This document shows, piece by piece, positions 1 through 41,689 of a stretch of DNA of 41,689 bases; position 1 is the first letter of the stretch; every line of letters starts with the position of its first letter. Position numbers and translations under genes: made by a program. The stretch covers positions 1 to 41,689 of IMG/VR virus record IMGVR_UViG_3300025466_000083, one strand, 5' to 3'. The notes under the pieces are model-generated. The model was not told where the DNA came from and ran no database searches. It saw only the letters and a list, made by a program, of their open reading frames with translations. The DNA comes from a virus.

Positions 1-1461
1 AGCAATTGAACCAGTATCTTCTACCGTTGAAATACTAGAAGAAAACATTAAGCAAGCTGGCATACACAACATATTTGTTCACAAGAATATTGTTTCAAAT
101 GTTAGCGGTGAAACAGTAAAGATTGGCTTACAAGACAAGTGTGGCCACAATAGTGTCTATAGTCCAAGCAAAGACTATGAAGAAGTCAAAACCATATATC
201 TTAAAGATATCTTAAGTTTACTATCGACCGACAATATATTTCTTAAAATAGATTGCGAAGGCGGTGAGTACGATATTCTTTTAAATGCCGATCCGAAAGA
301 TATGGCTCGCATTACAAGTATCGCCATTGAAATACATGGAGAACTTCACCCGACATTCAAAGGTTTCTGGCATATTCATAAAGCCCTGTATTCTTTTGGA
401 TACAAACCTATCCAACAAAATCAATTGAAATCGTGGAGCGTTGACCAATTTGGCAATGCTTTCAATATTTGTAATTTACCAGTAAGTGAAGAAATTTGGA
501 TTAGAAATGAATAGTGTACTTTGCTCAATTGGTACTAGGGGCCGATACGATACAACCCTACCCCTTGCTTTGGCAGCCATCATTAACCAAACCAAGAAAC
601 CAGACAAGGTGGTTATCTTTGATGACAATGATGAGCCTAGAGACGTTCGGGAAGAATTGATCTATAAAAACTTGTTCCAAATGATGGACTTAAAGAACAT
701 CCAATGGGAATGGGTTTTTGCTCAGAAATCAGGACCCCATTGGAATCACCAGACTGCCAACATAATGGGCTACAAGTGGGTCTGGAGAATGGATGATGAC
801 TGCATCCCAGAGCCTAACGTCCTCAGAACTTTGTTGAGTTATGCCATACGCAAAGATGCTGGGGCTGTGGGTGGATCAATCCTGACTCCTCCTTTGCAAC
901 CACAAATCTACCCTTGCACGGGCAAAATAACTGATATTTCTAAAGAACCCAATATTCAATGGAATTACATCCAAAAGGAAAAAGAAGTTCAACACTTACA
1001 TTGCTCCTTTGTATATAGGGCTGGTATACACGACTACAACATTGGTTTATCAAGGGTAGCGCACCGTGAGGAGACTTTGTTTAGTTACGGGCTATACCAG
1101 AAGGGATTGAAGCTCTACGTCGTTCCTGATGCGATTACATGGCATTTAAAGAACCCCAAGGGCGGCATTAGAAGTGAGACTGACAATTCCCTATACGACC
1201 ATGATGAACAGATATTCCAAAACTTCATGCAATATAAGGATCACACGATTGTTGTTCTTAACGGCGGTCTAGGAGATCACATTGTGTTTTCTAAAATACT
1301 TCCTGAAATAAAGAACCCTTTGGTGTTCAGTTGCTATCCTGACATTGTCCCTGGCCATGCTATAGAACATGCTGAAAGGGGATTCGGTAGTATTGACCAA
1401 TGGAATATTTATTTAAAGATGTCTCAATGGGATTGGAAAGGCACTTTGGAAGATGCTTTTA
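1..1461. repeat. Left copy of diverged terminal direct repeat
   Basis: Aligns without gaps to 40229-41689 (offset 40228). I counted about 51 substitutions by hand, roughly 3.5 percent. Only three change an amino acid (near 170, 216 and 440, all in the methyltransferase); the rest are silent. It covers the C-terminal part of the FkbM gene and almost all of the GT2/GT9N gene. Interpretation: the contig closes on itself and the overlap comes from two strain variants. True phage terminal repeats are kept identical by replication. Confidence 0.95.
2..514 (+). CDS. FkbM-family methyltransferase, 5'-truncated copy
   Basis: Open at the contig start in the frame beginning at base 2; its N-terminus is missing only because the window starts here. 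The intact version is at 40044-40742. Visible motifs are the start of the SAM-pocket segment (AIEPVSSTVEILEENI) and the FkbM signature LKIDCEGGEYDIL. The stop at 512-514 overlaps the ATG of the downstream glycosyltransferase by 8 bases, so the two are translationally coupled. FkbM enzymes O-methylate sugars or small molecules; with glycosyltransferases next door a glycan substrate is inferred. It differs from the right-hand copy at three residues (K/E, S/N, V/I). Confidence 0.9.
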   Translation, partial: AIEPVSSTVEILEENIKQAGIHNIFVHKNIVSNVSGETVKIGLQDKCGHNSVYSPSKDYEEVKTIYLKDILSLLSTDNIFLKIDCEGGEYDILLNADPKDMARITSIAIEIHGELHPTFKGFWHIHKALYSFGYKPIQQNQLKSWSVDQFGNAFNICNLPVSEEIWIRNE

Positions 1462-1478
1462 GAAAGATGTACTTATGA
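507..1478 (+). CDS. GT2-type glycosyltransferase fused to N-terminal half of a GT9-like domain
   Basis: 323 aa. ATG 507 is preferred over the in-frame GTG at 486 because the mature-looking start MNSVLCSIGTRGRY begins the nucleotide-sugar fold and GGA lies 6 nt upstream. Residues about 1-210 look like a GT-A (family 2) enzyme: VVIFDDNDE followed by WRMDDDCIPEP, where the DDD run is the expected metal/nucleotide-sugar motif. Residues about 245-323 switch to VVLNGGLGDHIVFSKIL, typical of the N-terminal half of family 9 (heptosyltransferase-like) enzymes, and then stop. The missing half is the next gene, joined by an ATGA overlap. Probably transfers sugars to a host-surface or virion glycan; substrate unknown. 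All differences from the right-hand copy are silent. Confidence 0.85.
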   Translation: MNSVLCSIGTRGRYDTTLPLALAAIINQTKKPDKVVIFDDNDEPRDVREELIYKNLFQMMDLKNIQWEWVFAQKSGPHWNHQTANIMGYKWVWRMDDDCIPEPNVLRTLLSYAIRKDAGAVGGSILTPPLQPQIYPCTGKITDISKEPNIQWNYIQKEKEVQHLHCSFVYRAGIHDYNIGLSRVAHREETLFSYGLYQKGLKLYVVPDAITWHLKNPKGGIRSETDNSLYDHDEQIFQNFMQYKDHTIVVLNGGLGDHIVFSKILPEIKNPLVFSCYPDIVPGHAIEHAERGFGSIDQWNIYLKMSQWDWKGTLEDAFRKMYL

Positions 1479-1918
1479 TTATTCTTAGCCCCTATAGCAA
1501 AGCTTTACGCAACGGCAAGCCCAATCCTAAGAATTACCCTTATTGGGAAGAAGTCCTAAAAAGCATATCAGAACCCGTGATTCAAATTGGGGTTACTGGT
1601 GAAAAGCAGATTTGTGAAGACTTTAGAGAAAACCTGAGTTTTGATGAACTTAGGGAACTGTTGAAAGAATGCCGAACATGGTTATCTTGCGACAGCTTCT
1701 TTCAGCACTTGGCGTGGAGAGAGGGCAAGAAAGGAATAGCAATATTCTCGAGATCAGACCCTAAAATCTTTGGCCATAAGGAAAACATCAATCTCCTCAA
1801 GAGTAGGGATTATCTAAGCCCCTTCCAATTTATTATTTGGGAAGAGCAAGAATACAATATAGATGCCTTTATCGAACCAAATGAGGTAATAAAAGCATTG
1901 GAATTATTTAAGAACTAA
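1475..1918 (+). CDS. GT9-like C-terminal half (heptosyltransferase-type)
   Basis: 147 aa, starting inside the stop of the preceding gene (ATGA). MIILSPYSKALRNGKPNPKNY, then VIQIGVTGEKQI and TWLSCDSFFQHLAWREGKK, match the layout of the C-terminal donor-binding half of ADP-heptose:LPS heptosyltransferase-like (GT9) proteins: a substrate-binding loop, the IQIG strand, and the CDS-FQHLA segment. It has no acceptor half of its own. It probably works as a two-chain enzyme with the tail of the upstream GT2 fusion; translational coupling would give equal amounts. Unlike the FkbM and GT2 genes it lies outside the terminal overlap, so only one copy is seen. Confidence 0.75.
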   Translation: MIILSPYSKALRNGKPNPKNYPYWEEVLKSISEPVIQIGVTGEKQICEDFRENLSFDELRELLKECRTWLSCDSFFQHLAWREGKKGIAIFSRSDPKIFGHKENINLLKSRDYLSPFQFIIWEEQEYNIDAFIEPNEVIKALELFKN

Positions 1919-1956
1919 ATTAAAATCACTAACTATATAACTTAAAGTTAACATCC

Positions 1957-3591
1957 ATGAGCGACTATCTACCGCTTCGTACACCATTTTCAAACATGAG
2001 TTTCACTCCAGATGTGCCTAGTAATGCTTTGGCACCAAATGAGTACAACTCAGGCTTGAACGTGGAAACCGATGTAAGGGGCGTTAAGAAGGTTCTTGGA
2101 GAGCAATATATCCTATCCTCCATCCCAGGCAACGTTGTTTTCATCGATGCTGGCTACCGCACCCAAACTCAATGGGTCAATATCGTAGCAACCAGAGAAG
2201 GCAAGTGGTACATGGTGACCGCGTCTGGTATCTCCAATATTACGCCTGGAGTGGGTGCTAACCCTTCTGTTGCCTTGTCTGGCTATACAGACGATATCGT
2301 CATTACTTCTTCTTGGGTGGGTCAGGTTTTCATTATCAATGACGGCTTAAGACCGCCCATGTACTTTGGAAACTATCTGGCTTCAGGTTCTCCTCAGACT
2401 GAAATAGCAATCTATGACTCAACGCCTGACAGCTACGTCTGGAACTATGAGTCAGTAGTGGGAGTAACTTCGGTTACTGCTGGGTTTGTCAGGAATTATT
2501 GTTCTCCTAACGTGGGAAATATCCTAATAGCAGGTAATCTGACCAAATCCTATTCAACTGGGTTTACCATTAATTACCCGACTACCATTCGTTGGTCACA
2601 GGCTTTTGCCAATACAACCGTGCCAAAGACATGGAATCCCACCCTAAACAACATTGCTAATGAACAAGAAATACCTGTTCGGGGTCCGATCATTGACGGG
2701 TTTTTCCTTGGCGGTAGTTTTTATATTTGCTCTTATTGGGATACCGTTGTTCTTTCACCTATTAATTACCAGAATTCAACAGCACCTATATTCGGTGTTC
2801 GACTCTTTAACCAAGGGCGTGGGTTGATTAATGAGAACTGCTGGACCAATACTGATTCGATGGTTTATGGAATTGATGCTAGGGACATTTGGCAGTTCGA
2901 TGGGTCTAATTTCTCGGGAATTGGCAACCAAGTTATCAAGAATTACTTTTTCAGTAATCTGAACAAAACGTATGTTAATCGTCTTTTTATGATTAACAAC
3001 ACTCAAAAGTACCAGATTGAAATCTACTATCCTGATCTAAATTCAACTGGTTGGTGCAATAAGATGATTTCTTATCGCTACGATCTACAGGTTTGGAATG
3101 CCCCTAAAGACGTTCAAAACGCTGCACATGGCGTTGAAGCCCCAGTCTTTAACACCACCTTTGCTTTAGCTTCTAGAACCGTTGTATACGCCCAAGGAAG
3201 CATATCAGGAAGCCAAATCATTCAAACCTCAGTTACCAATGGTTTCTGCGGTAATACTATCAATTGCTATTTCGAGAGAACTAATATTGCTTTATCAACA
3301 CCTGATGGCCCTATTCCTTATTCATCTAAGGTTTATATCCATCGTTTACTTCCAGAAATGTCAGGCACAGGAACGGTCAACATTACTGTTGGCGGTGCTA
3401 ACTCAACTGCACAAACCCCTGTATACGGCCAAACAGGCGTTGTATCGATTTCTACCGACACGCCTTGGGTAACTACTCAACAGAACAATGTGCGAACTGT
3501 AGCCCTTAAATTTGGCTCTAATGATGCTACAGATACTTGGCAAGTGTCAGCCATGAATTGGCAAGGTATGATTACTGAGGATGCGTTCTAA
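1957..3591 (+). CDS. Virion structural protein, probably tail hub/stabilisation protein
   Basis: 544 aa. Rich in Gly, Asn, Thr, Val and aromatic residues with short alternating hydrophobic stretches (GKWYMVTASGISNITPGVG; DARDIWQFDGSNFSGIG), which suggests an all-beta, propeller-like fold. No signal peptide or membrane segment. Position between the glycan genes and a fibre gene, and a TAATG overlap with that fibre gene, place it in the tail module. Proteins of this size and composition near podovirus fibres often play the P22 gp10-like DNA-stabilisation/hub role. This is inferred from context; I do not see a diagnostic motif. Confidence 0.55.
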   Translation: MSDYLPLRTPFSNMSFTPDVPSNALAPNEYNSGLNVETDVRGVKKVLGEQYILSSIPGNVVFIDAGYRTQTQWVNIVATREGKWYMVTASGISNITPGVGANPSVALSGYTDDIVITSSWVGQVFIINDGLRPPMYFGNYLASGSPQTEIAIYDSTPDSYVWNYESVVGVTSVTAGFVRNYCSPNVGNILIAGNLTKSYSTGFTINYPTTIRWSQAFANTTVPKTWNPTLNNIANEQEIPVRGPIIDGFFLGGSFYICSYWDTVVLSPINYQNSTAPIFGVRLFNQGRGLINENCWTNTDSMVYGIDARDIWQFDGSNFSGIGNQVIKNYFFSNLNKTYVNRLFMINNTQKYQIEIYYPDLNSTGWCNKMISYRYDLQVWNAPKDVQNAAHGVEAPVFNTTFALASRTVVYAQGSISGSQIIQTSVTNGFCGNTINCYFERTNIALSTPDGPIPYSSKVYIHRLLPEMSGTGTVNITVGGANSTAQTPVYGQTGVVSISTDTPWVTTQQNNVRTVALKFGSNDATDTWQVSAMNWQGMITEDAF

Positions 3592-5327
3592 TGCCGTTTT
3601 CAATAAGTTCCAATCCAACCGTTCAGGAGCTTTCTGACGCTGTAAATTACTTATTGAGTAACTTTGGCTCGAACGTTTCTATCGATGCTACAACTGGAAT
3701 TGTTGCTGGCCCAACGGGTAATATTGGATACTTGTACAAGTATTTGTATATCAAATACGCTCAGAGTTACGATGGTTCGGTAGGGTTTTCTGATTCACCC
3801 ACGGGTGCTACTTACTACGGTAGCAGAAATAACAACAGTTCTACTGAGTCTACCAACCCAGCTGACTATGTTTGGACGGTTGTAACGGGTGGTTTTGGGA
3901 GCACCAAATCAATTTGGTATGCAACTTCAGGTGGACGGCAAATCAGCCTTATAGCGTCTGCCACCTCACCTGGATTGTCTTTTGTGGTTGATTCAGGCGC
4001 TGCCATTGACTTGGACGTAATAACAGGAACAAACGCTTTGATGGCGGCTTTACCTGCTATTTACAAATGGACTACTGGATCGGCTCCAGCAAGACCTTCT
4101 ACGACCTCAACCTATACATGGGTTTTGAATTCATTTAGCCCGCCTTCTGGATGGAGTAGTTCGATCCCATCGGACACAACGCCAGGGGACACATTATGGG
4201 CCATTTATATCCCTTTGTCTGTACTTGCCAACACAGTAACTTCAACGCTTGATTGGACCAATACTGGATACCCAATTGTTCAGGTTTCACAAAATGGTGT
4301 ATCTGGAACAAGTGGAGCAAGTGGTAAGAGTGGTTTTAGTGGAAATAGCGGGTTAAGTGGCTTCAGCGGATTAAGCGGGTTTAGTGGTTATTCAGGATCA
4401 GGCGGTAATGGTTTAAGTGCTCTTACTGCTTACAAGAGCCAGTCTCAATCGACAGCTGCCCCATCTACGCCCTCTAACACTTCGGGTGCCACGGCTCCGA
4501 CTGGATGGTCTTTGACGGCTCCTTCGGTTTCTGTTGGGTCTGTGCTCTATTATACTTTTGGACAATATAACAGTAGCGCTGGAACAATCAATGGTGTACC
4601 TGCTGGGCAAACTCAATGGGGAACACCTACTGCTGCATCCATATTTCAAGACATTGAATCTGACAATTGGAATGGAAGTACACCTCCGACATATGGAAGT
4701 TCTGGAACCTATGGAACTACAGGATACTATATTCAAAGAAGTACTGGTAACGTTTACTTCAACAATGGAATATTCAGGGGTGATTTAAGCGGTGCTACGG
4801 GTAGTTTTACAGGGAATATCTCTGGTGGTGCCAACATTAACATCACAGGTAATGCTTTATTCAATGGCGCTTACAGTTCTTCTGGTTCAACCTATGCCGT
4901 AGTAGCAAATGCAAGTTACAACGCAAATGGCGGTGTGATTGGCTACGCAAATGGCGTTCTTCAGGCTGGTGTTTTAGGCCAAGCAAGTTCACAGGCTTAT
5001 GGCGGGGTGTTTCAAACATCTGGAAGTAGCGCTGCCTTGCAAGCCTATTCAAGTGGAGCAGGAGCTGCTTTTAACATTAGTGGTGGAACAATGACCACTA
5101 GCAACAATACTTTGGTTACCAATTTATATTCCCAATACACTTATTACTTGAAACGCCAAGGCTCTGGTTCTGGGGATATTTATTTCTATACGGGTCCTGC
5201 TACGGGAGGAAGTATAGCGACCTTTCCAGGAACAAATAAACCTGGTCCAACATCTGGAGCATCTAATACTTGGATTGAAGTTTACATTGGTGGAACATCT
5301 TATCAAATACCAGCTTGGGCAACATAA
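3591..5327 (+). CDS. Collagen-like tail fibre protein (fibre 1)
   Basis: 578 aa. Residues about 1-230 form an N-terminal domain with a W-containing module (SPPSGWSSSIP, DTLWAIYIPLSV) shared in style with the fibre at 33976. Residues about 235-273 are Gly-X-Ser triplets (SGFSGNSGLSGFSG). The C-terminal part contains YYIQRSTGNVYFNNGIFRGD and TGSFTGNISGGANI, a pattern common in phage tail tip and fibre proteins. The triplets probably form a trimeric stalk and the C-terminus binds the host. It starts with TAATG on the upstream stop and ends with TAATG on the next gene. Confidence 0.8.
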   Translation: MPFSISSNPTVQELSDAVNYLLSNFGSNVSIDATTGIVAGPTGNIGYLYKYLYIKYAQSYDGSVGFSDSPTGATYYGSRNNNSSTESTNPADYVWTVVTGGFGSTKSIWYATSGGRQISLIASATSPGLSFVVDSGAAIDLDVITGTNALMAALPAIYKWTTGSAPARPSTTSTYTWVLNSFSPPSGWSSSIPSDTTPGDTLWAIYIPLSVLANTVTSTLDWTNTGYPIVQVSQNGVSGTSGASGKSGFSGNSGLSGFSGLSGFSGYSGSGGNGLSALTAYKSQSQSTAAPSTPSNTSGATAPTGWSLTAPSVSVGSVLYYTFGQYNSSAGTINGVPAGQTQWGTPTAASIFQDIESDNWNGSTPPTYGSSGTYGTTGYYIQRSTGNVYFNNGIFRGDLSGATGSFTGNISGGANINITGNALFNGAYSSSGSTYAVVANASYNANGGVIGYANGVLQAGVLGQASSQAYGGVFQTSGSSAALQAYSSGAGAAFNISGGTMTTSNNTLVTNLYSQYTYYLKRQGSGSGDIYFYTGPATGGSIATFPGTNKPGPTSGASNTWIEVYIGGTSYQIPAWAT

Positions 5328-5614
5328 TGAGAACAGTCAATATACCTGCATCGACAATTTTTGAAGCCATTGGATCAATAAATGAGATTCCAGGCACATG
5401 TGTAAATTTTCTTGTGGGCAAAACTGATGACACGGGTGAGTTCATTATGGGCCAACAGTTCGAGAATTTCACAGTAAACGGGGATGATTACAAAGAATTG
5501 AATGGAGCGCCCACTTCTTGGGCACCCGACAAGCCAACAGGAACATATAGAAACGATGACTTGTGGCATTATGTTGATAAACAAAGATTAGCAAATACCA
5601 CAAAATCTAGTTAA
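5327..5614 (+). CDS. Conserved phage protein of unknown function (tail region)
   Basis: 95 aa. ATG 5327 overlaps the fibre stop (TAATG) and is preferred to the TTG at 5315 that lies inside the fibre gene. The sequence begins MRTVNIPASTIFEAIGSINE and ends in a polar KQRLANTTKSS tail. It has no membrane segment or recognisable motif. Its position directly after a fibre gene suggests a small virion or fibre-linked protein, but this is only context. Confidence 0.7.
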   Translation: MRTVNIPASTIFEAIGSINEIPGTCVNFLVGKTDDTGEFIMGQQFENFTVNGDDYKELNGAPTSWAPDKPTGTYRNDDLWHYVDKQRLANTTKSS

Positions 5615-5634
5615 AATTCTAGAAAGGGAACGAT

Positions 5635-5862
5635 ATGGGCACAACGATGCAGAATATGAGCAACCAGATGAACCCTCCCTTGGGAACATCTCAGAATCCT
5701 CAACCGACTACGCTGCCACAGTATCCTACCATTGGTGCTAATTCTTCTAGCACCCCTACAAGTTCGACTCCTAATTTGCCAATGGGCAAGGGAAATACGA
5801 CAAATTCAGCAACTTCAGGACAACCCCAAATGGGGATGCCTAACAACAATGTGGGGCAATAA
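5635..5862 (+). CDS. Low-complexity Pro/Asn/Thr-rich small protein
   Basis: 75 aa with a good ribosome binding site (AGAAAGGGA, 7 nt before ATG). Composition is dominated by Pro, Asn, Thr, Ser, Gly and Gln, as in NPPLGTSQNPQPTTLPQYP, so it is probably disordered. It ends in TAATG with the next gene, in the same close-packed style as its neighbours. I do not recognise a family; perhaps a minor virion component. Confidence 0.6.
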   Translation: MGTTMQNMSNQMNPPLGTSQNPQPTTLPQYPTIGANSSSTPTSSTPNLPMGKGNTTNSATSGQPQMGMPNNNVGQ

Positions 5863-6791
5863 TGGGTATATCTCTTGGTGGTGGCGCATCTTCTGGCTCT
5901 TCGAGTGCCGTAGTAACCCCCGAACAAACGCAACAAAATCAGTTAACTAACCAGTTACTGCAAAACTACATTCCTGTTTTACAGAAAACCTTATCTGGAG
6001 CTGGGGATGTTTATGGTGCAAATGCCCAAAACATTGCAAATCAATCAACCAATGTTCAACAACAAGCTGGTGGAATTGCTAAAGCATCCAATGATGTAGG
6101 AACCAAAGCTCAGACTGCTGCCGACCTTTTGATCGGTAGTTCCATGAACAACATTAACCAAGGTGCCATAGGTACTGGCCAAGCGGCAAGTGCATTGGGC
6201 CAGATTGGAGCTGGTAATGCTGTTACTGGCTCACAGAATCTTCAGGGATTGTTCAATCCTCAGTATGAAGCCAACCAAGTAAAAGCGTCTTTGCAACCTG
6301 CAATGGAAGCTGCCAGGGAAGCCGCTCTAGCGCAAAGTTCTTCTTATGGTGGGGCAGGTGGAGCTGGTTCAGCAAGAAATGCGTTGGCCAATGCCAACAT
6401 GAATTCCCTTAATCAACAACGCTTTCAGAATGCTGCCGCGACCACACAGGCCGCCATTGAAGGCCAAAGACAAGCTGTTGGAACCACTCAGCTGACTCAG
6501 GGCAATCAGGCTTTGGCTGGGGCAGGTAACCTTTATGGCACACTAAATCAGAATGCCAATGCCACAGGTTTGCTGGGTAATGCTGCCGCAAATACTGCTT
6601 TAAGTGCTGGTCAACAGGGTTTGAATGCCACGACTACTGGATTGACGGCTGCCAACGCACCGATGTCTGCTTTCAATCAATACGCATCGACTATCTTTGG
6701 TGTTCCTTCCCAGACAACTTCAGGTAACTTTACTGGCACACAAGGTCAAAACACTTCCAGTAAAGGCTTTGGTGGAACAGGTAAATTATGA
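5862..6791 (+). CDS. Ala/Gln/Asn-rich putative internal virion (ejection) protein
   Basis: 309 aa. Begins MGISLGGGASSGSSSAVVTP, then continues as long amphipathic, Ala/Gln/Asn-rich sequence with almost no charge clusters (LTNQLLQNYIPVLQKTLSGA; ARNALANANMNSLNQQRFQN). This composition and position, followed by two larger Ala-rich genes, are typical of podovirus DNA-ejection proteins (P22 gp7/gp16/gp20 or T7 gp14 type), which sit in the capsid and help form the DNA channel. No sequence-specific motif was found; the call rests on composition and order. The end overlaps the next ATG by 4 bases. Confidence 0.6.
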   Translation: MGISLGGGASSGSSSAVVTPEQTQQNQLTNQLLQNYIPVLQKTLSGAGDVYGANAQNIANQSTNVQQQAGGIAKASNDVGTKAQTAADLLIGSSMNNINQGAIGTGQAASALGQIGAGNAVTGSQNLQGLFNPQYEANQVKASLQPAMEAAREAALAQSSSYGGAGGAGSARNALANANMNSLNQQRFQNAAATTQAAIEGQRQAVGTTQLTQGNQALAGAGNLYGTLNQNANATGLLGNAAANTALSAGQQGLNATTTGLTAANAPMSAFNQYASTIFGVPSQTTSGNFTGTQGQNTSSKGFGGTGKL

Positions 6792-7072
6792 GCGACTTTA
6801 ACTACGGCAAAGGTTATGGCGATTGGCATAAATATGCTGGCCAAACCGACAAAAACTCAGGTGAATTTACATTTGGTGGTGATCCAAGTGTTGATGCAAG
6901 TCCTGTTGCGCCCGTAGTTCCACCAATTCAAGAAACAACAGTAAATACAGGCGCTATTGCACCGCCAACAATGGGTCTAAAACCTATTGATACGACAATT
7001 CCAAAGTTGCCAACAATAAGTTCAGAGACAACATCTTTGTTGGACGCTTTTAAACAATTGGGGGGATATTAA
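6788..7072 (+). CDS. Small Pro-rich unknown protein in ejection-protein block
   Basis: 94 aa, ATGA-coupled to the preceding gene. The N-terminus is aromatic and glycine-rich (YGKGYGDWHKYAGQTD), the middle Pro/Val/Thr-rich, and the C-terminus has a short helix (SLLDAFKQLGGY). No family recognised. Tight coupling on both sides (the next ATG follows the stop directly) argues that it is expressed with the putative ejection proteins. Confidence 0.6.
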   Translation: MSDFNYGKGYGDWHKYAGQTDKNSGEFTFGGDPSVDASPVAPVVPPIQETTVNTGAIAPPTMGLKPIDTTIPKLPTISSETTSLLDAFKQLGGY

Positions 7073-8710
7073 ATGCCTGACGTTCTGAATCCTATTTCTC
7101 CAGATGCTTATACTGGCGGTGGAATAAAAGCCACCATGCCCACTACTTTTGCTTTTGAAGAAGACCCAGTATTAAAGATTGGCAATGAGCAAGCTTCTAA
7201 AGCGCATGAAGATCGCTCAATGAAAGTTGTTCAAACTCTAAGCAAAGTTATTGATCCTAATGCGACTGCCGAAGACCGAATTGCAGGCGCTAATATTCTC
7301 AAGGATGAATCTCAGCCTTTACCTAAGCCAGAACAAAAAGGCATTCCTTTTGAACATCAAATACCTGGAGATGCTCCTGGTTCTAATGAATTTAGATGGT
7401 CTGATTTATTAGGTCAACCCAATTCAAGAGAAGCAATTAAAAATTATAAGGGTGGGGCTGATCAACGTGTAGAAGCATTTGATAACAATGGTAATCGTTA
7501 TTTTAAAGTATATAACCAGCGAGTTTCATCTGCAAATCCAAATGGTGAATTTCGCAGATATGAAGACGAACATTTTAATCCTTTAACTAATAAACAAATT
7601 GCTGACGCAGGAATTATTGCTTCTTTGCGTGATATTCCTTTAGCTCAACAAAATTCTTATGTTAATGGTGGGATTACGGCTAAAGCAGCCGCTCAGAACC
7701 AAGCTGAATATGGAAATCGTACCGCCAATATTGCATCAGCAATAGCAGGAGCTGCTCCCCAATTGAAGGCCAATGCTTTGCGGGAAAAAGAAATTACTGC
7801 TGCGCTCGAGCCATATTCTTTAAGCCCTAAAGTACAAGCTGTTATTGCTGGCATTCATAGTACGGTTTATGGAGCGCAAAAGGATGTTAAAAACGCTTCC
7901 GAAACATTAAAAAGAATTGCAAGCGGTACTGCTAGTTCTAATGAAGCATCTGATTTTTTTAAAAAGTCTGGTGAACTTGGAATTGATGTTTTGGCCAAAG
8001 CCAATTATGCCGAAGGCAAAGGTACGACTTTAGCCAATGGTAAGAAATTAAGTACAGAAGACGTTAATAGTTTATCTTCTGCTTTTTCTAACGCCATCAA
8101 TCAATCGGCTCAAGTCCAGTCAACCAAACAAGACAAGATTGATCAAGCAATATTACTCGAGGCAAAACTTGATCCTAAAGTAATTGATCAAATAAGAGAA
8201 TATAAAGACTTGAGTTTTGTAGATGCCAAGATTCAAAATGATCTTGAGCGCATGGGTTATTCAGTATTGCGCCCAACCGTTCCTCATGAACAAACCAATA
8301 GCTATGTTTATGCTGGTGCAAAAGCCAGACAAAATGAGTTGTATGCTGATGTCGCATCTAAATATTTAAAACATGCAACCCAATCATTAACTGGCGGTAA
8401 AGCCCCAGCAGTTGGTCAAGTTGAACTATTAACCAATGCCGATCCTGAAACACAAGCTATTACAAAGTCTCATTACAATAATTTAGCCGAATTCTTAAAG
8501 TCGAAAGAACAAGTTTATAAAAACATTTCAGAAAAGCCAGACACAATTTCTAGTGCATTGAGCAATGCTCCTGCGATACCTGGAGAAAAGCCTAGCGCAC
8601 CAGCAATTGAAGCCAAGCCTTCTGGTTCTGTTGCTCCTACTGAACGCAAAGCAGCTCCTCCTAAAAAAACATCTAAAGTAGATTTACTTAATAAACTTTT
8701 TCCAAAGTGA
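7073..8710 (+). CDS. Putative internal virion/ejection protein
   Basis: 545 aa, starting directly after the preceding stop (TAAATG). Largely helical and Ala/Lys/Gln-rich, with a polar, Pro-containing C-terminal tail (APPKKTSKVDLLNKLFPK). Segments such as FKVYNQRVSSANPNGEF and RTANIASAIAGAAPQL suggest a mix of globular and helical parts. No catalytic motif or membrane span recognised. Position between two other Ala-rich proteins and before the lysis genes supports an ejection role; a scaffold-like role inside the capsid is the alternative. Confidence 0.55.
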   Translation: MPDVLNPISPDAYTGGGIKATMPTTFAFEEDPVLKIGNEQASKAHEDRSMKVVQTLSKVIDPNATAEDRIAGANILKDESQPLPKPEQKGIPFEHQIPGDAPGSNEFRWSDLLGQPNSREAIKNYKGGADQRVEAFDNNGNRYFKVYNQRVSSANPNGEFRRYEDEHFNPLTNKQIADAGIIASLRDIPLAQQNSYVNGGITAKAAAQNQAEYGNRTANIASAIAGAAPQLKANALREKEITAALEPYSLSPKVQAVIAGIHSTVYGAQKDVKNASETLKRIASGTASSNEASDFFKKSGELGIDVLAKANYAEGKGTTLANGKKLSTEDVNSLSSAFSNAINQSAQVQSTKQDKIDQAILLEAKLDPKVIDQIREYKDLSFVDAKIQNDLERMGYSVLRPTVPHEQTNSYVYAGAKARQNELYADVASKYLKHATQSLTGGKAPAVGQVELLTNADPETQAITKSHYNNLAEFLKSKEQVYKNISEKPDTISSALSNAPAIPGEKPSAPAIEAKPSGSVAPTERKAAPPKKTSKVDLLNKLFPK

Positions 8711-8718
8711 GATAAAAA

Positions 8719-10335
8719 ATGGATCCCACAGATTTTTCTCCTGAATTCAATGCGAAGATGCACGAATTGTATGTCAATGGGATTACGCCTGATCAAGTAA
8801 GAGCGCACTTTGCTGATTCTAAAAACCCAGAGCATCAAAGATGGGTTGAGCAAATGGATCGTGCATCAGCCTTGCAAGACCAAGATGTTTATGTGCCACC
8901 ACAAGATACAGTTGTGCCTGAGATTAAAAGAGATACTTCTACACCCTTACTCGACATGTATGGCAAAACTGCCGAACAGGCCAAGGCCGCTGCCGAAGAT
9001 ATGTCATTGGGCACTAAGATTGGCTTGGGTGCAGGAGCAGCCGTACTGGCTGGTGGAGCAGGCGCAATAGGCAATCGTTTGTTATCTAGAATACTACCAA
9101 CACCAACCGAACGTGCCACCGCTTTACAAGCAAATACTTACGCCAAAAAAACAGATTTGGAAGCCCAGCAACTTGCTAAAGAAAATGGTCCATCTGCCAT
9201 TGAACAGGCAAAAGTAAGCGAAATTGAAGCAAAGATTGCTAGAGAAAACGCTGCTCATCAATTGGAGCTAGAGCAAAAGAAAGAATTGCATCAAGCCAAG
9301 TTAGCTAAGATTAATGAAAAACTAATGAAGGGTGAAACGATTACTCCTGCCGAACCCACGAAGGGTCTTGCCGAGTTGGAGAATGCTACTGGTGGCCCTT
9401 TAAACAGCGCTACAGACGTTAAGCTTGCACAGAGATTCCAAGCCCAGAACGCGCCAGTTACTCCTCCTGCTACACCTCCAGCTTCACTTCCTGCTGCACC
9501 TCCTGCGTTTAATCCTCCAGAACCATTAGAATTTGATTCTAATCCACAGCCCAATCCCGTCAAGGTAGCCGAAGCTGCCACTCCACCTTCAACCTTGCAA
9601 GGTGGCGCTCCTGTACAACCTGGTGGCGATGTTACTGTTGACGAAAATGCTTTAAAAGAAGCTGCATCCAACCCTGTTGAAAAAGCACTCAATCCTGAAC
9701 TCGCTACCAACGTACAAGCCAAGACTGACTTGCAAAATAAACAAGTTCAAGATGCCATTCTTAAACCAGCTCAACCAACTCCTATTGAACAAGCGCCTAA
9801 AGTTGTCGAAGTAAGCCCACAGGAAATTATTCAAAAGAAAACACCTAAAGCACCTAAAGTACCGCCAATGGAAGGCTTGAGTAAAGCTCAAAACTCAATG
9901 AGAAACTATTTCATTGGTTCACAAAACTTCACGCCTGAACAATATGATGAATTTGTAACCAAGGTTTATGGAGGTGTTGCTCCTGAAATGGGTGCAATGG
10001 GCGGTGGTTTATCGGCTGAAGATCAAGCCAAATATAAGAGTTATCGCAAGGAAAACATTGAAGGTCCAAAAGTTAATTTAACTAGGGACATGAAAAAAGT
10101 AATCAAAGCGGGTGGTGTTGCAACTTTACTGTCATTGCCAGCATTTATAAATGCGAAGACAGCAGAAGAAAGAAATCAAATTATCAGGGACTTTGGTGAA
10201 GGAATGCTACCCATTGGAGTAACTCCAACAGAAGCAGGAGCACCAGGTCTAACCCCAGCAATTCTAGAATCACAACGCCAAGCTACTCTTTTGGGTAGCC
10301 CTTATCGCAAAACCGAAAAGAAGTCTAAAAGGTAA
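8719..10335 (+). CDS. Putative ejection protein with membrane-active segment and coiled coil
   Basis: 538 aa. Residues about 95-120 form a Gly/Ala-rich hydrophobic span (IGLGAGAAVLAGGAGAIG) like the membrane-active segments of DNA-ejection proteins. Residues about 140-210 are a charged coiled coil (EIEAKIARENAAHQLELEQK), followed by a Pro/Ala-rich linker (TPPATPPASLPAAPPAFNPP). A second hydrophobic stretch (AGGVATLLSLPAFINA) lies near residue 460. The combination of a membrane segment, coiled coil and disordered linker fits a protein passing through the tail channel into the cell envelope. The family is not recognised by name. Confidence 0.6.
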   Translation: MDPTDFSPEFNAKMHELYVNGITPDQVRAHFADSKNPEHQRWVEQMDRASALQDQDVYVPPQDTVVPEIKRDTSTPLLDMYGKTAEQAKAAAEDMSLGTKIGLGAGAAVLAGGAGAIGNRLLSRILPTPTERATALQANTYAKKTDLEAQQLAKENGPSAIEQAKVSEIEAKIARENAAHQLELEQKKELHQAKLAKINEKLMKGETITPAEPTKGLAELENATGGPLNSATDVKLAQRFQAQNAPVTPPATPPASLPAAPPAFNPPEPLEFDSNPQPNPVKVAEAATPPSTLQGGAPVQPGGDVTVDENALKEAASNPVEKALNPELATNVQAKTDLQNKQVQDAILKPAQPTPIEQAPKVVEVSPQEIIQKKTPKAPKVPPMEGLSKAQNSMRNYFIGSQNFTPEQYDEFVTKVYGGVAPEMGAMGGGLSAEDQAKYKSYRKENIEGPKVNLTRDMKKVIKAGGVATLLSLPAFINAKTAEERNQIIRDFGEGMLPIGVTPTEAGAPGLTPAILESQRQATLLGSPYRKTEKKSKR

Positions 10336-10337
10336 TC

Positions 10338-10538
10338 ATGGATATCGATCCCATCCAATACGGCCAGTTGATTTCTAAGGTTGAGTTCTTAGAAAAAGAA
10401 GTTAGTATCATGAGCACCGATGTTAAAAAGCTTCTCGAGCTTGCTAATCAATCTAAGGGTGGTTTGTGGATGGGGATGGCTTTTGCGTCTATGGCGGGGG
10501 CGGTGCTCCAATTCCTTGGCGAAAAGTTGTTTAAGTAA
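10338..10538 (+). CDS. XhlA-like small membrane protein (holin accessory)
   Basis: 66 aa. Residues 9-40 form a heptad-type coiled coil (LISKVEFLEKEVSIM), followed by one membrane span (LWMGMAFASMAGAVLQFLG) and a short basic end. This coiled coil plus C-terminal anchor is the layout of haemolysin XhlA-like proteins, which sit beside holins and endolysins. AAAGG is placed 5 nt before ATG. It overlaps the next gene by one base and opens a four-gene lysis cassette. Confidence 0.7.
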   Translation: MDIDPIQYGQLISKVEFLEKEVSIMSTDVKKLLELANQSKGGLWMGMAFASMAGAVLQFLGEKLFK

Positions 10539-11085
10539 TGGACCCAATCACGATATTCGCAGCATGTAAGGCAGCCCATGCGGGTATCAAAGAGTGTATT
10601 GATCTCTACCAAGACTTTAAAAAGGATGGTAAAGATTTAGGAGATATCGTTAATGACATTGGCGGTCATTTAGGTGCGTTCTTTACCCACCAAGAATCGT
10701 TTAAAGAAGCCGAGAAGGAAGCCAAAAACAATCCCCTACCCAAGAATATTAGTATCAATGAAGAGGCCATGAATCGAATTCTGCGTCAACAGCAGATCGA
10801 ACAGATGGAAACAGAGTTGCGAGAAATGATCATATACCAAGTTGGAATGCCTGGTCTTTGGTCAAAATTCACAGAAATGCGTGAAATTGTCCGCAAGGAG
10901 AGAGAAAAACTCGAGCGTGATCAAAAAAAGCCGTTATGTTGGCTGCACTCAAAAGGAGGCAGTTTATTGACAAATGGGAGCTTAGAGTTTCGATTGCAGC
11001 TGGAATTTTTATCTTACTCTTCACATTTGCCGCTCTTATGTACGGCATTCATCTAGACTATCAAAAAAGTAAAGGAATATTATGA
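10538..11085 (+). CDS. Lysis-cassette membrane protein needing a -1 frameshift
   Basis: In the starting frame 10538-10930 encodes 131 aa beginning MDPITIFAACKAAHAGIKE, mostly charged helix, ending KLERDQKK. Without a shift the frame runs on to a stop at 11054-11056 with an atypical Leu/Ser/Cys-rich 41-aa tail. A -1 shift at A-AAA-AAG (10924-10930) instead gives 51 residues, RRQFIDKWELRVSIAAGIF then ILLFTFAALMYGI, a clear membrane anchor. It stops at 11083-11085 in an ATGA overlap with the next gene, the junction style used throughout this genome. The shifted product would be 182 aa. Alternatives are a one-base indel in the A7 run, or separate initiation at ATG 10936 (49 aa). Role unknown; the position suggests a lysis accessory. 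Confidence 0.65.
10924..10930 (+). promoter_or_regulatory. Candidate -1 ribosomal frameshift heptamer A-AAA-AAG
   Basis: The heptamer lies in the X-XXY-YYZ register of the upstream frame (CAA AAA AAG), the same sequence and phase as the E. coli dnaX slippery site. A purine-rich SD-like stretch lies about 20 nt upstream and AGGAGG occurs about 24 nt downstream. A weak distal stem (GGCTGCA with TGCAGCT) is possible. Homopolymer indel error is the main alternative. Confidence 0.5.
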
Positions 11086-11579
11086 GTTGGTTAGGACAAA
11101 TTGCACCCACGATTGCCACCGCTTTAGGTGGGCCTTTGGCTGGCATGGCGACTGAATTGATTGGAAAAACCCTTGGTATTTCATCTGATGAAGTAACCAA
11201 TGCGATTAATTCAAACAAATTAACATCAGATCAGATCGCTGGATTACAGCAAGCTGAACTAGCATTGAAAGCGAAAGCTCAGGAAATGGGCTTGGACTTC
11301 GAACAACTGGCTACTCAAGACAGAAAGTCTGCACGGGATATGCAAATGTCTGTTAAATCAATGATCCCACCCATCTTGGCCATTGGCATCACAATTGGAT
11401 TCTTTGGGATTATGGCTGGCATGATGTCAGGCAAAGTCCAGTCGAGTGAAGCATTAATGATACTTTTAGGTTCCCTTGGAACTGCCTGGACGGGAGTTAT
11501 AAGTTTCTATTTTGGGTCGAGCGCATCAAGCCAGGCTAAAGACCAGTTGATCCACAACTCAACACCTATAACAAAATGA
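11082..11579 (+). CDS. Holin of the GTA 3-TM type
   Basis: 165 aa. MSWLGQIAPTIATALGGPLAG forms a first hydrophobic segment, a charged helical middle follows (AELALKAKAQEMGLDFEQL), and then two spans (IPPILAIGITIGFFGIMAGM; ALMILLGSLGTAWTGVISF) with the closing FYFGSSASSQAKD. This arrangement matches the three-span holin family first described for gene-transfer-agent release. It would pore the inner membrane and release the endolysin encoded immediately downstream. Coupled by ATGA at both ends. Confidence 0.8.
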   Translation: MSWLGQIAPTIATALGGPLAGMATELIGKTLGISSDEVTNAINSNKLTSDQIAGLQQAELALKAKAQEMGLDFEQLATQDRKSARDMQMSVKSMIPPILAIGITIGFFGIMAGMMSGKVQSSEALMILLGSLGTAWTGVISFYFGSSASSQAKDQLIHNSTPITK

Positions 11580-12007
11580 CACCTTTAACCAACAATTTCA
11601 GTCTTGAAGAGCTGACAGTTACTGATCACAGAACCCTAGATAACACTCCTAATTACCAAGAGCGTGCAAATTTACAACGGTTAGCTGAGTTTTTAGAGAA
11701 AGTAAAAGAATTATTGGGTGGCAAGCCTGTCATGATTAATTCTGCTTTTCGCAGTAAGGCTGTAAATGATGCCTGTGGATCGAAAGATTCGTCTCAACAT
11801 AGGGTAGGGTGCGCTGCTGATATTCGAGTGCCTGGAATGACTCCTGATCAGGTTGTGAAGGCTATTATTGCTTCTGATCTACCCTATGACCAAGTGATCC
11901 GTGAGTTTGATCGGTGGACCCATGTTTCAATTCCTAATGATTTGGAACTTAAGCCACGGCACATGTCGTTAATCATTGATAAATCAGGCACAAGGGTTTA
12001 TAGTTAA
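11576..12007 (+). CDS. Peptidase M15 endolysin (D-Ala-D-Ala type)
   Basis: 143 aa. Contains the M15 signature in order: NSAFRSKAVN (about 53-62), SSQHRVGCAADIRV (about 72-85, with the zinc-binding H and D) and WTHVSIP (about 115-121, second zinc His). The family cleaves peptidoglycan stem peptides or cross-links and is a common phage lysin. There is no signal peptide, which agrees with a holin-dependent lysin, and the holin gene is directly upstream with an ATGA overlap. A strong terminator follows. Confidence 0.9.
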   Translation: MTPLTNNFSLEELTVTDHRTLDNTPNYQERANLQRLAEFLEKVKELLGGKPVMINSAFRSKAVNDACGSKDSSQHRVGCAADIRVPGMTPDQVVKAIIASDLPYDQVIREFDRWTHVSIPNDLELKPRHMSLIIDKSGTRVYS

Positions 12008-12030
12008 GACTCTTTGCAAGTGCCATTTTT

Positions 12031-12058
12031 GGGGAGGATTCGTCTTCCCCTTTTTTTT
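12031..12058 (+). terminator. Rho-independent terminator with UUCG tetraloop
   Basis: Stem GGGGAGGA / TCTTCCCC (8 pairs, one G-U) closed by TTCG and followed by eight T. It lies 24 nt after the endolysin stop, closing the lysis cassette; the two genes after it need read-through or their own promoter. Confidence 0.9.
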
Positions 12059-12093
12059 GTCATAAATCTGTATCTTTGCTAGGATATGCTTTC

Positions 12094-12516
12094 ATGATGA
12101 AAATCAAGCACATAGATACGAATGTTGAGGAGAATGTTGCGTTACTCAACAGTCTTCAGAAAATATGCTTGCCCTATGACAAACCGTATAAAGTTAGCGC
12201 TGGAAATTGGTGGATTGCTTATCAAGATAATCAACCGATTGGTTTTGCTGGGATTGTGCCTTCTGCTCGTTGGTCCGATGTGGGTTATCTTTGTCGCTCT
12301 GGGGTTATTTTCTCTGCTCGTGGACGCGGGACTCAGAAGAGACTTATTCGCGTACGTCAAATATTTGCTAAAAAAATGGGATGGTCATGGTTGATTACTG
12401 ATACAACCGACAATCCACCATCCTCTAATTCTCTTATTTCCTGCGGTTTTAGGTTGTATGACCCCTCAATTCCTTGGGGTGGCAAAAACACTCTATATTG
12501 GAGAAAGAAATTATGA
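12094..12516 (+). CDS. GNAT-family N-acetyltransferase
   Basis: 140 aa from ATG 12094, with AGGA 9 nt upstream; TTG 12076 is rejected because it precedes that site. The GNAT features are a beta strand WWIAYQDNQPIGFAGI, the acetyl-CoA motif A segment SARGRGTQKRLIRV (about 75-88) and the C-terminal NSLISCGFRLYDP typical of the last strand pair. Substrate unknown. The second GNAT-like gene, at 23621, is not closely similar. Its end overlaps the metallophosphoesterase start (ATGA). Confidence 0.8.
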   Translation: MMKIKHIDTNVEENVALLNSLQKICLPYDKPYKVSAGNWWIAYQDNQPIGFAGIVPSARWSDVGYLCRSGVIFSARGRGTQKRLIRVRQIFAKKMGWSWLITDTTDNPPSSNSLISCGFRLYDPSIPWGGKNTLYWRKKL

Positions 12517-13469
12517 TTGAAAGAATATCTGACTTAGAGTTTATTACCTTGTTTGACATGTGTAATAGAAATCCACAGACCATGAGCAAGTCTATTGGGA
12601 TGTCAGTCAGGAATATTCAAAATAGAAGGGACGCATTAGAAGCCAGATACCAAGAAGAAATGAAGACTCACACGCTCTATGACATGGTTGGAACAAAACC
12701 AGAGCGCTTGAATCTAGGAATAGAAAACGGAACAGTTATTGTATTTAGTGATGCCCATTTCTGGCCTGGCATCAGGACAACAGCATTCAGAGGTTTGATT
12801 TGGGCCATTCAAAACCTAGAAAACATTAAAGCGGTTATCAACAATGGGGATGCCTTTGATGGAGCCTCTATAAGCCGTTTTCCAAGGATTGGCTGGGATA
12901 GTACTCCCACGCTAATTGCGGAGCTTAAAGCCTGTGAAATAGCCCTTGGTGAGATCGAAGATGAGGCCAAGAAGGTCAACCATAAGATGAAGTTGATTTG
13001 GCCACTAGGGAATCATGATGCTAGGTTTGAAAACCGCTTAGCTGCTAACGCTCCACAGTATGAGCAGATAAAAGGTTTTAGTCTTAAAGACCATTTCCCA
13101 CTATGGGAACCATGTTGGAGCACCTGGATAACAGATCGCGTTATTGTTAAACACAGGTGGAAAGGTGGAATACATGCGACTCATAATAACACCTTAAATT
13201 CTGGCGTCACTATGGTCACAGGCCATTTACATAGTCTTAAGGTTACACCGTTTGATGATTACAACGGAACAAGATATGGTATTGACACAGGTACTCTAGC
13301 AGACCCACATGGTCCACAATTTGAAAACTATTTAGAGGATTCTCCTACCAATTGGAGAAGTGGATTTGTTGTTCTAACTTTACACAAGGGCATTTTATTG
13401 TGGCCTGAAGTGGTTAAAGTGTTAGACAAAAATCACATTGAATTTAGGGGTAAAGTAATAAAAGTTTAA
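12513..13469 (+). CDS. Calcineurin-like metallophosphoesterase
   Basis: 318 aa from ATG 12513. Residues about 12-45 resemble a helix-turn-helix (QTMSKSIGMSVRNIQNRRDA). The catalytic order is then VFSDAHFWPG (D-x-H, about 77), NNGDAFDG (about 110), LGNHDARFE (GNHD, about 166) and TGHLHS (GHxH, about 237), all expected for binuclear metal phosphoesterases. The N-terminal DNA-binding-like region suggests a nucleic-acid substrate, but this is inference. Last gene of the rightward late block; a hairpin follows. Confidence 0.88.
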   Translation: MIERISDLEFITLFDMCNRNPQTMSKSIGMSVRNIQNRRDALEARYQEEMKTHTLYDMVGTKPERLNLGIENGTVIVFSDAHFWPGIRTTAFRGLIWAIQNLENIKAVINNGDAFDGASISRFPRIGWDSTPTLIAELKACEIALGEIEDEAKKVNHKMKLIWPLGNHDARFENRLAANAPQYEQIKGFSLKDHFPLWEPCWSTWITDRVIVKHRWKGGIHATHNNTLNSGVTMVTGHLHSLKVTPFDDYNGTRYGIDTGTLADPHGPQFENYLEDSPTNWRSGFVVLTLHKGILLWPEVVKVLDKNHIEFRGKVIKV

Positions 13470-13471
13470 GT

Positions 13472-13506
13472 GTGCAGAAAGTACCGTTTAATGATACTTT
13501 CCGCAC
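13472..13506. terminator. Bidirectional hairpin between convergent genes
   Basis: GTGC-A-GAAAGTA pairs with TACTTTC-C-GCAC (11 pairs, one mismatch, 11-nt loop). It sits between the ends of the + metallophosphoesterase and the - gene at 13519. No long T tract follows on the + strand, so termination efficiency is uncertain; it could serve both directions. Confidence 0.6.
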
Positions 13507-13518
13507 ATCCAATGTAGC

Positions 13519-13713
13519 TTATTTTTTCTTAGCGACTAGGGTATAGCTGACTTCTTCTTCTTCGTCATCTTCTTCGACATTGAATGAATCTTTGAATTCG
13601 TAGTTAGCTAGAGTTTCATCAATAGCAGATTGAAGTTCAAAGATCAAATCAAAATCATCGGCTTCGATTTTGATTTCAATATTCCAGTTATTCATTTCGA
13701 GTGTGTACAACAT
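13519..13713 (-). CDS. Small acidic protein, last gene of leftward early operon
   Basis: 64 aa. Start ATG at 13713 is chosen for its perfect AAGGAG 5 nt upstream; a longer reading to 13749 lacks this. The sequence is beta-like at first (MLYTLEMNNWNIEIKIEADD), then strongly acidic (NVEEDDEEEEVSY) with a KKK end. The acidic stretch could mimic DNA or bind a host protein, but no family is recognised. Confidence 0.7.
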   Translation of the reverse strand: MLYTLEMNNWNIEIKIEADDFDLIFELQSAIDETLANYEFKDSFNVEEDDEEEEVSYTLVAKKK

Positions 13714-13751
13714 GCTAGCTCCTTGGTTAAAAAACCTATTGTGTCGCAAAT

Positions 13752-14066
13752 TTATGACAAATTATCGCAGACCTTCATTATTCTTTGAGGTTTACCGCTC
13801 TTCCCAGGTTTAGTAAGACCCGTATCTTCAATTAAACCTTTGGTTAACAATGCTCGATAGCGAGCGGTAATCGAAGAATAAGGTCTATCAGGGAACAAAG
13901 CCAATATCTCGTCCGAAATAATGCCCTCTGGATGGGCTTTAATGGCCTCATAGACCAATTCTTCCATCGTTCTGCTGTCTACCCTATGCGCTGCTATCTT
14001 TGAAGTCTCAACGGCATCTCTACGCATTAAAAACTTAGGGATGGTGCCAAACATTTGATCTAACAT
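13752..14066 (-). CDS. Winged-helix DNA-binding protein
   Basis: 104 aa from ATG at 14066 (AAAGGA about 6 nt upstream); an in-frame ATG at 14090 overlaps the preceding gene more. Residues about 35-100 look like a winged helix: LVYEAIKAHPEGIISDEILA, then PYSSITARYRALLTKGLIED as the recognition part and a basic wing (GKSGKPQRIMKV). Such proteins often regulate middle or late phage transcription or assist replication. Target unknown. Confidence 0.65.
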   Translation of the reverse strand: MLDQMFGTIPKFLMRRDAVETSKIAAHRVDSRTMEELVYEAIKAHPEGIISDEILALFPDRPYSSITARYRALLTKGLIEDTGLTKPGKSGKPQRIMKVCDNLS

Positions 14067-14076
14067 TTTTAGTCCT

Positions 14077-14310
14077 TTAAAAATTTTCATTTACCAATTT
14101 CTCCAAACCTTTTTCAAGGTCCCCGTTACCATACTCGATCAATAACTTAAGTTGAATAGGGTTTAGCGATAATACAACACCGACTCCTTTCTTTTTTGTT
14201 GTTGGCCGACCAGCGCCTTTTCTTTTACCGCCCCAGTTGACGGGCTTACCGCTCATCCACCAAGGACGGCCTTTTTGTGGTATTTGGTCAACAAGGTCGG
14301 GGTCAATCAT
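14077..14310 (-). CDS. Small basic protein with GGKRKGAGRP motif
   Basis: 77 aa. Contains GGKRKGAGRP, an AT-hook-like basic motif frequent in small phage proteins, and a C-terminal amphipathic helix (LIEYGNGDLEKGLEKLVNE). The start overlaps the stop of rusA by 4 bases. Probably binds DNA; function not known. Confidence 0.7.
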   Translation of the reverse strand: MIDPDLVDQIPQKGRPWWMSGKPVNWGGKRKGAGRPTTKKKGVGVVLSLNPIQLKLLIEYGNGDLEKGLEKLVNENF

Positions 14311-14729
14311 TCTGATTCTCTGAAAAGCACCTCAACGTGTGGGTGGCCATACTTTTTAACAGAATGTGTGTACACAATTTGTGCATCACTCCAGAAAATA
14401 ACTTTTTCACACCCATCGAGCACCGCTTTAACCACGTTGTCTAGATCAGGCTTCTTAATATGCTTCTCAGAGCCATTTAAACAGGCTTGCTTGCGTTTTT
14501 TAGAGTAAGACTCAGGAACACCAAAGGAAACGTAAATAAATGCGTCTAAGGCCGTTTCAAGAGGTTTTGAAGAACCCATTGCTTTGGTGGCGCATTCTCT
14601 GACATGATCTTCGTAGGCACGGGTCTTTGCATCTGTGTAAGTAGAGACGAACTTTCCTCTATTTGCAAAGCGGGGTCTACCTTTTGCACGGGGGGGTCCG
14701 TCAATCTTGAAGTTTATTTGAAAGGTCAT
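14307..14729 (-). CDS. rusA: RusA-family Holliday junction resolvase
   Basis: 140 aa. PPRAKGRPRF at residues 12-21, KKPDLDNVVKAVLDG at 92-106 and WSDAQIV at 113-119 are the RusA hallmarks. D95, D97 and D115 are the expected metal-binding acids. RusA dimers cut four-way junctions and help resolve recombination or branched replicating DNA before packaging. The 3' end couples (ATGA) to the next gene and the start overlaps the upstream gene by 29 bases. Likely partner of the Sak3 annealing protein encoded on the opposite arm. Confidence 0.92.
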   Translation of the reverse strand: MTFQINFKIDGPPRAKGRPRFANRGKFVSTYTDAKTRAYEDHVRECATKAMGSSKPLETALDAFIYVSFGVPESYSKKRKQACLNGSEKHIKKPDLDNVVKAVLDGCEKVIFWSDAQIVYTHSVKKYGHPHVEVLFRESE

Positions 14730-14931
14730 TGAGTTCGTCCATTCTTTCTTTTACTGCTTTTCCAAGTCCACGATACATTTTGGTGGGATGTTTTTCCATT
14801 TGCATGACCTGATACCTAGCGTGATCGACTGCCCCAGGCATCAAAGCCATGCGGGCATAGTGATCAATGATTTCTTGGTCCGACGATACGCGGTGGGTTG
14901 ATTGATTCGTTGTAGATGTTAGTAGGGTCAT
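14701..14931 (-). CDS. Conserved small phage protein, start uncertain
   Basis: 76 aa from ATG at 14931, the choice that keeps DQEIIDHYARMALMPG; this overlaps the end of the upstream gene by 68 bases. No clear ribosome binding site is seen for 14931 or for the internal ATG at 14851. The rest is helical (HARYQVMQMEKHPTKMYRGL; KAVKERMDELNDL). Similar short proteins occur in phage replication regions, but I know no function. Confidence 0.5.
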   Translation of the reverse strand: MTLLTSTTNQSTHRVSSDQEIIDHYARMALMPGAVDHARYQVMQMEKHPTKMYRGLGKAVKERMDELNDLSNKLQD

Positions 14932-15055
14932 TTTGAATTGCAGTTGCAGTATCGATATCACCCGTAATGATCAAAGCCTGAGTGACTTTGTAAGTAGGTT
15001 CATAGATACCGAATTTGACGTTGTTTAAGATTTGGTTTGCTTCTTCGTAGTCCAT
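14864..15055 (-). CDS. Small unknown early protein
   Basis: 63 aa, MDYEEANQILNNVKFG..., with GGAG about 8 nt before ATG. Begins immediately after the stop of the 69-aa gene upstream. No motif recognised. It overlaps the next gene's start in another frame. Confidence 0.6.
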   Translation of the reverse strand: MDYEEANQILNNVKFGIYEPTYKVTQALIITGDIDTATAIQNDPTNIYNESINPPRIVGPRNH

Positions 15056-15265
15056 TTAATATTCTCCATGCATTTTGATTAATTTAATTTCTTCAGCAGT
15101 CGGTCTATAGCCCCTGCATTTTTCTATAAACAACCCTACTTCATCTGGAATCATCTTTCCAACATATGGAACTCCTTTACACCATATGTCCAATAACTCC
15201 ACTTGTCCTCTTGTTAGTCCTTTCTCATCTCCTACCCTATCTAACCAATCCCTATCTATCTCCAT
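15056..15265 (-). CDS. Small unknown early protein after structured leader
   Basis: 69 aa, helical (WLDRVGDEKGLTRGQVELLD). AGGGG lies 6 nt before ATG at 15265. Its 5' side is a 325-nt noncoding stretch with several hairpins, so its mRNA probably has a long structured leader. Function unknown. Confidence 0.7.
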   Translation of the reverse strand: MEIDRDWLDRVGDEKGLTRGQVELLDIWCKGVPYVGKMIPDEVGLFIEKCRGYRPTAEEIKLIKMHGEY

Positions 15266-15486
15266 GTATTACCCCTTTGCTTTTTGGTGGACGAACCTAG
15301 CCTTTCCTAGACTAGATTCGTCTTTCCTTCCATTCTGCTTTTCGGAGCCACAGAACCCGACAGTCGTTCGATGCAAGGGCACTATCTTCGCCACCCCTTG
15401 ATGTATCTCAGCATCTACCCCACAGTACATCTATCCCTCTACCCCTGCGGTTATGTCCCACAAGCAGAGCGGTTGAGTCGTAGAAA
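15266..15486 (-). other. Long structured 5' leader, no coding
   Basis: No convincing gene on either strand. Leftward RNA from this stretch can form a 10-pair hairpin (plus-strand arms 15291-15300 and 15312-15321) about 25 nt before the 15265 start codon, and a GATGTA/TACATC stem (arms 15400-15405 and 15426-15431). The same two hexamers occur in the terminator-like element just upstream, so alternative pairings are possible. No known riboswitch recognised. Confidence 0.5.
15291..15321 (-). promoter_or_regulatory. 5'-leader hairpin before 69-aa gene
   Basis: ACGAACCTAG and CTAGATTCGT (plus strand) pair over 10 positions with one wobble in the leftward RNA (ACGAATCTAG with CTAGGTTCGT). It ends about 25 nt before the ATG at 15265, with the ribosome binding site left free between. 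Confidence 0.5.
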
Positions 15487-15576
15487 TAAAAAAAGCCACT
15501 TAAGGATGTAACTTGGTCGTGTCCCCAGAATGGGGCAAGATACATCTTTAAATGGCTTCAACTTATTGCACACGAC
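15487..15576 (-). ncRNA. Pseudoknotted hairpin with U7: structured RNA or regulated terminator
   Basis: Leftward RNA: the 17-nt arm AGCCATTTAAAGATGTA pairs with TACATCCTTAAGTGGCT (one U-G, one mismatch). Inside, CTTG pairs with CAAG and CCCC with GGGG around an ATTCT loop, leaving a 7-nt bulge ACACGAC (plus 15516-15522). The exact complement, GTCGTGT, lies 5' of the hairpin (plus 15570-15576), so a 7-pair pseudoknot is predicted. Seven U follow the hairpin. It sits 14 nt after the stop of the gene ending at 15591, as a terminator would. Confidence 0.65.
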
Positions 15577-15590
15577 TGCAACAGTTTGGA

Positions 15591-15980
15591 TTATATCGAT
15601 TTAAGCGCCTGTCTCAACTCCATCATTCGTTTTTTTACGTCTTCAGGCATTGGTGCAGCATTTTTGGTGTCGTTATCAAGCTTTTCGAGAATAGGGTCTC
15701 TGAAGTTGATATTGATCGTTACAGGAGTAGGAATCTCTGCTCCATCCCATCTTTCCTGGTTGATGTAGACCAAAGGAGCGGGAATAAAATCCCCGTTGCT
15801 TTTTTTCCACATATCCGTTGTTTTAACCCAAGTCAGATGGGCATGGATTTGTTTCCATTGCTTATCGAGTGCCTTTTTCTTCCATCTTTCTAAGCACTTT
15901 GACTTGCTAGCCTTCCGTGGAGAACTGGGCCAGAGTGCCCAAAACAACTCAAAACAATTCTTTTCAACGTTTTCGCTCAT
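15591..15980 (-). CDS. Replication-initiator-like protein (phage O-type C-terminal region)
   Basis: 129 aa from ATG at 15980 (AAGG 7 nt upstream); a longer open frame upstream is out of context with the neighbouring gene. CFELFWALWPSSPRKASKSK, then KCLERWKKKALDKQW and DFIPAPLVYINQERWDGAE, match the F-x-x-FW-x-x-P-x-K ... FIP-P-YIN-x-x-RW pattern at the C-terminus of many phage replication initiator/helicase-loader proteins. The N-terminal DNA-binding domain usual in those is absent. Location downstream of a Cro-like gene fits a lambdoid replication module. Confidence 0.6.
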   Translation of the reverse strand: MSENVEKNCFELFWALWPSSPRKASKSKCLERWKKKALDKQWKQIHAHLTWVKTTDMWKKSNGDFIPAPLVYINQERWDGAEIPTPVTININFRDPILEKLDNDTKNAAPMPEDVKKRMMELRQALKSI

Positions 15981-16158
15981 AAGTAGCCTTTGCATGTTGC
16001 CAATATTCAATAACTGCTCTTCTTCTTTCTTTTTGTTCTTCAGTCTTCCACCACAAATACGCCTCGAATGGGTTCTTAAATGAATCCCATTCTTCTTGCC
16101 AGAGTTTTTCCTGTTGGTGCAAGTGCGTACATATATGCCTATATTCAATTTCCGTCAT
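15964..16158 (-). CDS. Small charged/aromatic unknown protein
   Basis: 64 aa from ATG at 16158, MTEIEYRHICTHLHQQEKLW..., rich in Trp, Glu and Arg (EAYLWWKTEEQKERRRAVIE). Weak ribosome binding site, but it overlaps both neighbours, consistent with translational coupling. No family recognised. Confidence 0.55.
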   Translation of the reverse strand: MTEIEYRHICTHLHQQEKLWQEEWDSFKNPFEAYLWWKTEEQKERRRAVIEYWQHAKATYERKR

Positions 16159-16258
16159 TAGTAGTAACCCAGTAAACCAGAAATAGCGCCAATACGAACG
16201 CCACAAACCCACTAACGAACATTAAGCACGTTAGATAGTAGATAAAAATATCAAACAT
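16145..16258 (-). CDS. 37-aa single-span membrane microprotein
   Basis: Reads MFDIFIYYLTCLMFVSGFVA then FVLALFLVYWVTTNDGN. It is almost entirely one long hydrophobic helix with a short polar end. It starts 8 bases inside the cro-like gene's end and finishes 14 bases inside the next gene, exactly filling what would otherwise be an unexplained gap. The ribosome binding site is weak (AAGG adjoining ATG), so coupling from the upstream gene is assumed. Function unknown. Confidence 0.5.
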   Translation of the reverse strand: MFDIFIYYLTCLMFVSGFVAFVLALFLVYWVTTNDGN

Positions 16259-16433
16259 CCTTGTGAATAGGTGGGGGTGCAAACCAATCAGGGCGCAATT
16301 CCCTCAATTGGTACAGGCGCAACTCAGGAATCTTTCCTGTCTTTGCCCATTTATAGACTGCTGGGGGCTTTATCTTCAGCATTTGGCTGATTTGATAAAG
16401 GGTGGCTTTGGTTTTTAAGGTTTCAATGTTCAT
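16251..16433 (-). CDS. cro: Cro-like helix-turn-helix regulator, apparently leaderless
   Basis: 60 aa. ATLYQISQMLKIKPPAVYKW at residues 10-29 is a helix-turn-helix of the Cro (P22-type) kind, followed by AKTGKIPELRLYQLRELRPDW. It is the first leftward gene of the early region and would repress its own and the divergent promoter. ATG at 16433 is the only usable start before an in-frame stop, and it lies only 6 nt past a near-consensus -10 box, so transcription should begin at or near the A of ATG, without a ribosome binding site. No CI partner gene is seen. Confidence 0.75.
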   Translation of the reverse strand: MNIETLKTKATLYQISQMLKIKPPAVYKWAKTGKIPELRLYQLRELRPDWFAPPPIHKDV

Positions 16434-16439
16434 TCGGTT

Positions 16440-16468
16440 ATAATAACTTAGAACCTATAGAATGTAAA
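16440..16468 (-). promoter_or_regulatory. Leftward early promoter (TTTACA-N17-TATTAT)
   Basis: On the minus strand TTTACA (plus 16463-16468) and TATTAT (plus 16440-16445) are separated by exactly 17 nt, 10 of 12 consensus bases. The predicted start of transcription falls on the cro-like ATG. Confidence 0.7.
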
Positions 16469-16538
16469 TAACCTAGTAAACCTTGGGGATATAATTTAGG
16501 TTGTTGACAATGTTTAATTAACTTTGGTAGACTAACCT
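16452..16538. promoter_or_regulatory. Iterated AACCTA half-sites, candidate Cro operators
   Basis: AACCTA occurs at 16452 and 16470, AACCTT at 16479, the inverse TAGGTT at 16497 and AACCTC at 16534. The 16452/16470 and 16479/16497 spacings are both 18. They overlap both divergent promoters, as Cro operators would. Confidence 0.5.
16504..16533 (+). promoter_or_regulatory. Rightward early promoter (TTGACA-N18-TAGACT)
   Basis: Perfect -35 TTGACA at 16504-16509, an 18-nt spacer and TAGACT at 16528-16533. It is followed by an AAGGGG ribosome binding site and ATG at 16561. It drives the small-protein and recombination operon. Confidence 0.75.
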
Positions 16539-16560
16539 CACTTTAACAAAAGGGGTCGAT

Positions 16561-16734
16561 ATGAAAGAAGTTGATTTCAAATCTTTGCAAATACAAAAGG
16601 GTGGCTTTGGTGATTCTGCTGATGCTTACATCATTTCTGGTTTCTATACCGATGGTACTGAAATCGAAGATGAGGTTCTCGAGCGCTTGACCAATGAGTG
16701 TGATGTAGACCAGATGCTTTTTGATCGGGCTTGA
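16561..16734 (+). CDS. First rightward early protein, 57 aa, unknown
   Basis: MKEVDFKSLQIQKGGFGDS..., acidic, with ADAYIISGFYTDGTEIEDEV. Excellent AAGGGG site 5 nt before ATG and the first gene after the rightward promoter, which is the usual place for a host-takeover or anti-host protein. No motif recognised; the role is inference from position only. Confidence 0.75.
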   Translation: MKEVDFKSLQIQKGGFGDSADAYIISGFYTDGTEIEDEVLERLTNECDVDQMLFDRA

Positions 16735-16735
16735 T

Positions 16736-16960
16736 ATGTTGTTCAAAGCAGTTGCAAAGTATTTTCCACCTGGCGCGATTCATTCGATGCCAGTTGGTTA
16801 TGGCGAGGGCGATACCTGGTTGGTAGCGCTTGTGGAGTGTTTTAAAGACATCAACTATCTTGATGATGCCGACAATAAACACAAGGATAAGTATTGTGAG
16901 ATTATTATTAATTTACACGATCAAGTAGCAAGAATCCCAGTTGAATGGTTAAGGAACTAA
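16736..16960 (+). CDS. Unknown early protein, 74 aa
   Basis: ATG at 16736, one base after the upstream stop; the earlier in-frame TTG at 16721 lies inside the previous gene. Sequence MLFKAVAKYFPPGAIHSMPV, then DTWLVALVECFKDINYLDDA, appears globular with several acidic residues. No family recognised. Confidence 0.65.
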   Translation: MLFKAVAKYFPPGAIHSMPVGYGEGDTWLVALVECFKDINYLDDADNKHKDKYCEIIINLHDQVARIPVEWLRN

Positions 16961-16962
16961 AA

Positions 16963-17145
16963 ATGAAACTAAGCGAACTAATTGAAATCCAAGCCTCCAT
17001 GCGTGCTCTGCGCGATGGCGTTCTCAATGACTATGAGACCATGTCCAAGTTCAAAAAAGAGCTTCTAGACATTTCTAGGTGCATGGGGATGCTTTCTTAT
17101 GTGATAGAAACCAGAACTAGAGATATCGAGGTGGAAATTGAATAA
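16963..17145 (+). CDS. Small helical early protein, 60 aa
   Basis: MKLSELIEIQASMRALRDGV..., an amphipathic helical protein ending EVEIE. ATG 16963 is preferred to the in-frame ATG at 16945 because AAGGA lies 7 nt before it. The same junction string (AAGGAACTAAAAATGA) recurs before the 17317 gene. Function unknown. Confidence 0.65.
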   Translation: MKLSELIEIQASMRALRDGVLNDYETMSKFKKELLDISRCMGMLSYVIETRTRDIEVEIE

Positions 17146-17314
17146 CACAAGCTCACCCGATGAGCCTGCCAAGGTTCTGTTTACAAAAGACGAAGAAATC
17201 ATTCAGAATCTTTTGCTGGGCAACAAGACTAAGTTCTATTTGAAGACTGGCACTTTGGTTATATATACAATCATGTTTATTTGCGTGGCATTGATATTAG
17301 TTACAAGGAACTAA
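17138..17314 (+). CDS. 58-aa membrane protein with TTG start
   Basis: Starts at TTG 17138 with GAGG 6 nt upstream, overlapping the previous gene's end. Soluble N-terminus NNTSSPDEPAKVLFTKDEE, then one span (LVIYTIMFICVALILV) and a basic TRN end, that is, an N-out or N-in single-pass protein. It explains the 170-nt gap between its neighbours. No ATG option gives a credible product. Function unknown. Confidence 0.6.
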   Translation: MNNTSSPDEPAKVLFTKDEEIIQNLLLGNKTKFYLKTGTLVIYTIMFICVALILVTRN

Positions 17315-17316
17315 AA

Positions 17317-17520
17317 ATGAGTTTTACAAAGAGTTTTATCGAGAGTTACAGGGAGCAGAGCAATGACTCAATTTATTGTGGCCATTGCCTGACTCCCATC
17401 GTCTTCCAGAAAGAGTGCTGCGGACAACATTTGTTCGTTGAATTTGGTTCACTATCAGACCAGGATCAATTGAAGATCATTGAAGCTGAATGGGCGCACG
17501 CTTTTGGAGAGCACGCATGA
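17317..17520 (+). CDS. Small Cys-rich, zinc-ribbon-like protein
   Basis: 67 aa. CGHC at residues 21-24 and a KECCGQH cluster about 12 residues later could bind zinc. AAGGA lies 7 nt before ATG. It couples by ATGA to the Sak3 gene, suggesting a role in recombination or replication; unproven. Confidence 0.65.
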   Translation: MSFTKSFIESYREQSNDSIYCGHCLTPIVFQKECCGQHLFVEFGSLSDQDQLKIIEAEWAHAFGEHA

Positions 17521-18116
17521 TCAAAGACCTATTGAAGCTCAATGTCAATGAGCACACCGAAAAGAAGGGTAACCTTACTTATTTATCATGGGCTTGGGCA
17601 TGGGATTTAGCGCTTAAAGCAGACGAACAAGCGACATATAAAGTCGAAATGTTTGGCGACAAGTGCTACATGGATATCAATGGAACTGCGATGGTATTCG
17701 TTACTGTTACGATCTTTGGTAAACCCATGACTTGCCAGCTCCCTGTGATGGACTATAAGAACAAGGCCATTCTAAACCCCGATGCTTTTGCTATTAACAC
17801 CGCCATTATGCGTTGCATGACCAAGGCTCTGTCGTTGCATGGGCTTGGCTTATACATTTATTCAGGCGAAGACTTGCCCGAAGAAGGCGTTTCTAAGATC
17901 AAGCCGACTGATGGCGCTTTAGTTACTGATAAACAAAAATCAATGTTGCATGATGTGGCCACTTCAATAAGGGACCACTTCGAGCAAAACGACATCATAG
18001 GTGCAGTCGAAGAAGTATTGACTGTTACCGATGTGGAAGAGAAGACGTATCTCTGGAGTCTATTGGATTCTAAAATTCGTACAGCAATTAAAAATCAACT
18101 CAAGGAATCAAAATGA
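17517..18116 (+). CDS. Sak3-type single-strand annealing protein
   Basis: 199 aa. LTYLSWAWAWDLALKADEQA near residue 20, MVFVTVTIFGKPMTCQLPVM, and AINTAIMRCMTKALSLHGLG followed by LYIYSGEDLPE are the conserved blocks of the DUF1071/Sak3 annealing-protein family. These proteins anneal complementary single strands in phage recombination. Flanked by a possible zinc protein and an SSB-tailed protein, both coupled by ATGA. The C-terminal 60 residues are variable helix, perhaps an interaction tail. Confidence 0.88.
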   Translation: MIKDLLKLNVNEHTEKKGNLTYLSWAWAWDLALKADEQATYKVEMFGDKCYMDINGTAMVFVTVTIFGKPMTCQLPVMDYKNKAILNPDAFAINTAIMRCMTKALSLHGLGLYIYSGEDLPEEGVSKIKPTDGALVTDKQKSMLHDVATSIRDHFEQNDIIGAVEEVLTVTDVEEKTYLWSLLDSKIRTAIKNQLKESK

Positions 18117-18358
18117 CTACATACGACAACACTAACTCAGGCACATTGTTCAAGAACGACAAGAAATCAAAAGATACTGATCCAGCATACAAAGGCCAGA
18201 TCAATGTCGAGGGCAAAGAATATTGGATGTCATCATGGATCAAGACCAGCAAACAAGGTTCTAGCTTTATGAGCATTAAGTTGACCGCCAAAGACCGCCA
18301 GATCAGCGAGCCAACTCGCAAAGCTGCCGATTTGCCTGACGAAGATTTACCATTTTAA
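18113..18358 (+). CDS. SSB-like small protein with DLPF acidic tip
   Basis: 81 aa. A short beta-rich body (YKGQINVEGKEYWMSSWIK; QGSSFMSIKLTAKDRQ) ends in AADLPDEDLPF. That end closely mimics the DDDIPF tip with which bacterial SSB recruits partner proteins. It follows the annealing-protein gene directly (ATGA). Likely binds ssDNA or competes for SSB partners; the fold is not certain. Confidence 0.65.
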   Translation: MTTYDNTNSGTLFKNDKKSKDTDPAYKGQINVEGKEYWMSSWIKTSKQGSSFMSIKLTAKDRQISEPTRKAADLPDEDLPF

Positions 18359-18367
18359 GGTGCCAAA

Positions 18368-18553
18368 ATGAAACCCAAGTCTATCGCTGTGCTCGATATG
18401 TGTATTGACAATGGAATTGAATCAGGGTGGAGAGCTGCTCATAAGTATGATGACAACCCTCCTGACAACCGAATCAAAGAAGCCATCAGGGACGCATTGG
18501 CCTACCAATTCTATGAATGGTTTGACTTTGAAGGCAAAAACGATGACAAGTAG
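18368..18553 (+). CDS. Small unknown early protein, 61 aa
   Basis: MKPKSIAVLDMCIDNGIESG..., with WRAAHKYDDNPPDNRIKEAI and a charged C-terminus. AAGG lies 7 nt before ATG. Overlaps the next gene by 11 bases. A family of similar short phage proteins exists but its function is unknown to me. Confidence 0.65.
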   Translation: MKPKSIAVLDMCIDNGIESGWRAAHKYDDNPPDNRIKEAIRDALAYQFYEWFDFEGKNDDK

Positions 18554-18725
18554 AGTCAGAAAAAAGCGCATCACAATTGATGTGGTGGAAGACATAGACA
18601 AAATCAGAGACAAGATCGAGGAAGAAACGGGGGTGTGCATGACTTATGTGCAAACCTTCGACTTCCTTATTCATTTCTACATGCGCCATTGCAATGAACC
18701 AAAAACAAGATGGGTGGGTTTATGA
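18543..18725 (+). CDS. Small protein ending in WVGL
   Basis: 60 aa from ATG 18543; the longer frame back to 18405 only shadows the upstream gene. TSRVRKKRITIDVVEDIDKI then KIEEETGVCMTYVQTFDFLI resembles a short ribbon-helix-helix-type regulator (basic strand then helices), at low certainty. It terminates TRWVGL, the same string that precedes Thr in the next proteins, and couples by ATGA. Confidence 0.55.
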   Translation: MTSRVRKKRITIDVVEDIDKIRDKIEEETGVCMTYVQTFDFLIHFYMRHCNEPKTRWVGL

Positions 18726-19039
18726 CTAAAGACGAAATCATAGAGATTGCCAATAAGGTCAAGTTACCGCACGATTATGTCAATGGCGAGCCAATGTGGT
18801 TAGATAAACTAGAAGAGTTTGCCAAACTAATAGCAGAGCGTGAGGCGTGTGCTGAATGCGGTGTGGGTGGTGGACATGCGCTCTATTGCGTGGCTTGTGC
18901 TGAAAAGCATGTAAAGCGAAAATGGGTAGGATTGACCGACAAAGAACAAATGGCAATTGCTTATAGCGATATAAATTGTTGGGATTGGGGGCTTTTATTG
19001 GATGCAACTGAAGCCAAACTAAAGGAGAAAAACACATGA
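18722..19039 (+). CDS. Zinc-ribbon and WVGLT-motif phage protein
   Basis: 105 aa. N-terminal helix MTKDEIIEIANKVKLPHDYV, then EFAKLIAEREACAECGVGGG with a following YCVACAEKH, giving a CxxC...CxxC zinc ribbon, then KWVGLTDKEQMAIA, a short motif common in phage accessory proteins. It ends KLKEKNT like the 19097 protein. The 87-bp repeat starts in its last codons. Confidence 0.7.
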   Translation: MTKDEIIEIANKVKLPHDYVNGEPMWLDKLEEFAKLIAEREACAECGVGGGHALYCVACAEKHVKRKWVGLTDKEQMAIAYSDINCWDWGLLLDATEAKLKEKNT

Positions 19040-19100
19040 CCCCTACTCAAATGGGGGGTACGCGTATACATAAATATAGTTCAAGGAGAAGAACACATGA
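19014..19100 (+). repeat. 87-bp perfect direct repeat, copy 1
   Basis: Identical to 19587-19673 (offset 573). Covers the last codons and stop of the upstream gene, an AAAGGAG site, a 22-codon mini-ORF, an ACCCC/GGGGT hairpin, AAGGAG and the ATGA of the next gene. Confidence 0.97.
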
Positions 19101-19104
19101 ATAG
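19036..19104 (+). CDS. 22-aa mini-ORF in duplicated junction, copy 1
   Basis: MTPTQMGGTRIHKYSSRRRT then HE. ATGA-coupled to the upstream stop, with AGGAG 8 nt before ATG. It overlaps the next gene's ATG in another frame. Could be a leader peptide controlling the next gene or a non-functional by-product of the duplication. Confidence 0.3.
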   Translation: MTPTQMGGTRIHKYSSRRRTHE

Positions 19105-19612
19105 AACTGTTTGCCCCAATGGGATGGTTGATACTTGTTGCGAAAACTACGATAACTGCACTCTTTCTTACTACGATAAAGATGCGGAAATCAAACGGCT
19201 TAACGAGAAGATCGAGTTTCTTGCACGCACCAATATGTTGTACAGCGATTGGGAGCATCGGGAAACGCAGGTGACTAGCGAATTAATTCGCAAAGGTATT
19301 GAAGAACACAAAATCAATATTGAGTTACGAGCAGAGATTGAACGCCTCAAACAACGCACATGGGTAGGACTGACTGAACTAGACTGCGTAGGTTGGTTTG
19401 GCTATGACACGGGAGTTGGCGCTTGGTTTGAAACAAACAAAGGTGATGATGACTCTATTCCGTTATACAAAGAACCACCACAGCGTGAATGGGTAGGACT
19501 GACAGAAGAAGATTTAAAACCAATATGTGATGAATGGCGAATTGTTTATGGCGCATGGATGGACGACTTTGCCAGAGACATTGAATCCAAACTAAAGGAG
19601 AAAAACACATGA
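19097..19612 (+). CDS. Coiled-coil protein with two WVGLT motifs
   Basis: 171 aa. Starts NRTVCPNGMVDTCCENYDNC, a Cys-rich head with four Cys, followed by a coiled coil (KDAEIKRLNEKIEFLARTN; INIELRAEIERLKQRT). TWVGLTELDCVGW and EWVGLTEEDLKPI come next, ending KLKEKNT. It has the look of a mosaic accessory protein built by motif duplication. Preceded by AAGGAG inside the 87-bp repeat. Function unknown. Confidence 0.65.
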   Translation: MNRTVCPNGMVDTCCENYDNCTLSYYDKDAEIKRLNEKIEFLARTNMLYSDWEHRETQVTSELIRKGIEEHKINIELRAEIERLKQRTWVGLTELDCVGWFGYDTGVGAWFETNKGDDDSIPLYKEPPQREWVGLTEEDLKPICDEWRIVYGAWMDDFARDIESKLKEKNT

Positions 19613-19673
19613 CCCCTACTCAAATGGGGGGTACGCGTATACATAAATATAGTTCAAGGAGAAGAACACATGA
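19587..19673 (+). repeat. 87-bp perfect direct repeat, copy 2
   Basis: Identical to 19014-19100, bridging the 19097 and 19670 genes in the same way as copy 1. Zero differences in 87 bases, against visible divergence in the flanking genes, indicates recent duplication or gene conversion. Confidence 0.97.
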
Positions 19674-19677
19674 CTGA
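19609..19677 (+). CDS. 22-aa mini-ORF in duplicated junction, copy 2
   Basis: Same peptide as copy 1 except the last residue (Asp for Glu), because the flanking sequence differs only after the repeat. Same ribosome binding site and the same overlap with the next ATG. Confidence 0.3.
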   Translation: MTPTQMGGTRIHKYSSRRRTHD

Positions 19678-19999
19678 AGACATTGATCCAATCAAAGCAA
19701 TTGATTTCATAGCAAGGGAATCAAAGAACTATGCCCAGGCTTATGCCGATGCCAATCACCTTGAGCGCTTCCTGAAAACTATTAAATCTCAGTTGATGAA
19801 TGATGAAGCTGGAACCTTGGGAGCAAAAGAAGCTTATGCTTATGCCCATCCAAGGTATGTAGAGATGCTGGAAGCCCTTAAGACCGCTGAAATGAACAAA
19901 GAGCACCTCAAGTACATGTTGGACGCTGCGAAGCTAAAGGTTGAGGTTTGGAAGGTTTTAGAGTACAACAGACGGGTAGAAATAAAGAACCAAATGTAA
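19670..19999 (+). CDS. Conserved helical phage protein of recombination module
   Basis: 109 aa. Long charged helices: AIDFIARESKNYAQAYADAN, then LERFLKTIKSQLMN, KYMLDAAKLKVEVWKVLEYN, ending RRVEIKNQM. Such coiled-coil proteins are regular neighbours of phage annealing proteins and nucleases; their exact role is unknown to me. Translation probably uses AAGGAG in the 87-bp repeat. Its stop overlaps the next start (TAATG). Confidence 0.7.
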   Translation: MTEDIDPIKAIDFIARESKNYAQAYADANHLERFLKTIKSQLMNDEAGTLGAKEAYAYAHPRYVEMLEALKTAEMNKEHLKYMLDAAKLKVEVWKVLEYNRRVEIKNQM

Positions 20000-20274
20000 T
20001 GCACTCTAAAAACAAAAAAGCCATGACTTCCCTTGAACGGGAGCATGTCGGTAGGATTAAGGAAATGGCCTGTATTGTCTGCGAGCAATCAGGCCCATCC
20101 GAAGCGCATGAAATCGACCAGGGCGAATGGTTTACTAGTCTACCCTTATGCGTTGATTGCCATCGGGGGGCTATAAATGGCATCCACGGGCAGAAACGCA
20201 TGTGGAATATACATAAACTTGATGAACTAAAAGCGTTAAACTTAACACTTCAGAAAATATTTGAGGAGCGATAA
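19999..20274 (+). CDS. Ref-like RecA-dependent nuclease (HNH-type)
   Basis: 91 aa from ATG 19999. CIVCEQSGPSEAHEIDQGEW, then LPLCVDCHRGAINGIHGQKR, gives CxxC...H-E-I...CxxCH with downstream NGIHG. This is the pattern of the short Ref/RecA-dependent-nuclease family of zinc-HNH proteins. Ref from phage P1 cuts DNA at RecA displacement loops. Placement beside the Sak3-type annealing and SSB-like genes supports a recombination role. NinG-like HNH proteins are the alternative. Confidence 0.7.
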   Translation: MHSKNKKAMTSLEREHVGRIKEMACIVCEQSGPSEAHEIDQGEWFTSLPLCVDCHRGAINGIHGQKRMWNIHKLDELKALNLTLQKIFEER

Positions 20275-20275
20275 T

Positions 20276-20632
20276 ATGGACCCAGTTGGCGAATTCCTGT
20301 TAACGATGCTTCATGGCGTTACAAACGTCCATTTATTGCATTGGCAAGAGAAAAACGGCTTTAAACATCGTGTTTTGGGTAAATTCTACGAACTATTGTC
20401 AGACCAAGTTGACGAACTTGCAGAAGCAATAATGGGGGGTTATAACACCGTCCCGCAGTTTCCTGTAGACTATTTCCATCCAGCTGCGACTGGCGAAGAA
20501 GAAGTGATGGCATTGAAGCAATATGTCGAGGAAAACAGAAACAAATTGCCCCAAGATTCTGCCATTCAGACATTGGTCGATGGAATTCAAACCCAAATTG
20601 ACAGAACTTTGTACTTGATCAGAAAGGATTAA
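20276..20632 (+). CDS. Ferritin-like (DUF5856-type) phage protein
   Basis: 118 aa from ATG 20276 (GAGGAG 7 nt upstream). LLTMLHGVTNVHLLHWQEKN, then HRVLGKFYELLSDQVDELAE and a final QTLVDGIQTQIDRTLYLI, give three or four amphipathic helices with H-W-x-x...H and D-E-L-x-E positions, as in Dps/ferritin-like four-helix bundles and the DUF5856 phage family. Metal binding is possible but unproven. Role in infection unknown. Confidence 0.65.
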   Translation: MDPVGEFLLTMLHGVTNVHLLHWQEKNGFKHRVLGKFYELLSDQVDELAEAIMGGYNTVPQFPVDYFHPAATGEEEVMALKQYVEENRNKLPQDSAIQTLVDGIQTQIDRTLYLIRKD

Positions 20633-20633
20633 T

Positions 20634-20792
20634 ATGAAACCTGGACTCTATGCCAATATCCACAAAAAGCAAGAACGGATCAAGAAGGAGAAAGCTGAGG
20701 GAAAACCTGTGGAAAAGATGAGGAAAGTTGGTTCCAAGGGCGCTCCAACTGCCCAAGCATTCAAAAACTCAGCGAAAACGGCCAAGAAATGA
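20634..20792 (+). CDS. 52-aa basic conserved phage protein
   Basis: MKPGLYANIHKKQERIKKEK... with KMRKVGSKGAPTAQAFKNSA and an AKTAKK end. This Lys-rich KPGLYANI...KGAPT pattern is familiar from many environmental phages, without known function; virion DNA binding is a guess. Has AAAGGA 7 nt before ATG and overlaps the next gene (ATGA). Confidence 0.75.
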   Translation: MKPGLYANIHKKQERIKKEKAEGKPVEKMRKVGSKGAPTAQAFKNSAKTAKK

Positions 20793-21061
20793 AGAAGCAC
20801 GACAAGCCTATAGCCCACAAAACGACTGGTAAGGGCAAGACATACAACCCTACTGACAAAGGCGCTGGTATGACCGCCAAAGGCCGTGCAGAGTACAACA
20901 AAAAGAATGGATCACATTTAAAAGCACCTGCACCCAGCCCGAAGACTGAAAAAGACAAGGGAAGAAAAGCATCATTTTGTGCCAGGATGGAAGGCGTTGT
21001 TAGAAATGCCAAGGGTCCAGCAGAAAGAGCAAAAGCAAGTCTAAGAAATTGGAAGTGCTAA
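20789..21061 (+). CDS. DUF6321-like basic conserved phage protein
   Basis: 90 aa, very basic. Pattern GKGKTYNPTDKGAGMTAKGR, then EYNKKNGSHLKAP, RKASFCARMEGV and ending RAKASLRNWKC. The SFCARM...NWKC end is characteristic of a widespread phage protein of unknown function. Probably a DNA-associated minor protein. It is the last gene of the rightward early operon. Confidence 0.75.
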   Translation: MKKHDKPIAHKTTGKGKTYNPTDKGAGMTAKGRAEYNKKNGSHLKAPAPSPKTEKDKGRKASFCARMEGVVRNAKGPAERAKASLRNWKC

Positions 21062-21374
21062 TTATTTACTTTTTGGATTTGCAAATTAGTTGAAAAATGA
21101 AGGGGGGGTCTAAATCGTTTTTTAGCGCGGAAATAGTTTTTTTATCGTTTTTTAGAAAAAAAACACAAAATCACACAAAATTACTCTAAAATGCCCCCCA
21201 ATATAGAGTAAAAGTACTATTTTGCATGGTACGATCGATTAAAACCGCTCACAATCGATTAAAAAAACAGGGTTAATACTTTGCCCTATGCTGCATAAAT
21301 AAACCGCTCCAAAGGGCTTAAAACGCGTTTAAATTAGGTTTATAAATACTAATGTAAACCATTAAATAGTAGGC
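21062..21374. other. AT-rich noncoding region with iterated sequences (ori candidate)
   Basis: No gene seen. Holds two ATCGTTTTTTAG copies (21114-21125, 21144-21155), two ATCGATTAAAA copies (21234-21244, 21254-21264), two AAACCGCTC copies (21242-21250, 21301-21309) and a perfect 8-bp inverted repeat TTACTCTA/TAGAGTAA (21181-21188, 21204-21211). The loop of that inverted repeat contains six C, and a run of seven G lies at 21102-21108. Iterons plus AT-rich tracts suggest a replication origin or regulatory site. Confidence 0.45.
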
Positions 21375-21400
21375 AAAAAAAAGCCCTCAATTAAGAGGGC
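21375..21400 (-). terminator. Rho-independent terminator of leftward island operon
   Basis: Leftward RNA GCCCTC-TTAATT-GAGGGC (6 perfect G/C-rich pairs) is followed by eight U. It lies 12 nt after the stop of the 50-aa gene. Confidence 0.9.
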
Positions 21401-21412
21401 AAAAGGGAAAAA

Positions 21413-21565
21413 TCAGAGAATTAATAGTCTTACTGAATTTATGGGGACTTTTATCGGTTTTTTAGGGTTTCTCAATTTGTAAATAAATACGAAGCCATTT
21501 TCGATATGGGCCACAGTATATAAAGCTTCGTCATTTCCAAGGGCCACAATTGACCCTCTAATCAC
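21413..21565 (-). CDS. 50-aa SH3-like small protein, GTG start
   Basis: Reads (GTG start) IRGSIVALGNDEALYTVAHI, then ENGFVFIYKLRNPKKPIKVP and INSVRLLIL. The pattern of short beta strands with Gly turns (RGSIVAL...YTVAHI...FVFIYKL...KVPINSVRLL) suggests a small SH3-like barrel. The GTG overlaps the upstream stop as GTGA, and a strong terminator follows at once, so it is a true last gene of the operon. Function unknown. Confidence 0.75.
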   Translation of the reverse strand: MIRGSIVALGNDEALYTVAHIENGFVFIYKLRNPKKPIKVPINSVRLLIL

Positions 21566-21786
21566 AATGGCCCCATTAGGTGTTTATCGGTTTCAATATA
21601 AGAAGCCGCGTGTATATAGGGTAAATGTAAATCAAAATCCATAAACCGTTCTTTCAAATCTTCAGTTGAAAATGTCGCAAAATAATCACATAGTAAAAAT
21701 TCGAGATTTTGCTTAAATTCAATTTCACTATTGACAATTTGAGCGATTAATTCGCTTCGTGATAATGTGTTTATATTAAATGTCAT
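21562..21786 (-). CDS. Small unknown protein of leftward island
   Basis: 74 aa, MTFNINTLSRSELIAQIVNS..., helical, with LCDYFATFSTEDLKERFMDF. GGGG ribosome binding site 6 nt before ATG, the style used by the island genes. It starts just after the DUF7227-like gene. No family recognised. Confidence 0.75.
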   Translation of the reverse strand: MTFNINTLSRSELIAQIVNSEIEFKQNLEFLLCDYFATFSTEDLKERFMDFDLHLPYIHAASYIETDKHLMGPL

Positions 21787-21787
21787 A

Positions 21788-22561
21788 TTAAACCCCTACT
21801 GATTGAATTGAAATAACCCGTTTTTTATGCCCTAGAGCATGGTCCGCAATAACGATATCTTTTGCATTTTTACTAGTACCAGCGCAAAGCATACAATTTT
21901 CACACGTTGTTTTTTTCCCGCTTTCGGCGCTGGCAGGACATGCAGCTTCGCCCACTTGCTTGTCAACGCCTACAGAGACCCTAAAAACCCGCATACCATA
22001 TAAATTAGCCCTGGCAGCTTCGTCAATGGTATCGGCGCTGGCCATTGCTAATGGTGCCCATGCACTATGGTCAAATTGTGCATTTTCCCATTGATGCGTA
22101 TAACCTACATGGTTCGCTGTAAATTGGGTTAACTCTTGCCATATTTTTACTGGTGCAGCTGCGCCGTCTCCATATGTGCCAATGCGAAGCTTTAAACCCG
22201 TCAAATAATGTGCGACCTCATTAGGTGAAGCTTTAACATATCGGCCGCGCTTATATGCGTTATAAACCATTAAAACCGATCGACCTACATTAACGTAACA
22301 TTGTGGAGCGCCCGTATAAGCCGCCAATGAAGGCCTATGTATACAATGCCCACAAATAGCAGCGTCCGCGCCCGTTTTAAGGGCTTCAACAGGGTTAATA
22401 TCCGATCGGATAATAAAGCTTTGCACCAATGCGCCCGTTTTTGTGTTTTTTGATGCAGCTTTAATCTTATTGATAATTACTACAATAGGTGAACCGTCTA
22501 ATAATGAGGGACCCTCATATACTATATAACCCAATGGTTTAAATTTACTATTCATTTTCAT
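21788..22561 (-). CDS. DUF7227-like cysteine-rich phage protein
   Basis: 257 aa. Conserved blocks: SFIIRSDINPVEALKTGADA then AICGHCIHRPS; CYVNVGRSVLMVYNAYKRGR; KLRIGTYGDGAAAPVKIW; VGYTHQWEN; and a final ACPASAESGKKTTCENCMLC then AGTSKNAKDIVI. The early CGHC pair and the late C...C-x-x-C-x-x-C set suggest a bound zinc or iron-sulphur cluster. This is a widespread phage family without established function; a replication or DNA-metabolism role is speculative. The start is supported by GGGG 6 nt before ATG. Confidence 0.8.
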   Translation of the reverse strand: MKMNSKFKPLGYIVYEGPSLLDGSPIVVIINKIKAASKNTKTGALVQSFIIRSDINPVEALKTGADAAICGHCIHRPSLAAYTGAPQCYVNVGRSVLMVYNAYKRGRYVKASPNEVAHYLTGLKLRIGTYGDGAAAPVKIWQELTQFTANHVGYTHQWENAQFDHSAWAPLAMASADTIDEAARANLYGMRVFRVSVGVDKQVGEAACPASAESGKKTTCENCMLCAGTSKNAKDIVIADHALGHKKRVISIQSVGV

Positions 22562-22562
22562 T

Positions 22563-22766
22563 TTATGCCCCTAATTTATGTAAACAAACCGAAATATCGC
22601 CAAGTAAAACATGGTCCATGTTTTTAGTGTTACCAGCTAAATAACGTTGAATAACATCAAAATATTCATCACGCAAAATCAATTTAATAGATAAACACTT
22701 TAATAGTGCTTTTTCGTCATATGTTTCATTCGCTGCAATAGCTGCAATAGTTTCAGATAATTTCAT
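22563..22766 (-). CDS. Small unknown helical protein of island
   Basis: 67 aa from the second ATG (AAAGGA 7 nt upstream): MKLSETIAAIAANETYDEKA..., with LLKCLSIKLILRDEYFDVIQ. All-helical appearance. The longer reading from 22817 swallows a better microprotein gene and is not used. Function unknown. Confidence 0.7.
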   Translation of the reverse strand: MKLSETIAAIAANETYDEKALLKCLSIKLILRDEYFDVIQRYLAGNTKNMDHVLLGDISVCLHKLGA

Positions 22767-22777
22767 TTTCATTTCCT

Positions 22778-22855
22778 TTAAACGTTGAAAGACAATAGAT
22801 AACCAATAAACACACACAATAACATTAAGACAATAAAATCAATTAGTTTTCTCAT
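22778..22855 (-). CDS. 25-aa membrane microprotein
   Basis: MRKLIDFIVLMLLCVFIGYL then LSFNV. Positively charged N-terminus, one full-length hydrophobic span and a perfect AAAGGA site 7 nt before ATG. It fits exactly between its neighbours (22 nt after the previous stop signal region). Single-span phage microproteins can act on the membrane or on membrane complexes; function unknown. Confidence 0.7.
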   Translation of the reverse strand: MRKLIDFIVLMLLCVFIGYLLSFNV

Positions 22856-22858
22856 TGT

Positions 22859-23038
22859 TTAATCCTTTATTACTCTAATATTGAATGGACTATCCGCCAG
22901 CTCAAAATGCGCAGCATAATTTGAATGATCTATATATCCTGCTTCAGCACAAAAAGCATTTAATACCTCATCAAAATCATTTGAATCATATTCAAAAATC
23001 GTTGAGACGCCATTGTCTTGCCATATTTCATATTTCAT
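22859..23038 (-). CDS. 59-aa acidic small protein, first gene of island operon
   Basis: MKYEIWQDNGVSTIFEYDSN..., then DFDEVLNAFCAEAGYIDHSN and FELADSPFNIRVIKD. Strong AAAGGGG site 6 nt before ATG. It opens the leftward island; its promoter must lie in the 23039-23620 noncoding stretch. The alternation of strands and helix suggests a compact alpha/beta domain. No family recognised. Confidence 0.75.
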   Translation of the reverse strand: MKYEIWQDNGVSTIFEYDSNDFDEVLNAFCAEAGYIDHSNYAAHFELADSPFNIRVIKD

Positions 23039-23201
23039 TTTGTTCCCCTTTAAATGCCTGGAGTCAATGTGCCCCAGTCCTACTAATATAACGATTGAAT
23101 AACCAAAAGACCATAGGTATAAACCCTAATAAATAGTAAATAAATGAAAATAAATAAATTAACTCTAATCTTGAATATGCACTAATCAAGATGTAAACAC
23201 G

Positions 23202-23210
23202 TTATCCACA
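23202..23210 (+). promoter_or_regulatory. Perfect DnaA box TTATCCACA
   Basis: Exact match to the strong DnaA-binding consensus, next to AT-rich DNA. A second exact copy in the same orientation is at 23721-23729, inside the GNAT gene. By chance less than one would be expected in this window. Confidence 0.5.
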
Positions 23211-23427
23211 GGATATAAAAACACCCATATAACCTAAGTAAAAGAATAGCAACTAATGGAGAGAGAGTAATAAGAGGTATGTAGCTCGAACGCCCAAACC
23301 CTCGAAAACAATAGATTCCCCCGTAACGTATAGGGAAACAGTAAGGAGAGAGACAGTAGAGACAAGCCCATTAGCGCGAACCATTCCATTACTTTACTAT
23401 TAAACTTTGAACACAATAACAATCGGA

Positions 23428-23520
23428 CCCCCCCATCAGCGCCTAAAATCTATCCCCCCCCAGGCGTTTTCAGAGGAGAGAGAGGGGGGGTACAGCTGGA
23501 TTCATGGGGAGGGAGGGGGG
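23428..23520. other. C/G homopolymer cluster (G4/hairpin-forming)
   Basis: C7 at 23428, C8 at 23454, G7 at 23484, then G4, G3 and G6 in GGGGAGGGAGGGGGG (23506-23520). C8 can pair with G7; the last purine block could form a G-quadruplex. CGCCT/AGGCG (23440, 23462) flank the C8 run. Confidence 0.7.
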
Positions 23521-23620
23521 CCCACTCACCCATTCCCAAAATTTCTACAAAAACTTTAAGTCTTACGTTTAATAAACCTTTTTACGTTGTATACTGATCT
23601 ACAGGAAATGGAGACTTAGC

Positions 23621-24127
23621 ATGGAATGGTCATTGGTTACACCTTATGAGGCTCTACGGGTTATTGATACGTTTGAGCCTATTTACAGGGATGAGAGTAC
23701 TTTGGGTTACGACAGGGACTTTATCCACAGGGTATTAACAGTTGCATCCACAGTACAGATGTTTGATAAATCTAAAGAACTGATCGCAAAGTGTACTGAG
23801 GGGGATCGGATATTGGGGGTATGTTGGTTTGATAGGGGAGGGTATGCGCCCTATTCAACCAAGGAAATATGTAACTCAAAGTTTCACCATGTTGATCTGA
23901 CGCTGCCGACAAGGACCAGATATAGAATAATTAACCAAATGATTGACCAACATTTGTTATGGGCTTATCATTGGAATATACCGATGGTTTGTTCTACTAG
24001 TGTTAGGGGAGACTATCAGGGGTTTATGAGGATTCATGAAAAGAGAGGGTTTACGGTTCATGGGTCTTTTGCGTACATGGATGTGAAGGAATGGTATGAA
24101 AACCAAAGACGCACAGATAGCAATTGA
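23621..24127 (+). CDS. GNAT-like acetyltransferase upstream of terminase
   Basis: 168 aa. MEWSLVTPYEALRVIDTFEP..., then GDRILGVCWFDRGGYAPYST and TRTRYRIINQMIDQHLLWAY (acetyl-CoA helix region), finishing with FMRIHEKRGFTVHGSFAYMD, the F-x-K-x-GF motif of GNAT enzymes. Such genes commonly precede the terminase genes in environmental phages. Substrate unknown. GGA lies upstream of ATG. The end overlaps the next gene by 32 bases. A DnaA-box sequence lies inside. Confidence 0.7.
   Translation: MEWSLVTPYEALRVIDTFEPIYRDESTLGYDRDFIHRVLTVASTVQMFDKSKELIAKCTEGDRILGVCWFDRGGYAPYSTKEICNSKFHHVDLTLPTRTRYRIINQMIDQHLLWAYHWNIPMVCSTSVRGDYQGFMRIHEKRGFTVHGSFAYMDVKEWYENQRRTDSN
23721..23729 (+). promoter_or_regulatory. 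Second perfect DnaA box TTATCCACA
   Basis: Exact consensus within the GNAT coding region, same orientation as the box at 23202 and 519 bp away. A near match (GCATCCACA) follows at 23744-23752. Confidence 0.4.
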
Positions 24128-24455
24128 ATTGGCAACTGGGAAGAGACTACCGAAACCTAAGTCGGTGGTTAACAATGTTACTGAGTATGGTGCGTTATTC
24201 AACCGATTGAATACAGAAAGAACAGCAAAAGGGCTACCACCTTTAAAGACGGCTATGGAGGTTTTGATTGATGCCATGCAGTCTGATGAGTTGGATATGA
24301 AAGATAAGGCTAGAATTGCTGATAAACTGGCTCCATTTGAGTCTTCTAGAGCGCCTATCATCTCGATAGAGCATGTTCAGAATATTCAGAAAGAGGATGA
24401 GATTGATGCCGATGAGGCATTAGAAAATTTCCTAGAATCTTTAAAGAAAGTCTAA
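24096..24455 (+). CDS. terS: Putative terminase small subunit
   Basis: 119 aa from ATG 24096 (AAGGA 5 nt upstream). [20 protein letters not shown], then [20 protein letters not shown] and PIISIEHV, follow the T-P-L-x-x-ML-x-x-M...R-x-x-A-x-x-x-APY...P pattern of small terminase-like proteins. An acidic C-terminal helix follows. Small subunits recognise DNA for packaging. Five small genes separate it from the large subunit, which is unusual. Confidence 0.6.
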
Positions 24456-24456
24456 A

Positions 24457-24612
24457 ATGCCATTAATGAAATCTGGTAGTAAGAAAGCCTTCAGTAAGAA
24501 TATTGCTACTGAACGTGAAGCTGGTAAACCTGAGAAACAGGCAGTTGCTATTGCCTACGCCATGAAACGTGATTCTGATGACAAACGCAAATCCAAAAAG
24601 GTGAAAAAATGA
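24457..24612 (+). CDS. 51-aa DUF6496-like basic phage protein
   Basis: [20 protein letters not shown], then [20 protein letters not shown] and a Lys-rich end. This GSSKKAxSxNIxxExxAGKPxxQAVAIA pattern is a small, very common phage family of unknown function. One base after the terS stop; overlaps the next start (ATGA). Confidence 0.75.
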
Positions 24613-24920
24613 GTGGATATACTTCTGGTAATAAGGCTCCTACATTGATGGCTCAAGCTCCTAATCGCAAGGGCAATATCGGTAAGATGGAGGCTTCTCA
24701 CTATTGCGGTGTGACTGGAGTCACGAATCCCAAAGGCGGTCTTAATCAGCCTTCTGGTAACCAAGGTGCTCCTAAGTTTGCTCGTGCTACTGATGACACC
24801 AAATCAGGTGCTACTGGTGGCCGTAAACAAGCTGTGTTGTTGGCTAAGCCAACACCTTATGATGGCAAGATTCATAATGACGGGTATTTGAACTCCGATC
24901 GCACCAACTATCTAAAGTGA
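24609..24920 (+). CDS. Gly/Asn/Lys-rich unknown protein
   Basis: 103 aa, [20 protein letters not shown]..., with [20 protein letters not shown]. Low hydrophobicity and many Gly, Asn and Lys suggest disorder. Found in the terminase block, coupled by ATGA. Shares the MSGY opening with the next protein. Not assigned to a family. Confidence 0.65.
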
Positions 24921-24927
24921 GGTTAAT

Positions 24928-25155
24928 ATGTCTGGTTATGGAAAAGTGATTAATGGTGGTAAGCAGATGGCCAAAGGGCTTACCAAAGGAATCAATGACA
25001 AGTTGGAAACCTTTTCGGAATCCAATGGTAGAGCAAAAGTAATTGCTACTGCCGTAAAAGATGCTTATGCAGTAAAAACCCTATCGACCCAACATACCAA
25101 CAATGTGAAGTCTAAAGGTAAATTTGAAAAACCCAGCGTTCCCAAAAACGTTTAA
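24928..25155 (+). CDS. Small basic unknown protein
   Basis: 75 aa, MSGYGKVINGGKQMAKGLTK..., basic throughout (pattern K-x-x-x-x-K). GAGG lies 5 nt before ATG. Starts with the same MSGY as its neighbour, possibly an ancient duplication. No known family; DNA or virion binding is possible from charge only. Confidence 0.65.
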   Translation: MSGYGKVINGGKQMAKGLTKGINDKLETFSESNGRAKVIATAVKDAYAVKTLSTQHTNNVKSKGKFEKPSVPKNV

Positions 25156-25167
25156 CAAGGAATTGAA

Positions 25168-25809
25168 ATGGCTACTTATGATGTTGAAGCCTTAAAGGCT
25201 GACTTACCCACGGCTAAAGACTTAGCACAATTCGTCTACGACAAAACCCAGGTTGCACTTGACCTCGTTGGCAAACCCAAAGAAGAACAGTACCTGGTTG
25301 CTAAGAACGCGCTAGAGGGTAAAAAAATTCCTTCTGAATATCAGACGGATGAGAACCCCTACATTGATCGCAAGGAACTTATTCCTGTTGACGATATCAA
25401 ACCATTGCCCGAAAGAAGCCCTGACTTACCACCAGTAACGTCTAGGGTTCATTTCTTCGGCGCTACCAACATGCCCCACCCTCTAGACCCACAATCTGAC
25501 CGCAAGGTTATGATGAACTTCTGGAAGTACGATAACGGCATGATTACTTATGAGATTTCTGGGCCTGTAGAACAAGTTGCTGTTGGCTCACGAATCAATA
25601 AGTTTGGCCAGACCCAACCTGAAAAGTATTCTTGGATCGACCCCCGTACCGAAGAGATTCTCCTTCGTAGACAAGATGGCTCGTTTACAGAAAAAGGTCG
25701 GGGTATCTATTCTTTCTGCATTGGTGAAAAGGGTGCAGGCATCTGGTCATTGATCGACAAAGATATCATTTCATTTACTGAAAAGAATATTGCTAACCCT
25801 TGGGCTTAA
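25168..25809 (+). CDS. Unknown 213-aa protein in terminase block
   Basis: Opens MATYDVEALKADLPTAKDLA, contains ERSPDLPPVTSRVHFFGATN and YSWIDPRTEEILLRRQDGSF. Mixed alpha/beta with no catalytic motif or membrane segment recognised. AAGGA 7 nt upstream. Regular spacing and codon usage like the terminase genes suggest a late virion or packaging role. I do not recognise it. Confidence 0.7.
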   Translation: MATYDVEALKADLPTAKDLAQFVYDKTQVALDLVGKPKEEQYLVAKNALEGKKIPSEYQTDENPYIDRKELIPVDDIKPLPERSPDLPPVTSRVHFFGATNMPHPLDPQSDRKVMMNFWKYDNGMITYEISGPVEQVAVGSRINKFGQTQPEKYSWIDPRTEEILLRRQDGSFTEKGRGIYSFCIGEKGAGIWSLIDKDIISFTEKNIANPWA

Positions 25810-25998
25810 ATGGAAAACTATTCCGAAGTCTTTAGAGACAAGCTTCACGCTCAAACGGAAGTTTGCGCTCGAAAGAGTCTGGAAATTCTAGAAAAGAATC
25901 TCAGAGGCAACCAAACGTTAACCCCTGAAGAAATCTTCTATCTGGCCAGCGCTGCTGAAATACTTTTAGATTTGTGCGACAAGTATGGCAAAAAGTGA
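25810..25998 (+). CDS. Small helical protein before terminase
   Basis: 62 aa, MENYSEVFRDKLHAQTEVCA..., all helical with LTPEEIFYLASAAEILLDLC. Starts directly after the preceding stop and overlaps the terL start by 14 bases, so expression is coupled to packaging genes. Unknown function; a second packaging-assist subunit is a possibility. Confidence 0.65.
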   Translation: MENYSEVFRDKLHAQTEVCARKSLEILEKNLRGNQTLTPEEIFYLASAAEILLDLCDKYGKK

Positions 25999-27577
25999 AG
26001 CTAGTGACTATGTACTTCCGCTCTACCGCCAAAGGGCACTCAAGTACCTGGTAAAGCTGTCGGGTGGTAAAAAAGCAACAAAGTTAATGAGCAAGGAACA
26101 ACTGGCAAGCATGAGCGTTGCTAGGGACAAGATTGCTTATAACATGATGTTTGACCAGCTGAAATGGTTCAAGCCATTCGACTACCAAAAGCGGTTTTTT
26201 GAGACAGGCACCCAGTTCTCCAGAAGAGGAATGATTGCCGCCAATCGATCTGGTAAGACAATTGCTAGTACGTTTGAAACCGCTTACCATTTAACTGGCC
26301 AGTATCCCAAATGGTGGAAAGGCAAAGTATTTGATGAGCCAATCATTGCAATGTGTTCTGGTGAATCTTGGGAGCAAGTTGCTAAAACGCTACAGTCAAA
26401 GTTATTGGGTTGCGATGATATTAAACAATCTTACAAGCTGGGTTCGGGGTCTATTCCTAAAGCCACGATTGATCCAAAATCGATTCGTTCCGATGGTGCC
26501 AATGTTCTTGCGATGGAAGTCTGGCATAAGTCGGGCGGTAAGTCTAAGCTTTACTTTTCTAACTACACTCAAGAAACCAGGCATTTGCAGGGTTATGAGC
26601 TTGATTTGGTTGTCCTTGATGAGCAGCCTCCTGATGAAACATTCTCTGAACTTGTCGTTCGTACTGCTTCCAGAAATGGACAGGTCATATGTTCGTTTAC
26701 TCCTCTCAAAGGTCTGACGGGTCTGGTGCGTAAGTTCTGGGATCAAGTCGAGGGCTACTGCCATGTCAGGGTGACTTGGGACGATGTCCCGTATGTCAAT
26801 GAATGGGATGAGCCGTTCTTTAGCAAAGAAGAACGTGAGCAGTTGTCTAGGGACTTTATGCCTTGGGAGCGGGATTGCCGTATGAAAGGCATTCCCTTGG
26901 TAGGTCAGGGCGTGGTGTTCCCTATCCTTGATTGGCCAACCTACAAGAGTACGGATATTGATCTTAGGGACAATGAAAAGCTCGAGCGGTTAATTAGTTT
27001 TGATTTGGGAATTAAAAATGACCCAACTGTAATCAGCTTCTTTTTCCGTGATCCAGTCGAGGAAATCATTTATCTTCAGAGGCAAGTTAAGATTCCTTCT
27101 GGCGAAACTCCTGACGAATATGTGCATTATTTGCTGGATCGGGAATCTAAAGGAGTGCCTATTGCTTTGCCCCATGACGCTGCAACCGCAGGTCGGTACA
27201 CGTTAAGTGAGCAAAGTGTCAGGGAAGTCTTTGAAGATAATTATGGCTTAAACTGCATATCTGGGGCTATTTTGAACCCCGCGAATGATCAAGGTAAAGT
27301 AACTAACCACAAATCATATGGAATCAATATAATGCGAATGGGGTTTGAGCGTAAAACCTTTATGATTAATGAAAATTGTAAAGCGTTTCTTGATGAATGC
27401 AGAAACTACGCTATTGATTCCCAAGGTCGGTTTAGTGATCCTGATGACCATATTGACTCAGCAAGGATTGGCGTTTTGGCGTTGATCCAAGGTCATGGTG
27501 AATCCGTTGTCAGCAGAGCCAACAATTTCGAGATCAGGCGTTTTGCACCCGTAGAAGGCAAGGTCCAAAGGATATAA
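25985..27577 (+). CDS. terL: Terminase large subunit
   Basis: 530 aa. ATPase: Walker A AANRSGKT (about 85-92), Walker B LDLVVLDEQPPDE (about 206-218) with the catalytic E, and coupling motif VICSFTPLKG. Nuclease: ISFDLGIKNDP (about 337-347) supplies the first metal-binding Asp and DPDDHIDSARIG (about 483-494) the last. It packages DNA into the prohead through the portal encoded next. Start overlaps the small gene upstream. Full length for the family. Confidence 0.95.
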   Translation: MAKSEASDYVLPLYRQRALKYLVKLSGGKKATKLMSKEQLASMSVARDKIAYNMMFDQLKWFKPFDYQKRFFETGTQFSRRGMIAANRSGKTIASTFETAYHLTGQYPKWWKGKVFDEPIIAMCSGESWEQVAKTLQSKLLGCDDIKQSYKLGSGSIPKATIDPKSIRSDGANVLAMEVWHKSGGKSKLYFSNYTQETRHLQGYELDLVVLDEQPPDETFSELVVRTASRNGQVICSFTPLKGLTGLVRKFWDQVEGYCHVRVTWDDVPYVNEWDEPFFSKEEREQLSRDFMPWERDCRMKGIPLVGQGVVFPILDWPTYKSTDIDLRDNEKLERLISFDLGIKNDPTVISFFFRDPVEEIIYLQRQVKIPSGETPDEYVHYLLDRESKGVPIALPHDAATAGRYTLSEQSVREVFEDNYGLNCISGAILNPANDQGKVTNHKSYGINIMRMGFERKTFMINENCKAFLDECRNYAIDSQGRFSDPDDHIDSARIGVLALIQGHGESVVSRANNFEIRRFAPVEGKVQRI

Positions 27578-27578
27578 C

Positions 27579-29762
27579 ATGTTAGACAAACAAAACGTAG
27601 TCGTTATCAATCTTGCATCCCCCACGGGTCATCGGGGTATTGTTGAACAAGTTGCCCACGAAGTCTACGTTAAGATGGTTGACTACTTAAGACTTACTCA
27701 AGGCAAGAATACATACAATCGTTTTACTGATTACCACTATTTACAAATTCCTGTTGCCAATTCTACTGAGCCTGTTCGTGGAATTGATTACATTGCGCCT
27801 ATCGTTACCCCTGCTATTGACTACGCTACCGCCATTATCACCAAGTGCTTGATGCCTGACGGTGAAGTTAACTTTGAGTTTGGACGCTTTAGCGAAGCCG
27901 ATGCGATGGCTTGTTCCCAAGCTACGGACATGGTGAAGTATTTTATCAATGATAAGAATGATGCCTACGCAATTATCAGGGATTGGGCACAGGATTCTTT
28001 GCTCCATAAAAACGGCATTGTGATGGTTATGCCTATCCGTGAACCCATCACGATGTACAAGGAAGTTGAAGGCACCAAAGACCAATTGAGATCGTTTGAA
28101 ATAACCTTAGCAGATAAGGGTCTTTCTTATAAACGCCAGAATATGAAACGCATTGACGTTAATTTGCAAGGCGCAATGCAAGAAATGATGAATCCTCCAC
28201 AGCAAGAAGAAGAAGGCGAAGAGCCAGAATCCCAAGCTGATGAGATGAACGAAGCCATCAAGAACAATTATATTTACCGTGCAAAATATAAGCTGACAGG
28301 TTACTCAACCAACATCAAAATCAAACACGTTGCTCAACATTATTTTGTTTGCAACCCCACAGTTCCTAAGATTGCTGATCAAGACTTTATCGGCTTCTAT
28401 GATCCAATGACGATCCATGAAGCCAAAGTCCTTTATCCTTACATTGATCTAGAAAAGTTTGCCGATCACGCTGCTTACGGTCCTGCTGGAGCCTATCAGG
28501 CGGGCGCTTTAGAGAACGATCTAGCGCTCCATGCCCGCGACTCTACACCTGTACCAGGCCAAGGCGTTATCGCCTCTCAGGGCGCTGATAGATACTCCCG
28601 TGTGGTGATGCTAACCACAGCATGGATGCGTAAAGACGTTGACGGTGACGGGGAAGAAGAGATCATTGAATTGTGTTATTCGGGGTCTTATATTATTTAC
28701 TGCAAGGAAGTCGATTTTATTCCCCTTGCTAACATGAACCCCAAACCCATTGTTGGTAACTTTTTTGGTTACTCTTTGGGCGAGCGCATGGTTCCCCTTC
28801 AGGAGTACGCAACCTCAATCCGCAGGGCTGAATTGGCCTTTGCTCTTCAGGCCAGCACCCCAAGGATTGGCGTTAATCCCGAATTTTTAGATGCCGAAGA
28901 AGTTCAGCGTGGCGTGTCTGCCATGTTTATTTTGGATCGTAAGTTTGATCCTAATAAGCATGTATTTGAGTTTGCACCGCTTCAAGGTAATCTGGCTTAC
29001 GTCCAATCTTCTATGGAGCGATTTGATGCTGAGAAGATGGCGTTAATTGGCATGACTTCACCTGGGGACACGTTAAACCCTGAAGTTATGAAAGACGGAA
29101 ATAGTGGGTTTAAGCTTCAGACTGCTATGGGTCCGAACCAATTGATCCAAGATGAAATGGTCAAGAATTGTGCCATTGGTTTGAAAGACGTTATTTATTT
29201 GGTTTGGAAGACCATGATTCAATATGCTGATGACTACAACATCCAGCAATTGGCCCATGTCTGCGCTGAAGATGCTGGTGGGTTCCTTGATGCCCAAGCC
29301 GTTGAGAGCTACCAATTTATCGACCGCAAAATGATCAGTTTGGATTTGGCTATGGGGTTTATGAGCGAAGAAAACCGCCTGACTCGCCAACAATTGATTA
29401 CCGCTGCTCAACAGCAGTTTGGTCAAGCCATGATGCAAGTTCCACCCAATTTGCCTGAAATGTTCAGTAAGCTAAGACTGCCTTACGAAGAGACATTGCG
29501 CGTCTTGGGTATTAAGCATTTAGATTCTTATTTGCCGACCCTGCAAGAATGGACGCAAGTCATGCAAGCCAAGGCACAACAACCGCCAGCAATTGCCGAC
29601 CAAGTTGAAACATCTAAGATGGAAATGAACAAAGCCAAGGCTCAAGAAACCATGATGAACACTCAGTTCATTAAGAAGAAAACAGAAGACATCGATACTG
29701 ACAACATGTTTGAAGCATTGGCAGCATCAAGGGACAAACTAAGGGCTGTACAGATTGATTAA
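27579..29762 (+). CDS. Portal protein (podovirus/SU10-P22 type)
   Basis: 727 aa, following terL by one base. Long hydrophilic N-terminal part with DYIAPIVTPAIDYATAIITK, an AWMRKDVDGDGEEEIIELCY stretch typical of large podovirus-like portals, NPKPIVGNFFGYSLGERMV (the wing/clip region) and a C-terminal helix/coil (KAQETMMNTQFIKKKTEDID). It forms the dodecameric DNA channel at the capsid vertex. Large size (over 700 aa) fits podoviruses. Identification rests on motif style and position between terminase and scaffold. Confidence 0.85.
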   Translation: MLDKQNVVVINLASPTGHRGIVEQVAHEVYVKMVDYLRLTQGKNTYNRFTDYHYLQIPVANSTEPVRGIDYIAPIVTPAIDYATAIITKCLMPDGEVNFEFGRFSEADAMACSQATDMVKYFINDKNDAYAIIRDWAQDSLLHKNGIVMVMPIREPITMYKEVEGTKDQLRSFEITLADKGLSYKRQNMKRIDVNLQGAMQEMMNPPQQEEEGEEPESQADEMNEAIKNNYIYRAKYKLTGYSTNIKIKHVAQHYFVCNPTVPKIADQDFIGFYDPMTIHEAKVLYPYIDLEKFADHAAYGPAGAYQAGALENDLALHARDSTPVPGQGVIASQGADRYSRVVMLTTAWMRKDVDGDGEEEIIELCYSGSYIIYCKEVDFIPLANMNPKPIVGNFFGYSLGERMVPLQEYATSIRRAELAFALQASTPRIGVNPEFLDAEEVQRGVSAMFILDRKFDPNKHVFEFAPLQGNLAYVQSSMERFDAEKMALIGMTSPGDTLNPEVMKDGNSGFKLQTAMGPNQLIQDEMVKNCAIGLKDVIYLVWKTMIQYADDYNIQQLAHVCAEDAGGFLDAQAVESYQFIDRKMISLDLAMGFMSEENRLTRQQLITAAQQQFGQAMMQVPPNLPEMFSKLRLPYEETLRVLGIKHLDSYLPTLQEWTQVMQAKAQQPPAIADQVETSKMEMNKAKAQETMMNTQFIKKKTEDIDTDNMFEALAASRDKLRAVQID

Positions 29763-29771
29763 AGGAAGTAA

Positions 29772-30092
29772 ATGAAAAGTCTACTAGAAAACGTCACAGG
29801 TTACTTTAATAAGCGAACCAAGTATTCAGACGCCAAAAGCACAAACCCTGAAAAACAAATTCAATTTATTGATAACGGGGAATGTGCTCAAAGGCTTTTA
29901 AAAAACACCGATTTTGCATTGATGTTCAATCTATACAGATTCAATCTGTTGGAGAGACTTGAAGATTCAAAAAGTGATGCCGAAAGGATAACTAACTCAC
30001 ATTACATATCTGGCGCTCGAGATATGATCGATTTCATTGAACTAACAGTATTTCTATCCAAAGGCGTTCAGTCTAAGATAGAAAAGAATTAA
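29772..30092 (+). CDS. Unknown small protein between portal and scaffold
   Basis: 106 aa with AAAGGA upstream. MKSLLENVTGYFNKRTKYSD... and a helical C-terminal half (ISGARDMIDFIELTVFLSKG). No motif recognised. Conserved position suggests an assembly or capsid-linked factor. Confidence 0.7.
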   Translation: MKSLLENVTGYFNKRTKYSDAKSTNPEKQIQFIDNGECAQRLLKNTDFALMFNLYRFNLLERLEDSKSDAERITNSHYISGARDMIDFIELTVFLSKGVQSKIEKN

Positions 30093-30118
30093 CATTTATT
30101 AAAGAATAGGATAAACTT

Positions 30119-31231
30119 ATGGTAGACGTAACCTCAACAGAGAACGGAACCCAACAAACTGGAGACCCAGTTGCAACCATAGCTGAGATGATTGCCGTCA
30201 ACAGACGGAACAATCCTCAACCCAATGGTAGTAACCCACCTCCAGGTGGACAAGAGGAGGAGAAATCCGAATCCCCACAGGCGCAACCTGAAGATGGAAG
30301 CGAACCTGAAGAAAGCGTAAGTGAGACTGAAGAGCCAACAGATGAAGAAGTGGCAGAAGAATCCTCCGAAGGAGATAATTCAACTGTTAACTTCTTTGAA
30401 TTTGCTGATGAAAACCCTGATTTGAAGTTTAAGATACCCAATAAGAACGCTGAAGGCGGTTTTGTTGAATTAACTGCAAAGAAGGCGGCCACGCTTCTTG
30501 GTCAAACAAGTGCTTTGGATGAAAATTCTCGCAAACTGAAAGCCGAACGGGCTGATTTTGAAGAGTATGAAGCGAAACGTAGGTCTGAATTAGACGGATT
30601 GCAAATTGGTTTAGAGTTAACAATTGCTCCACAACTGCAAACGGCAGCGGATGAGTTGATAACCCTTCAGCAATACAACCAGAAATGGGCGCAAATCCTG
30701 TCAGAGGCGGCAACACCTGCTCAACAATCTGAGGCGCAAGCAGCGATTGCTCAGAACAAAAGGTTGATCGAGGAAAAGTCCCAGTTCATTCAAGCGAATC
30801 GTCCTAAAGTTGAACAGTTTTATCAGCAAAGAACTGAATATGTTCGCTCAATGATTGAGCAAAATAGGCAGAACTTTACAGATAAGGAATTGGCCAACAA
30901 GGCTAACTTTAACGATCTTCGTGAAAAGATAGCCAAGGATTGGAAAGGTGCAAACCTAGCAGCCATCCCTGGAATACCGAATATTGATTTGGTATCGAGC
31001 GATGAGCAACTTTTATCACTTATTCGGGATGGTTATAAGTTCCGTGAGGGTCCTAAAGTGAAAAATGCAGGTGGTTCATTGGCGGCAGCAGGTAAAGTAA
31101 CTGCTAAAGGCAAAACAACCATGCCCGATCCAACTGAAGAACTTCAAAAACGCGCTCAAAAAGGCGACAAGGGAGCGACTAGGGACTTATTAGCAACCAT
31201 GCTTGCGTCAAACAAAAACAGACGTAAGTAA
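30119..31231 (+). CDS. Capsid scaffolding protein
   Basis: 370 aa. Acidic, Pro-containing disordered N-terminus (EEEKSESPQAQPEDGSEPEE), then predicted helix/coiled coil (DENSRKLKAERADFEEYEAK; AQNKRLIEEKSQFIQANRPK) and a Lys-rich C-terminus (KRAQKGDKGATRDLLATML). This is the classic scaffold profile. It lies between portal and major capsid genes, where scaffold normally sits. AGGA 7 nt before ATG. Confidence 0.82.
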   Translation: MVDVTSTENGTQQTGDPVATIAEMIAVNRRNNPQPNGSNPPPGGQEEEKSESPQAQPEDGSEPEESVSETEEPTDEEVAEESSEGDNSTVNFFEFADENPDLKFKIPNKNAEGGFVELTAKKAATLLGQTSALDENSRKLKAERADFEEYEAKRRSELDGLQIGLELTIAPQLQTAADELITLQQYNQKWAQILSEAATPAQQSEAQAAIAQNKRLIEEKSQFIQANRPKVEQFYQQRTEYVRSMIEQNRQNFTDKELANKANFNDLREKIAKDWKGANLAAIPGIPNIDLVSSDEQLLSLIRDGYKFREGPKVKNAGGSLAAAGKVTAKGKTTMPDPTEELQKRAQKGDKGATRDLLATMLASNKNRRK

Positions 31232-31247
31232 CTTTAGGAGTATTTAA

Positions 31248-32423
31248 ATGTCAACAATCACATCAACATCCCTTGGTAATGGTAACGGTAGCTATGCTAC
31301 TGACATCGTTGTCAAGGATTTGGACTTAACTGTTTCTAACTACGTTAAAGACCGCACGCCTGTTACCAACATGGCTATGTCTAAAAAACGTAAAATCAAT
31401 TCAACTTTGCACATTTGGCCAAATGACTATTTCCGTCAGCCTGGCTTGAATGCTAAGTTGGAAGGCGCATCTGTTGATTCATCAACTGCCGCTTCTAACA
31501 CACGTTCTAACTTGGGTAACTATTCACAGATTTTCACAACTGTGATTGGCGCTACAGGTACTGCCCGTGCTGTTGAGCAAGCTGGTGGTGATCCCCAGGC
31601 ATATCAAGAAGTCAAGCAATTGACTGAGATCATGTTTGACGTTGAGTTGCAGATGGTTCGTGCTGACGGCGCTTCTATCAAGTACGCTGGTCAAGCAGGT
31701 ACACAACCTTCTGGTTCTTCTGGCGTTAACTCTGGCCGTAGATTCGGTTCATTGTTTGCCTTCGCTGGTACACGTTCTGGTAACGGTCTAAGCGGTGTAG
31801 ACGTTCTCAACCTAGCAACTTCTGATAGCAATGACGTTACAAGCGGTGTTAGCACTAACACTCCTTTCAACGGTACATTGGCTAACGCTGGTTTGGGCTA
31901 CTTCAGCTTTACCGCAAGTGCTTCTGGTGTGACTCTTCAGCAATTCAGCCCCTTCTTGTACAAACAATTGGTGACTACTGCTGAGCAGCGCTTCAACGCT
32001 AAGATCACTAACATGGTTGTTCCCACTTCAATGAGAACCCATATTTCTGATACTTTGCCCACAAGCCGTTCTATCAACAGGTTCAATCCTGCTGACAAAG
32101 GCGATACCATCGGTACCTACGAAGGTGACTTTAACTACACATACCAGATCGACGACGACTGGATTATGGACCAAACAGGTTCAGACAATACTTCTGTGTT
32201 GTTCTTGAATCCTGATGTGGTTCAATGGGGTTCACTCCGTGAGCTTGGCCCAAATAACGAAGTGTTCTCGAACGCTGACGCTTCTTTGGACCAGTACATC
32301 ATGGAAGGCACATTGATTGTGCGTAACCCAGCTGGTGTGGCAGTTTTGGCCGCTGTTAGCCCCACAGGCGCAGCAGTTACCGCTGCCCGTGCATCTACAC
32401 AGGTGAAGCGTTATCTAGCATAA
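31248..32423 (+). CDS. Major capsid protein (SU10/DUF5309 type)
   Basis: 391 aa. DRTPVTNMAMSKKRKINSTL, the EGASVDSSTAASNTRSNLGN block, YSQIFTTVIGATGTARAVEQ and AGGDPQAY, and VPTSMRTHISDTLPTSRSIN match the SU10 major capsid family (HK97-like fold). It builds the icosahedral shell. Strong AGGAG upstream. A weak hairpin follows that could boost its share of transcripts. Confidence 0.88.
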   Translation: MSTITSTSLGNGNGSYATDIVVKDLDLTVSNYVKDRTPVTNMAMSKKRKINSTLHIWPNDYFRQPGLNAKLEGASVDSSTAASNTRSNLGNYSQIFTTVIGATGTARAVEQAGGDPQAYQEVKQLTEIMFDVELQMVRADGASIKYAGQAGTQPSGSSGVNSGRRFGSLFAFAGTRSGNGLSGVDVLNLATSDSNDVTSGVSTNTPFNGTLANAGLGYFSFTASASGVTLQQFSPFLYKQLVTTAEQRFNAKITNMVVPTSMRTHISDTLPTSRSINRFNPADKGDTIGTYEGDFNYTYQIDDDWIMDQTGSDNTSVLFLNPDVVQWGSLRELGPNNEVFSNADASLDQYIMEGTLIVRNPAGVAVLAAVSPTGAAVTAARASTQVKRYLA

Positions 32424-32434
32424 GCTAGTTTCTG

Positions 32435-32458
32435 AAGAGGGTCCTCACGGGCCTTCTT
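32435..32458 (+). terminator. Weak hairpin after capsid gene
   Basis: AAGAGGG pairs with CCTTCTT (7 pairs, one G-U) around a 10-nt loop, followed by T only. Possibly an attenuator or mRNA-stabilising stem at the end of the capsid message. Confidence 0.4.
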
Positions 32459-32475
32459 TGGAAAGGAGCTAACGC

Positions 32476-32973
32476 ATGGAAAAGTATGAAACAGATGAAA
32501 TCAGCGAAGACTATTATTTAAAAGGTAATCTGGAAGCTGGTTTTGATGGTGTATTCCGTCAGAATGACAAACTGTTCAATGAAGTAAAATCGGGTACTTG
32601 GTCGCAAACATTCAATACAGCTAACCTAGATTACAAAGTTGGGGCTATTGATGGCGAGCGATATGTCCAATATACGCAGCACAACGTAGATGCCATCAAG
32701 GCTGACTGCAAGCAAAAGAGAGAGTTTTACGCCATTCACGGCACAGACAATCCCTTCTTTGCTGGTACGTTTCATGCAATGGAGCTACCCAAATGCTTTG
32801 CTCACGAAATTGAATCCAAGTACTTTAACAATCGGCCTTGGGAGTTGATTAAAAGGGACAAAAAAGACAAGATTCTTTTCTATGCTATTGTCAACGAATA
32901 CTATTCAGATTTCGTTTGCCACCCTAGCGGAAAGATACCACTACCGTATAATCCAAGCATTCCGACCCGTTAA
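32476..32973 (+). CDS. Unknown protein in head module
   Basis: 165 aa with a textbook AAGGAG 7 nt upstream. MEKYETDEISEDYYLKGNLE..., then GTFHAMELPKCFAHEIESKY and a final PSGKIPLPYNPSIPTR. Aromatic-rich, mixed alpha/beta. No family identified. Between capsid and adaptor; possibly a head-completion or decoration protein. Confidence 0.65.
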   Translation: MEKYETDEISEDYYLKGNLEAGFDGVFRQNDKLFNEVKSGTWSQTFNTANLDYKVGAIDGERYVQYTQHNVDAIKADCKQKREFYAIHGTDNPFFAGTFHAMELPKCFAHEIESKYFNNRPWELIKRDKKDKILFYAIVNEYYSDFVCHPSGKIPLPYNPSIPTR

Positions 32974-32982
32974 GGATTTTCA

Positions 32983-33972
32983 ATGGCTCAATTCATCCAA
33001 TCTGCTAATACTCTTGTAAGCCGTGTAGCATCTTGGGTAGGAGCCATAGCATCATCCACTAGCGTAAACGCATCATCTTACACTTCTTCCTCTGGTGTTA
33101 TTGCAACCGCATCATCATTGGTTGGCATTCTTAATGTAGGGGATTTTGTTGGGTTTAATTTAACCTATCCTTTCACAGTAGTAACTTCAGTCGGATCATC
33201 TAGCATTACTGTTAATGACCCTGACTTGATTTGGAGTGGCGCTACCTACCCTACAGCCATCCTTAAGCTTCCTACCCAGTCCATTCTTGAGATTCAAAAC
33301 TCCATTCAATTGGCTGAACTTAAGATGAGAACTGTTGAGTTGCCTGCTTTGCGTTCTAACCCTTACGACCCAACATCACCTTCCTATGTAACCACGGATT
33401 CACAGGGTTTGGCACCTATTCCTGCCGACATGAATTGGCCTATTTTGTTTTTCCAACAAACGCCAAGCTCATCTGTTGATCCTGGTAGTGTTGCTTCAGG
33501 GTTTGGTCCTTGGATTATCTATGACAGGGTTGGAGACAGAGAGATCATCCGCAGAAAGATGATTGACCAGCTCTACGTCAAGCCCTTTGGTGTACCAAGG
33601 GTAATTCGTGCATCATTTTCAGAAGTCGGCCCTAACTACGTCTTTACGCCCAATCCAGGGGCTAGTGTGCAGATTCTTGCTTACTACCAAAAGACCTTTC
33701 CTTTCCTTTTCAGCCCAACATCAGATTCATTGAATCCTATTGTTCAAAACAATGCTGTTTTGGCCACATTCCCTGAAGGCTATCTTTATGGCACCTTGGA
33801 AGCGTATTACGATAAAAACAAGAATTCTTCAGAAGCTGAAAAATGGAGAGCACGTTTTGACGAAGCTTATGGTTTGATTGAAGACCAGAACTTCCGTGAT
33901 AAATGGAGAGGTGGCGACCAACACCTCACATCTGAGTTTCAGCCCCGTGACTATCGTTACAGTTTTAGGTGA
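32983..33972 (+). CDS. Head-to-tail adaptor protein (SU10-adaptor-like)
   Basis: 329 aa. Serine-rich N-terminus (ASSTSVNASSYTSSSGVIAT) followed by AELKMRTVELPALRSNPYDP and WIIYDRVGDREIIRRKMIDQ. Then TFPEGYLYGTLEAYYDKNKN and EAEKWRARFDEAYGLI, the helical ending typical of podovirus/SU10 adaptors (phage tail adaptor/tubular A-like). It probably rings the portal. Assignment by position and C-terminal pattern. Confidence 0.65.
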   Translation: MAQFIQSANTLVSRVASWVGAIASSTSVNASSYTSSSGVIATASSLVGILNVGDFVGFNLTYPFTVVTSVGSSSITVNDPDLIWSGATYPTAILKLPTQSILEIQNSIQLAELKMRTVELPALRSNPYDPTSPSYVTTDSQGLAPIPADMNWPILFFQQTPSSSVDPGSVASGFGPWIIYDRVGDREIIRRKMIDQLYVKPFGVPRVIRASFSEVGPNYVFTPNPGASVQILAYYQKTFPFLFSPTSDSLNPIVQNNAVLATFPEGYLYGTLEAYYDKNKNSSEAEKWRARFDEAYGLIEDQNFRDKWRGGDQHLTSEFQPRDYRYSFR

Positions 33973-33975
33973 TCT

Positions 33976-34881
33976 ATGGCAACAGGTGGCTTATACGGTT
34001 CAAGTCTTAGTGGTACGTTGGTTGCCCAGCCAGGCACGGAATCGGTTGGTCTTTATGGCAATTCGGTTCCTTATGGTGGCACTTATTTTGAGTGGTTTAT
34101 CTTCAAAGAAAGTGCTACCGCTCCAGCGACCCCAACTGGTGGCTCTTGGAACTTTACAACCAACGTAGGAACGCCTCCTACTGGATGGACAACAGTACCC
34201 CCTGTAACGCCTACAAACGTTGTATGGGCTTCCATTACGTTTGTTAACAGTAAGACTGGGTCTACGTTTACTTGGTCGGCTCCTGCTAGTTGGGTTGCAC
34301 CTGGTGTTTCTGGTATTTCAGGCTATTCTGGATATTCTGGTAATAGTGGCTTTTCAGGAAGTGGTACATCAGGATATTCTGGGTATAGCGGTCTAGGTTT
34401 GAGTGGCTATTCGGGATACTCTGGTTCTGGAATAAGCGGTTATTCAGGCTATTCTGGTATTAGTGGATATTCGGGTTATAGCGGTTCGGGTATATCTGGT
34501 TATTCGGGGTACAGCGGAGTATCTGGCGCTGGTTATTCTGGTTATTCAGGATATTCGGGTATCTCTGGGTGGTCTGGCATTAGTGGTTATTCAGGGATTT
34601 CAGGTTATTCTGGCTCTGGAATAAGTGGGTATTCTGGCTACAGCGGATCAGGTGTAAGTGGATATTCAGGTTATAGTGGCGCTCAAGGAACAAGCGGATA
34701 TTCGGGTTATTCTGGTATATCGGGTTATTCGGGAGCTACGGGATCAGTTTCACAGATTATTGCTGGAACTAATATTACAATATCACCTTCAAGCGGATTA
34801 GGTGCTGTAACCATTAATTCTTCAGGCGGTGGTGGGTCAAGTCCTTCTGCTTATGCGTATGCTTGGTTTATTTCAAAATAA
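33976..34881 (+). CDS. G-X-S repeat fibre protein (fibre 2)
   Basis: 301 aa. Residues about 1-110 form a small domain (YFEWFIFKESATAPATPTGG; TPTNVVWASITFVNSKTG). Residues about 112-256 are almost continuous Gly-X-Ser triplets with aromatic X (SGYSGYSGSGISGYSG), about 145 residues. The rest is a Gly/Ser-rich tail. Collagen-like in period but lacking Pro, so the helix would rely on Tyr/Ser contacts. Likely a trimeric fibre stalk, with a short end binding the next protein. Confidence 0.8.
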   Translation: MATGGLYGSSLSGTLVAQPGTESVGLYGNSVPYGGTYFEWFIFKESATAPATPTGGSWNFTTNVGTPPTGWTTVPPVTPTNVVWASITFVNSKTGSTFTWSAPASWVAPGVSGISGYSGYSGNSGFSGSGTSGYSGYSGLGLSGYSGYSGSGISGYSGYSGISGYSGYSGSGISGYSGYSGVSGAGYSGYSGYSGISGWSGISGYSGISGYSGSGISGYSGYSGSGVSGYSGYSGAQGTSGYSGYSGISGYSGATGSVSQIIAGTNITISPSSGLGAVTINSSGGGGSSPSAYAYAWFISK

Positions 34882-34889
34882 GGAAAACC

Positions 34890-36530
34890 ATGTTAGTTCT
34901 AGACTCAATTCTTAAATCAATTACTGTTGCCATGTCAGGGGCGGCGGCCACCACAAACCCAGATTTTGTAACAGCTTACTCGGACGATACTGGATCATCA
35001 TTTACTGAAGGTTCAAGCGATGGCGCTTTGAACGGGACAAGTCAAGTTACTTTGGTTTCTGCTCCTGCTGCATTAACAAAACGGCTGATCAAATCCATCT
35101 TCATTCAAAACAAAGATACTGCTGCCGTTACGATTACTGTTACTTTGAACAACAATGGCACCTTAAGAAACCTTGCCAAAGTTACCTTGCAAGTAGGCGA
35201 TACTTGGTCAACAGATGGTGTTACCGATATAAATGGAAACTTCAAAGGTTTAGGCGTTTCTGGATTTAGCGGATTCTCAGGTATCAGCGGATACTCTGGA
35301 TATTCTGGATATTCGGGTATTGGAACATCAGGCTATAGTGGCATTTCAGGATACTCAGGTTATAGCGGTATATCAGGCTATAGCGGTATTGCGAGCATGG
35401 TTTATCCAAGCGCTGGTATAGCAAATTCAACTGGTACTGCTTGGGGTACGTCTTATACAACCACAGGTTCTGGAACTGTTGTTGCATTGGCCACAAACCC
35501 CACATTTGCAAACATCCAAACAAACAGTTTTACAAGTACAACTCCCGTACTTTCATTCAATGCTTCCAATAGCCCAATAGCGGCTGGAGCAACGGTTTCA
35601 GGTAGTTACTTGCAGTTTGTCATGCAAAACAAGAGCGCTACTGCTGGCGCTTCTACCAATTACGTTTTGTCAAACGATTCTGGAACTGATTCATCTTATT
35701 ATGGTGAGTTTGGGATGAACAGTTCCGTTTTTAGCGCTTCCACTCCATCTGATTTCTTTTCAATAAATAACAATATTTATTTTTCGGGCCATGATGGCGA
35801 TATAACAGTTGGATCGGGTAATGGATTTAAAACATACATTGCTTGGGGAACAACAGGGCAATCTGCTCACGTTGTTAATGCAACTGGCGCATTGGGCTTT
35901 TCGACTAACTTAGGAACAACTCCTGCCTTATCTGGAACAACAGGATTTGGAACTTCTGGCCAAACCGTTTTATCTGGCGGTTCGAGTGCTGCACCTTCTT
36001 GGGGAATACTAACTGGAACTGGTGGTGGTACTGGCGTAAACAATGGATCAAACACCATTACTTTGGGTGGTTCATTTACTACTTCAGGCGCATTCACTAC
36101 CACGCTGACAGTAACAGCGAGCACCAACGTTACCTTGCCTACAACAGGCACATTGGCCACATTGGCAGGTTCAGAAACGCTAACAAACAAGACGCTGACA
36201 AATCCAACAGTTACAAACTATGTTGAAACGCTCTATGCTCCAGCAGCTGGATCAGCATTTACTATTTCACTCGCCAACGGCACAGTACAGCAATTTTCAT
36301 TGAATGCCAATGGAACACTCACATTGCCATCTAGCGTGGCTGGCAAATCGTTTACCATCATTGTGACTTACTCAGGTTCTTTTTCATTGACCTGGGCGGG
36401 TGGCGGTACTTTAAAATGGGCGGGTGGAACAACACCCACTTCAACATCTGCTAACGGTAAATATGACATCTTTAATTTCTACCAAGATGGAACTTCGACC
36501 TTTGGTTCTGTTTTCGGTCTAAATTTCTGA
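34890..36530 (+). CDS. G-X-S repeat tail fibre (fibre 3)
   Basis: 546 aa from ATG 34890 (AAGGA 5 nt upstream); the TTG at 34863 lies inside fibre 2. N-terminal domain (MLVLDSILKSITVAMSGAAA; TKRLIKSIFIQNKD), G-X-S triplets at residues about 122-168, and a long beta-rich, Thr/Ser/Asn-rich C-terminal part (LAGSETLTNKTLTNPTVTNY) typical of a trimeric beta structure that binds host receptor. Stop overlaps the next start (TGATG). Confidence 0.8.
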   Translation: MLVLDSILKSITVAMSGAAATTNPDFVTAYSDDTGSSFTEGSSDGALNGTSQVTLVSAPAALTKRLIKSIFIQNKDTAAVTITVTLNNNGTLRNLAKVTLQVGDTWSTDGVTDINGNFKGLGVSGFSGFSGISGYSGYSGYSGIGTSGYSGISGYSGYSGISGYSGIASMVYPSAGIANSTGTAWGTSYTTTGSGTVVALATNPTFANIQTNSFTSTTPVLSFNASNSPIAAGATVSGSYLQFVMQNKSATAGASTNYVLSNDSGTDSSYYGEFGMNSSVFSASTPSDFFSINNNIYFSGHDGDITVGSGNGFKTYIAWGTTGQSAHVVNATGALGFSTNLGTTPALSGTTGFGTSGQTVLSGGSSAAPSWGILTGTGGGTGVNNGSNTITLGGSFTTSGAFTTTLTVTASTNVTLPTTGTLATLAGSETLTNKTLTNPTVTNYVETLYAPAAGSAFTISLANGTVQQFSLNANGTLTLPSSVAGKSFTIIVTYSGSFSLTWAGGGTLKWAGGTTPTSTSANGKYDIFNFYQDGTSTFGSVFGLNF

Positions 36531-37162
36531 TGAGTGCATTTAAAGATTTAACATCAAAGCGTTTTGGGCGTTTGCTTGTGCTTAGTCGTGTGGCTAATAA
36601 AGGCAAACAAACCATGTGGCTTTGCTTGTGTGACTGTGGAAAAGTTAAGCCTGTACAAAGTGGCGCATTAAACACAATGGCTACGACTTCTTGTGGTTGT
36701 TATAAATCAGAAATTATGATTAAAAAATCAACAACACATGGCATGTCTGAGTCAACAGAACATAGCATTTGGAGTGCCATGAAGAAAAGATGTTTTGATC
36801 CAAAAAGCACTGATTATTCTAGATATGGTGGTCGAGGAATAACTGTTTGTGAAAGATGGAAAGATTCATTTGCTAATTTTTATGCTGACATGGGTTCTAA
36901 GCCAGAAGGTTTTTCAATTGACAGAATAGACTACGATGGCAATTATGAACCTATGAATTGCAAATGGTCTACGCATATTGAACAGGCCAACAACAAATCA
37001 ACTAATGCAAAATATGAATATGGAGACGAAATTCATACTATTGCTGAATGGTCAAGAATTTCTGGAATGCCACAAACCTTGTTAAGAAAACGACTAGTAT
37101 CAGGAATGCCCATGCCTTACGCTTTACTCAACATTGATTACAGGGTGCATTCATATGTTTAG
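36530..37162 (+). CDS. Homing-endonuclease-like protein (zinc head, HTH tail)
   Basis: 210 aa. C-x-C-x-C motif WLCLCDCGKVKPVQSG and TTSCGCYKSE, then SIWSAMKKRCFDPKSTDYSR with YGGRGITVCERW, ADMGSKPEGFSIDRIDYDGN and YEPMNCKW, and a helix-turn-helix end (HTIAEWSRISGMPQTLLRKR). This is a very common mobile phage gene family with a nuclease-like core and NUMOD-type tail. It is inserted in frame-coupling fashion (TGATG, and an 8-base overlap with the next gene) between two fibre/adhesin genes, with more AT-rich sequence after it. The DNA target is unknown. Confidence 0.75.
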   Translation: MSAFKDLTSKRFGRLLVLSRVANKGKQTMWLCLCDCGKVKPVQSGALNTMATTSCGCYKSEIMIKKSTTHGMSESTEHSIWSAMKKRCFDPKSTDYSRYGGRGITVCERWKDSFANFYADMGSKPEGFSIDRIDYDGNYEPMNCKWSTHIEQANNKSTNAKYEYGDEIHTIAEWSRISGMPQTLLRKRLVSGMPMPYALLNIDYRVHSYV

Positions 37163-39485
37163 CAGTCGTAAAACATCAGCCCCAAGTGGTGGAGTTCTTC
37201 TTACTAAGTCTTTAAGATTAAGAAAAAGTGCCAATGCTTATTTAAATAAAACATTTGGCGGTTCAGCAACAAACTCAAGCAAATGGACAAAATCTTTTTG
37301 GTTTAAAAGAGGAATATTAGGTTATGTGCCACTTTTAACATCCCAAACTGTAAGTACTTCTGCAAATTATGGCATTCAATTTAATGCTGATGATACTTTT
37401 GCGTGGACATTTTCAAATACACTTTATATAAATACTACACAAGTTTTTCGAGATACATCTGCTTGGTATCATATTGTTTTAGTATGGGATTCTGGAAATG
37501 CAACCGCATCAAATCGAGCAATTCTTTATATAAATGGCGTACAAGTTTCATCATTTACTGTTGACAATAGATCGTCTGTTACAACTAGCCAAAATGCTTG
37601 GGGAACATCTGGTACGGGATATATTGGCAATAATGGAAGTACAAATGATTTTGATGGTTATTTAACTGATTTTTATTTTATTGATGGTCAAACATTAACA
37701 CCATCTTCATTTGGATCATTTAGTGGAACTGGTGGAGTATGGCAGCCTATAAAATATACAGGCACATATGGTACTAATGGCTTTCATTTAACATTTACCA
37801 ATACAACATCCACAACCACACTAGGTTACGATACATCTGGTAATAGTAATAATTGGACAACCAATAATATTAGTCTAACCGCTGGCAATACATACGACAG
37901 TATGAATGATGTGCCTACGTTGACAAGTGCAACAGCTAGTAATTATTGTGTGTTGAATCCTAATAATTTATATAGTACATCTACTCTTCCTAGTTTATCC
38001 AACGGAAATCTTGATGCAAGCATGACAGTCAATTCTGGTATTGCTTATGCAACAATAGGAGTTTCATCGGGTAAATGGTATTGGGAGGTCACTTGTAATA
38101 CTGGTGGAGTATCGTACATGATTGGTATTTCCAAAAATGTTTTTCCTATTACTGATTGGCAAACAGTTAATGGTTTTGGATATTTTGCTTCCAATGGTAA
38201 TAAGTATACTAATAGTGCAGGTGCTACTTATGGAGCCACATACACTAATGGAGATGTAATTGGTGTAGCATTGGATATGGATGGGGGGACTTTAACTTTT
38301 TACAAAAATGGAACAAGTCAAGGAACAGCTTTTTCTAGTTTATCTGGTACATATTTTCCAAGTTTGCAAAACCCAGGCGGCACATCAACGCAATCTTTTA
38401 ATTTTGGTCAACAAGCATTTAAATATATCCCCCCATCAGGATATGTAGCACTCAACACATATAACCTACCCACGCCTACCATAGCACAAGGTAATTTGTA
38501 TATGGATGCTACTTTATATACTGGTAATGGTGGCGTTCAAACAGTTACAAATGCTGGAAGTTTTAGACCAGATATGGTTTGGATAAAAAATAGAAATACA
38601 ACAAATGATCATTCATTAAATGATTCTGACCGTGGCGCGGGACAAACATTATTTCCAAATACTAATGTTGCAGAAGTTAGCTATCCTACATATTTCACAT
38701 CATTTAATTCAAATGGTTTTAGCCTGGCGTTAGGTGGAGGTATTTTTAATAGTAGCGGTAATTCGTTTGTTGCATGGCAATGGCAAGCGGGTCAAGGTTC
38801 TAACGTATCAAATACAAATGGTTCTATTACATCAACAGTAAGCGCAAATACAACTGCTGGTTTTAGTATTGTTAAATATACGGGTACAGGCGCCAATGCT
38901 ACTGTTGGACATGGTTTAGGTGCAATACCTGCTTTACTTATTTTTAAAAATAGAACTACAGCTTCAACAGATTGGCCTGTAAAAACAAATCAATTATCGA
39001 CTAATTCTTATTTGTTTTTAAATTCATCTGGAGCTGCTGCTACATTTTCTTCTTTTTGGCCTAATGACCCTACAAGTTCAGTTTTTTCAGTTGGTACAGA
39101 CAATAGAACAAATGGTTCTAGCAATGCAATGATTGCTTATTGCTTTGCCACCGTTGCTGGATTTAGCGCATTTGGCAGTTATACAGGTAATGGTAGTGCA
39201 ACAGGGCCATTTGTATATTTAGGATTTCAACCTAAATATTTGCTAATTAAACGTACAGATTCAACAAGTGATTGGTATATTTGGGATAGTGTAAGAAATA
39301 CATTTAACACAGTTACAAACACTTTGTTAGCAGACTCGGGTGCGGCTGAAACATCCGCAAGTTCAGTTAATATTTTATCTAATGGATTTCAATGTGTGAG
39401 TGCTACTGTGGTCAATGTAAGCACAGGAAATTATATTTATGCCGCATTTGCATCTAACCCATTTAAATATGCCAACGCATTCTAA
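37155..39485 (+). CDS. Large LamG/SPRY-like adhesin or tail-spike protein
   Basis: 776 aa from ATG 37155. Residues about 30-190 fit a laminin-G/concanavalin-like fold (AWYHIVLVWDSGNATASNRA then ILYINGVQVSSF). Residues about 290-420 resemble a SPRY domain (GKWYWEVTCNTGGVSYMIGI; GTLTFYKNGTSQGTAF). Residues about 465-770 contain the repeated pattern of the DUF7483 domain (DMVWIKNRNTTNDHSLNDSD). Carbohydrate or protein receptor binding is likely. Base composition is visibly AT-rich compared with neighbours. Confidence 0.75.
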   Translation: MFSSRKTSAPSGGVLLTKSLRLRKSANAYLNKTFGGSATNSSKWTKSFWFKRGILGYVPLLTSQTVSTSANYGIQFNADDTFAWTFSNTLYINTTQVFRDTSAWYHIVLVWDSGNATASNRAILYINGVQVSSFTVDNRSSVTTSQNAWGTSGTGYIGNNGSTNDFDGYLTDFYFIDGQTLTPSSFGSFSGTGGVWQPIKYTGTYGTNGFHLTFTNTTSTTTLGYDTSGNSNNWTTNNISLTAGNTYDSMNDVPTLTSATASNYCVLNPNNLYSTSTLPSLSNGNLDASMTVNSGIAYATIGVSSGKWYWEVTCNTGGVSYMIGISKNVFPITDWQTVNGFGYFASNGNKYTNSAGATYGATYTNGDVIGVALDMDGGTLTFYKNGTSQGTAFSSLSGTYFPSLQNPGGTSTQSFNFGQQAFKYIPPSGYVALNTYNLPTPTIAQGNLYMDATLYTGNGGVQTVTNAGSFRPDMVWIKNRNTTNDHSLNDSDRGAGQTLFPNTNVAEVSYPTYFTSFNSNGFSLALGGGIFNSSGNSFVAWQWQAGQGSNVSNTNGSITSTVSANTTAGFSIVKYTGTGANATVGHGLGAIPALLIFKNRTTASTDWPVKTNQLSTNSYLFLNSSGAAATFSSFWPNDPTSSVFSVGTDNRTNGSSNAMIAYCFATVAGFSAFGSYTGNGSATGPFVYLGFQPKYLLIKRTDSTSDWYIWDSVRNTFNTVTNTLLADSGAAETSASSVNILSNGFQCVSATVVNVSTGNYIYAAFASNPFKYANAF

Positions 39486-39494
39486 GGAGCAATA

Positions 39495-40019
39495 ATGTTT
39501 GCAATCGTTCAAAACAACACAATTGAGCAACTGGTGCAACCTGGCACTCAGTTTACAGTCAACGGCACAACCTATTCGGACAACTGGTATCAACTAGCAA
39601 CCCAAGAAGAAAAAACAAATCTTGGTATTATGGATGTGGTATTTGCTGAAAGACCCGATGACAAATACTATTGGGTTACAGAGTCGGCGCCAGTCATCAA
39701 CGGCGGTGTAGTAGACATTGGGTTTACAACAACGCCTAAAGACTTGGCTGGCTTGAAATCTAATGCTACATCAGCAATTGATCAGCAAGCCTTTTCTTTG
39801 TTGTCTCCAAGCGATTACATGACCATCAAGGCATTGGAAACTAATACAACCATGCCAGCCAACTGGAAAACATGGAGAGAGTCAGTCAGGACAACGGCTG
39901 CCAATGCAAAGACGGCTATTACAGCAAGCACAGATATAGACACGCTAATTACTGCCAGTACAGTAACTTGGCCTCATGATCCTAATTATGTAGCACCCGT
40001 GGAGCCAACAACTCCCTAA
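39495..40019 (+). CDS. Tail-fibre assembly/accessory protein
   Basis: 174 aa. MFAIVQNNTIEQLVQPGTQF..., with KALETNTTMPANWKTWRESV and TAITASTDIDTLITASTVTW. The MPANWKTWRESVRT segment resembles the conserved R/D-W block of phage fibre-assembly proteins (DUF4376-like). Strong AAGGAG upstream, directly after the adhesin. Assembly role inferred. Confidence 0.6.
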   Translation: MFAIVQNNTIEQLVQPGTQFTVNGTTYSDNWYQLATQEEKTNLGIMDVVFAERPDDKYYWVTESAPVINGGVVDIGFTTTPKDLAGLKSNATSAIDQQAFSLLSPSDYMTIKALETNTTMPANWKTWRESVRTTAANAKTAITASTDIDTLITASTVTWPHDPNYVAPVEPTTP

Positions 40020-40043
40020 ATTTAAATTGAATTGGAAATGAAT

Positions 40044-40742
40044 ATGGATAAATTGGAATGGTTAGGATATAGAAGTAAAGAAGCCAATGAACTTTATCAT
40101 GAAGTCATTGTTAATAACAGTTATGCTATAACGCCTGAGATTTGCAAAGATCGAGAGTTTATCGACATCGGTGCAAATATGGGCATGTTTTCTATACTTG
40201 CATCTACACTAGGCGCAAGTAAAGTAATAGCAATTGAACCAGTATCTTCTACCGTTGAAATACTAGAAGAAAACATTAAGCAAGCTGGCATACACAACAT
40301 ATTTGTTCACAAGAATATTGTTTCAAATGTTAGCGGTGAAACAGTAAAGATTGGCCTACAAGACAAGTGTGGCCACAATAGTGTCTACAGTCCAAGCGAA
40401 GACTACGAAGAAGTCAAAACCATATATCTTAAAGATATCTTAAATTTATTATCAACCGACAATATATTTTTGAAAATAGATTGCGAAGGCGGTGAGTACG
40501 ATATTCTTTTAAATGCCGATCCTAAAGACATGGCTCGCATTACAAGTATCGCCATTGAAATACACGGGGAGCTTCACCCTACATTTAAAGGTTTCTGGCA
40601 TATTCATAAAGCCCTGTATTCTTTTGGATACAAACCTATTCAACAAAATCAATTGAAATCGTGGAGCATTGACCAATTTGGCAATGCGTTCAATATTTGT
40701 AATTTACCAGTAAGTGAAGAGATTTGGATTAGAAATGAATAG
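40044..40742 (+). CDS. FkbM-family methyltransferase (complete copy)
   Basis: 232 aa. Start ATG 40044 chosen for GGA 7 nt upstream; the earlier TTG/ATG at 40032/40038 are possible. FIDIGANMGMFSILASTLGA is the SAM-binding motif I, AIEPVSSTVEILEENIKQ the acidic motif and FLKIDCEGGEYDIL the FkbM signature. The C-terminus includes AIEIHGELHPTFKGFWHIHK. It overlaps the next ATG by 8 bases. This copy supplies the missing 5' end of the gene at the contig start. Confidence 0.88.
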   Translation: MDKLEWLGYRSKEANELYHEVIVNNSYAITPEICKDREFIDIGANMGMFSILASTLGASKVIAIEPVSSTVEILEENIKQAGIHNIFVHKNIVSNVSGETVKIGLQDKCGHNSVYSPSEDYEEVKTIYLKDILNLLSTDNIFLKIDCEGGEYDILLNADPKDMARITSIAIEIHGELHPTFKGFWHIHKALYSFGYKPIQQNQLKSWSIDQFGNAFNICNLPVSEEIWIRNE

Positions 40743-41689
40743 TGTACTTTGCTCAATCGGTACTAGGGGCCGATACGATACAACCCTACCCCTTGCTTTG
40801 GCAGCCATCATTAATCAAACCAAGAAACCAGACAAGGTGGTTATCTTTGATGACAATGATGAGCCTAGAGACGTTCGGGAAGAACTGATCTACAAAAACT
40901 TGTTCCAAATGATGGACTTAAAGAACATCCAATGGGAATGGGTTTTTGCTCAAAAATCAGGACCCCATTGGAATCACCAGACTGCCAACATAATGGGCTA
41001 CAAGTGGGTTTGGAGAATGGATGACGACTGCATCCCAGAGCCTAACGTCCTCAGAACTTTGTTGAGTTATGCCATACGCAAAGATGCTGGGGCGGTGGGT
41101 GGATCAATCCTGACACCTCCTTTGCAACCACAAATTTACCCTTGCACAGGCAAGATAACTGATATTTCTAAAGAACCCAATATTCAATGGAATTACATCC
41201 AAAAGGAAAAAGAGGTTCAACATTTACATTGCTCTTTTGTATATAGGGCTGGTATACACGACTACAACATTGGTTTATCAAGGGTAGCGCACCGCGAGGA
41301 GACTTTGTTCAGTTACGGGCTATACCAGAAGGGATTGAAGCTCTACGTCGTTCCTGATGCGATTACATGGCATTTAAAGAACCCCAAGGGCGGTATTAGA
41401 AGTGAGACTGACAATTCTCTGTATGACCATGACGAACAGATATTCCAAAACTTTATGCAATATAAGGATCACACGATTGTTGTTCTTAATGGCGGTCTAG
41501 GAGATCACATTGTGTTTTCTAAGATACTTCCTGAGATCAAGAACCCTTTGGTGTTCAGTTGCTATCCTGACATTGTCCCTGGCCACGCTATAGAACATGC
41601 TGAAAGGGGATTCGGTAGTATTGATCAATGGAATATTTATTTGAAGATGTCTCAATGGGATTGGAAAGGTACTTTGGAAGATGCTTTTA
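40229..41689. repeat. Right copy of diverged terminal direct repeat
   Basis: Gap-free partner of 1-1461. Differences are mainly silent third-position changes, so both copies come from functional, purifying-selected sequences. Marks circular closure of a genome of about 40,228 bp between two strain variants. Confidence 0.95.
40735..41689 (+). CDS. GT2/GT9N glycosyltransferase, 3'-truncated copy
   Basis: Same gene as 507-1478, cut only by the contig end; 318 of 323 codons are present. All substitutions I counted relative to the left copy are silent, and the WRMDDDCIPEP and GGLGDHIVFSKIL motifs are kept. Coupled to the FkbM gene by an 8-base overlap. Confidence 0.88.
   Translation, partial: MNSVLCSIGTRGRYDTTLPLALAAIINQTKKPDKVVIFDDNDEPRDVREELIYKNLFQMMDLKNIQWEWVFAQKSGPHWNHQTANIMGYKWVWRMDDDCIPEPNVLRTLLSYAIRKDAGAVGGSILTPPLQPQIYPCTGKITDISKEPNIQWNYIQKEKEVQHLHCSFVYRAGIHDYNIGLSRVAHREETLFSYGLYQKGLKLYVVPDAITWHLKNPKGGIRSETDNSLYDHDEQIFQNFMQYKDHTIVVLNGGLGDHIVFSKILPEIKNPLVFSCYPDIVPGHAIEHAERGFGSIDQWNIYLKMSQWDWKGTLEDAF

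Follow-up and report, generated by a model that had tools for sequence, protein, structure and literature searches.

This locus raises the question of what a strongly folded RNA that ends in a run of U residues does beside the replication gene of a phage. The window (the whole stretch of DNA analysed, a virus record of 41,689 bases) carries terminase, portal and major head genes. A non-exhaustive scan of its ORFs revealed no integrase, and no Q-type protein was identified among the ORFs scanned. The element occupies positions 15488-15583 of the minus strand, on which all features described below also lie unless noted otherwise. Upstream of it is a replication-initiation-like gene (15591-16148); behind it come a leader, a first ORF of 69 amino acids without a family match (15056-15265) and a RusA-like resolvase gene (14729-14307). 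A small HTH protein with weak Cro/HTH_17 similarity is encoded upstream of the replication gene (16251-16433), and a plus-strand gene at 20261-20632 encodes a protein matching phrog_858, annotated as a starvation-inducible transcriptional regulator (E 1.2e-16).

The element and its predicted structure

The main hairpin, P2, is built from a 12-bp stem (GAAGCCATTTAA/TTAAGTGGCTTT), an A.C mismatch, a 6-bp stem (GATGTA/TACATC), a further mismatch, a 4-bp stem (CTTG/CAAG) and a CCCC/GGGG cap. Folding places the 5' arm of the lower stem, P2a, at 15548-15559, adjoining the U-tract in the closed hairpin, in agreement with covariation of the lower stem. The 5' arm of the upper stem, P2b (GATGTA followed by CTTG), maps to 15536-15546, the cap hairpin, P3, to 15523-15535 (its columns are 96% paired in the alignment described below), and the complete P2 3' arm (CAAG, TACATC, TTAAGTGGCTTT) to 15492-15515. 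Seven U residues (T7 in the DNA) end the terminator-like hairpin at 15488-15494. The 7-nucleotide bulge ACACGAC, designated anti-L1 (15516-15522), directly adjoins the P2 3' arm, and its exact complement GTCGTGT, designated L1 (15570-15576), forms the loop of a 5' hairpin, SL1 (TTGC-AGTCGTGT-GCAA, 15566-15581), predicted from sequence and folding. The hairpin, its inner stems, the bulge, the U7 tract and the complement had all been named in a preliminary description of the locus, and each is present on the minus strand as claimed there. That description placed the heptamer just 5' of the hairpin; as a refinement, it is not a loose strand but the loop of SL1.

Folding energies were far below those of shuffled sequences (z-scores of -7.0 for 15489-15590 and -8.7 for 15470-15600), and no shuffle folded as well. 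A perfect complement to a given 7-nucleotide bulge is expected within a 40-nucleotide flank with a chance of about 0.002, and 63 other elements show the complementarity again in other letters; the earlier judgement that the match is unlikely to be accidental is therefore borne out. Additional copies of GTCGTGT (36585) and of ACACGAC (1028 and 41256) in the rest of the window were judged to be chance occurrences. With a stable hairpin immediately followed by a U-rich tract, the window element has the makings of an intrinsic terminator, as predicted from its sequence.

Covariation of the loop and bulge among relatives

The leader behind the putative terminator starts with Betaproteobacteria-1 RNA (Rfam RF02932; 15355-15471, 108 bits against a gathering score of 49.4), whose match begins about 17 nucleotides past the U-tract. 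Scanning IMG/VR for the core of this RNA yielded 53 loci, about half of which show the same module of an upstream promoter, a 5' hairpin, a U-tract hairpin and an internal complement to the 5' loop. By a crude U-run test the module was present in 28 and absent from 25 of the 53 testable loci; a few entries on the first list of module-bearing loci (for example L002, L039 and L051) probably represent something else. Two close relatives, L056 and L057, came in through homologues of the replication gene, a search pattern for the window-type stem added L065 and L066, and a pattern for a second, common stem form (group 2) retrieved 72 contigs. After removal of duplicates, 64 distinct elements from environmental phage contigs were parsed.

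All 64 elements keep the complementarity between L1 and anti-L1, using 24 different helix sequences. The GTCGTGT/ACACGAC pair of the window is replaced by GTAGAGT/ACTCTAC in L065, GTGCAAA/TTTGCAC in L057, GTGGTTA/TAACCAC in L056, GTAGGAA/TTCCTAC in L005, GTCGAAA/TTTCGAC in L030, GTGAGAG/CTCTCAC in L079 and GTGGTGG/CCACCAC in L029. A Watson-Crick run of at least 6 was found in cis in 20 of 21 sequence classes, compared with about 9.5% of mismatched pairs and about 7% of shuffled flanks. In an alignment of 36 sequences (A1), 98.4% of the L1:anti-L1 cells were paired and six of the seven pairs had changed on both sides; none of 500 shuffles matched these values, and the signal collapsed when the partner was shifted by 1-3 columns. 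The P2 stem, including its lower part, and the CCCC/GGGG cap also covary. The aligned elements are related, so that cells do not count as independent events; nevertheless, given so many different helices and the outcome of the sliding control, the pairing is hardly in doubt. We conclude that L1:anti-L1 is almost certainly a selected RNA pairing. The compensatory changes suggested earlier as a check on the heptamer helix are thus found in related phage contigs, an outcome that favours the pairing.

It is also conceivable that a phage regulator binds L1 and anti-L1 as a pair of operators at the DNA level, with the RNA pairing a by-product. The two are inverted copies by definition, and G.U pairs are few in the helix, as such sites would have it; such pairs are, however, present in L033, L046 and L080. 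The architecture of the elements also argues against operators. In 55/64 elements L1 is predicted to fall within a hairpin loop, compared with 35% when flanks were shuffled, and the SL1 stems differ in sequence yet still pair. Anti-L1 stays fixed against the P2 3' arm (a gap of 0 nucleotides in 54/64 elements) while its distance to L1 varies. We therefore regard an operator pair as very improbable.

Other features of the module are shared or vary by group. Across elements L1 measures 6-9 and anti-L1 7-8 nucleotides, and P2 is divided by a mismatch into a lower part beside the U-tract and an upper part. A run of at least five T residues follows in 72/72 group-2 elements, a feature that the search pattern did not demand. 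A third group (L010, L015, L029, L033, L046 and L048) carries an extra hairpin at the front, and in several of its members another long-range helix, up to 14 bp in length, connects the joining strand with the interior; this helix is strong in L010, L015 and L048 (p<=0.005) and weaker in the others. When 20 phage records were searched with model R1, 19 contained one element each, and the twentieth holds a third-group element beyond the reach of the model; the weaker opposite-strand match seen in each record arises because the hairpin is nearly palindromic.

A possible third copy of the pairing sequence, TACGACTC, lies shortly past the U-tract (15475-15482) and is partly complementary to SL1/L1. 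Across elements such a copy of anti-L1 is partial, with support from folding, a class permutation test (p=0.0012) and, to a moderate degree, duplex tests. It is strong in L057, L079 and L086 and weak or absent in L065, L030 and L003, so a universal third copy was rejected: it occurs in many elements, but not in all.

No Rfam family covered the module when the window, its 1-kb region (at a relaxed threshold), L056/L057 and 20 related loci were examined with cmscan; the only matches in this set were RF02932, beside the element, and tRNAs. The best sub-threshold matches over the hairpin were to animal miRNA models (E ~0.1-0.8), and C4 antisense RNA had no Rfam match in the window. The earlier remark that no named RNA family has this form accordingly stands. 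Neither the module nor the type A leader matched the named phages and plasmids searched, in which 24-base matches were judged to be chance. An L010 query against named phages and plasmids returned methylase genes only; the matches of L009 and the window to Acidovorax phage AP1 and one unclassified phage were confined to RF02932. Apart from three weak matches of 60-66 nucleotides, taken as chance hairpins, model R1 did not find the module in 401 Burkholderiaceae genomes; nor was it found in 10 genomes with the RF02932 core, where a blank result carries little weight. The pairing of a loop into a terminator hairpin was not found in the open-access papers searched. The element is thus real, conserved and, to our knowledge, previously undescribed.

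Variation of the loop raises the question of whether the RNA acts in immunity or copy control, like P4 CI RNA and P1 C4 RNA, which are short phage RNAs with loops complementary to their own leader that control termination or expression. Through L1 or anti-L1, a short terminated RNA of this kind would bind the transcript being made by another phage of like specificity, forcing or preventing its termination. Within the window group the loop/bulge pair differs between close relatives against constant surroundings, with a divergence per site of 0.47 in L1, compared with 0.13 in lower P2 and 0.08 in the 5' strand of SL1. The presence of one module per phage record searched would also suit this reading, as would the copy past the U-tract in part of the set, which resembles the multi-site logic of P4. 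A hypervariable loop as proof of immunity holds for the window group, however, and fails for group 2, where the SL1 stem and the joining strand vary more than L1, which is therefore not specially diversified there. Moreover, L1 and anti-L1 would for the most part be occupied by one another in cis, and a lysogenic role is unsupported, given only three weak matches in the 401 Burkholderiaceae genomes and no integrase among the ORFs scanned. The loop complementarity is shared with P4 CI and P1 C4, but theirs lies outside a terminator hairpin. We consider an immunity RNA quite unlikely.

A candidate promoter-proximal conditional terminator

A sigma-70-like promoter is predicted just upstream of the element, with a -35 hexamer TTGAGA (15612-15617) and a -10 hexamer TATAAT (15590-15595) that overlaps the replication gene's stop codon, an arrangement also seen in L056 and L057. 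The site (TTGAGA-16-TATAAT, 15617-15590) matches the consensus at 11/12 positions with a 16-nucleotide spacer and places the estimated transcription start at 15583, 7 nucleotides (+/-2) past the -10 box. A match as good is expected 1.2 times in shuffles of 1 kb and is not significant alone; its weight derives from the conservation of promoter-like sites in relatives, in which the best-scoring hexamers reached at least 9 in 80% of the 64 elements, compared with 4% of shuffles. L1 mostly starts 13-16 nucleotides past the -10 box in these relatives, and this near-fixed distance indicates that SL1 stands at the very start of the RNA and that the element is promoter-proximal. The preliminary description had assigned the element to the end of a leftward replication operon. 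It does adjoin the 3' end of the replication gene, but a simple operon end it is not, having a promoter of its own and leaders and genes behind it. The promoter-like site suggests that the element also starts the next unit, which consists of the RF02932 RNA, the small gene (15265-15056) and the RusA gene.

We propose that the element is a promoter-proximal conditional terminator (attenuator) in which L1:anti-L1 sets the choice between stop and read-through, a reading to which we assign a probability of about one half. The layout inferred from sequence, with a promoter just upstream, a terminator between and genes behind, is consistent with it. RF02932 and the other leaders also lie too near the U-tract for an evident promoter of their own, and so would need read-through. 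Of the three options raised previously (a regulated terminator, a stable 3'-end RNA and an RNA that modifies the polymerase), the first appears to be the best supported, the parts that stand being a conserved structured RNA, its U-tract and a heptamer pairing maintained by compensatory changes.

In the proposed mechanism the parts would be made in the order SL1, P2 5' arm, cap, anti-L1, P2 3' arm and U-tract. Because anti-L1 adjoins the P2 3' arm, it is always made before it, and this fixed order would give L1:anti-L1 the first chance to form. SL1 would fold first as the polymerase advances, and the emerging anti-L1 could then pair with L1. With L1 held by anti-L1 and a short joining strand, closure of lower P2, the part that would have to close against the U-tract for termination, would be hindered, and the polymerase would continue into the leader and genes. 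If L1:anti-L1 failed to form or were displaced, P2 would close fully and an RNA of about 95-130 nucleotides would be released. The balance might be tipped by the speed of transcription, by a protein of the phage or host, or by another RNA. After read-through, the partial copy past the U-tract would offer the 5' loop its next partner. L1:anti-L1 might instead act on termination with the opposite sign.

Geometry and folding models bear on this choice. The strand joining L1 to P2 measures 8 nucleotides in the window type. It can span no more than about 57 A, whereas the full P2 rises by about 67 A, so that L1:anti-L1 and a fully closed P2 are probably alternatives. A single window-type molecule could probably not hold both the pseudoknot and the fully closed hairpin of at least 17 positions. 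The conflict is less sharp in group 2, whose longer joining strand (median 12 nucleotides) could accommodate both should SL1 open. When folding was modelled without the P2 3' arm, L1:anti-L1 had a median probability of 0.62 and dominated in 56% of elements, though not in the window type, and it vanished in nested models with complete P2. In the window type SL1 stays closed in the nested model, and the program used was unable to score a kissing contact. The whole element folds with about -40 to -60 kcal/mol, compared with about -10 kcal/mol for the 7-bp helix. P2 being far more stable, and the helix being lost on its completion, any effect of L1:anti-L1 would have to be kinetic.

Much of the same evidence might be expected from a stable small RNA gene, that is, a free-standing phage sRNA acting in trans, in which L1:anti-L1 locks the 5' end to P2 against decay and the leaders are reached by incidental read-through. 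Its own promoter, a compact covarying fold, the conserved U-tract, a 5' hairpin with which the RNA begins and a single copy per phage record searched would all be in keeping with such a gene. It should also, however, show a conserved unpaired seed for its targets, and none is apparent: in group 2 conservation is lowest in the joining strand and the loops. The conserved leaders follow directly, with no space for an evident second promoter, and in the window geometry the lock and full P2 conflict. We therefore consider a stable sRNA unlikely.

Phage promoter-proximal terminators are usually opened by a protein (N or Q) or by a polymerase-binding RNA (put). In the Q-dependent late operon of lambda, the late promoter pR' is followed at once by the intrinsic terminator tR' with genes behind it, and the default product is a short RNA. 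This locus and the IsrK locus are the closest to the element in working; a promoter, an immediate terminator and genes behind are common to the element and pR'-tR', but we know of no conserved 5' hairpin loop pairing into tR'. Indeed, none of the systems compared here is known to us to pair a loop into a terminator hairpin. In the preQ1 riboswitch a co-transcriptional pseudoknot decides whether a terminator forms, as it does in the fluoride riboswitch. The latter case is documented in PMC11077080. The element differs from both in that one pseudoknot strand lies inside the terminator hairpin and a conserved core resembling a ligand pocket is not seen. IsrK of the Salmonella prophage Gifsy-1 combines a promoter, a small RNA, a leaky terminator and a read-through mRNA with the same 5' end, and regulates translation of orf45/anrP; the excerpts of PMC4825925 used here describe these features and also the Q of a Q-dependent late operon. 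The locus offers a precedent for the predicted layout of our element, with a phage promoter, a small RNA, a leaky terminator and an operon. A loop-terminator pairing of this form is not described for IsrK in those excerpts (PMC4825925), and no sequence relation is claimed.

Start of a phage transcript and a compact two-helix fold also recall putL of phage HK022 (PMC9378689), and the conserved leaders need read-through; the 5' element might thus bind the polymerase and make it terminator-resistant, with its own U-tract as the first test. The put RNA comprises about 70 nucleotides in two stem-loops and is bound to the zinc-binding domain of the polymerase beta' subunit (PMC9378689). Both are structured RNAs near the start of a phage transcript, but they differ in length and architecture: the element is not an RNA of about 70 nucleotides with two stem-loops, and put RNAs are not described with a terminator hairpin and U-tract (PMC9378689). 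Nor was there an Rfam match over the element, or evidence of antitermination at distant sites. A put-like activity is, in our estimate, distinctly unlikely.

Leaders behind the U-tract

The sequences past the U-tract fall into several classes that could not be aligned with each other by BLAST, comprising RF02932, larger classes unmatched in Rfam, and singletons, and the same module therefore precedes different leaders. In many relatives RF02932 follows shortly after the module, and each is also found without the other. By a crude rule, the median leader length up to the first ORF is 270 nucleotides, and genes near the element in relatives encode a TOPRIM primase, a helicase, terminase and a 2OG-Fe(II) oxygenase. 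Folding-energy z-scores of the downstream leaders were near 0 on both strands; unusual folding energy was accordingly rejected, and leader structure has no support from energy alone. Conserved leader classes without an Rfam match take the place of RF02932 in L069, L075, L126, L106, L086 and L057.

More tentatively, the conditional terminator might form part of an interchangeable phage control cassette, in which a promoter and a loop-into-terminator switch stand before unrelated leaders, a third site past the U-tract takes the 5' loop onward as the polymerase passes, and the outcome depends on timing and not on a ligand; we regard this extended form as possible rather than probable. The observation that gives the proposal its interest is a conserved, covarying RNA contact reaching inside the terminator, present in dozens of environmental phages ahead of several leaders. 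If the switch model is true, it would provide protein-independent timing of phage transcription, tie RF02932 to a defined transcription unit and offer a compact test case for how the order of co-transcriptional folding sets termination.

RF02932 is an orphan Rfam family, of which no mention by name or accession was found in the open-access papers searched. In the window the rest of the leader, up to the first small gene (15266-15354), contains a conserved downstream motif, GTCCACC. The RNA seems to be longer than the Rfam model: a YCCACC motif complementary to GGUGG in the core occurs 93-107 nucleotides past the core start in 23/46 distinct RF02932 loci, compared with 2.5 expected in shuffles. 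At L026, L034 and L052, RF02932 is accompanied by hairpins without the U-tract module in front, and L026 and L052 have a promoter-like site. RF02932 is also present, unannotated and without the module, in Acidovorax phage AP1 (L055, 6001-6178), between the primase gene and the next gene; as a cultured phage, AP1 is a handy system for studying this RNA.
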